From Calvatia gigantea (taxonomy: Eukaryota > Basidiomycota > Agaricomycetes > Agaricales > Lycoperdaceae), in assembly GCA_025093985.1 (NCBI GenBank), contig JACAAK010000010.1:459501-523500 (forward strand): a stretch of DNA of 64,000 bases, read 5' to 3'. The translations under genes were made by a program, and so were the position numbers. Of this stretch, positions 1 through 64,000 are shown piece after piece. Positions within the stretch are counted from its first letter, which is position 1. Each line of letters opens with the position of its first letter. The notes beneath the pieces are model-generated. The model worked only from the letters and a program-made list of their open reading frames with translations. It had not been told where the DNA came from and ran no database searches.

Positions 1-3000
1 AAGTACTTTAGTACATGGATTCCAATGTGATAGTGCTCAGGTGTGGGGTTAGTGGCATGTTGTGCCAGCTTAACTATGGCAAAGGCTATGTTGGGCCTAG
101 TACTGATCATCAAGTACATTAAAAAACCAACCAATTGTTGGTACTTCTAATGGAAAGGGCTTGTAGCAGTTTCTTTGTTCATATTGAACTGGAAGCTGGC
201 AGGTAATGGGGTTTTAGCCATGGCAGACTGTGGAACTTGGAAGTGCTCTAGAACTTTATCAAAGTATGCAACTTGTTAGATAAAGATGTGACACTTGGAG
301 CGATTCCTCTGGATTTTCATCCTGAGAAATTCTTTACAAGGACCATGGTCTCTGCATTCTCACTTTTTGGTAAATTTTCCCTTCAACTCTTTGAGGAGGA
401 GGGAGCCTTTCAGACCCAGGAAATTCATGTCATCAATGTAGATAATGGCAACAATCAGCTCATTGGTCTTCAGATGTCTGTGAAAGTATACAGCATAGTC
501 AGATTTGCAGTGGGTAAATCCCAGCTCAATTATAGATTGATGCAATTCCTTCCACCACTGGTGACTGGCTTATTTAAGGCTGTAAATCACTTACTTTAGC
601 CTCCACACTTTGCCTTCTTGCCTAGGAAGCTTAAATCCTTTGGGCTGTTCCATATATATCTCTTTGTCCAGTTTGCTGTAAAGATAGGCAGTTTTTATGT
701 CAATGCTATGCATATCCCAATCATGGATTGCAGCAAGTGCAAAGCTTACACACACAGACTTGTAGTGGACAACTGGACTGAATAATTCATTGTAGTCAAT
801 ACCTTTGACTTATGAGAATCCCTTCACAACTAAGCAAGCTCACAGGTGGCTATCTGACTTCTGAAGGAAGACCCAATGGTTTCTCACCATCTTCCTGTCT
901 TTTAGCAAATTCACAAGCTCATATACTCCATATTTCTTCAATGTGTCAAGTTCTTTGATATATATGGCCATCCATTTTGCCTTTACAGGCTCAGGAAGCT
1001 TTAGTATGTCACAGAAAGTTTCAGGTTCTCCATGTTTGGTGTTGTGCACTATCTGTATCAAGAAATCAATCAACTTTACTTCTCCTTCAGTGACAAGCCT
1101 GTCAATGTCCATGTCATATGCATCATGAGATGTTGGATCATATTCAGGACATTCAGGCATGGGTGGCAGTTCCAGACGAGGTGGTAACTTAAAAGGAGGT
1201 AAATCCTGATGAGGAGGAAGATTAAATGGAGGTAAATCTAAGGATTGTGGTAGATACCACTCAGCAATTGCCTTTCGCCTTATGTACTCAGGATAGTTAG
1301 TCCAAGCTTTTTGTTCTCTAATTTCCTCATCAGAAGGAGCATTGGCACGAATGTGCTGCCTTTACCTCTGCTGCTCTTGTTGGTGAGTTCAATCGAGTTC
1401 TCTCTCAATTCCAGCCTTCCGTGTCATCTTCTGGCTCCTCCTCAATGGTTATTCCATGTGGAGGTGGCAACACAAGTGGAGGATGCCCAGAAAGCAGCTG
1501 GTCTCCTGGTGAAGGAGCATGTGAAGAAATGCTTTCCAGTGGTGTAAAATGCTGGGGCTTAGGAGGCAGAGAAAACTTCAGTTTGGGATGTGAAGTTGGA
1601 GGTGAACATGGAGGAAGTGGAACATTTCCTGCATCATCTGAAAATAGTGGAAAAGGAGGTGAACCCTCTTCACTTCTTGGCAGATTCCTCTCTTCTCCAT
1701 GATTAGGCCAGTTACTGCTATCTAGTACTAAACTAACACATTTAGGGAAATATCCCTTGTCAAATAAAGTGTTCAGTGATATAAAGATCATGTTGCCTGC
1801 CATGTGCCACATGAAGATATAGTTCTTAGAACCTTTGTAATTGAGGAATATCATTATCTTGGACTTTGTGGACAATTTGTTCAGGTGGATTTCATCAGGT
1901 AGAAATACATACATGCCACATCTGAACACATGGACATAGGACAAGTTTGGCTTTTCCCTTGAATAACACTTAAAAAGTGTCTTCCACTGTAAATGCTGGA
2001 CTAGTGTGTGATTATATAAATACACTGCTATATTCAATGCAAACTCCCACCACAAGTCAGGTAGACAAGCCTGAAAGCATAAAGCTTGTGCTTTCTTGCA
2101 TAGGGTGTGGTTCAGTCACTCTGCTTGCCCATTCTACTAATGTGCATAGGAAGCAGTAGTTTCATGGGTAATTCCACATGCCACAAACCATGCTGTTAAG
2201 TGTTTGTTGACATACTCTCCTCCATTATCGGTGTGGAAATGATGAATCCACATACTGGAGAGGTTCTCTAATGCAAAGATCAGCTGAATCAGCTTTTCTG
2301 AAGCCTCAGACTTCTTTTGAAGGAGGACAACATGTGTGTGAGATGAGAAGTTATCTAATAATGTCATAGCTTACTTATATTTGTAGTAGCTTATGACTGG
2401 CAATTCCATTAGGTCTGAGTGACATAGCTTGAAGACTAAGGTGGCTTGCTTGGAGTTCTCTGGAAAGGGGTTATTGTGCATTTTTCCCCTTGCACAGCCA
2501 TCACATAGAGGCTTCTGGGAAGGTGGCAGTGAAATTGGCATAATGCCCTCAATATGCTTTGGAAGCTTGGAGAGCACATGATCTGAGGGATGTCCCATTC
2601 GATGATGCCAGTCAATATAATCAGGTTGGTGTAATGCTAACACTACTGGCTTCTCCTTGCTATAATGCAAGATATACATGTACACTATATGTATATTGTT
2701 CATAAACAACTGATGAGGCCAGGTGGACAATACTGCTTGTCCTGATTTATCATGGATGGTAGTCCCATTAATAGTCACCTCAAGAGTATGTCCAGTCCAA
2801 AGGATCTGGCCCAAGGACATGAGCCATTCTGTAATTTCCTTGATATAAAAGACTGGCGCAATATGTGAAGTAGTGCTATAAGTCTTTTCCCCATCAACAA
2901 TGTCATGCTGGAAAATGACAGATCCTTGACCCATCATTTCATAATTCTGGTTGCCAGCAGCTTGAATTACACTGAACTGGCCCATCTTAATCTCTGCAAA

Positions 3001-3240
3001 ATCAGAGAGATAACCAGTGACATGGTATGATGCTCCAGAATCAAGGAGCCAATCCGCATCATTTACCACATATTTATTTCCTTCTCCCCTGCATTTAAAG
3101 CATTCAGCAAGATCACAAATGTGATATGTCTCAAGTGAGTTTAGAGCATTATACTCCTGCTTTAAACATAACTTCTCAGTGTCTGAATACTGAATATTGT
3201 TCAGCAGGCATATCTTATTTTCCAGCTTAGTCACACTAGT
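1..3240 (-). pseudogene. Cop-A Ty1/copia pol (protease, integrase, reverse transcriptase), broken
   Basis: Read on the minus strand from 3240 downwards. The protease has a DSGASYH core (D codon near 3040). A GAG-pre-integrase motif HHRMGHPS lies near 2600, followed by CDGCARGK. The integrase core has HTDNGGEYVN near 2210. A proline-rich linker spans about 1730-1410. RVT_2 begins near 1000 (KAKWMA...HWVFLQKSD) and carries YIDD at 428-439. The order PR-IN-RT is diagnostic of Ty1/copia. The frame is broken at about 2370, 2137, 1405 and 840. It runs off the left edge at the start of the RNase H region, since 1-170 matches 10730-10905. It is inactive, and most lesions are transitions. Confidence 0.9.
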
Positions 3241-4520
3241 GGTAAAGAGGCAGAAATGGAAAACTAGTGTGTGATAGAGATGTGCTGCTTAGATTAAGCT
3301 GACAGAATAGATATTTAAAGATTTCTGCACAATACAAGTTTGTGGGGAGGCAATCTGATAATATGAGGGACAATTCCACAGAATAACACAAAACAATGAT
3401 GTGTAGAGAACACTAGAATAGCTAACTACCTTCACTAAGAAGAGTAAAGTCAAGTTACACTGTAAAGAGTGCAACTTGCATTCCTGATTTAAGAAGTTAA
3501 CAAGACACAGAACCTCAGGTACTCCCTAAGATTCACCCTTATCAAGTCAATGACCAGAAGTGCACTATCCTATACTTGTGATACTCCAAGTACCAGGGTG
3601 CAGCGATGCAATACACTCTTAATCTAAGCTCACCTTGCAAGTAAGCCGAGGTCTTCTTCTTAGATTACAAAGGTCTCAATCTTAGCTCAAGTCACTTAAT
3701 TCAGTTAATCTTGAAAGAACTTATTACTTTGCTTCACTCAGGCACAATAGATCACTTTTCACCATGCTCTGAAGGCTGGACAATGGCTAGTAGGTTCCTT
3801 GCCATGTCCAATACCTCAGAAGGGGTTTATATATTATTTGGATTCTCATTATGACAAGATAATGATTACACAACTAGGAATGTATTATCAAGCAAGGTAC
3901 AAACTGGTAGATTAGATCATGTGTCAAGAGAGCCACAACCCATTAGATTAGTGAGACATTGGAAATATAGGCAGATTCTGGGTATTCGTTTGTTCCAGGT
4001 TGTGTTTTAGTCCATTCTTTGGGTCTGCATTCTTCTCTAAATATGTAGAACATCTAAGATTTCGGACATTGTGTGAACTGTTCTCCTACATATCCCTGTG
4101 GATTGTATGTGTATGCATCCATACATGTTATTAGTGCTGAGTAATGTTCGTTAATCTAATAACAGTGGCATTTCCTCATGAACACACTGATCATCCTTTT
4201 AGATTAAGTGTGTCAGACTTATTTCTTGAGTCTAGGCTCACTGAAGGAGTCCCATAGCTCTGTATAGATACATTGGAATGGTTTTACCACCTGGTCTGGC
4301 TGGAATCACAACTGGTCATATGGTACACTGTTAGAATTGCTTTTAGTTAAGCATAGTGGTCATCCTGTAGCCACCACTATCCGTCATCAATGGCCATAGT
4401 GTTCTACAGTGATTGAGTACTCTTTTATTATACTGTTGGGCTCTTAGATTAGGTCATACTACTACAGGAAGGTTTGATGTAATCATTAGATTAGGCTTGT
4501 ATGCCTTAGATTAGTGATTT
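3241..4520. other. Non-coding insertion in Cop-A with clustered TTAGATTA motifs
   Basis: The Cop-A reading frame stops being recognisable left of about 3240 and resumes at about 4520 with gag-linker sequence. I see no meaningful ORF between them. The octamer TTAGATTA or its complement recurs about eight to ten times (for example near 3289, 3618, 3658, 3910, 3946, 4150, 4198, 4444, 4486, 4506). This suggests the subterminal binding-site arrays of DNA transposons or a decayed LTR. I could not define terminal repeats or a target duplication. The boundaries are approximate. Confidence 0.5.
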
Positions 4521-6517
4521 TCAAGCATGAAAACAGCATTGCCATTACAGCGGAATAAGAAGAATGTGTGGCATCTGTGGCATGCACCCAGTATATATTA
4601 TAATTCATAAAGTCTGTACAATGATACCTATGACATAGTCCTACAGAAGGTAGATAACATGCTACATCTGTGTAGGTGTGCTGAACTTGGCTGCAACCTT
4701 GTCATCCCAACTTATCCACAGAATCTCCAAAGTGTCCCATTCTGAGACAGACATCCCCTGCATCTGGATCATTCCATCCCATCTGTTGACAGAACTGTGC
4801 AGATTCAGTATCAGAAAGTGAGTAGTAGTGAGAAGAAGTCACTGACCCACACCCTCTATCAAAGCCATAGTCCATCTTATTATCACTATCAATAGAGGAG
4901 ATTACAGTCTCCTTTGGTGCCTATTTCTTCTTGAGTAGCTTGGGTTTCTTGATAGTTGCTAGCTTGTTATACACCAGTGCTGGCCATGCAATTGCATCTT
5001 CCTTCCTTGTAATCATTGATGGTGCAACCAGACCTGTTGGAGCATTGACTTCCATCAGATCAAATCTCCTCCACATCTCCTCCGAACTCTTGCCTGATGA
5101 AGAGGTAGCATAAAGGCACTCATCCCACTTCTTTAAGGTGGTGACCTTGGCTTTCACTGAAGGTTGACAGTGGTGTTTGGGCTCAGGCACAGTAATGCAT
5201 GACATGAGCAGAGTAGTGTTGCTGTCAGTGGCAGCAGAGGAAGAAGAGATGGAAGGTATCTTGGCTCAACACATCTCTTCTATGAGGTAATATATGGACT
5301 GTGGTAGCTTATCTTGAGCCTGCAACATGAAGTCCATGTTCTGAATGTAACCAGAAGAGGCCTGATTGGCCTGCCCTCCCTCCTTTTCTTTTCCCTTGCC
5401 CTTTCCATGAGGGTACCAGCAATGCTTCTTGTTGCCATCGCCACCAGCTGGTTTCTGCTGCTGCTACTACTACTGTTGCTGCTGCTGGGGCTTTTTAGAT
5501 CCTGAGGGTTGCTACTGGCCTTGCAGCCACTGTCTACCCTACTACTGCAATCACTGCTGCTGCTGCTGCTGCCCACCTCCCTATTGTGGAGTAAGCAGGC
5601 ATACTGCACATGAGCAGTCTAGTTCAATGAGTAAGTGGCCATAATGCTGCTTCAGGCCTTGTTCCATGTCAAGTCATGGAGTGATGTATTTGATGTGAGG
5701 AGGGTTTGAGCTACATGGCTCATAGAGGGATAAAGGAAGTGGAGAAAGATCATCATTTTGATCTCCAGAGCAATGCTACTATCCATGGTATCAAACTGTC
5801 CAAAGATCTGTTGGAGCTCACTGATCTTGAGTAAGGGGTCGCTGCCAAAAGGCAGTTCAAACATAATAGCTCAAATAAACTCATTATATACCTAGGCAGG
5901 CCTAGGCAACCCATACTGGCTCACAAGATGCGACCAGAGGGCACAGGCATTGCACAAGGCATGCTTTAACATGCTATTAAAGAGAGTAGACTTTATTAAC
6001 CCAAGAGCATGCTGGCACAGATTGTTGGCTTGCCTAACACTATGGTGCTTGTCTGTGGTCATTGGGATTAGAGATCCCAGATGTGACAGATAGGCCAGTG
6101 AAGTTTGGATAGCAGCAATAGCTGGGTGATCTGGCCTGTAAAGCTGTGAAGAGATAACGGTGGGAGCTATGAGGACAAGTGGTATTCAGCACTATAGAGG
6201 GGTACAAACGAGTGAGTTAAACTAGGTAGGGAGGGTAGGGTATATATGTGTGATAGCATGTGTAGTAGGCAAGGCAACAGGGAGGAGTTTGATCATGTGA
6301 CATCACGGATTCCAATAAGCTATTCATACTGAGGCAGCTCCACAGATACTCCAGAGAAATCCTACCTGGTCTACTTACAGTTATTCAGAGAGATGCACAT
6401 AAGTGCAGAGCAAAGGCATAGGGACCAGATTGTGTAATTACCCATTCCTTGAAGGATGGGAAGCTGTCCATAAGACATTTGGACAAACCCTAGCAGAGCA
6501 GAGTTTGGCTTAGACAT
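4521..6517 (-). pseudogene. Cop-A copia gag, broken
   Basis: The likely start codon is at 6517 (MSKPNSALLGF), aligning with MSKPASASPGF of the better preserved Cop-B gag at 20489. Downstream come the conserved GQLPIL...NYTIWSL segment, a retrotransposon UBN2-type gag block around 5864-5652 (SELQQIFGQFDTMDS), and a glutamine-rich tract encoded by CAG repeats around 5590-5450 where several CAG are now TAG. A basic stretch and an acidic linker follow to about 4720. Gag would form the virus-like particle. Multiple stops and frameshifts make this copy inactive. The 3' part is separated from pol by the insertion at 3241-4520. Confidence 0.8.
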
Positions 6518-6718
6518 ATCTAGAAGTGGGGTAAACAACATGTCAGCTTCATTTAGGACAGTAGTGTATAATGCATGCATCAACAACATGGGATAGACAA
6601 GGGAATCAAGTGGACTATAGAACCACTGTCTTCCAGGTTGTTGTATGACTGTAGCCTGCTCAACTCTACCAGCATTGCTAAATGCAGTCTGAGTGAGTAG
6701 CGGTTGGGGCCTATAACC
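6518..6718 (-). promoter_or_regulatory. Cop-A leader with decayed primer-binding site
   Basis: This is the untranslated leader between the 5' LTR and gag. The bases touching the LTR (6708-6718, read on the minus strand) are a mutated form of GGTTATGGGCCC, which is intact in two sister copies at 9301-9312 and 20679-20690. That motif is complementary to the anticodon half of initiator-Met tRNA, as in Drosophila copia and Ty5 (established for those families). Confidence 0.6.
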
Positions 6719-7127
6719 TGTTGAGACGAGTACACCACAGTAGCCAATGCTAGTGGCAGAGGGAAGTCATACTCACCAGGATATTGGAAAGATGTTGTAA
6801 ATGTTGCTTAGAGTTAGTAGTTCAAGAAAAAGGTAGACTAAATTGTCTAAAGGACATATACATACTACATGAAGGTTTATATACTATAATCCCTGGTCTG
6901 TGCACTCTAAACCCATAAACAGGTGAGGTCTTATCTACCAGTAGCATATACAGAGCATAATGTGTACTACACATGTATCTAATAGACCATGTAGCCAGCA
7001 ACTTAGAGTGTGGTCTAGTACTATGTCCATAGCTCATTATCTCACTTTTAATAGTAAAGTACTTGAGACCCTATTTCAGCTATGAATAGACTGAACCAAT
7101 GTAGTAGTATGGGATCAAGATTTAATA
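6719..7127 (-). repeat. Cop-A 5' LTR
   Basis: A copia-family LTR reading TGTTGAGACGAG... on the plus strand and ending ...AGATTTAATA, a mutated AGATTCAACA. It is about 409 bp, matching the 408-bp LTR at 20691-21098 and the 443-bp copy at 9696-10138. It flanks the primer site and gag of Cop-A, which fixes it as the 5' LTR of a minus-strand element. Confidence 0.8.
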
Positions 7128-7241
7128 CTACCAACTCTTAAGCACTACTTCTATATCTTGAACATCTCTCAAGAATCCTGGTGAGTATGATTACCCTCTA
7201 CCACTAGCACAAGCTACTGTGGTGTACTTGTCTCAACAGAA
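7128..7241 (+). repeat. Copia LTR terminal fragment, opposite orientation
   Basis: The last 114 bases are the reverse complement of the copia LTR beginning (ending GTGTACTTGTCTCAACA). It sits head-to-head with the Cop-A 5' LTR, so 6719 and 7241 form an imperfect inverted pair of about 25 bp. No primer site follows it, so it is a fragment, not a functional LTR. Confidence 0.7.
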
Positions 7242-7245
7242 GGTC

Positions 7246-7369
7246 TCCCCTGAGTGGAGATGATCTGGGCCTGGTTGTGAAATAAGGTAACACATGTAAC
7301 ACATAGTGCTTATACTGCTACATGCATTACCTTACTTCACAACTGGGCCCAGATCATCTCCACTCAGGG
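7246..7369. repeat. Inverted repeat (hairpin) of two LTR-R ends
   Basis: The left arm at about 7250-7296 (TGAGTGGAGATGATCTGGGC...) is nearly the exact reverse complement of the right arm at about 7325-7369, with a short spacer. Comparison with 8329-8935 shows that each arm is the first ~55 bases of the LTR-R family, placed head to head. The palindrome is therefore LTR-derived and not a distinct regulatory hairpin. Confidence 0.75.
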
Positions 7370-7890
7370 AGAGGTTCAACATTATAGCCCAGGAGTATTG
7401 GCAAGTCTCAATGACTTCTGTGCAGACTTCAGATTGCCTCCTTAAGTAGAAGCTCATGCTTGTCTGAGAAGTCCAAGTTAAGTGCCACTGCAGTACCCAA
7501 GGTTGTTAGCCTTGTAGTAGACAAGTGAAGATAAGGAAGCTTGTTACTAGAATAATCTAAGGTAATACAAAGGTACTTCTTAGAGTTATATACTAGCTAC
7601 ATGTAGGAGATGAGTAATTACATAGTAAGAGGGTATGAGTCAATGAGAGACTACTATGGGTTAATTAGCAATCTAAGGAGTCATAGGGAGTAAGTAAAGA
7701 ATAGAAGGAAGTGGTACAAGTCATAAGAAGATGGAGGATGAGTAGATAGAAGTCTGGTAGTGGGAAATACAAGGTATAAACAGAAACATGACTCAGAGTA
7801 AGTCATAAGAAGATAAACTAGAAGTACACATGATAATAAATAAAGAAGGGGTAAGCCTGGAGGAAAGAGATAGTCTGATATAAGATAAGG
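7316..7890 (+). repeat. LTR-R copy 1, truncated
   Basis: Aligns along its length with the complete LTR-R at 8329-8935. Shared landmarks are ACAACTGRGCYCAGAT, GGCAAGTCTCAATGACTT, CAAGGTTGTTRRCCTTGTAGTAGA and GGTTAATTRGYAATCTAAGGAGTCATAGG. Differences are mostly transitions plus small indels. Its 3' end is lost near 7890, where copia LTR sequence resumes. Non-coding. Confidence 0.65.
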
Positions 7891-7927
7891 TTAATATGCA
7901 AATAGAAGAGTCTGGGAATGTGGTAAG

Positions 7928-8248
7928 TTTGTAATATATACACTAAAGTCCTGGAGTAATACTCTACAACCTGAAACAGGAAGAGCTCCTTATCTACCAG
8001 TAGCATAAAGTGTTGAGATGAGTATACCACAGTAGCTACACTAGTGGTGAAGGGGAGTTGTTACTCACTGGGATAAGCTTGAATATACTTTGAAGAGAAG
8101 TAATATGTGCTAAAAAGTAGTTGTTTGAGTAGAATAAAGACTAAAATTGTCTAAAGAATAAATGCATACTACATGGAGTTTATATACAAAAGTTCTTGGA
8201 GAAATGCCCTTCAACCTGGGTACAGGACAAGCTATTTGCTACCAATAG
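7928..8248 (-). repeat. Copia LTR fragments, minus orientation
   Basis: 7928-8010 resembles the middle of the copia LTR (CTAAAGTCCTGG...CCAGTAGCATA). 8011-8248 restarts at the LTR beginning TGTTGAGATGAGTATACCAC and runs 238 bp to the same middle motif, then stops at an oppositely oriented LTR. It is a product of repeated rearrangement and has no coding content. Confidence 0.65.
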
Positions 8249-9300
8249 TGTTGAATCTCAATCTGTACCACTACATCAGTTCATTCTATTTATAGATAAA
8301 ATGGATCTAGAGAAGTCCACTCTTTGGTGTTATATATGTTACCTACTTTACAACTGAGCTCAGATTGTTCTCCACTTAGGGAAAAGGTTTAATGCTATAA
8401 CTTGGGAGAATTGGCAAGTCTCAATGACTTATGTGCAGACTACAGATTGTTCTCCACTCAGGGAGAAGGTTACAATGTTTGTCTGATAAGTCCAAGTTAA
8501 ATACTTCTATAGTCCCCAAGGTTGTTGACCTTGTAGTAGATGAGTGAAGATAGGAAGCTTGTTACTAGAATAACCTAGAGTAATACAATATATCCTACTA
8601 GAGTTATATACTAGCTATAAATAAGGATGAGTCATTATGTAGTAAGAAGGTATAAGTCAAGATAGAAGTTATTATGGGTTAATTGGTAATCTAAGGAGTC
8701 ATAGGGATGAGGTATGAGTCAATAGAAGCTAGATATGAGTTATAAGAAGCTGGAGACAAGTAGATAGAAGTTCTAGAGTGAGAATACAAGTTATAACAGA
8801 CACATGGCTCAGGATGTAAGTCATAAGAAGTAGAACTAGAACTACATGTATTAACAAATAAAAATAGAAGGGAAGTAAGTCTAAGGGGAAAGTAATTTGC
8901 TACAAAGGGAAACAGGAAGGGATAAGTTCATAACACTTGGAGTAAGTTAATAATGGGCTATGTATATGCCACAAACTACATTAAACAGCCTTATACCACA
9001 CCTTTAGTAGCTGGCTAGAATATTCTATTAGATACATGCTGTTGACACATTATGCTCTATATATGCTATTGGTAGTAAATAGCTTACCCTATACCCAGGT
9101 TGTAGGGTGTTTCATCCAAGGACTTTGTATATAAACTCCCATGTATATGTGTTTATTCTTTAGACAATCCAGTCTTCATTCTAACTCAAACACAACTCTT
9201 ACTAGTAATACTTCTACTTGAATACTTCAAGCACATCTCAGTGAGTAACAACTCTCCTCCACTGCTAGTGTAGAGCTACTCCAGTGTACTTGTCTCAACA
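8249..9300 (+). repeat. Copia 5' LTR (Cop-H), split by a solo LTR
   Basis: 8249-8328 begins TGTTGAATCTCAATCTGTACC, the reverse complement of the copia LTR end. 8936-9300 completes the LTR to ...TGTCTCAACA. Removing 8329-8935 restores an LTR of about 445 bp. It is followed at once by an intact copia primer site (9301), so this is the 5' LTR of a plus-strand copia remnant. Confidence 0.75.
8329..8935 (+). repeat. Solo LTR of family LTR-R with target duplication
   Basis: 607 bp from TGTTATATATG to TTCATAACA, with matching TGTTA...TAACA ends. It is flanked by TTTGG (8324-8328) and CTTGG (8936-8940), a 5-bp target duplication differing by one transition. It lies inside a copia LTR and is a non-coding relic of an element I cannot otherwise find here. 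Confidence 0.75.
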
Positions 9301-9695
9301 GGTTATGGGCCCTGACCACCACTCCAATCAGACTGTATTAGCAATGCTAGTAGATCATGAGGAGACTATGGTTGTTTTACAACCTGAGAGATAGTGGTCC
9401 TCCCACTTAATACTCTTTTTAGCCTATGTTGATGATACATACATTGTGCACAACTGTCCTTTATAATGTTGATTGTTGTTCTCCCTGCTTTTTAGATACA
9501 ATATCAAATACTACCAATAGAAACTTCATTCAGACTCTCTATGGACAACTGCCCATTCTTAAAGGGACTGTAAATTATACTATCTGGTCACTTTGTCTCT
9601 GCTCCACCCTCATGACTATTTCCCTGAACAATTGTGAATACACTGGATGTGTTGTAATTTTACTGCATCCACATCTTTATCTCTATATGCCATTA
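9301..9695 (+). pseudogene. Cop-H copia leader and gag N-terminus
   Basis: The primer site GGTTATGGGCCC at 9301-9312 follows the 5' LTR. Around 9495-9650 the plus strand encodes a gag N-terminus (LYGQLPILKGTVNYTIWSL) matching the minus-strand Cop-A and Cop-B gag. The initiator ATG seen in the other copies is mutated. The gene is cut at 9695 by an oppositely oriented copia LTR, leaving about 60 codons. Confidence 0.7.
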
Positions 9696-10138
9696 CTCTG
9701 TGTTAAGATGAGTACACCAGAGTAGCTCTATGCTAGCAGTGGAGGGGAGTTGTTACTCACTGAGATATACTTTGAGGTATTTTGAAGCTTTGCTAGGAGT
9801 TGGTTATACAAGTAGGAAAGAAGACTAGAATTGTTTAAAGAGTATACATATAATACATGGGGTTTATATACTAAAGTTCCTAGTGAAACACCATTCAACC
9901 TGGGTATGGGGTGAGCTATTTACAACCAGTAGCATATACAGAGCATAATGTGACAATAGTGTGTATTTAATAGAACAATAAGACCTACTACAATAAGTAT
10001 AGTATGATGCTATTTCCTGATGGAACATAGCAATTGTTCATAGCTAATACTACTCACTCTGAGAGTAAAGTTCTCTTGATCTGTTTTATCTATAAATAGC
10101 ATGAACCAATATAGTGGTACAGATCAAGATTCAACACT
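9696..10138 (-). repeat. Cop-D 3' LTR
   Basis: A 443-bp copia LTR from TGTTAAGATGAG to GATCAAGATTCAACA. The bases after it (10139-10151), read on the minus strand, form a purine-rich tract ending GGTGAGGAGGAG immediately before TGTTGAATC. This is the expected polypurine tract, making it the 3' LTR of a minus-strand element. Confidence 0.8.
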
Positions 10139-10905
10139 CCTCCTCACCTGAGAGAGGGAGGAATAACCTTTGACTTTTGAGCAGCAAGTGGCTAAGCTTC
10201 AATATTGGAATCAAAAATAAGTCTGAGCTCAGGGTGGAAGAGATTGAACTTTGTTACACTAAGATTCTTCATAAAGATATCAGTGGGATTGTCAGCTGAT
10301 GAAATGTTGCCAATAATTACAATACTGTCCTCAACTAATTCTTGCACATAGTGGTAATGAATATCCATGTACTTCAACCATTTTTCAACAATGGGGTTTT
10401 CAGTCCAAAATTTAGACCCATCATTGTTGCCATAGAGAATAGGAGTGGGATGTTCAATATGCAACTCCTCCAGAAGTTGTGACAGCCATTTCACTTGACA
10501 TGAAGTATTGGACAACTCTTTGTATTCCACCTCAGTGGACAAAAGAGAAACTGTCTTCTGACAATGTGAAGTCCAGGTAACAGTACCATTTGCTATCATG
10601 CAGACATTCTCTGAAATGGAGTGACAAGTCTCTGTATCTTGAGCCCAATCCAAATTACTTAAACACTCTAGGGTCACCATAAGTTTCCCAGTATCACCTT
10701 TATATCTCAATGCATAGTTCCTTGTCATAGACAAGTACTTTAATATGTGGATTCCAGTGTAATAGTGTTCAGGTGTGGGGTTAGTGGTATGTTATGCCAG
10801 CTTAACTATGGCAAAGGCTATGTTAGGCCTAGTACCAATCATCAAGTACATCAGGGAGCCAACTAATTGTTGGTACTTCTGATAGAAAGGGCTAGATGCA
10901 GTATC
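10139..10905 (-). pseudogene. Cop-D copia RNase H domain (C-terminal pol)
   Basis: A 180-codon open frame (10192-10734) encodes the copia RNase H end of pol: NLDWAQDTETCHSIS, then SLLSTEVEYKELS (usual family form LSSTEAEY), KYMDIHYHYVQE and ADNPTDIFMK. RNase H removes the RNA template during reverse transcription. The residue usually Asp in the YxDN box reads N (YGNNDGS). The upstream part continues to 10905, where the gypsy LTR TGTTATGTGC begins after GTATC, so the rest of pol is missing. It aligns with 1-170 of the window. Confidence 0.85.
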
Positions 10906-11440
10906 TGTTATGTGCACACTCACCTTGAGGTTGTTTCATCAACAGGTGTCTATACAGACTTATTCCCTATTGAGTTAATGCAGAGATCTATATATAGAGG
11001 GGATCCACTCAAGGACTTGTCTCTGTATATAGTTGGTCAAGAATGAAGGCGAGTCTTAGTGTAGACAAAGCCTTAGTTCAGGCAAGAAGATTGTGGTAAG
11101 GCAAGAGGCTGGTAGCCAGTTCAAACTGTCTACTACAATGAGTATCTAGCTAGCTACTTATACTAGATAAGTCAGAAGAAAGATATTGGACAAAGGATAT
11201 ATGCATGTGTTGAACATGCACCATATAGGGAGAGAATTGACTATAAAGAGACATAGCACCATATCAGGTAGAGAGGGGAATGATAGCGAGTCTAAGAAGA
11301 CAAAACAAGGCAAATGAAAGAAGCAGACTAATTGTACATACAGGGATATTAAATAAAGAAGGACCAGAAAGGGAAATATGTCCAGAAAGGGATAATACTA
11401 GAATAAGAAGTCATAATATTATCTCTTGTTAGGTGAAAAG
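10906..11440 (-). repeat. G2 gypsy 3' LTR, copy 1
   Basis: Starts TGTTATGTGCACAC after GTATC of the disrupted copia RNase H gene, so it is an insertion boundary. It holds a TATA-like CTATATATAGAGG near 10990 and no ORF. It lies just beyond the stop of the minus-strand ORF at 11449. The inner boundary is not defined by a clear CA end, so the extent is approximate. Confidence 0.5.
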
Positions 11441-11448
11441 TCTCTTTT

Positions 11449-12515
11449 CTACTTAGCCGAAGTCACAGATATATTGTTGAGATACCCATCTTTGTCCATG
11501 TCTCTGTGCCCATCATAGAGTTCAGTATAGTGGAGTTATTCCTCATGTTTTTCTTCTTCAATTTGAGCTTGCTCCTGTTTTCACTCCTGGTAGTTGTGGC
11601 AGTTGGTAGGCCTATATTGAGGGTTGGTCTTCCTGCAATGTTTGCAAATGTACTTTGAACACATATAAGTGTAATGTCTGGCAGTAGACTGTTTACAACC
11701 TTTGCATTTTTGATAAATGCAGTCAGACATATAATGTCTGATATAAGGCTTTTTCAGAATCTTGCATCATCAGCAGATTTGTTTGCCTGGGATGTTGTTG
11801 TCATAGGGAGCAGACTGCTGGGCAGCTGGGGAAGTATTTCAAGGAGATGGATTAGATAGGTGTTTGGTGTTAGCTACTGCTGAAGTGAAGGATACTGCAG
11901 GAGTAGGTTGAGTTGATGAAGAACTTGTTGGTGATTTTCATCCAGGAGATGCGATTGGTTGATTGGACAAGGGATTAGAAGGGGGGGAGTTAATCCCAGC
12001 ATGGGAGAGTGGAACCAAAGGAATTGTGGATGATAGGATTCTGGTAGATCCTCAGGGAGCCACTCCACTAGGTTAGCCAGCTTGGTTGTTGAAATTAAAG
12101 AGAGCCTGTAAAAATCTACTAGAGGCTACTGAGTTGATAAATAATTGGGCAAGAACAGTTGCATTAGTATAACTCCAATAAAGATTGTTGAGCCTGATAA
12201 AAGCATTCCTGATAGCATGCCAGTATGCTTGCTCAGCATCATCATGTAGATACTCTTGTCTGATCTGATTGAAATCAGAGGGTGAGCTTGTCAATTGGCC
12301 GATGGCTTCTGTAGTAAGCTGATGAGGTCCAGACCAATGTAACTTTGATCTAAATTCACTGTCCAGAAGGGGGAAAGTGGTGGTGTCAATAGAAATGACC
12401 CATGGTTGGATATAGTCAATGAGGGCCTCAGTGAGGAGCTCCTTATGGGTATTTCCAAGTGAGGTCATTTTGGTAGGACTGGGTGGCTTGGAATTTGCAA
12501 AGACATCCTCAATCT
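11449..12515 (-). pseudogene. G2 post-pol zinc-finger ORF, C-terminal half (copy 1)
   Basis: Minus-strand reading enters at 12515, where a gypsy-1 LTR interrupts it, and ends at a stop at 11449-11451. The N-terminal portion is helical and polar (KPPSPTKMTSLGNTHKELL; EYLHDDAEQAYWHAIRN; FINSVASSRFLQALFNFNN). A frameshifted tail carries two cysteine motifs, CKGC-X6-HX4C and CKHC followed by a distal C. The upstream half is at 27309-28343. It is broken by several stops. Function is unknown; the zinc-finger tail suggests nucleic-acid binding. Confidence 0.6.
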
Positions 12516-12819
12516 TGTTATGGTTTTCCACCAATCAAGTTGCACTCCATCATCATCTGCATTCCTGTCTACTAGCATATCTATTTCAGTTATTCCTGTT
12601 GAGCAACCTCCATCTATGACTTATATTAACTACTACACCAGCCTGATTGGACATTTCATGTAGTTACTCCATCCATTCAACTGGATGACCTCCTGTATTT
12701 AAGTATACATACATCTACTATATTTGGTACACTTAACCACCTTTGTTCTCTCCCCTTACTCACCTTCAAGACTTAGCCTAAGCTGCAACCTGAGGTCTCA
12801 TCAGACTAAGGTTGTAATA
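12516..12819 (+). repeat. Gypsy-1 5' LTR, copy C1
   Basis: 304 bp, TGTTATGGTTTTCC to GGTTGTAATA. Preceded by AATCT (12511-12515), the same target site used by copy C2 at 22766-22770, so C1 and C2 are one insertion later duplicated. The plus-strand leader and gag follow directly. Confidence 0.85.
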
Positions 12820-12832
12820 TTTGGTTAAGTGT
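12729..12832 (+). promoter_or_regulatory. Gypsy-1 predicted mRNA 5' end and self-priming site
   Basis: ACACTTAACCA (12729-12739) lies about 30 nt after TATTTAAG in the LTR, where transcription should start. Its exact complement TGGTTAAGTGT is at 12822-12832, two bases after the LTR end. This is the Tf1/sushi arrangement, in which the mRNA 5' end primes its own reverse transcription. The same pair is in copies C2 (23077-23087) and M (55869-55879, minus). Confidence 0.7.
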
Positions 12833-12898
12833 CCCTACCTCACCTTGCAAAAGGATAGGCTGAAACAGGCCTGAACAAGACAACCTAGGAGCTAGTAT

Positions 12899-13937
12899 AT
12901 GAGCTTGAACCCAGATAAATACAGAGAACCAAATCTCAAAGTCACTGATGACAAATCAGAAACATCAGATAAAGAAGAGACAGGGAACCCCGAAGTACCT
13001 GAAGAACCAACTGGAGAAACACACGATGAGCCTGGAGCAAACCCAGCAGAAGAAGAAGTACTATCAGAACTTCTAAACAAACTTGACCTAGCAGAGGAAG
13101 AGTTAATCCATTAGGAGAACCCAGAACAGGAGAAATCAGACAAATCAAGCTCAGACAAAACAAAAACAGAATCAGAAACCAATCCAGACATGACTAACAA
13201 TGTAGTAGTACCCACAACAGCACCCAGCAGAAAAGGCCTAGTGCCAGACCCTGGATTCTTTGATGGCACCTGTACCAAATTCGACAACTGGTGGAGAGCA
13301 ATGACACTCTTCATGAAATTCAATAAGATAGTCTCAGCAGACAACAAGGCCATAGCAGTCCTAGCCAGATTATGAGGAACAGCTAAGAAAAAGAACTATA
13401 CGGTTCTTGACACAAGCAGCCGAGTACAATCTCTGTTTTAAACAGACAAAGTGTATATTCAATGCCAAGGAAATTCCTATGTTGGGAGTAAAAATAGGAC
13501 ATGGACACATCAAAATGGAGGAAGAAAAAGTCAAAGTAGTACAAGACTGGCCTAAGCCCAAAAACAAAAAGGAAGTAGAATGCTTCCTAGACTTTGCCAA
13601 TTACTACTGCCAATTCATCAAGAACTTCAGTAAAATCACAGCCCCCCTCAACCAGCTCAAAGGAGCTGCCAAATGGAACTGGGAACAAAAACACCAATCA
13701 GCGTTCAATGAACTAAAACAACAAATCACTGAAGAACCCACCTTGATGCTGCCACAAAGGAAGGGGCAATTTTGAGTAGAAGTCAATACCTCAAATTATG
13801 CACTAGGAGGAGTCCTATTACAGGAACAAGACAAGAAATAGCACCCAATTGCATTCACATCACAAATACTTTTCCCAGCAGAACAAAACTATGAAATCTA
13901 TGACAAGAAATTACTGGCCATTATTCACACCCTAAAA
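12899..13937 (+). pseudogene. Gypsy-1 C1 gag joined to RT/RNase H by internal deletion
   Basis: Gag starts MSLNPDKYREPNL, is acidic (Glu/Ser-rich), then has a conserved block GFFDGTCTKFDNWWRAM. Near 13375 it jumps out of frame into the RT thumb and RNase H ([37 protein letters not shown], then ALGGVLLQEQ and IYDKKLLAIIHTL). About 1.8 kb present in copy M (rest of gag, protease, RT catalytic core) is missing. A TAG stop in gag near 13113 and later TGA/TAG codons add to the damage. The sequence ends abruptly at 13937, where Cop-B begins. Confidence 0.85.
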
Positions 13938-16175
13938 ATGCCACTGTTCCATGTATATTTCCTCATCCAGTTTGCCATATAAATAGGCTGTTTTTACGTC
14001 AACGCTATGCATATCCCAATCATGGATTGCAGTGAGTGCGAAGCTTACGCGCGCAGACTCGTAGCGGACAACTGGTGAGAAAAGCTCGTTATAGTCGATG
14101 CCTTCAATCTGCGAGAACCCCTTCACAACTAAGCAAGCTCGCAGGCGGCCATCAGACTTCTCGAGAAATACCCAACGGTTTTTAACCGTCCTCCTTCCTT
14201 TTGGAAGATCTACTAGTTCATATACCCCTCGTTTCTTTAACACATCGAGTTCCTCGATACACGCAGCCATCCATTTTGCCTTGACAGGCTCAGGAAGCTT
14301 AAGCATGTCACAGAAAGTTTCAGGCTCTCCGTGTGCAGTATTATGCACTGTCTGTATCAAGAAATCGATCAGTTTTACTCCTCCCTCAGCGACAAGCCTT
14401 TCAATGTCCATGTCATTTACATTGTGAGATGTTGGATCATTGTTTTCAGGCATGGGCGGCAGTTCCGGATGTGGAGGGAGCTGAAATGGAGGCAGATCAA
14501 AGGGTTGTGGTGGATACCGCTCAGCACGAACTCTTTGCCTCACATATTCAGGATGGTTAGTCCTTGCTCTTCGCTCACGAATTATTTTGTCCGAAGGGGC
14601 ATTGGTGCGAATGCACTGCCTTTGCCTCTGCTGCTCTTGTCGGTGAGTCCGATCTATTTCTCTTTCGATCGAAATTGGACGCCTGTTCTCTCCATATGTA
14701 TTACCTGGTCTGACAGGAGGCCTGCCTTGTCGTTCAGAACGACGCGGTTCTACCTGGTCAGAACCAACAGCATGACGTTTTGGAACAGGGATTGGGAACT
14801 CCTCGTTCTTGGTGTCCCATACATCTCTGTCCACATTATCACGTAAATCAGGCTCCTTCTCAACGGTTGTTCCACACGAAGGTGGCAACTCAGGTGGGGG
14901 AACCCAAGGTGGTGTATTGCCAGGTGATGGCTGTCGTGAATCTAAGCTGTCTGGCGGAGTTGAATTGCGCCGGGGTAAAGGAGGTGTAGGCGGAGAATAT
15001 TTTGGTTTAAATGGTGGAGAAACCGGAGGTAACAATACTGGATGATTAGGTGGAGGTGGAACAATTCCAGCATCATCTGAAGATGGCAGAATAGGTGGTT
15101 CATCCTTTAATCCTGGTCTAGGCAGATTTCTCTCTCCTCCGTGATTAGGCCGGTTACTGCTATCCGGCACTGAATCGGGGCATTTGGGGAAATATCCCTC
15201 ATCGAATAAGGCATTGGGTGATACAAAGATCACATTGCCTGTCGTGTGCCGCATAAAGATGTAGTTTTTGCTACCTTTATATCCAAGAAAGATCATAATC
15301 TCGGATTTTGCGGACAATTTGTTTGGGCGGATCTCATCAGGTAGATATACGTACGCGCCGCATCCAAACACATGAATATGGGACAAATCTGGTTTTTCCC
15401 TCGAATAACACTCAAAAGGTGTCTTCCACTGCAGACACTGGACTGGCGTGCGATTATATAAATGCACTGCTGTATTCAACGCAAATTCCCACCACGAGTC
15501 AGGTAGACATGCCTGTAGCCTTATAGCTTGGGCTTTCTTGTGTAGGGTGCGGTTCAGTCGCTCTGCTCTCCTATTCTGCTGATGCGCATAGGGGGCAGTG
15601 GTCTCGTGGGTGATTCCACGCGCCGCAAGTCCTGCCAATAACCTTTCATTGACGTATTCTCCTCCATTATCGGTGCGAAGTCGTTTGACTCGCATTCCGG
15701 AGAGGTTCTCTAATGCACTGATCAGCTGAATAAGCTTCTCAGAAGCCTCAGACTTCTTTCGAAGGAGGACTATGTGTGTGTGAGAAGAAAAGTCATCAAG
15801 GAACGTCATTGCCCATTTATATTTATGGTAACTAATGACGGGCAGTTCCAGCAAGTCTGAGTGACATAGCTCAAAGACTGTGGTGGCTCGCTTGGGATTA
15901 ATCGGGAAGGGGTTATTATGCATTTTCCCCTTGGCACAGCCGTTGCATATGCCTTTCCGAGTAGATGGTGTGGGAATCGACGTGATGCCCTCTATGTGCT
16001 TTGGAAGCTTGGAGAGCGCGCGATCCGAAGGGTGTCCCATTTGATGATGCCAATCGATATAATCAAGTTGGCGTAATGTCAACACGACTGGTTTCTCCTT
16101 GCTGTTTTGCAAGACATACGTGTGCACTGTATGTACGTTGTTTTTAAACAAACGATGAGGCCAGGCGGACAACAC
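13932..16175 (-). CDS. Cop-B copia polyprotein fragment: GAG-pre-integrase, integrase, RT N-terminus
   Basis: A 747-codon open frame, the longest in the window. N-terminal DWHHQMGHPSD and CNGCAKGK give the GAG-pre-integrase zinc region. The integrase core shows FLDDFSSHTH, LRTDNGGEYVNERL and QNRRAERLNRTLH, supplying the D, D and E positions. A long proline-rich linker leads to RVT_2 (KWMAACIEELDVLKKRGVYELVDLPKGRR, VVKGFSQIEGIDYNE, VDVKTAYLYGKLDEEIYMEQ). The frame ends three codons later in gypsy-1 DNA at about 13943, so the RT catalytic box and RNase H are absent. CpG-rich codons show this copy is young. The upstream protease frame is separated by one TGA at 16176-16178. Confidence 0.9.
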   Translation of the reverse strand: MLSAWPHRLFKNNVHTVHTYVLQNSKEKPVVLTLRQLDYIDWHHQMGHPSDRALSKLPKHIEGITSIPTPSTRKGICNGCAKGKMHNNPFPINPKRATTVFELCHSDLLELPVISYHKYKWAMTFLDDFSSHTHIVLLRKKSEASEKLIQLISALENLSGMRVKRLRTDNGGEYVNERLLAGLAARGITHETTAPYAHQQNRRAERLNRTLHKKAQAIRLQACLPDSWWEFALNTAVHLYNRTPVQCLQWKTPFECYSREKPDLSHIHVFGCGAYVYLPDEIRPNKLSAKSEIMIFLGYKGSKNYIFMRHTTGNVIFVSPNALFDEGYFPKCPDSVPDSSNRPNHGGERNLPRPGLKDEPPILPSSDDAGIVPPPPNHPVLLPPVSPPFKPKYSPPTPPLPRRNSTPPDSLDSRQPSPGNTPPWVPPPELPPSCGTTVEKEPDLRDNVDRDVWDTKNEEFPIPVPKRHAVGSDQVEPRRSERQGRPPVRPGNTYGENRRPISIEREIDRTHRQEQQRQRQCIRTNAPSDKIIRERRARTNHPEYVRQRVRAERYPPQPFDLPPFQLPPHPELPPMPENNDPTSHNVNDMDIERLVAEGGVKLIDFLIQTVHNTAHGEPETFCDMLKLPEPVKAKWMAACIEELDVLKKRGVYELVDLPKGRRTVKNRWVFLEKSDGRLRACLVVKGFSQIEGIDYNELFSPVVRYESARVSFALTAIHDWDMHSVDVKTAYLYGKLDEEIYMEQWHF

Positions 16176-16178
16176 TGC

Positions 16179-16689
16179 TCATCCTGATTTATCACGGATG
16201 GTGGTCCCTTTAACGGTTGCCTCTAAAACATAGCTGTTCCGAAGAATCTGGCCTGAGGACATTAACCGTTCTGTGATTTCTTTGATGTAAAAGACTGGCG
16301 CAATACATGAAGTAGCGCTCTTGGACTTTCCATTGTCTGTCACATCATGCTGGAAAATCACAGACCCTCGTCCTGTCATTTCATAAATCCGGTTGCCAGC
16401 GGCTTGTATAAGCCCGTAATGGCCCATCTTCACCTCTGCGAAATCAGAGAGATAACCGGTGACATGGTACAATGCTCCAGAATCAAGGAGCCAGTCTGTG
16501 TTATTCACAGAATGTTTATTCCCTTCTTCTCTACACTTTTGGCACTGAGACAAATCACAGATGTGATATGTGATGATCTGATTAAGATCCTTGTGCTCTT
16601 CGTGGAGTTCTGACCTTAACTTGTCTGAATACTCGTGATTATTCACAGTATATGTAGCGTTCATTTCACTTTCCAGCTTAGTGTTACTA
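16179..16689 (-). pseudogene. Cop-B copia protease region
   Basis: In frame with the downstream polyprotein apart from one TGA. Cop-A has CAA at this codon, so an ancestral CGA mutated on opposite strands is the simplest explanation. It contains a Cys-rich box (CDLSQCQKCREEGNK) followed by the aspartic protease core LLDSGALYHVTGYLSDFAE, then RGSVIFQHDV and LMSSGQIL. The N-terminal side is cut at 16689 by a gypsy-4 LTR, so gag (19321-20489) is no longer contiguous. Confidence 0.8.
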
Positions 16690-17311
16690 TGTTAAGTGCA
16701 GGTCATGCAGGTGAGACGACCGGAGTCTAGACGCCCGGAATGATGTGTGGATGCGGACGAAGATGGACGAAGTGGGCGAGCTCGGGAGGACCGTGGCTTC
16801 AATGTATGTGTTGCGCCCTCCTGCCGATGGGTGGTCCTAACTTCAGAATAAGGGATGAGGGCAGAGTCAGAGGCGGAGACAGAGACAGAGACAGAGGTAA
16901 GATAGAAGTAGCATGTCGCTAAGTAGATTTCAGACTGAGGATTACAGGCGAAGTAGCTATGGTTTATATACGCGAGGAAGTGTGGTTCTACAAAAGGAAA
17001 CTACTACGACTTCAGGTGCGGGCCAGGTATGGCCGCTAGATAAAAACACCGGGAATGCAACTAGCTAAAAGGAATAAGGTGAAATAGGAATGATATGAAC
17101 AGTAAAAGGGATTGCAAGGGAAACGGGAGTAGGTATGATGACCGGAGAAATGTACAAGGAGGATAATTGGAAATTAACGTCAGACATAATAGTAAGAATG
17201 GAGAGCGGGGGAGACGGGGGAGAGCGGGTGAGAGCAAATGGTAAATAAAATATAAAGTATAGTCCGGGTAAGAGCGGGTGAAGCGGGTGAGCGCGTGTAC
17301 GGGTTGTGACA
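16690..17311 (-). repeat. Gypsy-4-family LTR in Cop-B
   Basis: 622 bp, TGTTAAGTGCAGG to GGGTTGTGACA, closely matching the LTR at 61258-61875 with most CpG sites kept. The left flank TACTA and right flank TACGT do not match, and gypsy-1 integrase rather than copia follows it. It is therefore not a simple solo LTR but part of a rearranged block. It has the minus-strand TATATAAA and AGTCTGAAAT mRNA-start motif. Confidence 0.75.
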
Positions 17312-17317
17312 TACGTA

Positions 17318-18295
17318 GTTGTTGACTGGTTTACGAAAATGATATGACTTATACCAACAAAAACAGATGTATCCTCAAAAGGAATCACACAACTTTACAG
17401 GAATGAAATATGGAAGCTACATGGGGTACCACGGAAAGTCCTCAGTGACTGAGAACCACAGTTTGCATCAGAATTCACCAGAGAATTGTTCAAGGGATTA
17501 GGAATAGAACAAACCCTGTTAACAGCCTATCATCCCCAAATAGATGGACAAATAGAACAAATCAACTGAGAAGTTGAAACATACCTTTGCCTATACTGCA
17601 ACTACAAACAAGACAACTGGGCAAACTGGCTGCCCATGGCCAAATTCCAGTACAATGACAAGAAACATAGCAGAACACAGGAAACACTGTTCTACCTCAA
17701 TTATAGATGGCACCCCTGGAAAGGAAAAGACCATGGAGCAATAAACAACCCCAGTAGCACCAAGTTCCTAAAACAACTATGGAATGCAAGAAACAACTCC
17801 ATGGCAGCACTACAATCATATCAAGAAAAGATGAAACAGACCCACAATAACAGCAAGCTACACATAACGCGATATCAAACTGGTGATAAAGTATGGTTAG
17901 AAAATGCAAATATCCATACCAATCAGCCATCAAAGAAGCTAGGCCAGAAAAGGTACAGGCCTTTCCAAATCAAGGAAAAGATAGGAGAAGTGGCATATCA
18001 ACTCACATTACCAGAAGGATGGGCCATCCATGATGTGTTTAATGAGCAGCTGCTAACCCCGGTGCAGAAAGTGGCATTCCCAAGGCAGCAGAGACTACCA
18101 GTGCCCAAGCCAGTGATCATCAATAATGAAGAAGAATATGGGGTAGAGGAGATCCGAGGACGATGAAAATAGGGACAGGGATATCAATTCCTAGTACACT
18201 GGAAAGGATATGACAACAAGGATGATATGTGGACAGTGGAGTCAAATCTGATGAATACTCAAGATGCAATAGCAGAATACCTAAAGAGGCATCTG
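17318..18295 (+). pseudogene. Gypsy-1 integrase and chromodomain fragment (copy E)
   Basis: Matches 24948-25925 of copy C2. It begins in the integrase core just after the first Asp region (VVDWFTKM), continues through the catalytic-Glu region and GPKRY-like RPFQIKEKIGEVAYQLTLPEGW, to chromodomain sequence (YQFLVHWKGYDNKDD). Stops occur before 17636 and at about 18166. It lacks its own LTRs and is interrupted at 18296 by an oppositely oriented gypsy-1 LTR after ATCTG. Confidence 0.8.
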
Positions 18296-18602
18296 TGTTA
18301 CGACCTTAGTCGGTTTAGACCTCAGGTTGCAGCTCTGGCTAAGTCTTGAGGGCGAGTAAGGGAAAGAGAACAAAGGTGGTTAAGCATACCGAATACAACA
18401 GGGTGTATGTACGCTTAAATACATCTAGAACTATCCGGTTGAACGGATGGAGTAACTACATGAAACGTCCGGTCAAGGCGTGGTAGTTGGTACGAGTCAT
18501 ATCATCGGAGATTGCTGGACTAGAATAACTGAAACAGGTACGCAGATAGTTAGGAATGTAGAATAGCACGGAACTCGTTATGATCGGTGGAAACTCATAA
18601 CA
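18296..18602 (-). repeat. Gypsy-1 LTR (3' LTR of copy F)
   Basis: 307 bp, TGTTACGACCTTAG to GAAACTCATAACA; the reverse complement of the solo LTR at 49382-49688. To its right is polypurine-tract complement and accessory ORF sequence as in copy M (50078 onward), so it is the 3' LTR of a minus-strand gypsy-1. CpG-rich, hence relatively recent. Confidence 0.85.
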
Positions 18603-19320
18603 ATACCCCCCGATTAGACTTCATGCCTCAGGAAGTTCATCAAACTCTCCGTTGACTACGGCGGCAGCGAGGGCTTTCTTGGTGGCTCCGATGAGGTACT
18701 TTCCTTCGTTGGAGCGTGCGAAGAAGACGGGCAAGTGGCTGCGGCCATCTTGACGGATAGGGACTGGGACTCCGTTGAAGGGGAACTCGGTGGTGGTTGA
18801 GTTGTCCCAGTAGCTCTTGACTATCGCTTTCCAATAATGTTGGTCCTTTTCTTGGCCTGGTAGTACACTGCGGAATCTTGCTGGTGGGAGAAAAACCGAT
18901 ACGATCTGTGGTGGGGTGATGGTCTTTATGAATCGTCAGAGTGCATTGACTTCCTCTTTCATTGAGACGGTGGTTTCTTCGTCCATGGGCGTGTCTGCTC
19001 GTTTGGTTGGTGGGGAACGGATGGTGGTGTGTAGGTCAGCGAGAGTAACTCCAATGCGTGTAACGAGTTGATCGATGTCTGGGTCTTCCATGGTCTTGTC
19101 GCGTCCTAGTAAATTCATAGCGACGTCTGCGAGTTCTAGGAAGATATCGGCGATATCAAGGTGGTTGAATACCTCTAGAGCGAGGTCAACACGGCTCTGA
19201 AGGCTGTGAACTCGACTTTGTTCGTTGGGTGTGAGGGTGGATAATTCTAATGCGCGGAAGATGGCGGGGATGTGTTGGCTTGTGGAGGATGATGCGTTGG
19301 CGAACCCAGCGTACGGTTTG
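18603..19320 (-). pseudogene. Gypsy-1 accessory ORF, copy F, N-terminus missing
   Basis: Minus-strand coding sequence homologous to 25996-26979. The 18936-19358 frame reads FANASSSTSQHIPAIFRAL, then VFNHLDIADIFLELADVAMNLL and DTPMDEETTVSMKEEVNAL. A downstream frame to about 18640 corresponds to the LPGQEKDQHYWK and VPICQDRQSH regions. The codons keep CpG, so this copy best shows the ancestral protein. Near 19320 it is joined in frame to copia gag (MSRITAPEPEARRKP), a chance fusion. Function unknown. Confidence 0.7.
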
Positions 19321-20489
19321 CGACGAGCTTCGGGCTCGGGCGCAGTAATGCGCGACACAAGCGGAGTGGCATTGCTGCCAGTGGCAGCGGAATTAGAGGC
19401 AATGGGAGGTGTTTTGGCTCAATGTGTTGCTTCTACAAGGGAACGAGTGGATGGTAGCGGCATAGCTTGTGCCTGCGACACAAAGTCCACGTCCTGAATG
19501 TAACCAGAAGAGGTGGCGGCATTGCCTTGCGCACCTCCCTCCTTTCCCTTTCCTTTTCCTTTTCCTCGGGGGTGCCATTGGCGTTTCTTCTCGCCATCGC
19601 CTTCTCCTCCAGATGGCTTTTGCTGCTGCTGCTGCTGCTACTGGGGCTGCTGCTGGAGTTTTTTAGACCCCGAAGGCTGCTGCTTCCCTTGCTATTGGCA
19701 CTGCTGCTACTGTTGCTGCCCACCTCCTTGTCGTGGAGTGAAGCACGCTCGTTGCGCGTGGGCTGTCTGGTTGGAGGCGTAAGCGGCTATAATGCCGCTT
19801 CGGGCCTTATCCCACATCAGCTCGTGGAGCGACGTGTTCGAAGTGAGGAGCGTCTGAGCTACGTGGCTCAAAGACGGGTGGAGGGAGTGGAGGAGGATCA
19901 TCATCTCGATCTCCAGGGCGATACCACTATCCATGGCATCAAGCTGCCTGAAGATCTGCTGGAGCTCACTCATCTTGAGTGAGGGGTCACCGCCGAGAGG
20001 GAGCTCAAACGTTATAGCACAAATGAACTCATTGTAGACCTGGGCTGGTCCAGGAAGGCCATATTGGCCCTGCAACTGGGACCAGAGTGCGCGAGCATCC
20101 CGGGCGGAGTGCTTTAGCATACTGTTGGGGAGAGTTGCCTCAATCAACCCAAGGGCTCGCATCCAGAGGTTGTTGGCCATTCCAACACTGTAGCGCTCCT
20201 CAGCAGTCGCAGGAATTGGAGTTCCTGGTCGTGCGGGACGTGCCGGCGAAGTGCTAGAAGCCGGGACAGCGGGGTGTTCAGGTCCATAGGCCTGCTCGTA
20301 TTGGACAGGTTCGTCCATTGCTCCAGAGAAGTCCCATCTGGTCCAGGAGCAGTCGTTTAAGGAAATGCACATAAGTGCAGACCGAAGGCGAAGCGACCAG
20401 ATGGTATAGTTACCCGTCCCAGTAAGGACGGGAAGCTGTCCGCTAGGGGTTTGAACAAAGCCCGGCGAAGCAGAAGCCGGTTTAGACAT
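19321..20489 (-). pseudogene. Cop-B copia gag, nearly intact
   Basis: The likely start is 20489 (MSKPASASPGF), although the open frame extends back to 20513. It is uninterrupted to 19707, with GQLPVLTGTGNYTIWSLRL, an Ala/Pro-rich loop, YSVGMANNLWMRALGLIEA, and UBN2-type SELQQIFRQLDAMDS. Past 19720 lie a CAG-encoded poly-Gln tract with three TAG codons, a basic GKGKGKG stretch, then ATGSNATPLVSRITAPEPE. Expected role: particle core. The 3' end is replaced at about 19320 by gypsy-1 sequence. Confidence 0.85.
19615..19725 (-). repeat. CAG trinucleotide tract coding poly-Gln in copia gag
   Basis: The plus strand shows runs of CTG/TTG (CTGCTGCTGCTGCTG), that is CAG/CAA on the coding strand. Interspersed CTA triplets are TAG stops that replaced CAG. 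Cop-A carries the equivalent decayed tract at about 5450-5590. It is a low-complexity spacer between the capsid-like domain and the basic C-terminus. Confidence 0.75.
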
Positions 20490-20690
20490 TGTATCTAAGA
20501 ATAGGGTAAACATGCATTAGCATCATGTAGGACTGCAGTGCGTAATGCACGCGTCGCAACATGGGGCAGACTCAGGGATCAAATGGACCAAAGGGCCACC
20601 GTCTCCCAGGTTGCGTATGACCGTAGCCTCCTACACTCTACCAGCGTTGCAAAGTGCGGTTGGAGTGAGCGGCGGTTGGGGCCCATAACC
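20490..20690 (-). promoter_or_regulatory. Cop-B leader with intact half-tRNA primer-binding site
   Basis: GGGCCCATAACC on the plus strand at 20679-20690 abuts the LTR at 20691. Read on the minus strand it gives GGTTATGGGCCC, complementary to the anticodon stem-loop half of initiator-Met tRNA, the primer known for Drosophila copia. No ORF lies between it and gag. Confidence 0.7.
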
Positions 20691-21098
20691 TATTAAGACG
20701 AGTACACCACAATAGTTTGCACTAGTGGTGGAGGGGAGTCGTACTCACTGGGTTTGTTGAGATGTGCATTATAGACCGTAGCTAGAGGATATCTTAGTGG
20801 AATGATGGGCAGAAGATAGACTGGATTGTCTAAGGAATATATGCATACTACATAGGTCTTATATATCTAATAGTTCTGGTCTGTGCGCTGTTCTACCTAA
20901 TACAGGTGAGGTCTTATCTGCCAGTAGCATATGTAGAGCATACTGCGTACATTGTTCTATTTAATAGACCATGACCAGCAACCTAGAGTGCGGTCTAGTA
21001 CATTGTTCGTTATCTCTCTTCAAGAGTGAAGTACTCAAGAACCCGTTTCAGCTATAAATAGACTGAACCAACGTAGTGGTACAGATCGAGATTCAACA
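20691..21098 (-). repeat. Cop-B 5' LTR
   Basis: 408 bp, TATTAAGACGAGTACACC (TG end mutated to TA) to CGAGATTCAACA. It joins the primer site on the left and Cop-D DNA (AAGTACATCAGGG) on the right. The putative target AAGTA (21099-21103) is also present, unbroken, at 10844-10848. Cop-B has no 3' LTR in this window. Confidence 0.85.
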
Positions 21099-21160
21099 AA
21101 GTACATCAGGGAGCCAACTAATTGTTGGTACTTCTGATAGAAAGGGCCAGATGTAGTATC

Positions 21161-21700
21161 TGTTATATGCACACTCACCTTGAGGTTGTTTCATCAACAG
21201 GTGTCTATACAGACTTATTCCCTATTGAGTTAACACAGAGATCTATATATAGAGGGGATCCACTCAAGGACTTGTCTCTGTATATAGTTGGTCAAGAATG
21301 AAGGTGAGTCTTAGTGTAGATAAAGCCTTAGTTCAGGCAAGAGGATTGTGGTAAGGCAAGAGGCTGGTAGCCAGTTCAAACTGTCTACTACAATGAGTAT
21401 CTAGCTAGCTACTTATACTAGATAAGTCAGAAGAAAGATATTGGACAAAGGATATATGCATGTATTGAACATGCACCATATAGGGAGAGAATTGACTATA
21501 AAGAGACATAGCACCATATCAGGTAGAGAGGGGAATGATAGCAAGTCTAAGAAGACAAAACAAGGCAAATAAAAGAAGCAGACTAATTGTACATACAGGG
21601 ATATTAAATAAAGAAGGACCAGAAAGGGAAATATATCCAGAAAGGGATAATGCTAGAATAAGAAGTCATAATGTTATCTCCTGCTAGGTGAAAAGTCTCT
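21161..21700 (-). repeat. G2 gypsy 3' LTR, copy 2
   Basis: TGTTATATGCACAC start after GTATC; the same content as 10906-11440, with a TATA-like segment near 21245. It marks the 3' boundary of the large G2 element inside Cop-D. The inner end is uncertain. Confidence 0.5.
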
Positions 21701-21703
21701 TTT

Positions 21704-22770
21704 CTACTTAGCTGAAGTCACAGACATATTGTTGGGATACCCATCTTTGTCCATGTCTCTGTGCCCATCATAGAGTTCAGTATAGTAGAGTCATTCCTCA
21801 TGTTTTTCTTCTTCAATCTGAGCTTGCTCCTGTTTTCACTCCTGGTAGTTGTAGCAGTTGGTAGGCCTATATTGAGGGTTGGTCTTCCTGCAATGTTTGC
21901 AAATGTACTTTGAACACATATAAGTGTAATGTCTGGCAGTAGACTGTTTACAACCTTTGCATTTTTGATAAATGCAGTCAGATGCATAATGTCTGATATA
22001 AGGCTTTTTCAGAATCTTACATTGTCGGCAGATTTGTTTGCCTGGGATGTTGTTGTCATAGGGAGCAGACTGCTGGGCAGCTGGGGAAGTGTTTCAAGGA
22101 GATGGATTAGATAGGTGTTTGGTGTTAGCCACTGCTGAAGTGAAGGATACTGCAGGAGTAGGTTGAGTTGATGAAGAACTTGTTGGTAATTTTCATCCAG
22201 GAGATGCAATTGGTTGATTGGACAAGGGATTAGAAGGGGGGGAGTTAATCCCAGCATGGGAGAGTGGAACCAAAGGAATTGTGGATGATAGGATTCTAGT
22301 AGATCCTCAGGAAGCCACTCCACTAGGTCAGCCAGCTTGGTTGTTGAAATTAAAGAGAGCCTGTAGGAATCTACTAGAGGCTACTGAGTTGATAAATAAT
22401 TGGGCAAGAGCAGTTGTGTTAGTATAACTCCAATGAAGATTGTTGAGCCTGATAAAAACATTCCTGATAGCATGCCAGTATGCTTGCTCAGCATCATCAT
22501 GTAGATACTCTTGTCTGATCTGATTGAAATCAGAGGGTGAGCTTGCCAATCAGCCGATGGCTTCCATAGTAAGCTGATAAGGTCTAGACAAATGTAACTT
22601 TGATCGAAATTCACTGTCCAGAAGGGGGAAAGTGGTGGTGTCAATAGAAATGACCCATGGTTGGATATAGTCAATGAGGGCCTCAGTGAGGAGCTCCTTA
22701 TGGGTATTTCCAAGTGAGGTCATTTTGGTAGGACTGGGTGGCTTGGAATTGGCAAAGACATCCTCAATCT
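21704..22770 (-). pseudogene. G2 post-pol zinc-finger ORF, C-terminal half (copy 2)
   Basis: Same structure as 11449-12515: KPPSPTKMTSLGNTHKELL, EYLHDDAEQAYWHAIRN, FINSVASSRFLQALFNFNN, then a proline-rich, frameshifted stretch and the two cysteine motifs near 21880-22030. Gypsy-1 copy C2 separates it from its N-terminal half at 27309-28343. Across the AATCT target the codons join in frame (LSAEEI to EDVFAN), proving they are one gene. Several stops. Confidence 0.65.
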
Positions 22771-23074
22771 TGTTATGGTTTTCCACCAATCAAGTTGTAC
22801 TCTGTCGTCATCTGCATTCCTGTCTACTAGCATATCTGTTTCAGTTATTCCTGTTGAGCAACCTCCATCTATGACTTGTGTTAACCACTACACCAGCCTG
22901 ATTGGACATTTCATATAGTTACTCCATCCATTCAACTGGATGACCTCCTGTATTTAAGCATACATACATCTACTATATTTGGTACACTTAACCACCTTTG
23001 TTCTCTCCCCTTACTCACCCTCAAGACTTAGCCTAAGCTGCAACCTGAGGTCTCATCAGACTAAGGTCATAATA
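22771..23074 (+). repeat. Gypsy-1 C2 5' LTR
   Basis: 304 bp, TGTTATGGTTTTCC to GGTCATAATA. TATTTAAG lies near 22955 and the predicted transcript start ACACTTAACCA near 22984. The priming site TGGTTAAGTGT follows at 23077-23087. Confidence 0.85.
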
Positions 23075-23153
23075 TTTGGTTAAGTGTCCCTACCTCACCT
23101 TGCAAAAGGATAGGCTGAAACAGGCCCAAACAAGACAACCTAGGAGCTAGTAT

Positions 23154-25989
23154 ATGAGCTTGAACCCAGACAAATACAGAGAACCAAATCTCAAAGTCAC
23201 TGATGACAAATCAGAAACATCAGATGAAGAAGAGACAGGAAACCCTGAAGTACCTGAAGAACCAACTGGAGAAACACACAACAAGCCTGGAGCAAACCCA
23301 GTAGAAGAAGTACTATCAGAACTTCTAAATGAACTTGATTTAGCAGAGGAAGAGTTAATCCATCAGGAGAACCCAGAACAGGAGAAATCAGATGAATCAA
23401 GCTCAGACGAAACAAAAATAGAATCAGAAACTGATCCAGACATGACTGACAATACAGTAGTACCCACAACAGTACCCAGCAGAAAAGGCCTAGTGCTAGA
23501 CCCTGGATTCTTCGATGGCACCTGTACCAAATTCAATGACTGGTGGAGAGCAATGAGACTCTTCATGAAATTCAATAAGATAGTCTCAGCAGATGACAAG
23601 GCCATAGCAGTCCTAGCCAGATTACGAGGAACAGCTAAGAGAAAGAACTATATGGTTCTTGACACAAGCAGCCAAGTACAATCTCTGTTTTAAATGGACA
23701 AAGTGCATATTCAATGCCAAGGAAATTCCTATGTTGGGAGTAAAAATAGGACATAGACACATCAAAATAGAGGAAGAAAAAGTCAAAGCAGTATGAGACT
23801 GGCCTGAGCCCAAAAACAAAAAGGGAGTGGAACACTTCCTAGGCTTTGCCAATTACTACCGCCAATTCATCAAGAACTTCAGTAAAATCATAGCCCCCCT
23901 CAACCAGCTCAAAGGAGCCGCTGAATGGAACTGGGAACAAAAACACCAATCAGTGTTCAATGAACTAAAACAATGAATCACTAAAGAACTCACCTTGATA
24001 CTGCCACAAAGGAAGGGGCAATTTTGAGTAGAAGTCGACACCTCAAATTATGCACTAGGAGGAGTCCTATTACAGGAACAAGACAAGAAATAGCACTTAA
24101 TTGCATTCATGTCACAAACACTTTCCCTAGCAAAACAAAACTACAAAATCTATGACAAGGAATTACTGGCCATTATTCATGCCCTAAAAGAATGGCGACA
24201 CTACCTACTAGATGTAGAGGAGAAATTTGAAATCTGGACTGACCACGAAAATCTCAAATACTACAGAGAACCCCAAAAACTCAATAGATGACAAGCAAGA
24301 TGGTACTTAAGATTACAGGACTATAACTTCACACTATAACATGTGCCAGGCAAGACAAATACAAAAGCAGACTTGCTGTCCAGAATTCACCAAGAGCCAG
24401 ATGAAGAAAATGACAGACTAATCACCATGATCTGAGAAAGTTGGCTACAAGGCAAACCAGAAAACAAAGGGGATTCTGAAGAAACCATCTTACTCTGTGT
24501 GGAATTATTCATTACACTGACATTCAAGGACCAGATAAAGGCAAACCACCGGAGAGATACAAGCATCACTGTGGGGCTTCTAAACAAAGAATCCGATATC
24601 ACAGAACATAATGGGATAGTCTACAGAAAAGCCAGCATGTACATGCCACTGGACTCCACACTCCACGAAGAAATTCTACAACAATACCACAACGCACCAG
24701 ATGCGGGACACCCAGGACAACATAGGATGATTGAACTAATCACCAGGGACTACTAGTGGCCATCAATACAAAATGACACCAGGAAATATGTCAAAGAATA
24801 TTAGAACTGCCAAAGGAACAAACCTTGCATAACACTATTGAAAACACCACTACACCTGCTCCCAATACCTAATGGGCCATGGGAAGAGATAAGCATCAAT
24901 CTCATCAGACCACTACCAGAATCAGAAGGAAAAGATGCCATCCTGGTGGTTGTTGACTGGTTCACAAAAATGATATGACTTATACCAACAAAAACAGATG
25001 TATTCTCAAAAGGAATCACACAACTTTACAAGAACAAAATATGGAAGCTACATGGGGTACCACAGAAAGTCCTCAGTGACTGAGGACCACAGTTTGCATC
25101 AGAATTCACCAGAGAATTGTTCAAGGGATTAGGAATAGAATGAACCCTGTCAACAGCCTATCATCCCCAAACAGACAGACAAACAGAATGAATCAACAGA
25201 GAAGTTGAAACATACCTTCACCTATACTGCAACTATGAACAAGACAACTGGGCAAACTGGCTGCCCATGGCCAAATTCCAGTACAATGACAAGAAACATA
25301 GTGGAACACAGGAAACACTGTTCTACCTCAATTATAGGTGGCACCCCTGGAAAGGAAAAGACTATGGAGCAATAAACAACCCCAGTAGCACCAAGTTCCT
25401 AAAACAACTACGGAATGCAAGAAACAACTCCACAGCAGCACTATAATTATATCAAGAAAAGATGAAACAGACCTACAATAACAGCAAGCTACACATAACG
25501 CAATATCAAACTGGTAATAAAGTATGGTTAGAAAATGCAAACATCCATACCAATCAGCCATCAAAGAAGCTAGGCCAAAAAAGGTACAGGCCTTTCCAAA
25601 TCAAGGAAAAGATAGGAGAAGTGGCATATCGGCTTGCATTACCAGAAGGATGGGCCATCCATGATGTGTTTAATGAGCAGCTGCTAACTCTGGTGCAGAA
25701 AGTGGCATTCCTGAGGCAGCAGAGACTACTAGTGCCCAAGCCAGTGATCATCAATAATGAAGAAGAATATGAGGTAGAGGAGATCTGAGGACAATGAAAA
25801 TGGGGACAGAGATATCAATTCCTAGTACACTGGAAAGGATATGACAACAAGGATGATACATGGACAGTGGAGTCAAATCTGATGAATGCTCAAGATGCAA
25901 TAGCAGAATACCTAAAGAGGCATCTGGAGGATACCCATAAAAAGAGGGGCAGAAAAACCAAAAAGTCATTACCTAGCCAAAGAAACTAA
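23154..25989 (+). pseudogene. Gypsy-1 C2 gag and truncated pol (RNase H, integrase, chromodomain)
   Basis: The gag frame 23154-23693 starts MSLNPDKYREPN, is acidic and Ser/Thr-rich, and reads out of frame after the deletion at about 23630. The RT thumb ([18 protein letters not shown]) and RNase H ([28 protein letters not shown]) follow to 24300. The integrase has a zinc region (HGIVYRK...HNAPDAGHPGQ), then VVDWFTKM, LSDQGPQF-like and CATAYHPQ-like catalytic segments, all with stops. RPFQIKEKIGEVAYRLALPEGW and a chromodomain (EEYEVEEI, FLVHWKGYDNKDDTW) end at TAA 25987. Most stops are TGA at likely CGA codons. Inactive. Confidence 0.85.
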
Positions 25990-25995
25990 TCAGAT

Positions 25996-26979
25996 ATGCC
26001 TTCCTCCCAAGCCAACTGTGTTACCATCTGCTCCCTTGTTCATCCCAACCCAACCACAATCTCTTCTGTTCCCCTCCTAGAGCCAGGCAGTGCCCAAGCA
26101 CCTGCACCCCAAGGCACTCACTGCAACCTCACCACCACACTGTCCCTAGTACAAGGACTTCTTGAATCCCTACTAAAAGATGTCAACAAAGCCACCAACC
26201 ATGAGATAGAAACCATTACTGCCCAAAACAAGTGATTAGTTGTCAATTGACACATTGCCCTTGCTACCACATGCATTATCTTTGCCAACATGTATACAGG
26301 ATTCACCAACACATCCTCATCCACCAATCAGCACATTTCCGCCATCTTCCGAGCCCTAGACCAATCCACACTCACACCCAGTGAACAAGACCACATCCAC
26401 AGCCTCCATAACTGTATTGACCTCAGACTTGAAGTATTCAAACACCTCAATATTGCTGACATATTCCTAGAGCTTGCCAATATAGCCATAAATCTGCTCA
26501 AATGTGATAAGACCACTGAGGACCCAGAAATTGACACCCTCATTGACAGAATCCACAGTACCCTTTCCGAATTACACAATACAATCAACCTTACACCACT
26601 GACCCAAGCTGACACACCCATGGACAAAGAAACCACCATCTCCATGAAAGAAGAAGTCAACTCTCTCTGTCACTTCATAAAAACCATCACTCCACTACAA
26701 CTCGTATTGGTTTTTCTCCTATCCACAAGGTTCTGCACTGTATTACCAGGCCAAGAAAAGGACCAACACTACTGGAAGATGATAGTCAAGAGCTACTGGG
26801 ACAACTCTACCACAACTGATTTCCCATTCAATAGTGTTTCAGTCCCTATTTGCCAAGACAGGCAAAGCCACTTACTCATCTTCTTCACATGATTGAATGA
26901 TGGAAAATACCTCATTGGAGCCACCAAGAAAGCCCTCGCCTCTGCTGTAGTCAATGATGACTTTGATGAAGCTTCCTGA
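25996..26979 (+). pseudogene. Gypsy-1 accessory ORF (unknown function)
   Basis: ATG six bases after the pol stop, in one frame for 327 codons to TGA 26977, interrupted by three TGA codons (two near 26233-26250, one near 26890). The N-terminus is Ser/Pro-rich (MPSSQANCVTICSLVHP). The middle is helical (NQHISAIFRALDQSTLTPSE, FKHLNIADIFLELANIAINL) and the C-terminus conserved (LPGQEKDQHYWKMIV, VPICQDRQSHLL, DGKYLIGATKKAL). Homologues occupy the same place in copies F and M. No signal peptide or clear membrane anchor, so env-like is unlikely. The tight spacing suggests translation coupled to pol. I do not recognise the family. Confidence 0.65.
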
Positions 26980-27004
26980 AACATGAAGCCAAATTGGGGG
27001 GTAT

Positions 27005-27308
27005 TGTTATGGTTTTCCACCAATCAAGTCATACTCCATCATCATCTGCATTCCTGTCTACTAGCATATCTGTTTCAGTTATTTCTGTTGAGCGATCTCC
27101 ATCTATGACTCATGTTAACTACTATGCCAGCCTGATCAGACATTTCATGTAGTTACTCCATCCATTCAACTGGATGACCTCCTGTATTTAAGCATACATA
27201 CATCTACTATATTTGGTACACTTAACCACCTTTGTTCTCTCCCCTTACTCACCCTCAAGACTTAGCCTAAGCTGCAACCTGAGGTCTCATCAGACTAAGG
27301 TCGTAATA
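27005..27308 (+). repeat. Gypsy-1 C2 3' LTR
   Basis: 304 bp, TGTTATGGTTTTCC to GGTCGTAATA, following the purine tract AAATTGGGGGGTAT, and followed by target copy AATCT. Differs from the 5' LTR mainly by transitions. Confidence 0.85.
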
Positions 27309-28343
27309 AATCTCTTCAGCAGATAGTCCATGGGCATAAAACTGTATCCAGGTAAGTTTCTTGTAGACATCTTGTGCCCTCTGGACATTTCAGCATAATT
27401 GGTACATAGTGGTGGAGGCAGAGGTGAATCCACACTGTAGGATTCATGGCAGAACCCATTCTAATTCCTGAACTTTAGTGGGACATGTCAGGGTGGGCTT
27501 ATGGATTCTGGGTGACTGGGAAGGAAGGGATCCAACTAGAGGGATTGGGTTTTTAGGTATGGTAAACAATCATAAGGGGGAGAGGCAAAGAGGAGTGGTA
27601 AAGTTGAAGGTGGAGTTACTATCTCCAAAATCAGTTGGTCGAGGAGTTGAAAGTTGTATGCCTCTAACAGGCTTTGATTTTCAAGCTAGGAAGAGCTCGG
27701 AATCAGTGATATCTGGCCTGACATCAGGCAAGGCAACAACAGGTAAGATTCTTGAAGTAAGGTGTGACTGGCTTTGTTCCAGTCCATTGTGTCCAGGAGT
27801 TTCTGGTCTAGTAGTTGATCTTCCCAGTTCTTCACTAGAGAGTCGTGGTGTGAACTTCACTCATTGTCCTGATAGAGATAAGTCAGGGGCTCCAGATTGG
27901 GCTCCAGAGAGAGCAAGTCCATTGGAGAAGGAGACGTCTCCTTTCACTCCTTCAGAGATGAACCTCATTTGTCTAGGGTATTCTGGGCCCATGTAGGGCT
28001 ATTGTAAAAAGATGGGCTCATGTCCATTGAATCCAGGGAAAGATGAGGAGATCCAGGAAGGGAGAATTCTGGTGTACTCTCCTCACCTGTGGAACACCTC
28101 CAGATGGTTATTGGGGTGCTCGTTGGCCATTGCTTGAAGTTCTCCAAGGGTAAAGACTCCAGAGAGAACAAAGATTGAGGGAAGGTTAAGTTGATGCCTT
28201 GGGACATTGTTAGAGGAAGGAAGAAATTGATTGAGTGAAGAAGGGTCATTGGAGGGTAGTTTGGGGAAAGGAGTTCACTTAGTAAAGATGGTTGCTTTTC
28301 CTTTGGTGACCTTGTAGGCTTTAGCCTTGGTATTTCTGGGCAT
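27309..28343 (-). pseudogene. G2 post-pol ORF, N-terminal half
   Basis: Likely start ATG at 28343 (MPRNTKAKAYKVTKGKATIF), 168 bases after the pol stop at 28511 and on the same strand. The coding trace continues (PSIFVLSGVFTLGELQAMA, then ALSGAQSGAPDLSLSG) with stops and frame changes. It ends KKLTWIQFYAHGLSAEEI at the gypsy-1 target site and resumes at 22770. The N-terminus is basic and the rest Ser/Pro-rich. No known domain recognised. Confidence 0.5.
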
Positions 28344-28510
28344 TTAAATTTTAGTATACCAATATGATGGAAATTGTTTGGGTCAAGTTTTACTGGAAGG
28401 TAAGTTAAAACATGTTTGTTTGGATAAAAGTAAGGATTGTCTAGGATTCATGGCAGGATTTGTTAAAAGAGATAGAATCTTATAGTTGGAAAGACCAGAG
28501 GAGTGAAGAA

Positions 28511-29973
28511 TTAAGACTGGATTGGTGCCACTTTTATACATCCTGGGGCTGTGAATTTCCAGATTTTGTCAAAGGGTTTCAGATGGTTTTGCTTCCAGTA
28601 TTCATTGAGGATTGATAGGGCATGGAGAGCTAGTTCTTCCTCCATTTCCCAAGAGTTCTCTTCATGATTAAAGTTTTTCCACTTGATGTAAAATTGGTCT
28701 GATCTATTCTTGGTTTGGTGATTGAGAATTCCTTCAATTTCATATTCTTCATTTCTGTCAATTAATTCAGGGGAAGGTGATTCCACATTTGGTCCATGAA
28801 TATTGTTTTCCAAGTAAGGGGTTAGAAGCATAGTATGGAATATATTGTGGATCTTCCAGCTTTTTGATAGTTCTAGTCTGTAGTCCAAGGGGGAAATGAC
28901 TTGAGTTATGGGATATAGTCCAAGTTGTTTCAGTGATATCTTCTTTGACTTGAAAGGAAGATGTAAGTTCCATGTTTCTAGCTATACTCATTGGCCAAGG
29001 ATAAAGGGTTTAAAATGTGAGGTTATTCTTCATTCCATTTGTTTGGCTGCTAGTTTATATGCAGCAATAGCTTCTCTTCTAGCTTGGTCAAGAGCTTCTA
29101 TCTGTTCTTCTGTAGATTCTATTTTGGTTTCTTCTATAATAGTTGGTATACCATTAGGTTTACTTCTGTACATTAGTTTGAAAGGAGTTTGCTTTTGATC
29201 TAAATGTAGTCTTGAATTGTGTGTGAATTCTAGTGTTGGTATATTGTCTACCCAGATTGTAGGGTTCTGGGTGCAATAAATTGACAAATAGGCTGCAATT
29301 TCTTGATTGAATTGTTCAGTTGTTTCATCTGATTGAGGATGGAAGGTGGATGAGAACAATTGTTTCATGTTAAGCTGTTTGAAAAGTGTCTTCATCAACT
29401 TTGCCATGGGTCAGAGATCTCTGTCAGAAATGATTTTATCTGGTAAGCCAAATCTGGCATAGACTTTCTCCAAAAATAGGTTGGCAATATTTTTGGCAGT
29501 GGCATTTTTCGTGGTTGGGCATAGAATTACCCCCTTCATAAGTCTATAATCCACCATGGATAGAATAGCATCAAATCCTCAGGATTTAGGTAGATCTGTT
29601 AATAAATCCATTGAAAGTTGTGAAAATGGTCTTGTAGATTTAGTAGGTTCGATAAGTTGTAGTGGGGGATGGGTAGGATATTGGTTTATTTTGAATTGTT
29701 GACAATGTATACATCCTTTCATGTAATTTTTAATAAAGGTAGCAAGACTGGGCCAATATACTTCTTGTTTGGCCTGTTGGTAAGTTTCTTGTTCACCAGG
29801 GTGTCCAGCAGATACATGGTCATGGTAACATTGAATGATTTTCTGTTTGAGTGGAAGATCATTCAGAATAACTACTTTCCCATTAAATGTCAATAAATGA
29901 CCATTTGGAGTTGGGAATAGACTATATTTAGAGTTGATAGATTTGTGTTCTATCAATTGTAATTGCTTGAAGG
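28511..29973 (-). pseudogene. G2 gypsy integrase and chromodomain
   Basis: On the minus strand from 29973: integrase zinc region (HDHVSAGHPG ... CIHC), catalytic core LSMDLLTDLP, then IISDRDL, and HPQSDETTEQ for the third acidic residue. The C-terminal half has GVDN-like NIPTLEFTHNSRLH and YPITQVISPLDYRLELS. A chromodomain (EEYEIEGILNHQTKNRSDQF, YIKWKNFNHEENSWE) ends at 28511. Chromodomains target chromovirus integration to heterochromatin (known for the family). There are at least three stops. The 5' side is cut at 29973 by gypsy-3; codons on both sides (EAF / KQLQL) rejoin in frame across GAAGG. Confidence 0.85.
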
Positions 29974-30521
29974 TGTCATGACCTGCACACATTCGCCCGC
30001 TCTCACCCGCTTCCCCCGCTCGTAGTCATCATTACCTTAGTCCGGCTGTATTGGGTTGCTCTTCATTCTTTCTGTCAGTTGGTCCGATATCCTGTTTTCT
30101 ATATTAATCCCTATCCCCTTCAACTTCTCCACTATCACCTTATAGTTAAAACTTGATTCTGGTGTCTTGTTAGCCAGCCGCCCTCGGCGGCCGTCCATTC
30201 TTCGTTCACCATTACTTTTGTACTTCCCACTTTTCAGACTAGTATATAAACCTAGTCCCCACACTTGTAAATCCTTAGTCTGATTATCGACCATGATTAT
30301 GCCCTCTGATTCTGTTCCCCTCTGTCTCTGTTCCTCCGACCCTCTGATCCCACTCCCTCCTGAAATACGGACTTCGACAACAGCAGGAAGGTGCAACACA
30401 TACATTGAAGCCGCTGAGTCCAAATCTTGTACTCGTCCGAATTCACCCACTCCGTACGTTCTCACCTGACATCACCTGGCGGCTAAACTCGGCCGATATC
30501 CCGCGTAACCCAATCGTAACA
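29974..30521 (+). repeat. Gypsy-3 5' LTR
   Basis: 548 bp, identical in length to the 3' LTR. TATATAAA is at 30243-30250. The first visible differences from the 3' LTR are transitions. Confidence 0.9.
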
Positions 30522-30534
30522 GTATAATCAGACT
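30243..30534 (+). promoter_or_regulatory. Gypsy-3 TATA box, predicted start and self-priming site
   Basis: TATATAAA at 30243-30250 is followed 34 nt later by AGTCTGATTAT (30277-30287), the expected transcript 5' end. Its exact 11-nt complement ATAATCAGACT is at 30524-30534, two bases after the LTR. This matches the Tf1-type self-primer geometry; no tRNA-type TGG site is present. Confidence 0.75.
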
Positions 30535-30576
30535 CCACTCCTCTGTCGTTCCTTTGTCCCCTCACCACTGATTACT

Positions 30577-31020
30577 ATGCCCACCACCTTCGTCCTGATA
30601 CAGGAGATTACTCTCCTCTTTGATAACTGTTATTGGGAGCGTCAGCGCGAAAAGACTCAGGCAAAGTCGGCCGCCGAAACAGCATCCGCTTCTATCAGCA
30701 GAAGGCCTGGCCAGAACCTGTCCTCTTCCACCAACAACACCTACAACACCAGCAGCACCAGCAACAAGCCCAACAACACCAGCAACAAGGGCAACAACTC
30801 CAAACCCCTGACATCCACTGCTACCCCCTCTTCTGCCTCGAAGTCCACTTCATTGGCAAAGCCTGATTTGACTGACAAGCTCAGCAAGGACGGCAAGCTG
30901 ACCACCGATGAGCACAAATGGCACTTGGACAACAACCTCTGTCTGTTCTGCAGAAACGCAGGACACAAGGTGAGTGAGTGCAGGAAGAAAGCTGCCTCGG
31001 CTGTGAAGGCTGTGGCCTGA
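30577..31020 (+). pseudogene. Gypsy-3 gag remnant with zinc knuckle
   Basis: 147 codons. A short N-terminus (MPTTFVLI) is joined to the distal capsid end (FDNCYWERQREKTQ), so the capsid core present in gypsy-4 gag is deleted. An Asn/Thr/Ser-rich linker follows, then a zinc knuckle CLFCRNAGHKVSEC (CX2CX4HX4C) and a Lys/Ala tail. The knuckle should bind element RNA. The stop at 31018 separates it from pol. Confidence 0.8.
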
Positions 31021-31149
31021 CTCACTGAGGCAGTCGATAGGAACTCTGATAAGAGTTCAGGAAACTAAGTAGCAGTCCTCGAGACTCTGCACTAGCTGAG
31101 GACCGCGTTGTACTCACTTGTGCCACAGAGTGTTTCTGACTTAACGCAT

Positions 31150-34100
31150 CCACTCTTTCTGATCCCAACTCCTTTCAACTATCTATCTCCTCCTCGCTCA
31201 TCCGCTCCCCCTCCAATACCCATTTCAAGGCCCTCATTGATAGTGGCTCTACACACTGCTTTGTGGATATTGACTTTATCCGCTCTCATGACCTCCCGAC
31301 CTCGCCCATTCCTCCTGTTGAGCTCCGTCTTTTCAATGGTTCTTCTAGTGCCTTTATTACTGAACTTGTGAAAATCCCTGTCACCTTTGGCTGTGGTGAA
31401 TCTATGACTCTGGACTTCTTCATCACTCGACTTGACTCTTCTTGCTCTGTGGTTCTGGGATACAACTGGCTCACCCACTACAATCTGTTGATTGACTGGG
31501 CCTTGGGCAGTATTACTTTCTGACCACCACAGCTCGAAATTCCTGTCACTCCTCCCTGTGTTGTGACTGCCTCTGCTGCGTCCACACATTCCTCGGTGCC
31601 CATTTCGGCCGCACCCGCTCCCATAGATCCACAGTCCTCTCTGCCCTCTAGCTCCACACGTCCCCACATATCCCTGGTGAACGCTGTTGCATTCCTGCAC
31701 GCCATGCGCATTCCTGGTTCAGTTCAATTCAGTCTTAACCTCAACAACCCGTCGATGTCAGCTGCTTTGGCTGCCATCAATGAGGAACCCGATGATTGGT
31801 CTAACATCCCCGAAGCATATTGCGAGTTTGCTGACGTTTTCAGTAAAGCAAAGGCTGACATACTTGCCGAACATAGACCCTATGACCTCCAAATCAATCT
31901 GGAAGAAGGTGGCCAACCTCCCATTGGTACCATCTACTCTCTGTCCCAGACTGAACTGGAGGCCCTCCGTAAATTCATAGAGGAAAACCTTGCCATTGGC
32001 TTCATCTGCCCTTCCAACTCCCCTCATGGAGCTCCAGTCCTTTTTGTCAAGAAGAAGGATGGCTCCCTTCGACTCTGTGTCGACTTCCGAGGTCTCAACC
32101 GTATCATGAAGAAGGATCGCTATCCTCTTCCGCTCATATCTGACCTACTCAACTCTCCACGCAAAGCCCGCATTTACACCAAGATTGACCTCCGCCACGC
32201 TTACCATCTCATTCACGTCGCGGCTGGTGACGAATGGAAGACAGCCTTTCGGACCCGCTACGGCTCGTTCGAATGGCTTGTTATACCCTTCGGCCTCACT
32301 AACGCACCTGCTGCTTTCCAGCGGTTCATGAACGACATCTTCAAGGATCTCCTAGATGTTTGCATTACGGTCTATCTTGACAATACAGTATCCTCATCTA
32401 CTCCAACAACCTCAGCAACCACCGCAAGCAGGTTAAAGATGTATTAAAGCGGCTCCACAAACATGGCCTCTACGCCTGCGCAGATAAGTGTGAGTTCGAA
32501 TCCGATACCGTTGAATACCTTGGATATGTCCTCTCCCCCGAAGGTCTCAGAATGTCTGAGGAAAAGGTCAAGATCATCCAGGACTGGCCCGAACCGAAGA
32601 AGGTCAAGGACATACAGTCTTTCCTCGGCTTCGCCAACTTCTACCATCACTTTATCTACAACTACTCTGACATCGTCGTCCCACTGACCCGCCTCACCCG
32701 AAAGGGCATGGTGTGGAAGTTCGGCGATGACTGTTGAGAAGCTTTCAGATCATTGAAGGACGCCTTTATCTTAGCACCTGTCCTCACTCACTGGATACCC
32801 GACGCTCAGATTATTGTCGAGACCGACACATCTGACTACGCACTAGCAGCCATCCTCTCCATCATTACTGAGGATGGTGAAGTTCACCCTATGGCATTCC
32901 ACTCCCGCACCTTCAGTCTGGCCGAGCTGAATTATAATACCCACGACAAGGAACTCCTGGCTATATTTGAAGCTTTCAGGATTTGGTGGCACTACTTCGA
33001 AGGTGCCCCTCTTGCGATCGATGTTGTTACTGATCACAAGAATCTAGAATACTTCTGTACCACGAAAATCCTCACCTGCCGACAAGCCCGCCGGTCCGAG
33101 TTCCTCTCCTAGTTCAACCTCATGATTCGCTTTCGCCCCAGCCGACTAGGGACAAAACCCGATGCTCTTACTAGATGATGGGACGTCTACCCTAAAGGGG
33201 GGAATAATGACTACGCTACGGTCAATCCTCACAACTTCAGACCTGTTTTTACTCATGAACAGCTTTCAGCGTCTGTCCACGCTACATACCTATATGCCCC
33301 TTCCCTTTGCGCAGCCACAATCATTGACCTTGATCAACTCCACTCTGATATCCTCTCAGCTCTCCTGCTTGACCCATCCACAGCCACTCACATAGCTAAA
33401 CCAGAAGGACGATGGTCCATCGACTCGGCTGGTTTTCTCCACCTTGATGACAGGATCTACGTCCCTGATGCTAACAAGTTACGACTTCGAGTCTTACAGT
33501 ACAAACATGATCACATCCTCTCCAGCCACTTTGGTCAGAACAAGACTCTCAAACTCATCCACAGAGACTACACTTGGCCCGACATCCGGTTGGCTGTCAA
33601 GGACTTCTGTAAGTCATGCGTCACTTGTATGCGATCTAAACCACAGCGCCACAGGCCATATGGACTTCTCAAGCAACTCCCCATCCCTGAATGACCCTGG
33701 AACTCTATCTCTATGGACTTCATTGAGAAGCTCCCTATCTCCTCCGAGTTTGATACTATCCTCGTTATCATCGACAGACTCACCAAACAATCCCTGTTCA
33801 TTCCTACCCATGACACGATCACATCGGCCGAGTTGGCCCAACTATTCGTCATTTATGTATTCTCGAAGCACGGTGTTCCCAAACACGTCACGTCCGATCA
33901 CAGTTCTGAGTTCGTCTCACACTTCTTCCAGTCGCTTGGAAAAGCACTGGACATGAAGTTGCATTTCACTTCAGGTTACCACCTGGAAGGCGACGGACAG
34001 ACCGAATGGACCAACCAGACCCTCGAGCAATACATTCATGTCTACTGCAATTATCAGCAGGACAACTGGGCAGAATTACTTCCACTAGCTGAGTTTGCTT

Positions 34101-34792
34101 ACAACAACGCTCCTAGTGCCACGACTGGTGTTTCCCCATTCTTCGCTAACAAGGGTTATCACCTGAACATCACAGTATACCCTGAGAGAGATTTAGCTTC
34201 TAGACGGGCCCGACAATTCATTGTCGACCTCAATGAACTCCACGACGTGCTAAAGACTGAGATCAAGCTTGCTCAAGGACGTTATCAGACATCTGCTGAC
34301 ACTCGCCGACTTCCTTCGCCTGACTTCACTATCGGTCAGAAAGTCTTTGTCAAGGCCAAGTTCTTCTGCACGACTTGGCCATCCAAAAAGCTCTCTGAGA
34401 AGTATCTCGGTCCTTACGAGATTATAGCACAACCCGGTTCCATTTCATTCACTCTCAGACTCCCTGACTCACTTCGCGCTGTTCACCCAGTGTTCCATGT
34501 CTCTATGCTAGAACCTGCCACACCCAACACCTTCGACGGCTGCTCTGAGCCGCCTCCCCTGCCTGTCGCAGTTGAAGGTGAACCGGAGTACGAAATTGCT
34601 CGCGTCATTGACTCGAAAATCAACTGCCGTCGAGCTTGCAAGCTTTTGTACAAAGTTATCTGGTTAGGTTATGAAGACACTGAAGAAGAGTCTTCCTGGT
34701 TACCTGCTACTGAGCTAGTACATGTGGCTGAACTTCTTGCAGACTTTCATTCCTCTTATCCTTCTAAGCCTGGACCTTTGAACCCTCTATGA
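31150..34792 (+). pseudogene. Gypsy-3 pol: protease, RT, RNase H, integrase, chromodomain
   Basis: Protease [15 protein letters not shown] near 31230. RT frame 31563-32447 ([52 protein letters not shown]), followed by a small frameshifting insertion at about 32390. RNase H has ETDTSDYALAAILS and FHSRTFSLAELNYNTHDKEL. The integrase has a zinc region (CKSCVTC), SMDFIEKLP, VTSDHSSEF and GDGQTEWTNQTLEQ. The final frame 33713-34792 ends in a chromodomain (YEIARVIDSK, VIWLGYEDTEEESSWLPATE). A few TGA/TAG stops (for example 31521, 32735, 33110, 33176, 33692) fit C-to-T change. Only a handful of lesions from intact. Confidence 0.9.
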
Positions 34793-34909
34793 TTTTTTTT
34801 ACTTAAATTTCTTTCACACTTCATTTACACAGACAAATCAGTTTATTGCACATTATCAACTATCAACAATTATGTAATGTCCAAAATATGAGGAGAAGAC
34901 GGCCGCGGA

Positions 34910-36060
34910 TCACTGGGCAGTTTCACCCGACTCAGCCGCTTCCTCCACTTCTTCCTCCTTTTCCTCTTCACTCTTGTTTCCATTGTCTTCCTCCATCTCC
35001 ATTACTACCTCCATTTCCTCCTGGGTTTCACCCGGTGTGCGGGCCTCCTCGTTGTCATCCTCGTTGTCATCATCATTGTCAGCCAGTCCCAGGGCATCCA
35101 TCACCTGCTGAACCATCAGTCCAATGCTGCACTGATACCCGCCGTTCTTGATGACTGCAGCCTCAACATTCCTCCCGAGCTCATTCGCCCGCTTCAGCCG
35201 CAGCAACTGCTCCTCTCCAACCTCAATCAGCCTATCCATCCTTACCCCCTGATTCTCCATAATGGACGCGATCCTCTCCAGGATATTGTTTTGGCGAGTA
35301 AGGAGAGCCACAAGTTGATCATTGCTGACCTAAGATACTTGAGTGGCGACAGTGATCGGCCAACGACGGGCGGATGGAAGGTAACAAGCCTTCTTCGACA
35401 GCGAACATTTGAGGCACTTGGTGACCTCGCGACTAGAACGGCCATTAGCACAATCACTGGGAAGCTAAGTGCCACTTACCTTGACGTCGACTCCCTGATT
35501 GTGCAAGGATCGCCATTGTCAAGACATCGCTCACACTTATTATGGCCACCTATCTTGACCTTCTTTCTGTCAACTGCAGGTGGCTCGTCCTCGCCTGATT
35601 CCCTCCAGTCCGGGTCTGGCTTGCCCCCAAAATCTGACTCTTCATCGACATGTCTCCTTTTCAACGATGGCGGCGCCTTCCCAACCCACTCCTTCGTGAT
35701 CCTCCATTGATGTCGCTTCTCGGCCGTTATCTTCTTATCCACTTCATTAGCAGCCTTACACTTTCCTTTGTGTCTGCTTGCCCGTGCCAACTCCTCATGT
35801 TGCTCCTCCTCCCGTGCCGCTTGTTCCTCGTGTTCCTTCCTCTCCCACTCCTCTTGCTCCTCTTGCTCCTTCTTTTCCCATGCTTCTCGTTCCACCCGTT
35901 CTTGCCTCTCTCACTCCTCGTTCTCCTCCAATTCGCGCAGCTCACGTTCGGCCTGCCGTTCCGCCTCTTCCTGCCTTTCCAGTTCGAGTCACTTGCGTTC
36001 ACGCATGGCCTCTAGCTCGGCCCGTTTCTCCGCAGCAGTTTTCTTGATAGGGCTGGACAT
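34910..36060 (-). pseudogene. Gypsy-3 antisense gene: coiled-coil protein with spliced Zn(II)2Cys6-like motif
   Basis: Opposite strand to gag-pol, between the pol stop (34792) and the 3' LTR. Start ATG 36060 (MSSPIKKTAAEKRAELEAM), then a long Glu/Arg/Lys coiled coil, a basic-acidic middle, and CERCLDNGDPC. A GT-AG intron at 35479-35433 (47 nt, GTAAGT, branch-like CTAAT, TTCTAG) then leads to CLKCSLSKKAC. Spliced, the motif is CX2CX6C-X13-CX2CX6C. A second helical region (RQNNILERIASIMENQGVRM) and an acidic tail end at 34910. About 367 residues. Stops near 35986, 35910 and 35330 are TGA or TAG, consistent with CGA/CAG decay. Possible sequence-specific DNA binding is inference. Confidence 0.75.
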
Positions 36061-36212
36061 GGTAGTGGTCGAGGTGGTGGTGGTTAGAGTAAGAGAATGG
36101 GACTGTAAAATTTCCAAGGTGACAAAATTTACATGCACCATCAAAAGTCTAATTGGAGATTCCCACGGTCCGATTTCATGGCCTCGAGGGCTCGGCCCTA
36201 ATGGGGGGATAC

Positions 36213-36760
36213 TGTCATGACCCATGCACATTTGCCCACTCTCACCCGCTTCCCCCGCTCGTAGTCATCGTTACCTTAGTCCGGCTGCATTGGGTTGCTC
36301 TTCATTCTTTCTGTCAGTTGGTCCGATATCCTGTTTTCTATATTAATCCCTATCCCCTTCAACTTCTCCACTATCACCTTATAGTTAAAACTTGATTCTG
36401 GTGTCTTGTTAGCCGGCTGCCCTCGGCGGCCGTCCATTCTTCATTCACCATTACTTTTGTACTTCCCGCTTTTCAGACTAGTATATAAACCTAGTCCCCA
36501 CACTTGTAAATCCTTAGTCTGATTATCGACCATGATTATGCCCTCTGATTCTGTTCCCCTCTGTCTCTGTTCCTCCGACCCTCTGACCCCACTCCCTCCT
36601 GAAATACGGACTTCGACAACAGCAGGAAGGTGCAACACATATGTTGAAGCCGCTGAGTCCAAATCTCGTACTCATCTGAATTCACCCGCTCCATACGTTC
36701 TCACCCGATGTCACCTGGCGGCTAAACTCAGCCGATATCCCATGTAACCCGATCATAACA
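36213..36760 (+). repeat. Gypsy-3 3' LTR
   Basis: 548 bp, TGTCATGACC to CGATCATAACA, after a G-rich purine tract. Differences from the 5' LTR that I checked at the left end are all transitions. Confidence 0.9.
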
Positions 36761-36845
36761 GAGCGTTGGGCATAGAATTACCCCCTTCATAAGTCTGTGA
36801 TCCACCATGGATAGAATAGCATCAAATCCTCAGAATTTAGGTAGA
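36761..36845. repeat. Displaced copy of G2 integrase segment
   Basis: 36765-36845 repeats 29515-29592 (TTGGGCATAGAATTACCCCC ... AATTTAGGTAGAT) almost base for base. In the G2 gene this belongs about 450 bp inside the left flank, so it has been copied to the right of gypsy-3, probably by template switching. Confidence 0.8.
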
Positions 36846-37264
36846 TGTTATAGTAAGATAGAATTTGTTCTAATTCTACCCGATATTTATCCACAGATGA
36901 TATCAAAGGGGACTCCTTCTCAAAGGCTCAAAGAATAAATGAAGTAATGTAATTACTTTGGATATTCTTAAGTCTTATGATCAGAGGTCAATCCTCAGAG
37001 TATAACTCCTTAATGTCTTATGCAATACACTTTAAGAGTTTAAGAAGCAACGTCTTAAGAGCAGAGTTTAAGAGTGTGTTTCAAGAGTTATAGATTGAGT
37101 CTCCACCTAACCAAGTAGAAACAATGGGGTCTACTGGTCAAGTTGAGGGGTTTATATACTACAACGGTATGCTATTGTATTGTACTGTATTGATATGTTA
37201 CTTGTCTATATATGGTATTTAAATGTGGTATGACTTCAAAGTGGTATGACTTTGAATTATGACA
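36846..37264 (+). repeat. LTR-like sequence of another family
   Basis: About 419 bp from TGTTATAGTAAG to TTATGACA, AT-rich, with TATATATGG and no ORF. The flanks GTAGA and TCTCA do not match, so it is not a clean solo insertion; it lies between the displaced integrase segment and a gypsy-3 LTR tail. Confidence 0.45.
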
Positions 37265-37320
37265 TCTCACCCGATGTCACCTGGCGGCTAAACTCAGCCG
37301 ATATCCCATGTAACCCGATC
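37265..37320 (+). repeat. Gypsy-3 LTR terminal fragment
   Basis: TCTCACCCGATGTCACCTGG...AACCCGATC repeats the last ~55 bases of the 3' LTR, lacking only the final few bases. It joins directly to AAGGCTTCAATAG, the continuation of the G2 pol gene, and so marks the true right edge of the gypsy-3 insertion. Confidence 0.75.
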
Positions 37321-39561
37321 AAAGGCTTCAATAGATTTATCATCGTATTTGGCAGAAGAAGTGATTTTTTCTTGAAGAGTAAGGATCTATTAAGTTGATG
37401 AATAGTTTGTTCAGAAGGACTACTGTATTATCAAGAAATAAATCCTCAGTTAAGACAGTGATGTTTCCATTATCATCATCATCTATTTTGTGATTGGGTC
37501 TTCTTGAGAGAGCATCTGCTGCTGGTATCTTTGTTCCAGTGACATGTTCAATTTTGAAATTGAACCATGAGAGGAATTGAAGCCAACGTACTTGTCTTCT
37601 AGAAATGTTTTGGGGTTTTCTCCAAAATGTTAAATTTTGGTGATTAGTTCAGATGAGTGTTTCATGGGGAAATCCTTCTAAGTAATATCTCCATTCTTCA
37701 AGTGCTCGAATTATTGCAAGTAGTTCCCTATTGTGAACTTCATAATTCTACTCAGCAGGTGAAAACAATTTTGAAAGATAGGTGATAGGATGACTGTTGC
37801 CATTGGTATTGTTTTGGATGAGGATTGCTCCTGATGCATATTTAGAAGTGTCTGTTTTGATGCTGAAGGGTTTTATTTGATTGGGCATCTGTAATACAGG
37901 TTTCTTGGTAAATTCCTGTTTTAATTTGTTGAAGGTGTCTAGAGCTGAGGCAGTCCATTTGAACTTCTTTATTTTTGAAAGAAGGGTGTTTAGCAGTCTT
38001 GAAATATCAGAATAATAGTGAATGAATTTGCAGTAGAAATTGCAAAAGCCCATGAATTTGTGAACATCTCAGGTTGTTTTAGGAATAGGCTATTTGTTGA
38101 TTTTTTGTAGCTTGGTGTCGTCTATCTCAATATGATCTGGAGTGATGATCATTCCAAGATATTCCAAGCAAACTTTGTTGAATTTGCATTTTTCTAGTTT
38201 CAGGAAGAGATCATTGTCTTCCAGGATTTGTAATGCTTTGAGGGTGAGAGCATCTAATTCTTCTTGGGTTTCAGTGAAGAGTAGGATGTCATCCATATAG
38301 ATGATGATTTTCCCTTTGCATAGCATCTTTTCGAAGATTGTGTCCATTATTTTTTGAAAGGTGGCAAGGGAATTGCACATGCTGAAAAACATCACATTAG
38401 GCTCATAGAGTCCTAGTGGAGTTTTAAAGGTAGCTTTCCATTGATTTCCTTCTTGAATTCAAACATTGTTATATCCCAATTAAACATTTATTTTTGTGAA
38501 TAGTTTTGCTCCTTTGAGTTTATCCATGATGGTAGTGATCATGGGGATAGGATAGGTGTTTTTGACTGTATGGGAATTAAGGTACCAATAATCTTGACAT
38601 AGCCTTAATTTTCCATCTTTCTTTCCAACAAAGAAGAAGGATAAGGCTATTGGCAATTCAGATTCCCAAATGTATCCTTTTTTCAAGTTATCATCAAGAA
38701 AGGTTTGTAGCCCTTCAGTCTCTTTCAGAGAGAGAGGGTAGGTTTTTCCAAGTTGAGGTTTGAAGGAGGGTTTTAGGTCAATTTTATGATTATAAGGTCA
38801 ATCTGGTGGAAATTGTTCTGCTTTCTTTGGATTGAATAAATGTTTGAATTTATGAAACTTCTTTGGAAGTTTATCCATATCAACTGGGGCATATTTACTG
38901 CTTAATTTTGTAGCAGTAGTGATTTTTGCATTAATTTCAAGTTCTTTTGGAGTTAGATTGAACATAAACTCATTGTTGATGGAGAATTTGTCCATGTTGA
39001 CATTATCCAAGTAAAGTTGTAGTTCTTCAATGGATAGATCATCACTATCTTCCATTATGGAAGCTTTAAAGATTTTCAGGGCAATTTGATCTACATGTTG
39101 TCAATCTTTTTGATCCATTATTCCTAGTGTGTCTAAAACAATTTCATTTATAGACATAGGTTCATTCATTGATTTGGAAATGAAGGGTAGTATTTTGTTC
39201 TGGTTCCTCCATTTGAAGGTTTTCTTTGTCCAGTTGATATCTGGATTATGTGTTTCCAGCCAAGAATAACCTAATATAAGGTCCTTGGAGCCAAGTCCAG
39301 TGATGTAGGCTTTAATGTCACATTCTTTTCCATCTATGATGGTGTTTAATTCAATAAATTCACTGATTGATCCTTTTTCATTTAGTGATCCATCCATGTT
39401 AGAAACTTTAATTGGTTTGGTAACCAAGTTTCATTTAAGTTGATTTGTTGAGTGAAATTTTCAGAAATAAAATTTCCTTGTGCTCCAGAATTGATTAGGG
39501 CAGTGAGAGGAATGGTTTTCAAGGAAGGTTTTTGTCATAGTTGAATTGGGAGATATATCAA
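37316..39561 (-). pseudogene. G2 gypsy protease, RT and RNase H
   Basis: On the minus strand: protease-like PLTALINSGAQGNF near 39500 (catalytic D now N), then DLILGYSWLETHNPDINW. RT has FFVGKKDGKLRLCQDYWYLN and YPIPMITTIMDKLKGAKLF (38686-38480), then the FSMCNSLATFQKIMD and YMDDILLFTETQEEL boxes (38395-38250). The thumb and RNase H are MGFCNFYCKFIHYYSDISR and IKTDTSKYASGAILIQ (38053-37770). The catalytic YMDD is intact, but several stops and frame changes disable it. Cut at 39561 by gypsy-4 and at 37316 by gypsy-3. Confidence 0.85.
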
Positions 39562-40191
39562 TGTTAAACATGGATCATGCAGGTAAGATGACCAAAGTTT
39601 AGACACCGGAGGGTTATGTGCAAATGTGGACGAAGGTGGGTGAAGCAGGCAAACTCAGGAGAACCATGGCTTCAACATATGTGTTGTGCCCTCTTGCCAA
39701 CAAGTGGTCCTAACTTCAGAACAAGGGATGAGGGCAGAGACAGAGGTGAGGACAGAGACAGAGGCAGAGGTAGAACAGAAGTAGCATGTTGCTAAGTTGA
39801 TTTCAGACTGAGGATTACAAGTGAAGTAGCTACAGTTTATATACTCAAGGGAGAGTGGTTTTACAAAAGGAAACTACTATGACTTCATGTGCTGGCCAAG
39901 TATGGCTGCTAGATAGAAACACTAGACATGCAACTAACTAAAAGGAATAAGGTGAAACAGGAACATCATGAATGGGAAAAAGGGAATTGCAATGGAAACA
40001 GAGGTAGATATAACAACTAGAGAAATGTACAAGGAAGATAATCGGAAATTAATGTCAGATGTCAATAATAAGAATGGAGTGCAGGGAAGGCAGGGGAGAG
40101 CAGGTGAGAGTGAATGGTAAATAAAATATAAATGGGATATAGTTCAGGTATGAGTGGGTGAAGTGGGTGAGTATGCATATGGGTTGTGACA
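39562..40191 (-). repeat. Gypsy-4 3' LTR
   Basis: 630 bp, TGTTAAACATGGATC to GGGTTGTGACA; homologous to 61258-61875 with many CpG losses and small insertions. Confidence 0.88.
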
Positions 40192-40327
40192 GTATTTCCC
40201 CCTTAAGGCTGAGCCCTCAAGGCCATGAATGTATCATGGGAAGCAGAGTTGAAATTTTTGATGCAGGTATAAGATCCACACTTTGAAAAGTTTTTCTTTA
40301 CTTGTCTCCTGACTTCCTACTATCACC

Positions 40328-41457
40328 ATGCCTCCTAAGACCACTGCTCAACTATAAGCTGAGCTCAAGGAGAAATGTGAATGTGCCAGGCTCCAGCATA
40401 AACAGGAGGAAGAGGACAAGTATAGGTTGATTACAGACCTTGCCACTACTGAAACCAAGGAGAGAGAGGATAGGGAGAAGCATGAAGAAGAGGAGAGGAA
40501 ATGAGAGGAGGCAAGAAAACATGATGAGCAGAAGAAGTGGCTTGAGGAGGCAGCATGTAAAAAAAGGGAGGAACAAGAGGAGGAGAATGTGGAGGAATGA
40601 TGATGTAGGAAGGGGAAGGCCTGGGAAGAACTGGTAGCAAGTCCTAGCTGATTGAGGAAACAGCTGAGGGTGGAGGATTTGGACAAAGAGAATGATGCAC
40701 TGGGGTCATTGGATGAGGAGGAAGAGGAGGAGGTTCAGTTGCAGGTATGCATTCCCATGGGTGGGGACAACTCCTGTAAGTGCTGCATTGATATGGGTAT
40801 AAGGTGTCAACCCAGACAAACCCACTCCAAGTAAGTGCAGCCTCTTCCTGTTAATCATTAAGCTGAGAAGTCCTTAGCTGAGTTACCACCAAATGTGCAA
40901 CTTGTGTCAAAGGCAAGCAAAAGTGTGAGCCGCCAGGTGGAAGTGCCAAGGTCTCGAATCCCAATGTCCTTGTATGACATCTTGACTGATTCATGACCAC
41001 ACTTGAAGAGAACACTCTATGCCTCAATGAAATCATCATTTTATTGCATCAGTAGAACATGTGGATGGCAAATGAGTCCCAATACTAAGAACATGATACC
41101 TGCAATTCAGCCACAATCTTGAGGGAGACCATCACAAATGGAGAGGAGTTCCATGCCCTTAGCCTGGTGGTAAGTCAATAGTATCCTCCATATACAGAAA
41201 GTGCTGAATGTCCAGGGCAGATTGCAGAGTGTCTGCCTGGTGTGGACATCTGGAGGCATGTGGATAAGGCAGGTGATGTCGATATAGAAGACCAAAGTGA
41301 AGGGCTGTTGTGACCAGTGTGAGAGGGGGGTAAACAGATGGATTTGGATGAGGAAGAGAAGGAAAATGGTAGTAGTGATGAGGAAGGAAGTGAAGAAAGC
41401 AAGGAGAAAAGTGGGGAAAAGAAAGATGATGTGGAAGAGGGAAGGTGTGAGGATTGA
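40328..41457 (+). pseudogene. Gypsy-4 antisense gene, decayed copy
   Basis: Same layout as 62011-63173. ATG 40328 (MPPKTTAQL then a TAA), a charged coiled coil, EEEEEVQLQVCIP, CKCCIDMGIRC, a retained GTAAGTGC...CCTTAG intron near 40833-40879, CATCVKGKQKC, then the helical region and acidic tail. All six cysteines persist although the frame has many stops. Confidence 0.7.
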
Positions 41458-41574
41458 GGATGTGCGGGTGAATGCAGCTGCCCTTGCCCCTCATGATTTC
41501 TTTGTTTAATAATAATTTTGAATGTCCAATAAAAGTCTGTCCATGAATAAGAGTGAAAATAAGTCTATTGAGTA

Positions 41575-44500
41575 TTACAAAGAATGTAAGGGACCAGGCT
41601 TAGCAGGATAAGCTGTATGGAAATCTGCCACAAGTTCAGCCACATGCTCTAACTCAGTAGCAGGCAGCCAAGAAGACTCTTCTTCAGTATCCTCATAACC
41701 CAACCAAATAACCTTGTATAATAACTTACAGATATGTCAACAGTCGATCTTTGAATCAACAATATAGGTGATTTCGTGCTCTGGCTCACCTTCAACTTTA
41801 ACAGGCAGAGAAGATGGGTCAGAGCAGCCATCAAATGGGTTAGGTATGGCAGGTTCAAGCATCAAAACATGGAATACTGGGTGAATGGCATGTATTGAGT
41901 CAAGTAAGCATAGAGTATAAGAGATGGAACCAGATTGAGCGATAATCTCATAAGGATCCAAATACTTCTCCAAGAGTTTCTTCAATGGTCAAGTTGTGTA
42001 GAAGAACTGCACCTTAATGAAGACCTTTTGCCCAACTGTAAAGTTAGGTATGGGTGTCCAGCAGGCATTAGCAGATGACTGGTACCATTCTTGAGCTTGC
42101 TTGATCTTGGATTTGAGTACTGTGTGGAGTTCATCAAGGTTGATGATGAATTGACATGTACGTGTGGATGCCAAGTTGCATTCTGGGTAGACTGTGATAT
42201 TGGGATGATAGCCTTTATTAGTGAAGAATGGGGAGACACCAGTAGTGGCACTAGGAGCATTGTTATAGGTAAACTCAGCTAGTGGCAGTAACTCAGCCCA
42301 GTTGTCTTGCTGGTAGTTGCAGTAGACATGGAAGTATTGCTCGAGAGTCTGGTTAGTCCATTCAGTTTGTCTGTTGCCCTCAAGGTAATACCCAGAGGTG
42401 AAGTGTAACTTCATGTCCAGTGCTTGTCCAAGTGAGCGGAAGAAGTGTGAAACAAATTCAGAGCTGCAATCAGATGTAATGTGTTCAGGAATGCCATGTT
42501 TCAAGAATACATGAATGACAAATAGGCAGGCAAGTTCAGCCAAGGTAATGGTGTCATGAGTGGGAATGAACAAAGATTACTTGGTGAGGTAATCAACAAT
42601 AACAAGAATAGTGTTGTAGCCAGAAGATGTGGGAAGTTTCTTGATGAAGTCTATAAAGATAGAGTTCCATGGCTGTTCAGGAATGGGAAGCTACTTGAGG
42701 TTTCCATAAGGTTGGTGTCATTGTGGCTTAGAGCACATGTAGGTGACACAGGATTTGCAGAAATCTTTGACTGTCATGTAGATTTTGGGCCAAGTGTAAT
42801 CACATTGGACTAACTCCAGAGTCTTGTTCTAACTGAAGTGTCCAGAAAGGATGTGATTGTGCTTGTACTGTAAAACACAAAGTCAAAGATTGTCAATGTT
42901 GGGGATGTAGATCCTGTCATCAAGGCAGAGAAAACTGGACAAATCTACAGTCCAGTGTCCTTTGGGTTTGGCTAGGTGTTGAGCCATAGTCAGGTCTTGT
43001 GGAAGAGATAAAAGGATGTCAGAATGTAGCTGATCGAGGTCAATGATCATAGCTGTGTGAAGGGAAGGAGTATAAAGGTAAGTAGCGTAGACAGAGGCTA
43101 TGAGTTGTTCATGAGTAAAGACTGGACAGAAGTTGTGAGGATTGACTGTAGTGTAGCTATTATTCCCCCCTTTAGGGTAGATGTCCCATTGTCTAGTTAA
43201 AGCATTGGGCTTTATACCAAGTTGGCCAGGGTGAAAGCGGATGATGAGGTTGAACTGTGACAGGAATTCAGACCAGTGGGCTTGATGATGGGTGAGGATT
43301 TTGGTGGTACAGAAGTATTCCAGGTTCTTATGGTCAGTGACAATGTCGATGGGAAAGGGAGTACCTTTGAGGTAATGCCACCAGATCCTAAAAGCTTTGA
43401 AGATAGCCAGTAGTTCCTTGTCATATGTGTTGTAGTTTGACTCAGCTGAGGTAAATATGTGGGAATGGAAGGCCATGGGGTGAACTTCACCATCCTTAGT
43501 GATGATAGAGAGGATAGCAGCTAGTGTATAGTCAGATGTGTCAGTCTTGACAATAATTTGAGTGTCAGGGATCCAGTGGGTCAGGATAGAAGCAGAGGTG
43601 AAAGTGTCCTTTAATGATTGGAAAGCCTCTTGACATTTATCATTGAAGTTCCAAGGAATACCCTTGCAGGTAAGGCGGGTGAGAGAAACTACAATATCAG
43701 AGTAGTTATAAATGAAGCAATGATAGAAGTTGGCGAAACCTAAGAAGGACTGTATGTCCTTGACCTTCTTTAGTTCCAGCCAGTCCTGGATAATCTTGAT
43801 CTTGTCCTCAGATATCTTGAGACTATCAGGGGAAAGAATGTAACTATGCCAGACTTGAATTCACACTTATCTGTGCAGGTGTAAAGACCATTTTGCCTAA
43901 GCCACTTGAGAACCTTGTGGACTTGTTTGCGGTGTATACTGATGTCATTGGAATAGATGAGTATATTGTCAAGATAGACTGTAACACAGACATCTAAGAG
44001 ATCTTTGAAGATGTCATTCATGAACTGCTGGAAGGTGGCAGGTGCATTGGTAAGGCCAAAAGGCATAACAAGCCACTTGAACAATCTATAGCAGGTTTGG
44101 AAGGCCATTTTCCATTTGTCACCTTCTGCAATGTGGATGAGGTGATAAGTATAGCATAAGTCAATCTTGGTATAAATGTGGGCTTTGCAGGGCAAATTGA
44201 GTAGGTTGAATATAAAAGGAAGGGGGTAGTGATCCTTCTTGGTAATACAGTTGAGACCTCAGAAGTTGACATATAAATAGAGTGAGCTATCCTTTTTCTT
44301 GACAAAGAGGACAGAGGCTCTGTGAGGGGAGTTGGAGGGATAGGTGAATCTAATAGCAAGGTTTCATTAATGAATTCACATAGAGCCTTTAGTTCAACTT
44401 GAGATAGTGAATAGATGGTACCAACCAGTGGTTGGCTATCTTCTTCAAGATTGATCTGGAGATCATATGGCTGATGTGGGGCAAGCTTGTCAGCCTTCAT

Positions 44501-45316
44501 TTTACTGAAAATGTCAGTGAATTCATGGTACTCTTCTGGAATATTGGACCAATTGTTCTGGGGTTCCTTGACAAAGGCCAAGGAAGCTGTCATAGATGGG
44601 TCATTAAGATTGAGACTATACTGAACTAAACTAGAGAGGTAAGAGGCACAGAGGAAGGCAGTGGCATTAACCAGTGAGACATGTGAACGAGCCATGTCAA
44701 CTATACCCAAAACAGAAGTAGCAGAAGAAGCAGATGGTGAAGACTGTGAGGTGACAGATAGGGCAGCTGAAGCAGATGCCACAGAGGATGCAGGTACAAC
44801 TGGAATGGATGCACTGTGAGCAGAAGTGGCAGGAAGTTCAGGCTGAAGTGGACAGAAAGTGATATGGCCTAGAACCCAGTCAATTGTCAGATTGTAGTAG
44901 ATGAGCCAGTTATATCCAAGAACCATAGAGCAGGAAGAGTCAAGCCGAGTGATATAAAAGTCCAGAGTCATAGATTCACCACAGTCAAAGGTAACAGAAA
45001 GCTTTACTAGTTCAGTAATGTATGCATTAGATGAGCCATCAAAGAGACAAAGTTCAATAGGAGGAATGGGCAAGGTTGGAAGATCATGTGAATGTACAAA
45101 GTCAGAGTCTATGAAACAATGGGTAAACCCACTATTAACAAGAGCCTTGAAGCAGACGAGATTGGATGAAGTGGATAAAAGGACGGAAGGGGAAGAAAGG
45201 AAAAACTGCAGAGAATTGGGGTTAGAAAGAGTGGAAGCATTGAGCTGAAAACACTCTGTGGCACAGGTGAGTTCAGTGCTGGTCCTCAGTCTGTGTAGAG
45301 TCCTGAGGACCACCAC
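41575..45316 (-). pseudogene. Gypsy-4 pol: protease, RT, RNase H, integrase, chromodomain
   Basis: A 432-codon frame (45316-44018) holds the protease, with VNSGFTHCFIDSDF where gypsy-3 has IDSGSTHCF, then the VLGYNWL region and the RT N-terminus. Further frames give [40 protein letters not shown] (44195-43770), RNase H and a zinc-binding region (43476-42883), integrase with ITSDCSSEF and NRQTEWTNQTLEQ (42573-41989), and the C-terminus HPVFHVLMLEPAIPNPFDG with chromodomain YEDTEEESSWLPATE. Stop at 41575-41577. About 75-80% identical in protein to gypsy-3 by eye. Inactive. Confidence 0.88.
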
Positions 45317-46873
45317 TCATTTTCCCAAGCTCTTTTCAGAGCTCTTCCCAACTACTTTAGCCTTGTGGGTGACAGCCTTTGCAGTTAAAGCAGCTTTCTT
45401 CCTACACTTACTAACTTTGTGGCTGGTGTTGCCACAGAAAAAGCAGAGGTTGTTGTCAAGGCAGCACTTTTGTTCTTCAGTGGTCAGCTCGCCATCCTTG
45501 CTGAGCTTGTCAGATAAGTCAGGTTTAGCAGATGAAGATGATTTGGCAGGTGTGGAGGAGAAAGGGGTAGTGTTGACAGGTTTGTTTGAAGTGTTGCCCT
45601 TGTTGCTGTGGTTGGGCTTGTTGTTGCTTTTGCTGTTGTTGTTGCTGTTGTTACTGTTATTGCTGGCCTTGTTCAAGGAAGGTCCAGGATTGTTACCTAA
45701 TTTTCTATTAAGAGAAGCGAATGCTGATTCAGCCACTTCTTTCATGCAGGTCTTCTCGCATTATCATTCCCAATAGCAATTGTTGAGGATAATGGCTGCC
45801 TCTCGCATTTTGTTGAAAGAGGTGGGTTTGCTGTTGGGGTGAGAAGTATATGTATCTTGGAGATGATCTAGGAGGCCTTTATAGTAGTGGTAGCAGAGGA
45901 TGTCATCACCCCATTGAAGTTAGGACAAGAGCCACATGAATTTGACATTATAGGTGGTGATCTTCTCCCTATGCTTCATTTTCAAGTTCTCAAGGAGTTT
46001 GGCCAATTTGCCCTTTAAATTGGCTATGCCAAAGTTGGTCTTGAGCTCAGTGGTGAACTTGTCCCAGTCAGTGGACCAGGCATGGGATATGCCTTGAGTC
46101 TCTTTCTGGTCAATGCCTGTTTCAAACTAGCAAAGAGCAATGTCAGTGAGGAAAGTGAGGGCAAAGTTGACCTTGGTGGTATTGGATGTAAATTGTATGG
46201 GGTTGGCATGGAAATAGAGTTGACATTGGAAAAGGAAGTGAGGAAGGTTATTGGGATTGGCACCACTGAATAGTTTGGATTCATGGGCTTTAGTACAGGG
46301 AGGTTAAGGAGGCTGAGGCAGCTGAGAGCGGGCACAATTGTCTATAGCATTAGTGAAGGATCTAATAGCATAGGCCAGAGGGCAATCAAATTCCCAACAG
46401 CCACACAGCTCACTAGTGCTTGCTTCATCATTATCATTGTCATCATCATCCGATGGTTCTTCAGGTTTGTTGTCACCTCTAGGTCCATCACCTCTACTAT
46501 CATCAGGATTGGGGTAAGGGTAATTGGTATATTCTAGACCATTGTCTTGGTCATTGCCATAGTTGTCTTCATTATTAATATTATCATTACTACCATCAGG
46601 ATAGCCAGGGTTTTCAGGGGGAACTGTGTCTATATTATTTCCACTACTTGGGCCCCGAGGTGGGCTGGAGCTATGTTCAGGAAGTTCCTCCCAGATTGGC
46701 TCTGTGAAGGGGTTAGGGGAGTTTTGTGGAAAATTGCCTGGAATAAATAGATAAGATCATTTCAATCTGTAAGTTCTGGGAGTGGATTGGGTTGATGAAG
46801 GGGATCATTTGGGATTGTTATGAAGGGACCAATGGACAGTTGTGCCAGTCTTAGTTCTGACAAATGTAGCCAT
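45317..46873 (-). pseudogene. Gypsy-4 gag with zinc knuckle
   Basis: Start ATG 46873 (MATFVRTKTGTTVHWSL), then an Asn/Asp-rich acidic region around 46620-46430. The capsid domain spans about 46300-45780 (LPHFLFQCQLYFHANP, GISHAWSTDWDKFTTELK, LENLKMKHREKITTYNVKF). A Ser/Asn-rich linker and zinc knuckle CFFCGNTSHKVSKC lie in the last open frame (45745-45317). Several stops. It shows the capsid core that gypsy-3 gag has lost. Confidence 0.82.
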
Positions 46874-46910
46874 AGTAAGTGAAGGAATAGAAATTGACAG
46901 CAGGAGTTGG

Positions 46911-47187
46911 GAGTCTAAAATATTATTAAGCGTAAATCACATGGGTGAGATGACTGAAGTCTAGACACCCGAGGGTTATGCACGAATACAGATGAAGGTG
47001 GGCAAAGCAGATGAACTCAGGAGGACTATAGCTTCAATGTATGTATTGCACCCTCCTGCTGACAAGTGGTCCTAACTTTAGAACAAGGGACAAAGACAGA
47101 GACAGAGGCAGAGGTAGAACAGAAGTAGTGTGTTGCTAAGTTGATTTCAGACTGAGGATTACAAGTGAAGTAGCTATGGTTTATATA
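46911..47187 (-). promoter_or_regulatory. Gypsy-4 TATA box, predicted start and self-priming site
   Basis: On the minus strand, TATATAAA (47187-47180) is followed about 30 nt later by AGTCTGAAAT (47153-47144). The primer site ATTTTAGACTC (46921-46911) starts two bases after the LTR end. Complementarity over 10 nt has one C-to-T mismatch, as expected of decay. Confidence 0.65.
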
Positions 47188-47541
47188 CTCAAGGGAGAGT
47201 AGTTCTACAAAAGGAAACTACTATGACTTCATGTGCTGGCCAGGTATGGCCACTAGATAGAAACACTGGACATGCATGCAACTAACTAAAAGGAATAAGG
47301 TGAAACAGGAATGTCATGGATGGGAAAAAGGGAATTGCAATGGAAACAGAGGTAGATATAACTAACTGGAGAAATGTACAAGGAGGATAATCAGAAATTA
47401 ACATCAGACATCAATAATAAGAATGGAGTGTGGAGGAGGCAGGGGAGAGCAGGTGAGAGTGAATGGTAAATAAAATATAAATGGGATATAGTTTGGGTAT
47501 GAGCAGATGAAGCAGGGTGAATGTACATATGGGTTGTGACA
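46924..47541 (-). repeat. Gypsy-4 5' LTR
   Basis: 618 bp, TATTAAGCGTAAATC (TG mutated to TA) to GGGTTGTGACA, followed by target copy ATCAA. Confidence 0.88.
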
Positions 47542-49773
47542 ATCAAGACTTTGTTCTTCAATGTAGGAAGTTGAATAAGGTTGATTGCTGAACAAGGAGA
47601 GGCTCCTGAAGGCACAGGTAGTTCTTCAGGAGATTAAATTAAAAATCTGATAGTAGGTTTAATTGCTTGTTCATGAATATAGGCATTCCTAAAGGATGCT
47701 TGTTCTTCATGGGAGAAGTTCTTCAATCATTGCTTGGATTTCCAAAGCAGAGATTTTCTTTTGAGGAACTGAAGGTTTAGTCAGGTGGTCATACTGGTTG
47801 AATTGGTTGGGATGGATAGTTTTGTGGGAGTGGTCGAGAAGGTCCACAATTGAATTGTCTTTGTGGCTAGTTCATGAATTTCTTCTTTGATTGATAACTC
47901 TTTGACCAGTTCTTGTCTGGGTTAGGACAATCTTTGATGAAGTGTTTGTCTGATCTGCATCCTATACAGAGTTAGGTTTCTGTATTGGTTGTATTGGGTA
48001 GGTGTGAAAAATAGCATTCAGCTGAATTTGCGATTTGGGATTTTGTTCTTGAAGCTCCAGATTTTCAGAGTGGTTGTATTGGTGTTCTGAGTAGTCTTCT
48101 TCAACTGAAGAATTGTTGCTATCATAGTTGAGGTTATTGATGTCCATTGCCTATAGGTTGCAGGTTGAAGTTTGTTGGGGTTGTAATGGTTTTGCATAGT
48201 TCCATCCATTTCTTTGTGGAGGAACATATTTTTGCTTCTCTTTTCATGACTTGCTGAACTATGGCAGTGGCTTCGTTTTTCAATGTTGTTCCTTCAGATG
48301 GCTTCAGCATACCATTCAGTGATAGGTTCGAGGATTCTCCTGCTTCTCGAACATAGATCACTTTTGCAAGTTTTCAGGTTAAGTCCTTTCTTGTATTAAT
48401 TAATTAATTCTTTATCACAAATTATTCCAGCTTCAGTTGCTAAGCATTGGAATTACATATTGAATTTGGCAGCCTTTTGTGGTCCTTGCCATAATTCTTT
48501 CCATTGATCTAGGGCATTCATTTCTTCATCTACTGGAATGAAGTATTCCCTGATCCTGTGATTTGAAGTTTTGCCAAGTGTCATCTCTCCAGCTGTTTGC
48601 TGCTGGAGTTCTGTCATCTTTGTGGGTTCTTTCAAACCAATTACTGAGCTGCAAAATTTCCTGATGCTCCTCCAGGTGGGATCATGGATAATACTAGTCA
48701 AATTCATGTGTTTTCATTGGAATATGTACTGGGATTTAACCCAATGTGAATTCTTTATGGTAATCCACCAGATGTTGAAGTCTTTGGGATCTCCTTCTGA
48801 ACAATTCAGGAAGTCGACCAATTTCTTGGTTGTAGTTGGGGTTAGCAGCAATTCATAGGAATTAGTATATATTGATGCCTAGGAGCAGGTGGGATTGGTA
48901 CAATGGGTGCTTATGTGCAATAGGTGATACTACTGCTATTGATAGGACTTGGGGATTTGGTTGTGGGGATCTTTGAAGTAGGGTATTAAAGATCTCTCCT
49001 GGTAGTGGATAGACAAAGGTGTCTAGGGAATAGACTACTGGTTCTTTGTCTTTATTCAAGTAATTGGAACTTGGTTCAGGGATAGTATCAAAGGTATTTC
49101 CTTTGTATGGAGATTGTTAGTCATTTAAATTTAAACAAACTAGGTCTTCAGGATTGAAATGGGTTCCTCTGGGAATTCATGGTCCTGGATTTCTGATTAT
49201 GTGTCCTTGTCTAGGAGTGAAGATAAATAGGGGAGATGGGAATTGGGCAGGTGGTTCAACTGGGGATTCTGGTAGTGATTCATCAAATTCTGGTTTGGGC
49301 AAGAAGCCATACTGATTTAACAAGGGGGTTTCAGGTGGTGATTGGTTTGAACCAAATGCTTCAGATAGATGCAAAGGTTCATGTTATGAGTTTCCACCGA
49401 TCATAACGAGTTCCGTGCTATTCTACATTCCTAACTATCTGCGTACCTGTTTCAGTTATTCTAGTCCAGCGATCTCCGATGATATGACTCGTACCAACTA
49501 CCACGCCTTGACCGGACGTTTCATGTAGTTACTCCATCCGTTCAACCGGATAGTTCTAGATGTATTTAAGCGTACATACACCCTGTTGTATTCGGTACGC
49601 TTAACCACCTTTGTTCTCTTTCCCTTACTCGCCCTCAAGACTTAGCCAGAGCTGCAACCTGAGGTCTAAACCGACTAAGGTCGTAACAGTTCAGAGAGAG
49701 GGGAAGGGGTTGGTGTATCCTCTAGGTCTGAGAGGCTTGATTCAGTAAGAGGTGGTGGTAATGGGGGAACTGG
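47542..49773 (-). pseudogene. G2 gypsy gag, N-terminus lost
   Basis: Minus-strand. 49869-49694 and 49374-49177 encode a Pro/Ser/Glu-rich N-terminal part (PPLPPPLTESSLSDLEDTP; SPPETPLLNQYGFLPKPEF), split by a solo LTR. The capsid-like region spans about 48860-48450 (DPTWRSIRKFCSSVIGLKEP, EEMNALDQWKELWQGP). A zinc knuckle CIGCRSDKHFIKDC lies near 47960. Many stops. The start codon is beyond 49773, where gypsy-1 copy M replaces it. Confidence 0.7.
49382..49688 (+). repeat. Solo gypsy-1 LTR with target duplication
   Basis: 307 bp, TGTTATGAGTTTCC to AAGGTCGTAACA. Flanked by GTTCA at 49377-49381 and 49689-49693. CpG-rich, so a recent insertion reduced by LTR-LTR recombination. Confidence 0.92.
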
Positions 49774-50077
49774 TGTTACAACCTTAGTCTGATAAGACCT
49801 CAGGTTACAGCTTGGACTAAGTCTTGAGGGCAAGTAAGGGGAGAGAACAAAGGTGGTTAAGCATACCAAATACAGTAGATGTATGTATGCTTAAATACAG
49901 GAGGTCATCCAGTTGAATGGATGGAGTAACTACATGAAATGTCCAATCAAGCTGGCATAGTAGTTGGCATGAGTCATGGACAGAGATCGCTCAACAGGAA
50001 TAGCTGAAATAGATATACTAGTAGACAGGAATACAGATGACGATGGAGTATGACTTGATTGGTGGAAAACCATAACA
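49774..50077 (-). repeat. Gypsy-1 M 3' LTR
   Basis: 304 bp, TGTTACAACCTTAG to AAAACCATAACA; followed by ATACCCCCCAATTTGG, the complement of the purine tract. Confidence 0.88.
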
Positions 50078-50102
50078 ATACCCCCCAATTTGGCTTCATG
50101 TC

Positions 50103-51094
50103 TCAGGAAGCTTCATCAAAGTTGCCATTGACTATGGTAGAGGCAAGGGCTTTCTTGGTGGCTCCAATAAGGTATTTTCCATCATTCGATTGTGCAAAGA
50201 AGATGGGTAAGTGACTTCTTCTGTCCTGGCAGATAGGGACTAGAACACTGTTGAATAGGAAGTCAGTTGTGGTGGAGTTGTCCCAGTAGCCCCTGACTAT
50301 CATCTTCCAGTAGTGTTGGTCCTTTTCTTGGCCTGGTAACACAGTGCAAAACCTTGTGGGTAGGAGAAAAACCAATACAAGTTGTGGTAGAGTAATGGTT
50401 TTTATGAAGTGACAGAGAGAGTTGACTTTTTCCTTCATGAAGACAGTGGTTTCTTCATCCATGGGTGTGTCAGCTTGGGTCAGTGGCATGGGATTGATTG
50501 TGTTGTGTAATTCGGAGAGGGTGCTGTGGATTCTGTCCACAAAAGTGTCAATTTCTGGGTCCTCGGTGGTCTTGTCATATCTGAGCAGATTCATGGCTAT
50601 GTTGGCAAGCTCCAGGAATATGTTGGTGATATCAAGGTGTTTGAATACTTCAAGCCTGAGGTCAATACAATTGTGGAGGCTATGGATATAGTCTTGTTCA
50701 CTGGGTAGTGAGTGTGGATTGGTCTAGAGCTCAGAAGATAGCAGGAATGTGCTAATTGGTGGATGAGGATGCATTGGTGAATTCCTATATACATGTTGGC
50801 AAAGGTAATGCATGCAGTAGCAAGGGTGATGTGTCAATTGACAACTAATTACTTGTTTTGGGCAGTGATGGTTTCTATCTCACTGTTGGTGGCTTTGTCA
50901 ATGTCTTTTAGTAGGAATTTAAGGAGTTCCTGTGCTAGGGACAGTAGTAGTGGCTGAGGTTAGTAGTAAGTGCCTTAGGAGTGCAGGTGCTTGGCCACTA
51001 CCTAGGTTCTGGGAGGGGGATGGAAGAGATTATGGTTGGATTGGGGTAGACAAGGAAGTGGATGGTAACACAGTTGGCTTGGGAGGAAGGACAT
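50103..51094 (-). pseudogene. Gypsy-1 accessory ORF, copy M
   Basis: Minus-strand homologue of 25996-26979. The clean 3' frame (50594-50103) shows DTPMDEETTVFMKEKVNSL, LPGQEKDQHYWKMIV and DGKYLIGATKKALAS. The 5' part (ATG at 51094) has a one-base insertion near the start and several stops, with SGLKYSNTLI-type remnants in another frame. Lies between pol and the 3' LTR. Confidence 0.65.
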
Positions 51095-54000
51095 ATCTGA
51101 TTAGTTTCTTTGGCTAGGTGATGACTTTTTGGTTTTTCTGCCCCTCTTTTTATGGGTATCCTCTGGATGCCTCTTTTGGTATTCTGCTATTGCATCTTGA
51201 GCATTTGTCAGGTTTGACTCTGCTGTCCATGTATCATCCTCGTTGTCATATCCTTTCCAGCATACTAAAAATTAATATCCCTATCCCCATTTTCATCATC
51301 CTCAGATCTCTTCTACCTTGTATTCTTCTTTGTTATTGATGATCACTGGCTCAGGTGCTGGTAGTTTCTGCTGTCTTGGGAATGCCACTTTCTGTACTGG
51401 GGTTAGCAGCTGTTCATTAAACATATCATGGATGGCCCATCCTTCTGATAATATGAGCTGATATGCCACTTCTCCTATCTTTTCCTTAATTTGGAAAGGC
51501 CTGTACCTTTTCTGGCCTAGCTTCTTTGATGGCTGATTGGTATGGATGTTTGCATTCTCTAGCCATATTTCATCACCAGTTTGATACTGTGTTATGTGCA
51601 GCTTGCTGTTATTGTGGGTCTATTTCATCTTTTCTTGATATGATTGTAGTGCCACTGTGAGTTGTCTCTTGTGTTCCATAGTTGTTTTAGGAACTCAGTG
51701 CTACTGGGATTATTTGTTGCTCCATGGCCTTTCCCTTTCCAGGAGTGTCATCCATAATTGAGGTAGAACTAGTGTTTTCTGCATTCCACTGTGTTTCTTG
51801 TCATTGTACTGGAATTCGGCCATGGGCAACCAATTCACCCAGTTGTTTTGTTCATAGTTGCAGTATAGGTGAAAGGTATGTTTCAACTTCTCAGTTGATT
51901 CATTCTGTTTGTCTGTCTGTTTAGGGATGAATAGGCTTATTGATAGAGTTCATTCTATTCCTAATCCCTTGAACAATTCTCTGGTGAATTCTGATGCTGA
52001 ACTATAGTCCTTCAGTCACTAAGGACTTTCTGTGGTATCCCATGTTAGCTTCCATATTTCACTCCTGTAGAGTTGTGCAATTCCCTTCAAGGAATATGTC
52101 TGTTTTTGTCAGTATGAGTCATATCATTTTCGTGAACTGGTCAACAACTACCAGGATGGCATCTTTTCCTTCTGATTCTGGTAGTGGTCCAATGAGATCA
52201 ATGCTTATCTCTTCCCATGGCCCATTAGGTATTAGGAGCAAGGTGTAGTGGTGTTTTCAATAGGTGTTATGCAAGGTTTATTCCTTTGGCAAGTTCTAAC
52301 ATCCTTTGACATATTTCCTAGGTAGTCATTTCATATTGATGGCCACCAGTAGTCCCTGGTGATTAGTTTCGATCATCCTATGTTGTCCTGGGTGTCCCAG
52401 CATCTGGTGCATCATGGTATTGTTGTAGAATTTCTTCATGGAGTGTGGGGTCCAGTGGCATGTACATGCTGGCTTTTCTATAGACTATCCCATTATGTTC
52501 TGTAATATCAGATTCTTTGTTTAGAAGCCCTGCAGTGATGTTTGTATCTCTCTGGTGGTTTGCCTTTATCCGGTCCTTGAATGTCAGTGTAATGAATAAT
52601 TCCACACAGAGTAGGATGGTTTCTTCAGAATCCCCTTCATTTTCTGGTTTGCCTTGTAGCCAACTTTCTCAGATCATGGTGATTAGTCTGTCATTTTCTT
52701 CATCTGGCTCTTGGCAAATTCTGGACAGCAAGTCTGCTTTTGTGTTTGTCTTGCCTGGCACATGTCATAGCATGAAGTTATAGTCCTGTAATCTTAAGTA
52801 CCATCTTGCTTGTCAGTCCATTGAGTTTTTGGGGTTCTCTGTAGTATTTGAGATTTTCGTGGTCGGTCCAGATTTCAAATTTCTCCTCTACATCTAGTAG
52901 GTAGTGTCGCCATTCTTTTAGGGCATGAATAATGGCCAGTAATTCCTTGTCATAGATTTCATAGTTTTGCTCTGTCAGGAAGAGTAGTTCAGTGACATGA
53001 ATGCAATTGGGTGCCATCTCTTGTCTTGTTCTTGTGATAGGACTCCTCCTAGTGCATAATTTGAGGTGTTGACTTCTACTTGAAATTGTTCCCTTCCTTT
53101 GTGGCAGCATCAAGGTGGATTCTTCCATGATTTGTTGTTTTAGTTTGTTGAATGCTGATTGGTGTTCTTGTTCCCAGTTCCATTTAGCAGCTCCTTTGAG
53201 CTGGTTGAGGGGGGCCATGATTTTACTGAAGTTCTTGATGAATCAGCAGTAGTAATTAGCAAAGCCTAGGAAGCATTCTACTCCCTTTTTGTTTTTGGGT
53301 TCTGGCCAGTCTTGTACTGCCTTGACTTTCTCTTCCTCCATTTCAATGCATCCGTGTCCTATTTTTACTTCCAACATAGGAATTTCCTTAGTGTCGAATA
53401 TGCACTTTGTTCGTTTAAAGCAGAGATTGTATTTGGCTGCTCATGTTAAGAACTGTATCATTCTTTTTCTTAGCTGTTCCTTGGTGTCCTCTGGAATTGT
53501 GAAGTTGTCCATATAGTTTATGATGTCTCTGTTTTGCAGCAGGTCTCAGAAGATGCTTGTCATCATTCTGGAGAATGTTCCAGGCAAGTTACTTAGCCTG
53601 AAATACATTACAGTTGGTTTGAACAACCCTTCATTGGTCAAAAATGCTGCTTTCCATTTGTCTCCTTTTTTAATTCTGATGTTGTTGTATTCCCAAATGA
53701 TGTCAAGTTTGTTGAAGTATTTTGCTTTCCCCAACTTGTCAATAACTTCTTCAATTCTGGGCAGCGGCGTTTTGTCTTTTACCAATATGTTGTTTAGTCA
53801 CCTATAGTCCTGGATTAACTGTTTCAAACCATCTTTCTTTGGTATGAAGAAGGTGGGGGCTGTGTATGGAGACTTTGATGGCTGTATGCATCCCAACTCG
53901 AGGTTTTCCTTGATGAATGCTTTGAGTTTGTCCTGTTCTTTGATTGTCATGTTGTATGTTCTGCACTTATTTCTTTGGGTGCATCCTCGGTTAGGATTAT

Positions 54001-55798
54001 TTCATGGTCCCATTCTGTTCATTGTGGTAACTTGTCAAAGGTTGTTTTGTTGAACAGATGTGTGAATGGCTGAATGTAGTCTAGTAGACCAGCTAGTTTG
54101 GTTGGATCTGGTTTATCCTCTTCTTTCCATATATCTTCTGTGATGGCCATGCCTCAGATTTTTGGATGACCTGGATATTCTGATGTGGGAAATAACTAGT
54201 TCGGTGGGCATTGGGTGAACTTGATTTCTCCTTTTTTCCAGTCCACTTTGGGATTGTGTTTGGTCAGCCAGTTGTGTCCTAGGAATATTTCTGCTTTATC
54301 TTGGAGTTGAACTACTGATGCTTCAATTGTTTCCTTGTGTCCTTTGATTTCCATTTCAATGGTGGCTGTTTCCATGACCTTTCCTCCTTGATTTGTTGTT
54401 CTGTCAGTATTGAGGACCATAATTTCTTGTTTTAGTTTTTTTATGGGAATTCATTCTTCATCTACAAGCTTTTTGCTGATGCTGCTGGTAGTGCATCCTG
54501 AATCAATGATGGTATTGACTGTAATTTCTTTCCTTGGAGTTTGAATGGTTCCCTTTAGGTTTAATTCATGCTTTCATTTCTGAGGAATCATGTAGTATTT
54601 TTCTGATATCCTAGATATAGGTTGTTTGACTCGCAAGGCAGGCACCTACTCGAAGTCTTCAGAAAAATCCTTCTGTTCTCCTGGGTTGGCTTCCTCTACT
54701 GCTCAGATTTGTACTTTCTTGGAAGCAGTACAAACTTTGGCGAATGTGACCCATCTTTCCACAGTTGTAACAGGTTAGCCCTTTGGGTTTCTTGCAGTCC
54801 TTGGCAATATGGCCGAAAATGCCACAATTGTAGCATTTTGGCTCCCCTTTTGCATTAAAGATGTGACATCTTGCTGCCTATCTCCATTAGTTCTTCCCAT
54901 TCCTCCATAGGTTGTCCTAGGTATTGGTTTTCTTATCTCCTCAGTATTCTGATGCTTCGTACCCTTGCCTGATAGCAAGAATGGCTTCTGTCCATTCTGT
55001 GTAGGTATCTGGTCTGGCACTAAGTAGATAGCCCATGATGGTATGGATAATGTCCTGTCTGGCATTTTTCTTGAGTAGGAATATTGCATGTTTGTTGTCT
55101 GTCTTTGCCTTGCTTTTTAGGACTTGGAACTCAATTAGGTAGTTGGCTGTGTTTTTGTTCCCTTGTTTGAATTTCTCAATTTGCCATTCCACTTTACTGT
55201 TTGAGGCATCGTCAGAGAAGGTTTTCCTAAAGTTCTCAGAGAATGCTTTCCAATCTACCGAGTCTTCTCCATTTAAGATTTGTGGGGCTTTTATGGCCAC
55301 ATAGGCTCCTGCTGTTCCTCCTTGTAATCTGGCTAGGACCACTATAGCCTTGTCATCTACTGAGACTATCTTGTTGAATTTCATGAAGAGCATCATTGCT
55401 CTTCACCAGTTGTTGAATTTGGTATGGGTGCCATCAAAGAATCCAGGGTCCAGCACTAGGCCTTTTCCACTGGGTGCTGTTGTGGGTACTACTGCATTGT
55501 CAGTCATGTCTGGATCAGTTTCAGATTCAGATTCTGTTTTGTCTGAGCTTGATTTGTCTGATTTCTCCTGTTCTGGGTTCTCCTAATGGATTAACTCTTC
55601 CTCTGCTGGGTCAAGTTCATTTAGAAGTTCTAATAGTACTTCTTCTTCTGCTGGGTTTGCTCCAGGCTCATCATGTGTTTCTCTAGTTGGTTCTTCAGAT
55701 ACTTCGGGGTTTCCTATTTCTTCTTCATCTGATGTTTCTGACTCATCATCAGTGACTTCAAGATTTGGTTCTCTGTATTTATCTGGGTTTGAGCTCAT
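51095..55798 (-). pseudogene. Gypsy-1 M gag-pol
   Basis: Gag starts ATG 55798 (MSSNPDKYREPNLE). Its core (55396-54941) has FMKFNKIVSVDDKAIVVLARLQGG, WKAFSENFRKTFSDD and TEWTEAILAIRQGYE. Zinc-knuckle residues ([18 protein letters not shown]) lie near 54830-54780. Protease/linker 54420-54196 includes FLGHNWLTKHNPKVDW. RT: 53785-53546 and YMDN near 53512. RNase H: 53218-52778. Integrase: 52605 to about 51400, with a chromodomain near 51330-51200. Numerous stops and frameshifts. Confidence 0.82.
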
Positions 55799-55881
55799 AT
55801 ACTAGCTCCTAGGTTGTCTTGTCTGTTCAGGCCTGTTTCAGCCTATCCTTTTGCAAGGTGAGGTGGGGACACTTAACCAAA

Positions 55882-56185
55882 TATTATGACCTTAGTCTAA
55901 TAAGACCTCAGGTTGCAGCTTAGGCTAAGTCTTGAGGGCAAGTAAGGGGAGAGAACAGAAGTGGTTAAGCATACCAAATACAGTAGATGTATGTATGCTT
56001 AAATACAGGAGGTCATCCAGTTGAATGGATGGAGTAACTACATGAAACGTCCAATCAAGCTGGCGTAGTAGTTGGCACAAGTCATAGACAGAGATTGCTT
56101 GATAGGAATAGCTGAAACAGATATACTAGTAGACAGGAATGCAGATGATGATGGAGTATGACTTGATCAGTGGAAAACCATAACA
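55882..56185 (-). repeat. Gypsy-1 M 5' LTR
   Basis: 304 bp, TATTATGACCTTAG (TG end mutated to TA) to AAAACCATAACA. The self-priming complement ACACTTAACCA is at 55869-55879, two bases outside. Confidence 0.88.
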
Positions 56186-57400
56186 GGCTGAGGTCATCAG
56201 CAACTTCAAGAAGCTGCCATGCAGGTCGGTGATGGTGTGGGACCATATAGTCCCACTTCCTCAAATGGCAATTAAAATTACCTCCCATATATTGTATCTA
56301 GGGTAAAGAATCCCTCAGCTCAAATAACATCTGGATTGCAGTGTGCTCATCATCAGAATAAACATTCATGAAGTAGTACTCACAGCTATGATTGAAGATA
56401 GTGAGAATTATCAAATCATGGTGATAAATTAGGTCCTGTTGCAACAAGGGCCTAAGATGTCTGACCTAGGTGTGGACAAATGCCATGACCCAGGGCTGAT
56501 CTTGTTCCTCCTGACTGAAGGGTGAATGCACTATATACAACCACTCAGGGTGCTTGGGTACTCTGATGACTGCTTCCCCCTCTGCACTAAATGCAGATGG
56601 AGCAGATCTAATTATTTACTAGGGAGGTTCCTGAATGAAGATGATATTGAAGTTGTCTTTCTCAAACTCTAGCAAAGCATCAAGTAATGCATAGTTCTTA
56701 GCTACATTAAATGATAGTATACATATTCTACCCTTCATGAAACACTTCAGCATGTCAGGCTCAGAGTTCATTGTGCAGATACTGAACAGTTGTCAGCAGA
56801 TCATGACACCACTCTGGAGAGATGGCATTCACTTACCTTTCTATAATGCTCCTTGATCCATTTGGCCTCATACTGATGGCACCAGAGCTGGCAAGAGTGT
56901 GAGTCTGCACAGTGATCTCCACTGCAGTTCAAGCACTTGAAGTGATGAGGGCACAGTTGGCCCTCTGGTATAGTCTTGGTAATATCCTGAGGGTGACAGT
57001 AGCCAGTAACAGCACAGTGGTTCTCAGTAGTATGAGGACTAGTATAGATGGGACACTGATTTGAATGTGAACAGCAAATAGCGGTGGAGTGTCCCTAATA
57101 CTAGCAACACTGGTACCAGGGAACCCTAGTCCAGGCAGAGGCGGATATAGTAGGAGTAGGTTCCAATCTAGATAGCCCATTCAATGATGACAATGATGAT
57201 GTGGCCATGAGTGCTGTGCCAGTGCTGATCACCACTGATCCCTCTGGGAGCTCCACTGACTGTGAAATGTTGGTGGAGTCATTAGGCTATAGGTGTTATA
57301 ATACATGGGAGCATAAGGACAGCTGCCTGAGTAGCACTTGAAAGCTTAGAGCAGGTATTGGAAAAACCAAAGGCCATTGTATAAGAGGTGTAACTTGACA
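56186..57400 (-). pseudogene. LINE-2: decayed LINE, ORF1 C-terminus and endonuclease N-terminus
   Basis: Minus-strand homologue of LINE-1. 57180-56840 encodes the zinc-knuckle end of ORF1 (CHPQD, EGQLCPHHFKCLNCSGDH). 56820-56186 encodes endonuclease motifs (ILSFNVAKNYALLDALLEF, FIQEPP, MGGNFNCH, where the usual GGDFN Asp is Asn). It stops at the gypsy-1 M LTR. Several in-frame stops. 57200-57400 is weakly similar leader sequence. Confidence 0.75.
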
Positions 57401-57610
57401 AGGAGATTCCTTGTCGAGTAGCTAACTATATACACTATCAACATTTACTACAAAGTTCTGTATGAAACAAATAACATAAGGTTACATCATACATGATTCA
57501 TACATGACATCAGTGGAGTAATGACGTCATAATGACATCATCAATAAGAAGGGCGAATACTCCAAATAGTCTGATTACCCACTTCTAACAATAGGGAGTA
57601 TGCTCCCTCC
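57401..57610 (+). promoter_or_regulatory. LINE-1 5' untranslated region with TGACRTCA cluster
   Basis: No ORF. Contains the short inverted repeat GACAAGGA-GAT-TCCTTGTC near 57394-57412 and three CRE/ATF-like octamers TGACATCA (57505), TGACGTCA (57522) and TGACATCA (57533) within 36 bp upstream of ORF1. These could be internal promoter sites of a LINE; that role is inference. Confidence 0.4.
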
Positions 57611-58652
57611 ATGGCAGCCTTGGCAGGTAATCAGGAACACCTTGCTGCAGATGTCAATGGTGCTGCCGAATCCCTGCACAACCTGTCCCACTGGGTTAGG
57701 CAAGTGCACACTATGCTGCTTAATGTGGAATCTACCACAGTGGTGACAACTTCTCATGACAGCGGTGGCCGTCCCGGAAGGCTCCCCCCACCCTCAAACC
57801 AACCACTTTGTTGAAGTTATCAACAGAGGTCTTGTCCAGGCTCGTGTCCGATGTCAGATTGAGTCTGTCCGATCGAGCACGGCCAACTCGTGGTCCCTGC
57901 TCACCAACTTTGCTCCCACTCCAAAAAATGTTGCTATCATTGACAAGTGGGCCCACAAGGCAGTCGCTAAGGGCATTAAGCTCCAGCTCCGCATCCCTGA
58001 CTCCACGTCCTACATCAGGATCATGGACATCCCATTCATCGACAAGCTAGGCCACAAGGCCATGACTGTTGAACGCCTCCTGGGTCACCTCTCAAAGTCC
58101 CCCCATCGTGAGGACTTTGCTATGCTATCCCATACCCCACGCATTTCACGCAATTCTGCCAGCTCTGACATGTGCACAGCCTGGCTTGACCTAGCCGACT
58201 CCAAGACCGGCACTCAGATGAAACGCCTTGTGGGGCGCACTGTTCAGATCGGAACGCACTTCTGCCATGTGCAGCAGGCCTCCGCCCATACCGGGGTTCC
58301 CTGGTGTCAGCATTGCTGGTACTGGGGCCACCCCACTGCTATCTGTCGATCTTGGTTGAACAGGTGCCCTATCTGTGCTGGGCCTCACACTTCTGAGAAC
58401 CACTGCGCTGTCGCCAGCTGTTGTCATCCCAAGGATCTCAACAAGGCTACCCCTGAGGGACAACTGTGTCCCCACAAATTCAAGTGTCTTAACTGCAGCA
58501 GTGAGCACAGCACCGACTCCCACTTGTGCCAGCTTTGGCGCCACTGGTATGAGGCCGAGTGGATCAAAGAGCACTATAGAAAGGTGAGTGAACGCCATCT
58601 ATCTAGGATAGTGTCACGATCCACTGATAACAATTCAGCATCCGTGCAATGA
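57611..58652 (+). pseudogene. LINE-1 ORF1 (Gag-like, zinc knuckles)
   Basis: Probable ATG 57611 (MAALAGNQEHLAADVNGAAE) in one frame, shifting near 57760 to a 298-codon frame ending at TGA 58650-58652. The middle has QLRIPDSTSYIRIMDIPFID and the FAMLSHTPRISRNS region. The C-terminus carries three Cys/His knuckles: CQHCWYWGHPTAIC, CPICAGPHTSENHC and CLNCSSEHSTDSHLC. Such ORF1 proteins bind LINE RNA to form the ribonucleoprotein. The stop overlaps the ORF2 start (ATGA). One frameshift is the only defect seen. Confidence 0.82.
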
Positions 58653-61257
58653 ACCCCGAACATGATGAGTTGAAGCATTTCGTGAAGGGTAGATTACGTA
58701 TATTGTCTTTTAATGTAGCAAAAAACTACGCATTATTGGACACCTTGCTAGAATCTGAGAAAGATAACTTCGACATCGTGTTCGTCCAGGAACCTCCCTG
58801 GTGAGCAATCAGGTCCACCCCCTCGACACTTGATGCCGAGGGTGAGCCCGTCATCAGAGCACCTAAGCACCCTGAGTGGTTGTACATGGTGAGGCCAGCC
58901 TCCTCTGTGGAGGAACGAGATCAACCCTATGTTATGGCATATGTCTACACACAGATCAAGAGACTGAGGCCCTCACTAAGGTGGGACCTCATTGATCACC
59001 GGGATGTGATGGTTGTCACCATCTTCAATCACGGCCATGAATGCCATTTCATGAATGTCTATTCTGATGATGAGCACACTATGATCAGGCTTCTCTACAA
59101 GAAGTGCGATTCTTTACCCCAGATACATTACATGGGAGGCGATTTTAATTGCCATTCGTGTGAGTGGGACGATAGTGTTCCGCATCACCACCGATCCACA
59201 CAGCAGCTCTTGGAAGCTGCCAATGATCTCAGCCTTGGGATCTGGTTGCCAGATTCTAGGGCTTCTACGCATGTACCTCGAGATCCGACCAAATGCCAAT
59301 TGGTGATTGATCTGATCTTTATCTCTGATCTTAGGTGGCGCATCGCACATCCCCAGATCAGATTGGATCTAACAGGCCCATCGGACCATCATCCGCTGTC
59401 TGTTGTGATCCCTATCCGCCCTGAAGACATCACAAATATCAGAAGGGCATTTCCCAAGAACTCGGCAGCGACTGCAGAATTGCAGTTCCTGGATGAGATC
59501 AGAGAAGGGGTGTATGGTCTTCGGGATCATCCCCTTAATTCAGCACAGGATGTTAATGTCCTGGCATCGGCTATTGGGTCAGTGTTCTCTGCAGTGTGGC
59601 ACTGCCACACTGTGGAGGTGCACATATCTGCAAAATCTCAGCCATGGTGGGATGAGGATTGCAGTGTCACCCTGCGGGCCCACAGGGACTCTTCAGACCC
59701 TGTGGACTGGAAGGCATTTTGATGTGTTGTAGCATCTAAGAAGCACAAATTCTTCAACGAGAAAATCGAGGAAATTGCTGAGACCAACAAGCGCCCTTGG
59801 GACCTTATGGAATGGGTTAAAGTGCGCAAGTTGCCTGTGTGCAAGGCTATCTCCTACCAAGGGGAGCCTTGTCACACTATGGACTCCCTATGGGAGGCCC
59901 TTCACGGTACCTACAACTCTGCCTCTGGGTGTGAGTATGATACCCCCATTATTGACCCACTCCCTACGCTTCCACAGTGGGGGTGGGTTGACTTCTCAGA
60001 CAAGGAGCTGGTGGACGCGCTGTCTGCCTGCTCCAAAGTCTCTGCTCCGGGCCCCGACCACATTATGTGGAGGATGCTCAAACAGATCGTGCTTGGGGAT
60101 GCCCTGCCAGTCTTCGTACGTCTAGCTAGTGCCTGTATTCATTTAGGCTGCTGGCTAGAGTATTTCAAAGAATCCATGTCGGTTATTATCCCTAAGCCGG
60201 GTAAGCCTGCATACTCTACACCCAAGGCCTTCAGGCCTATAGTTCTTCTCAACACACTGGGTAAGCTGTTTGAGAAAATGATCGCGACTAGGCTCCAGTT
60301 TGACTCTGTCAAATTTGGGGTCTTTCATCCTAATCAGCTCGGAGGTGTGATCCAACGGTCCACTGAAGATGCTGGCCTAATGCTAACCCACATTGTAAGA
60401 GTGGGTTGGGCTAAGGGCCTTAGGACTAGTGTTGTGGTGTTTGACATAGTGCAGTTCTTCCCATCATTGCACCATGATATGCTGGTTACAATACTCCACA
60501 AGCAAGGATTTGCCCCTGAGTTGGTCAAGTTCTTTGCGCACTACTTGGTAGAACGGAAGACCCAGTATTGCTGGGACTCTTTCAAGTCTGAGCCATTTCC
60601 ATTTGACGTGGGGGTAGGGCAGGGTTCTGCCCTCTCCCCCATTCTATCAGCCTTATACATAGCTCCGCTAATGTGGCTTTTCAACAGGGAGGTGTCCCAT
60701 CTAGGGACGACCCTTCTGTCCTATGTCGATGATGGCACCATCATTGCCCAGTCTAAGGACTGGAACTCTAACCTTGTGACTCTTAAGGAGGCATATGGTA
60801 TTATATTCAGGCTCTTTGAGCGTTTTGCCTTGGTACTTGAACATGACAAGTCTGAGGTTTTTCACTTTTCCCGCAAGCACGGGGATGATAATCTGCCGAT
60901 TGACCTGGGCTTTGCCCCATTCACTGGTGATACACCGCTTCGACCCAAGCCCTATTGGAGGTATTTGGGTTTCTACTTCGACTGTGCCCTTACGTTTAAG
61001 AAGCATGTTTATTACTATTCTACCAAAGCTTTGTCTATGGTGAAAGCCATGAAAATGCTTGGTAACTCCACGAGGGGCTTGCGGCCTATGCAGAAGTGCC
61101 TCTTTTATTGGTTGTGTGTTGTCCCTATTGCGACATATGACTTCAAACTCTGGTTCTTCAAGGGTTCCTGCTGCAAGGCAGCCCTTATACTGGAGCCACA
61201 GAGTCCTTCGCGGGTCTCATACCTATCCAGCTTCATGTACAGAAGCTTACTGTCAGG
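58649..61257 (+). pseudogene. LINE-1 ORF2: endonuclease and reverse transcriptase, 3'-truncated
   Basis: ATG 58649 overlaps the ORF1 stop. One frame runs to the LTR at 61258 with only two TGA stops (58801, 59720). The apurinic-type endonuclease has ILSFNVAKNY, FVQEPPW, GGDFNCH and GPSDHHPLSV. RT has FRPIVLLNTLGKLFEKMIA, FDIVQFFPSLHHD, GVGQGSALSPILSALYIAP and the catalytic YVDD (about 60721). Family: Tad/I-like by order and motifs. The C-terminal end, where any RNase H would lie, is lost to the gypsy-4 insertion at 61258. Together the parts would nick target DNA and copy the RNA there. Confidence 0.87.
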
Positions 61258-61875
61258 TGTTAAGCGCAGGTCACGCAGGTGAGATGACCGGAGTCTAGAC
61301 ACCCGGAATGATGTGTGGATGCGGATGAAGATGGACGAAGCGGGCGAACTCGGGAGGACCGTGGCTTCAATGTATGTGTTGCGCCCTCCTGCCGACGGGT
61401 GGTCCTAACTTCAGAATAAGGGACGAGGGCAGAGTCAGAGGCGGAGACAGAGACAGGGACAGAGGTAAGATAGAAGTAGTGTGTCGCTAAGTAGATTTCA
61501 GACTGAGGATTACAGGCGAAGTAGCTACAATATACGCGAGGAAGTGTGGTTCTACAAAAGGAAACTACTACGACTTCAGGTGCGGGCCAGGTATGGCCGC
61601 TAGATAAAAACACCGGGAATGCAACTAGCTAAAAGGAATAAGGTGAAACAGGAACGATATGAACGGTAAAAGGGATTGCAAGGGAAACGGGAGTAGGTAT
61701 AACGACCGGAGAAATGTACAAGGAGGATAATCGGAAATTAACGTCAGACATAATAGTAAGAATGGAGAGTGGGGGAGACGGGGGAGAGTGGGTGAGAGCG
61801 AATGGTAAATAAAATATAAAGTATGGTCCAGGTAAGAGCGGGTGAAGCAGGTGAGCGCGTGTACGGGTTGTGACA
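61258..61875 (-). repeat. Gypsy-4b 3' LTR
   Basis: TGTTAAGCGCAGGTC to ACGGGTTGTGACA. Contains TTTCAGACTGAGG, the complement of the predicted mRNA start. The TATATAAA motif of the other copies is shortened here to ACAATATACGC. Confidence 0.88.
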
Positions 61876-62010
61876 GTATTCCCCCCTTAGGGCCGAGCCC
61901 TCGAGGCCATGAAGGTGTCGTGGGAAACAGAGTTGAAAAATTTGATGCGGGTATAAGATCCGCACTTTTGAAAATTTTCCTTTGCTTGCCTCTTGACCTC
62001 CTACTACCAC

Positions 62011-63173
62011 ATGCCTCCCAAGACCGCTGCCCAACTACAAGCTGAACTCGAGGAGAAACATGAACGCGCCAGACTTCAGCGCAAGCAGGAGGAAGAGGAT
62101 GAGCGCAGGTTGATTGCGGACCTCGCCGCCGCTGAAGCCAAAGAAAGAGCAGATAGGGAGAAGCGCGAAGAGGAGGAGAGGAAGAGGCGCGATGAGGAGA
62201 GGAAACGAGAGGAGGCAAAGAAACGTGACAAGCGGAAGAAGCGGCTTGAGGAGGCGGCATGTAAGAAAAGGGAGGAGCAAGAGGAGGAGAATGCGGAGGA
62301 ACGATGACGTAGGAAGGGGAAGGCCCGGGAGGAACCGGTAGCGGGTCCCAGCTGATTGAGGAAACGGCCGAGGGTGGAGGATTCGGACAAAGAGGACGAT
62401 GCGCTGGGGTCGTTGGATGAGGAGGAAGAGGAGGAGGTTCAGCTGCAGGTGCGCGTTCCCATGGGTGGGGACAACCCCTGCAAGCGCTGCATCAACATGG
62501 GTATCAGGTGTCAACCCGGACAGACCCGCTCCAAGTAAGTGCGGCCTCTTCCTGTTGAATATTAAGCTGAGAAGTCCTTAGCCGGGTTACCACCAAATGC
62601 GCGACTTGCATCAAGGGCAAGCGAAAGTGTGAGCCGCCGGGTGGAAGTGCCAAGGTCTCGAATCCCCACGTCCTCACGCGACATCTCGACCGATTCGTGA
62701 CCGCACTTGAAGAGAACACCCTATGCCTCAACGAAATCATCGTTTTATTGCATCAGCAGAACGCGTGGATGGCACACGAGTCCCGATACCGAGAACACGA
62801 TACCCGCAATTCAGCCGCGATCTTGAGGGAGACCATTGCAAATGGAGAGGAGTTCCGCGCCCTCGGCCTGGTGGTGAGTCAACGGGATCCTCAGCACACA
62901 GGAAGGACTGAACGTCCAGGACAGATTGTAGAACGGCTGCCTGGTGCGGATATCCGACGGCATGTGGATGAGGCGGGTGACATCGACATCGAGGACCGGG
63001 GTGAGGGGCCGTCGCGACCAGTGCGACAAGGGGGTGAGCAGATGGACTTGGATGAGGAAGAGAAGGGAAACGGTAGTAGTGGAGAGGAAGGAAGTGAAGA
63101 AAGTGCGGAGGAGAGCGGAGAAAAAGAAGACAGTGTGGAAGAGGGTGTGGAAGGGAGCCAGCATGAGGATTGA
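62011..63173 (+). CDS. Gypsy-4b antisense gene: coiled-coil protein with spliced Zn(II)2Cys6-like motif
   Basis: Best preserved copy. ATG 62011 (MPPKTAAQLQAELEEKHERA), then about 90 residues of Glu/Arg/Lys coiled coil, a basic patch, an acidic run (LDEEEEEEVQLQ) and CKRCINMGIRC. A 47-nt GT-AG intron 62535-62581 (GTAAGT...CCTTAG, phase 2) leads to CATCIKGKRKC. Spliced, the cysteines are CX2CX6C-X13-CX2CX6C. Next come a leucine-rich helix (LEENTLCLNEIIVLLHQQ) and an acidic Ser/Glu tail to TGA 63171. About 371 residues. Only two TGA codons (62305, 62353) interrupt exon 1. It is transcribed, if at all, away from the 3' LTR and against pol. Function is inference: a DNA-binding or silencing-related factor. 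Confidence 0.75.
62535..62581 (+). other. Predicted intron within the zinc motif
   Basis: GTAAGTGC donor and CCTTAG acceptor, 47 nt. Removal shifts the downstream frame so that the second cysteine triplet continues in frame with the first. The same length and phase occur in gypsy-3 (35479-35433). Confidence 0.7.
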
Positions 63174-63298
63174 GGGTGTGTGGGTGAACGCGGCTTTCCT
63201 CGCTCCTCGTGATTTTGATGTTTAATAAAGTTGCATGTCCAATAATAATAAAAAAAAGGTCTGTCCATGAATAAGAGTGAAAATAAGTCCATTAAATG

Positions 63299-64000
63299 TT
63301 ACAAAGAACGCAAGGGACCAGGCTTAGCAGGATAAGCTATATGGAAATCTGCCACAAGTTCAGCTACATGCTCTAATTCAGTAGCAGGCAGCCAAGAAGA
63401 CTCTTCTTCAGTATCCTCATAACCCAACCAAATGACCTTGTATAATAACTTGCAGGCACGTTGACGGTCGATCTTCGAGTCAACAATGCGGGCGATTTCG
63501 TACTCCGGCTCGCCTTCGACTTCAACGGGCGGAGGAGGTGGGTCAGAGCGGCCGTCAAATGGGTTAGGTATGGCAGGTTCAAGCATCGAAACGTGGAATA
63601 CTGGGTGAATGGCACACATTGAGTCAGGTAAGCGTAGAGTATAAGAAATGGAACTGGGTTGAGCGATAATCTCATAAGGACCCAAATACTTTTCCGAGAG
63701 TTTCTTCAACGGTCGAGTCATGCGGAAGAACTGCGCCTTAACGAAGACCTTTTGCCCAACTGTGAAGTTAGGTGCGGGTGTCCGGCGGGTATCAGCGGAT
63801 GACTGGTACCGTTCTTGAGCTTGCTTGATCTCGGATTTGAGTACTGTGTGGAGTTCATCGAGGTCGACGACGAATTGACGTGCGTGTGCGGATGCCAAGT
63901 CGCGTTCCGGGTAGACTGTGATGTTGGGATGATAGCCTTTATTAGCAAAGAATGGGGAGACACCAGTAGTGGCACTAGGAGCATTGTTATAGGCAAACTC
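63299..64000 (-). pseudogene. Gypsy-4b pol 3' end: integrase C-terminus and chromodomain
   Basis: An open frame of 199 codons (63898-63299), continuous in content with DNA to 64000: QFVVDLDELHTVLKSEIKQ, KYLGPYEIIAQPSSISYTL, HPVFHVSMLEPAIPNPFDG, then the chromodomain (YEIARIVDSKIDRQ, VIWLGYEDTEEESSWLPATE). It ends about 125 bases from the end of the convergent antisense gene. Unbroken within this frame; the rest of pol lies outside the window. Confidence 0.85.

Follow-up and report, generated by a model that had tools for sequence, protein, structure and literature searches.

We find that two families of retrotransposons in the genome of the fungus Calvatia gigantea, hereafter g3 and g4, carry an intron-containing gene that runs antisense to gag-pol. 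The data support three statements about it: that the gene is a part of the element, that it has been under purifying selection, and that its product has a six-cysteine core common to g3 and g4. By its position, this conserved accessory gene belongs to a class already known, and its function is predicted; by analogy with HBZ of HTLV-1 we propose, with middling confidence, that it encodes a nuclear regulator of its own element, built around a reversed cluster of the Zn2Cys6 type.

The antisense gene in three elements of one contig

The window analysed here is a stretch of 64,000 nucleotides (GCA_025093985.1, contig JACAAK010000010.1, positions 459,501 to 523,500) that includes the elements gypsy-3, of the g3 family, and gypsy-4 and gypsy-4b, of the g4 family. 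An initial annotation, made from the letters of the window alone, had placed in each of them, past the pol stop and ahead of the 3′ LTR, a gene in antisense orientation, and all three genes lie where it had put them (Table 1); the spacing that it had read, CX2CX6C-X13-CX2CX6C, is correct in both families after splicing. None of the window copies is intact: gypsy-4b has two stops, gypsy-3 has three and gypsy-4, a member of a diverged g4 subfamily, has many.

Table 1. Positions of the antisense gene and of associated features (window coordinates unless a locus is named)
Feature	Position	Strand	Remarks
gypsy-4b 20-bp block beside the polypurine tract	61889..61908	+	common to both families
gypsy-4b TATAAG	61952..61957	+	possible promoter box; 59 nt 5′ of the ATG
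gypsy-4b antisense gene, exon 1	62011..62534	+	524 nt; two in-frame stops
gypsy-4b intron	62535..62581	+	47 nt, phase 2, GTAAGT...TTAG; inside the cysteine motif
gypsy-4b antisense gene, exon 2 (stop included)	62582..63173	+	592 nt
gypsy-4b AATAAA	63224..63229	+	past the antisense stop, ahead of the pol stop
gypsy-4b pol end	63299..64000	-	Tf2-1-type SH3, chromodomain; extends beyond the window
gypsy-3 5′ LTR, repeat part	29974..30273	+	
gypsy-3 pol, C-terminal frame	33695..34792	+	
gypsy-3 antisense gene, exon 2	34910..35432	-	one internal stop
gypsy-3 intron	35433..35479	-	47 nt; place and phase as in gypsy-4b
gypsy-3 antisense gene, exon 1	35480..36060	-	two stops
gypsy-3 3′ LTR, repeat part	36213..36512	+	96% identical to the 5′ LTR
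gypsy-4 LTR adjoining the antisense gene	39564..40163	-	in repeat pieces
gypsy-4 antisense gene	about 40328..41457	+	strongly decayed copy (L037), diverged g4 subfamily
gypsy-4 LTR at the gag end	46926..47512	-	in repeat pieces
Stop-free antisense genes, g4	L011, L012, L016		
Stop-free antisense genes, g3	L040, L041, L043, L044, L047		
Sense-strand extra ORF of another Gypsy group	L069 139-1131; L073 113-1105	pol orientation	
Stretch similar to that sense-strand ORF	18936-19418	-	
Stretch similar to that sense-strand ORF	26251-26892	+	
Stretch similar to that sense-strand ORF	50103-50723	-	

In gypsy-4b the antisense gene (62011-63173, +) and pol (ending at 63299, -) are convergent and do not overlap. 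The pol end matches PF00385 (6e-08; 32.9 bits, with a cut-off of 25.1) and PF24626 (9e-18), and the presence there of an SH3 domain and a chromodomain identifies the elements as Ty3/Gypsy chromoviruses. The genes of gypsy-3 and gypsy-4 are enclosed by pairs of LTR repeats, and the same layout, LTRs included, was found for one more element. The gypsy-4b LTR adjoins LINE-like frames (57747-61282, +) that by eye are cysteine-rich, endonuclease-like and reverse transcriptase-like. A different Gypsy group has an extra ORF of 330 codons on the sense strand, directly after pol and without such a cysteine motif, and the window has stretches similar to it (Table 1).

Copies in the genome and linkage to pol

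The genome (45.95 Mb in 77 contigs) was scanned with exon 2 of gypsy-4b, which gave 43 matches, all of the g4 family and merging to 39 loci, and with exon 2 of a g3 copy, which gave 49 matches merging to 40 loci; by these counts the pattern of the antisense gene is far beyond chance. With the C-terminal part of the gypsy-3 pol as a query, at least 113 matching stretches were found; of those listed, 87 are no less than 70% identical and make up the g3/g4 clade, and the other 26 are 32–37% identical. Most full-length g4 pol matches are 75–86% identical to the query. Among the matches listed, an exon-2 match lies within 3 kb of 83 of the 87 clade pol matches and of none of the 26 distant ones; in the other direction, 89 of the 92 exon-2 matches have a clade pol within the same distance. 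The cysteine motif was absent, on either strand, from the roughly 2.7 kb downstream of pol at all five distant loci that were read. In one of the four clade exceptions (L060), a rearranged element, a g4 pol is followed directly by an inverted LTR and the antisense gene is missing; the clade pol match at C12:2524504 also has no exon-2 match within 3 kb.

Three exon-2 matches have no pol within 3 kb. One of these (L076) is an element fragment, and the other two have the 20-bp block of the polypurine tract at most 1.6 kb away. We considered isolated matches as possible host homologues (L076, L077, L078, C13:209155 and C34:1546383); the three that were read, L076, L077 and L078, turned out to be pieces of g3-type elements.

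Stop-free antisense genes were found in eight of the 52 copies read, three at the 30 g4 loci and five at the 22 g3 loci (Table 1), although one motif cysteine is lost in L016. In one element with a stop-free gene, pol is also open, over 1257 codons, and at the position of gag there is a frame of 546 codons (putative gag). Its LTRs differ by three mismatches and five gap columns in 640 aligned columns, and the antisense gene is therefore present in a recently inserted copy.

A conserved intron and the signals around the gene

An intron of 47 nt with GT and AG ends was found at all 22 g3 loci and at 28 of the 30 g4 loci; at the remaining two, L030 and L033, it could not be made out in the alignment. 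The intron splits the cysteine motif, and its position, phase and length are equal in g3 and g4, although the intron sequences differ outside the splice signals. Its conservation points to expression of the antisense strand. An intron in an element that replicates via RNA would be expected to survive retrotransposition in this case, because the RNA that is replicated is the sense strand, in which the intron reads CT...AC and would not be spliced.

The 5′ flank of the gene is short, with about 120–140 nt from the polypurine tract to the ATG. In g4, TATAA occurs 59–60 nt before the ATG at 15 of 30 loci and AATAAA 49–50 nt past the stop at 25 of 30, the aligned end having overrun the stop in the other five. 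The TATA-like word upstream of the g3 gene is TGTAAA at 18 of 22 loci and TATAA at three, with neither at one, and AATAAA is found near or before the pol end at all 22.

The 20-bp block by the polypurine tract occurs at 76 sites of the genome when up to three mismatches are allowed, as against one site for a reversed control, and 68 of the 76 sites have an exon-2 match at most 1.7 kb away. The block holds a palindrome, CCTCGAGG, and is nearly invariant between g3 and g4, unlike the rest of the flank. It may have a role in reverse transcription, in the antisense promoter or in both, and it is a candidate binding site of the antisense protein.

Purifying selection on the antisense protein

Decay of the copies is dominated by the loss of CpG, so that neutrality does not correspond to a dN/dS of 1. 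The neutral expectation was obtained by placing the mutation spectrum of each pair at random, with 200 simulations per pair, and the simulated means were 0.50–0.56. A check of dN/dS across copies had been proposed along with the initial annotation, and it bears out selection at one level of divergence: between the two g3 subfamilies dN/dS was 0.24–0.31 in six pairs, which are not independent of one another since a single deep branch is common to them, and all four of these pairs that were simulated fell within the lowest 2.5% of the simulated neutral values. In all six, the annotated frame had the lowest ratio of the six possible frames. Within the g3 subfamilies, the two pairs simulated gave 0.45 and 0.49, which is the neutral value. 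A contrast of fixed and singleton changes, in the manner of a McDonald–Kreitman test, went in the same direction and was not significant (p 0.07, or 0.16 without CpG sites); for this, two g3 groups of ten copies each were set by hand, with L053 left out and L066 used for singletons only. The hand-set groups replaced a first clustering that had merely split off a single outlier. The antisense protein is under purifying selection between the g3 subfamilies.

Between the families, pol has a dN of 0.06–0.09 and a dS of 1.2–1.7, and the antisense gene has a dN of about 0.8 with dS saturated, so that over the same time the antisense protein has changed about ten times as much as pol. We also considered a module swap as the reason for an antisense protein that is only 29–32% identical over the whole alignment, beside a pol that is 75–86% identical; given the dS of pol, divergence in place suffices, and a swap is a conceivable but unneeded step. 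Rapid divergence outside the core would be in keeping with a factor whose host target is itself changing, and is equally well accounted for by a relaxation of constraint on arms of low complexity.

The encoded protein and its cysteine core

The stop-free copies encode a product of 367–372 residues, in the order of a charged helix, the motif CX2CX6C-X13-CX2CX6C, a long helix and an acidic tail. When three of the five g3 and all three g4 stop-free proteins were compared by hhalign, only the 51-residue cysteine region matched (39% identity; probability 97.9%, E 3e-13). Single sequences did not reveal the relationship, the best BLASTP match (E 0.017) covering 19 residues outside the motif; it is on the hhalign match, synteny and the intron that we take the g3 and g4 proteins to be homologous.

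The N-terminal part had been described as a coiled coil, a reading that we rejected: with 66–76% charged residues and 6–9% large hydrophobic ones, it is more like a charged single alpha-helix. The structure prediction was made for exon 2 of g3 rather than for the spliced product, and has a short helix at the cysteines, a second short helix, a helix at residues 38–114 and an acidic tail of low confidence. The low overall values (mean pLDDT 64.7, pTM 0.27) mean that only the long helix is to be trusted (mean pLDDT 86–93 for residues 41–90). After the motif, heptad periodicity was not significant in a shuffle test for g3, in which 455 of 2000 shuffles reached it, and for g4 the count was 56 of 2000.

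The initial annotation had pointed out that all six cysteines survive even in the heavily decayed copy. As evidence this is weak, since only one of the six cysteine codons of the motif contains a CpG and decay acts mainly at CpG. In 19 g4 copies compared with L012, 26% of CpG codons and 5% of non-CpG codons were changed, as were 4 of 114 motif cysteine codons; we thus set aside cysteine survival as a sign of selection.

The dominance of CpG in the decay, seen over 20 g4 loci, suggests CpG methylation and deamination in the host genome.

Relation to the Zn(2)-Cys(6) domain

The cysteine spacing of Zn(2)-Cys(6) domains follows the rule CX2CX6C-X5-16-CX2CX6-8C. The antisense proteins of both families conform to it after splicing, and Zn_clus (PF00172) is their best Pfam match, with 10.2 bits for a full-length protein of 371 residues and 13.9–18.0 bits for natural pieces, in every case short of the gathering threshold of 21 bits. 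Thus, of the earlier assignment to the GAL4 type, the six-cysteine core and its spacing hold and the profile score does not follow. A search of the PDB with the antisense protein gave no useful match.

In the natural order, the best stretch in every test placed the first half-motif within positions 10–37 of the Zn_clus profile, and since this is the later part of the profile the order of the halves looks reversed. With the halves swapped and the natural linker kept, the alignment ran from end to end but the score was lower (12.6 and 15.2 bits against 15.9 and 16.8); once the linker was shortened, the swapped form scored 20.7 against 18.0 bits for g4 and 17.4 against 17.5 for g3. Host Zn_clus controls (three of the eight host loci fetched) scored 34.4–38.4 bits, and with their own halves swapped 18.4–25.0, near the natural-order scores of the antisense protein. 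It seems, then, that the half-motifs are in reversed order relative to the profile, a reading from sequence comparison that is likely rather than proven. In common with the GAL4 type, the protein has two CX2CX6C halves, basic residues in one of them and a helix after the cluster; it differs from that type in its score below the cut-off, the seemingly reversed halves, the 13-residue linker and the location of the cluster in the middle of the protein.

Many hypothetical proteins of Agaricomycetes carry such a cysteine pattern, and some of these may be unrecognised copies of the antisense gene.

What the gene may do

As a nuclear regulator, the product would be made from an antisense transcript that starts at a promoter in the 5′ flank or the LTR and is then spliced and translated. 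The six cysteines would hold a binuclear zinc cluster of the Zn2Cys6 type whose two halves have changed places, the long helix that follows it would dimerise the protein, and the dimer would act in the nucleus on the DNA or chromatin of the element itself, tuning sense transcription, silencing or integration, much as HBZ does from the antisense strand of the HTLV-1 provirus. A stronger version is more doubtful: that a fungal Gypsy lineage encodes an antisense, spliced zinc-cluster regulator with a half-swapped Zn2Cys6 fold, and that outside its 51-residue core this protein evolves about ten times as fast as pol because it is caught up in a conflict with silencing by the host.

The selection, the intron and the linkage to pol would fit equally well a protein that acts in the particle or in integration (in the pre-integration complex, nuclear import or tethering) and not in transcription, and a nuclear or pre-integration role has been proposed for plant antisense proteins in a review (PMC7264820). 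We consider such a role unlikely, because the antisense message is separate from the gag-pol RNA, so that entry into particles would need an extra step, and because the cysteine spacing resembles that of a binuclear cluster. It is also conceivable that antisense transcription itself is what is conserved, as a regulatory RNA or a source of siRNA, and that the protein is incidental: the gene is convergent on pol, so that the transcripts could overlap, control by dsRNA is raised in the same review (PMC7264820), and the g3 and g4 proteins are so weakly identical. We find this improbable, given that purifying selection between subfamilies acts on the annotated frame, that this frame is maintained across the intron and that the core is conserved, at the level of protein, between g3 and g4.

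Host genes of fungi often have introns and zinc-cluster-like motifs, which would suit the recent capture of a host gene with no function for the element. This we regard as very improbable: the gene is in both families, whose pol dS disfavours a recent event, it lies beside nearly all of the clade pol matches listed, and no exon-2 match was shown to be outside an element, with three of 92 lacking a pol within 3 kb. That the open frame is a by-product of the pol-strand coding region or of base composition is largely refuted, and we give it hardly any weight. Long mirror frames do exist on the pol strand, and their ratio is also low (0.34–0.46), because the wobble positions are shared; however, the ratio of the antisense frame is lower than that of the mirror frame in six of six pairs, every pol-strand frame has at least one stop across the eight stop-free genes, and the ATG, the splice signals and the cysteine pattern are all on the antisense strand. 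We thus retain the nuclear regulator as our preferred reading, in which an antisense cysteine-rich protein may help the element to control its own expression.

Comparison with known antisense genes

The initial annotation knew of no published description. This holds for the gene itself within the literature searched; it does not hold for the class, which has been published for plants and for the fungal Boty element (PMC7264820). By title or by the start of the abstract, no antisense zinc-cluster gene of a fungal Gypsy element was found in the open-access literature, and no relatives outside this genome were found in a protein database, viral contigs or plasmids. Additional antisense ORFs between pol and the 3′ LTR are termed aORF-3R and include gene23 of Grande in maize, RIRE2 in rice and TRP28 of Retand in Silene (PMC7264820). 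The accessible sections of the sources describe the Grande protein as nuclear and expressed from its own promoter (PMC7264820), predict that TRP28 binds DNA (PMC7264820; PMC11963269) and compare the Retand antisense proteins with HBZ (PMC11963269). The g3/g4 gene has the position of an aORF-3R, on the strand opposite to gag-pol and from the pol stop to the 3′ LTR, and is present in most copies of its family (83 of the 87 clade pol matches listed), as are the plant genes (PMC7264820). The plant proteins differ, no six-cysteine motif appearing in the descriptions in those sections (PMC7264820; PMC11963269), and the lineage of Retand is not a chromovirus one. Neither "zinc" nor "intron" occurs in PMC11963269. 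Within the literature searched, a protein of this kind had not been reported for the class.

LTR-retrotransposon antisense genes are a known class, to which the fungal case adds a core predicted to be metal cluster-like. Its intron indicates which strand would be expressed and illustrates how a gene with an intron can be carried by an element that replicates via RNA, and the presence of two diverged families in one genome allows them to be compared. HBZ is a basic leucine zipper. It resembles the g3/g4 gene, by analogy, in being encoded on the antisense strand, and is unlike it in that the presumed DNA-binding part of the g3/g4 protein is a cysteine cluster. The HBZ gene is driven by a promoter within the 3′ LTR, and its product is nuclear (PMC7264820; PMC11963269). 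Closer to our case by host, the Boty-like retrotransposons of Botrytis cinerea carry an antisense gene, brtn (Zhao et al., 2011, as cited in PMC7264820, PMC8365987 and PMC4227169); like g3 and g4, and as compared by description rather than by sequence, Boty is a fungal chromodomain Gypsy element with an extra gene on the antisense strand. The fungal case described here makes HBZ-like self-regulation by retrotransposons a testable question.
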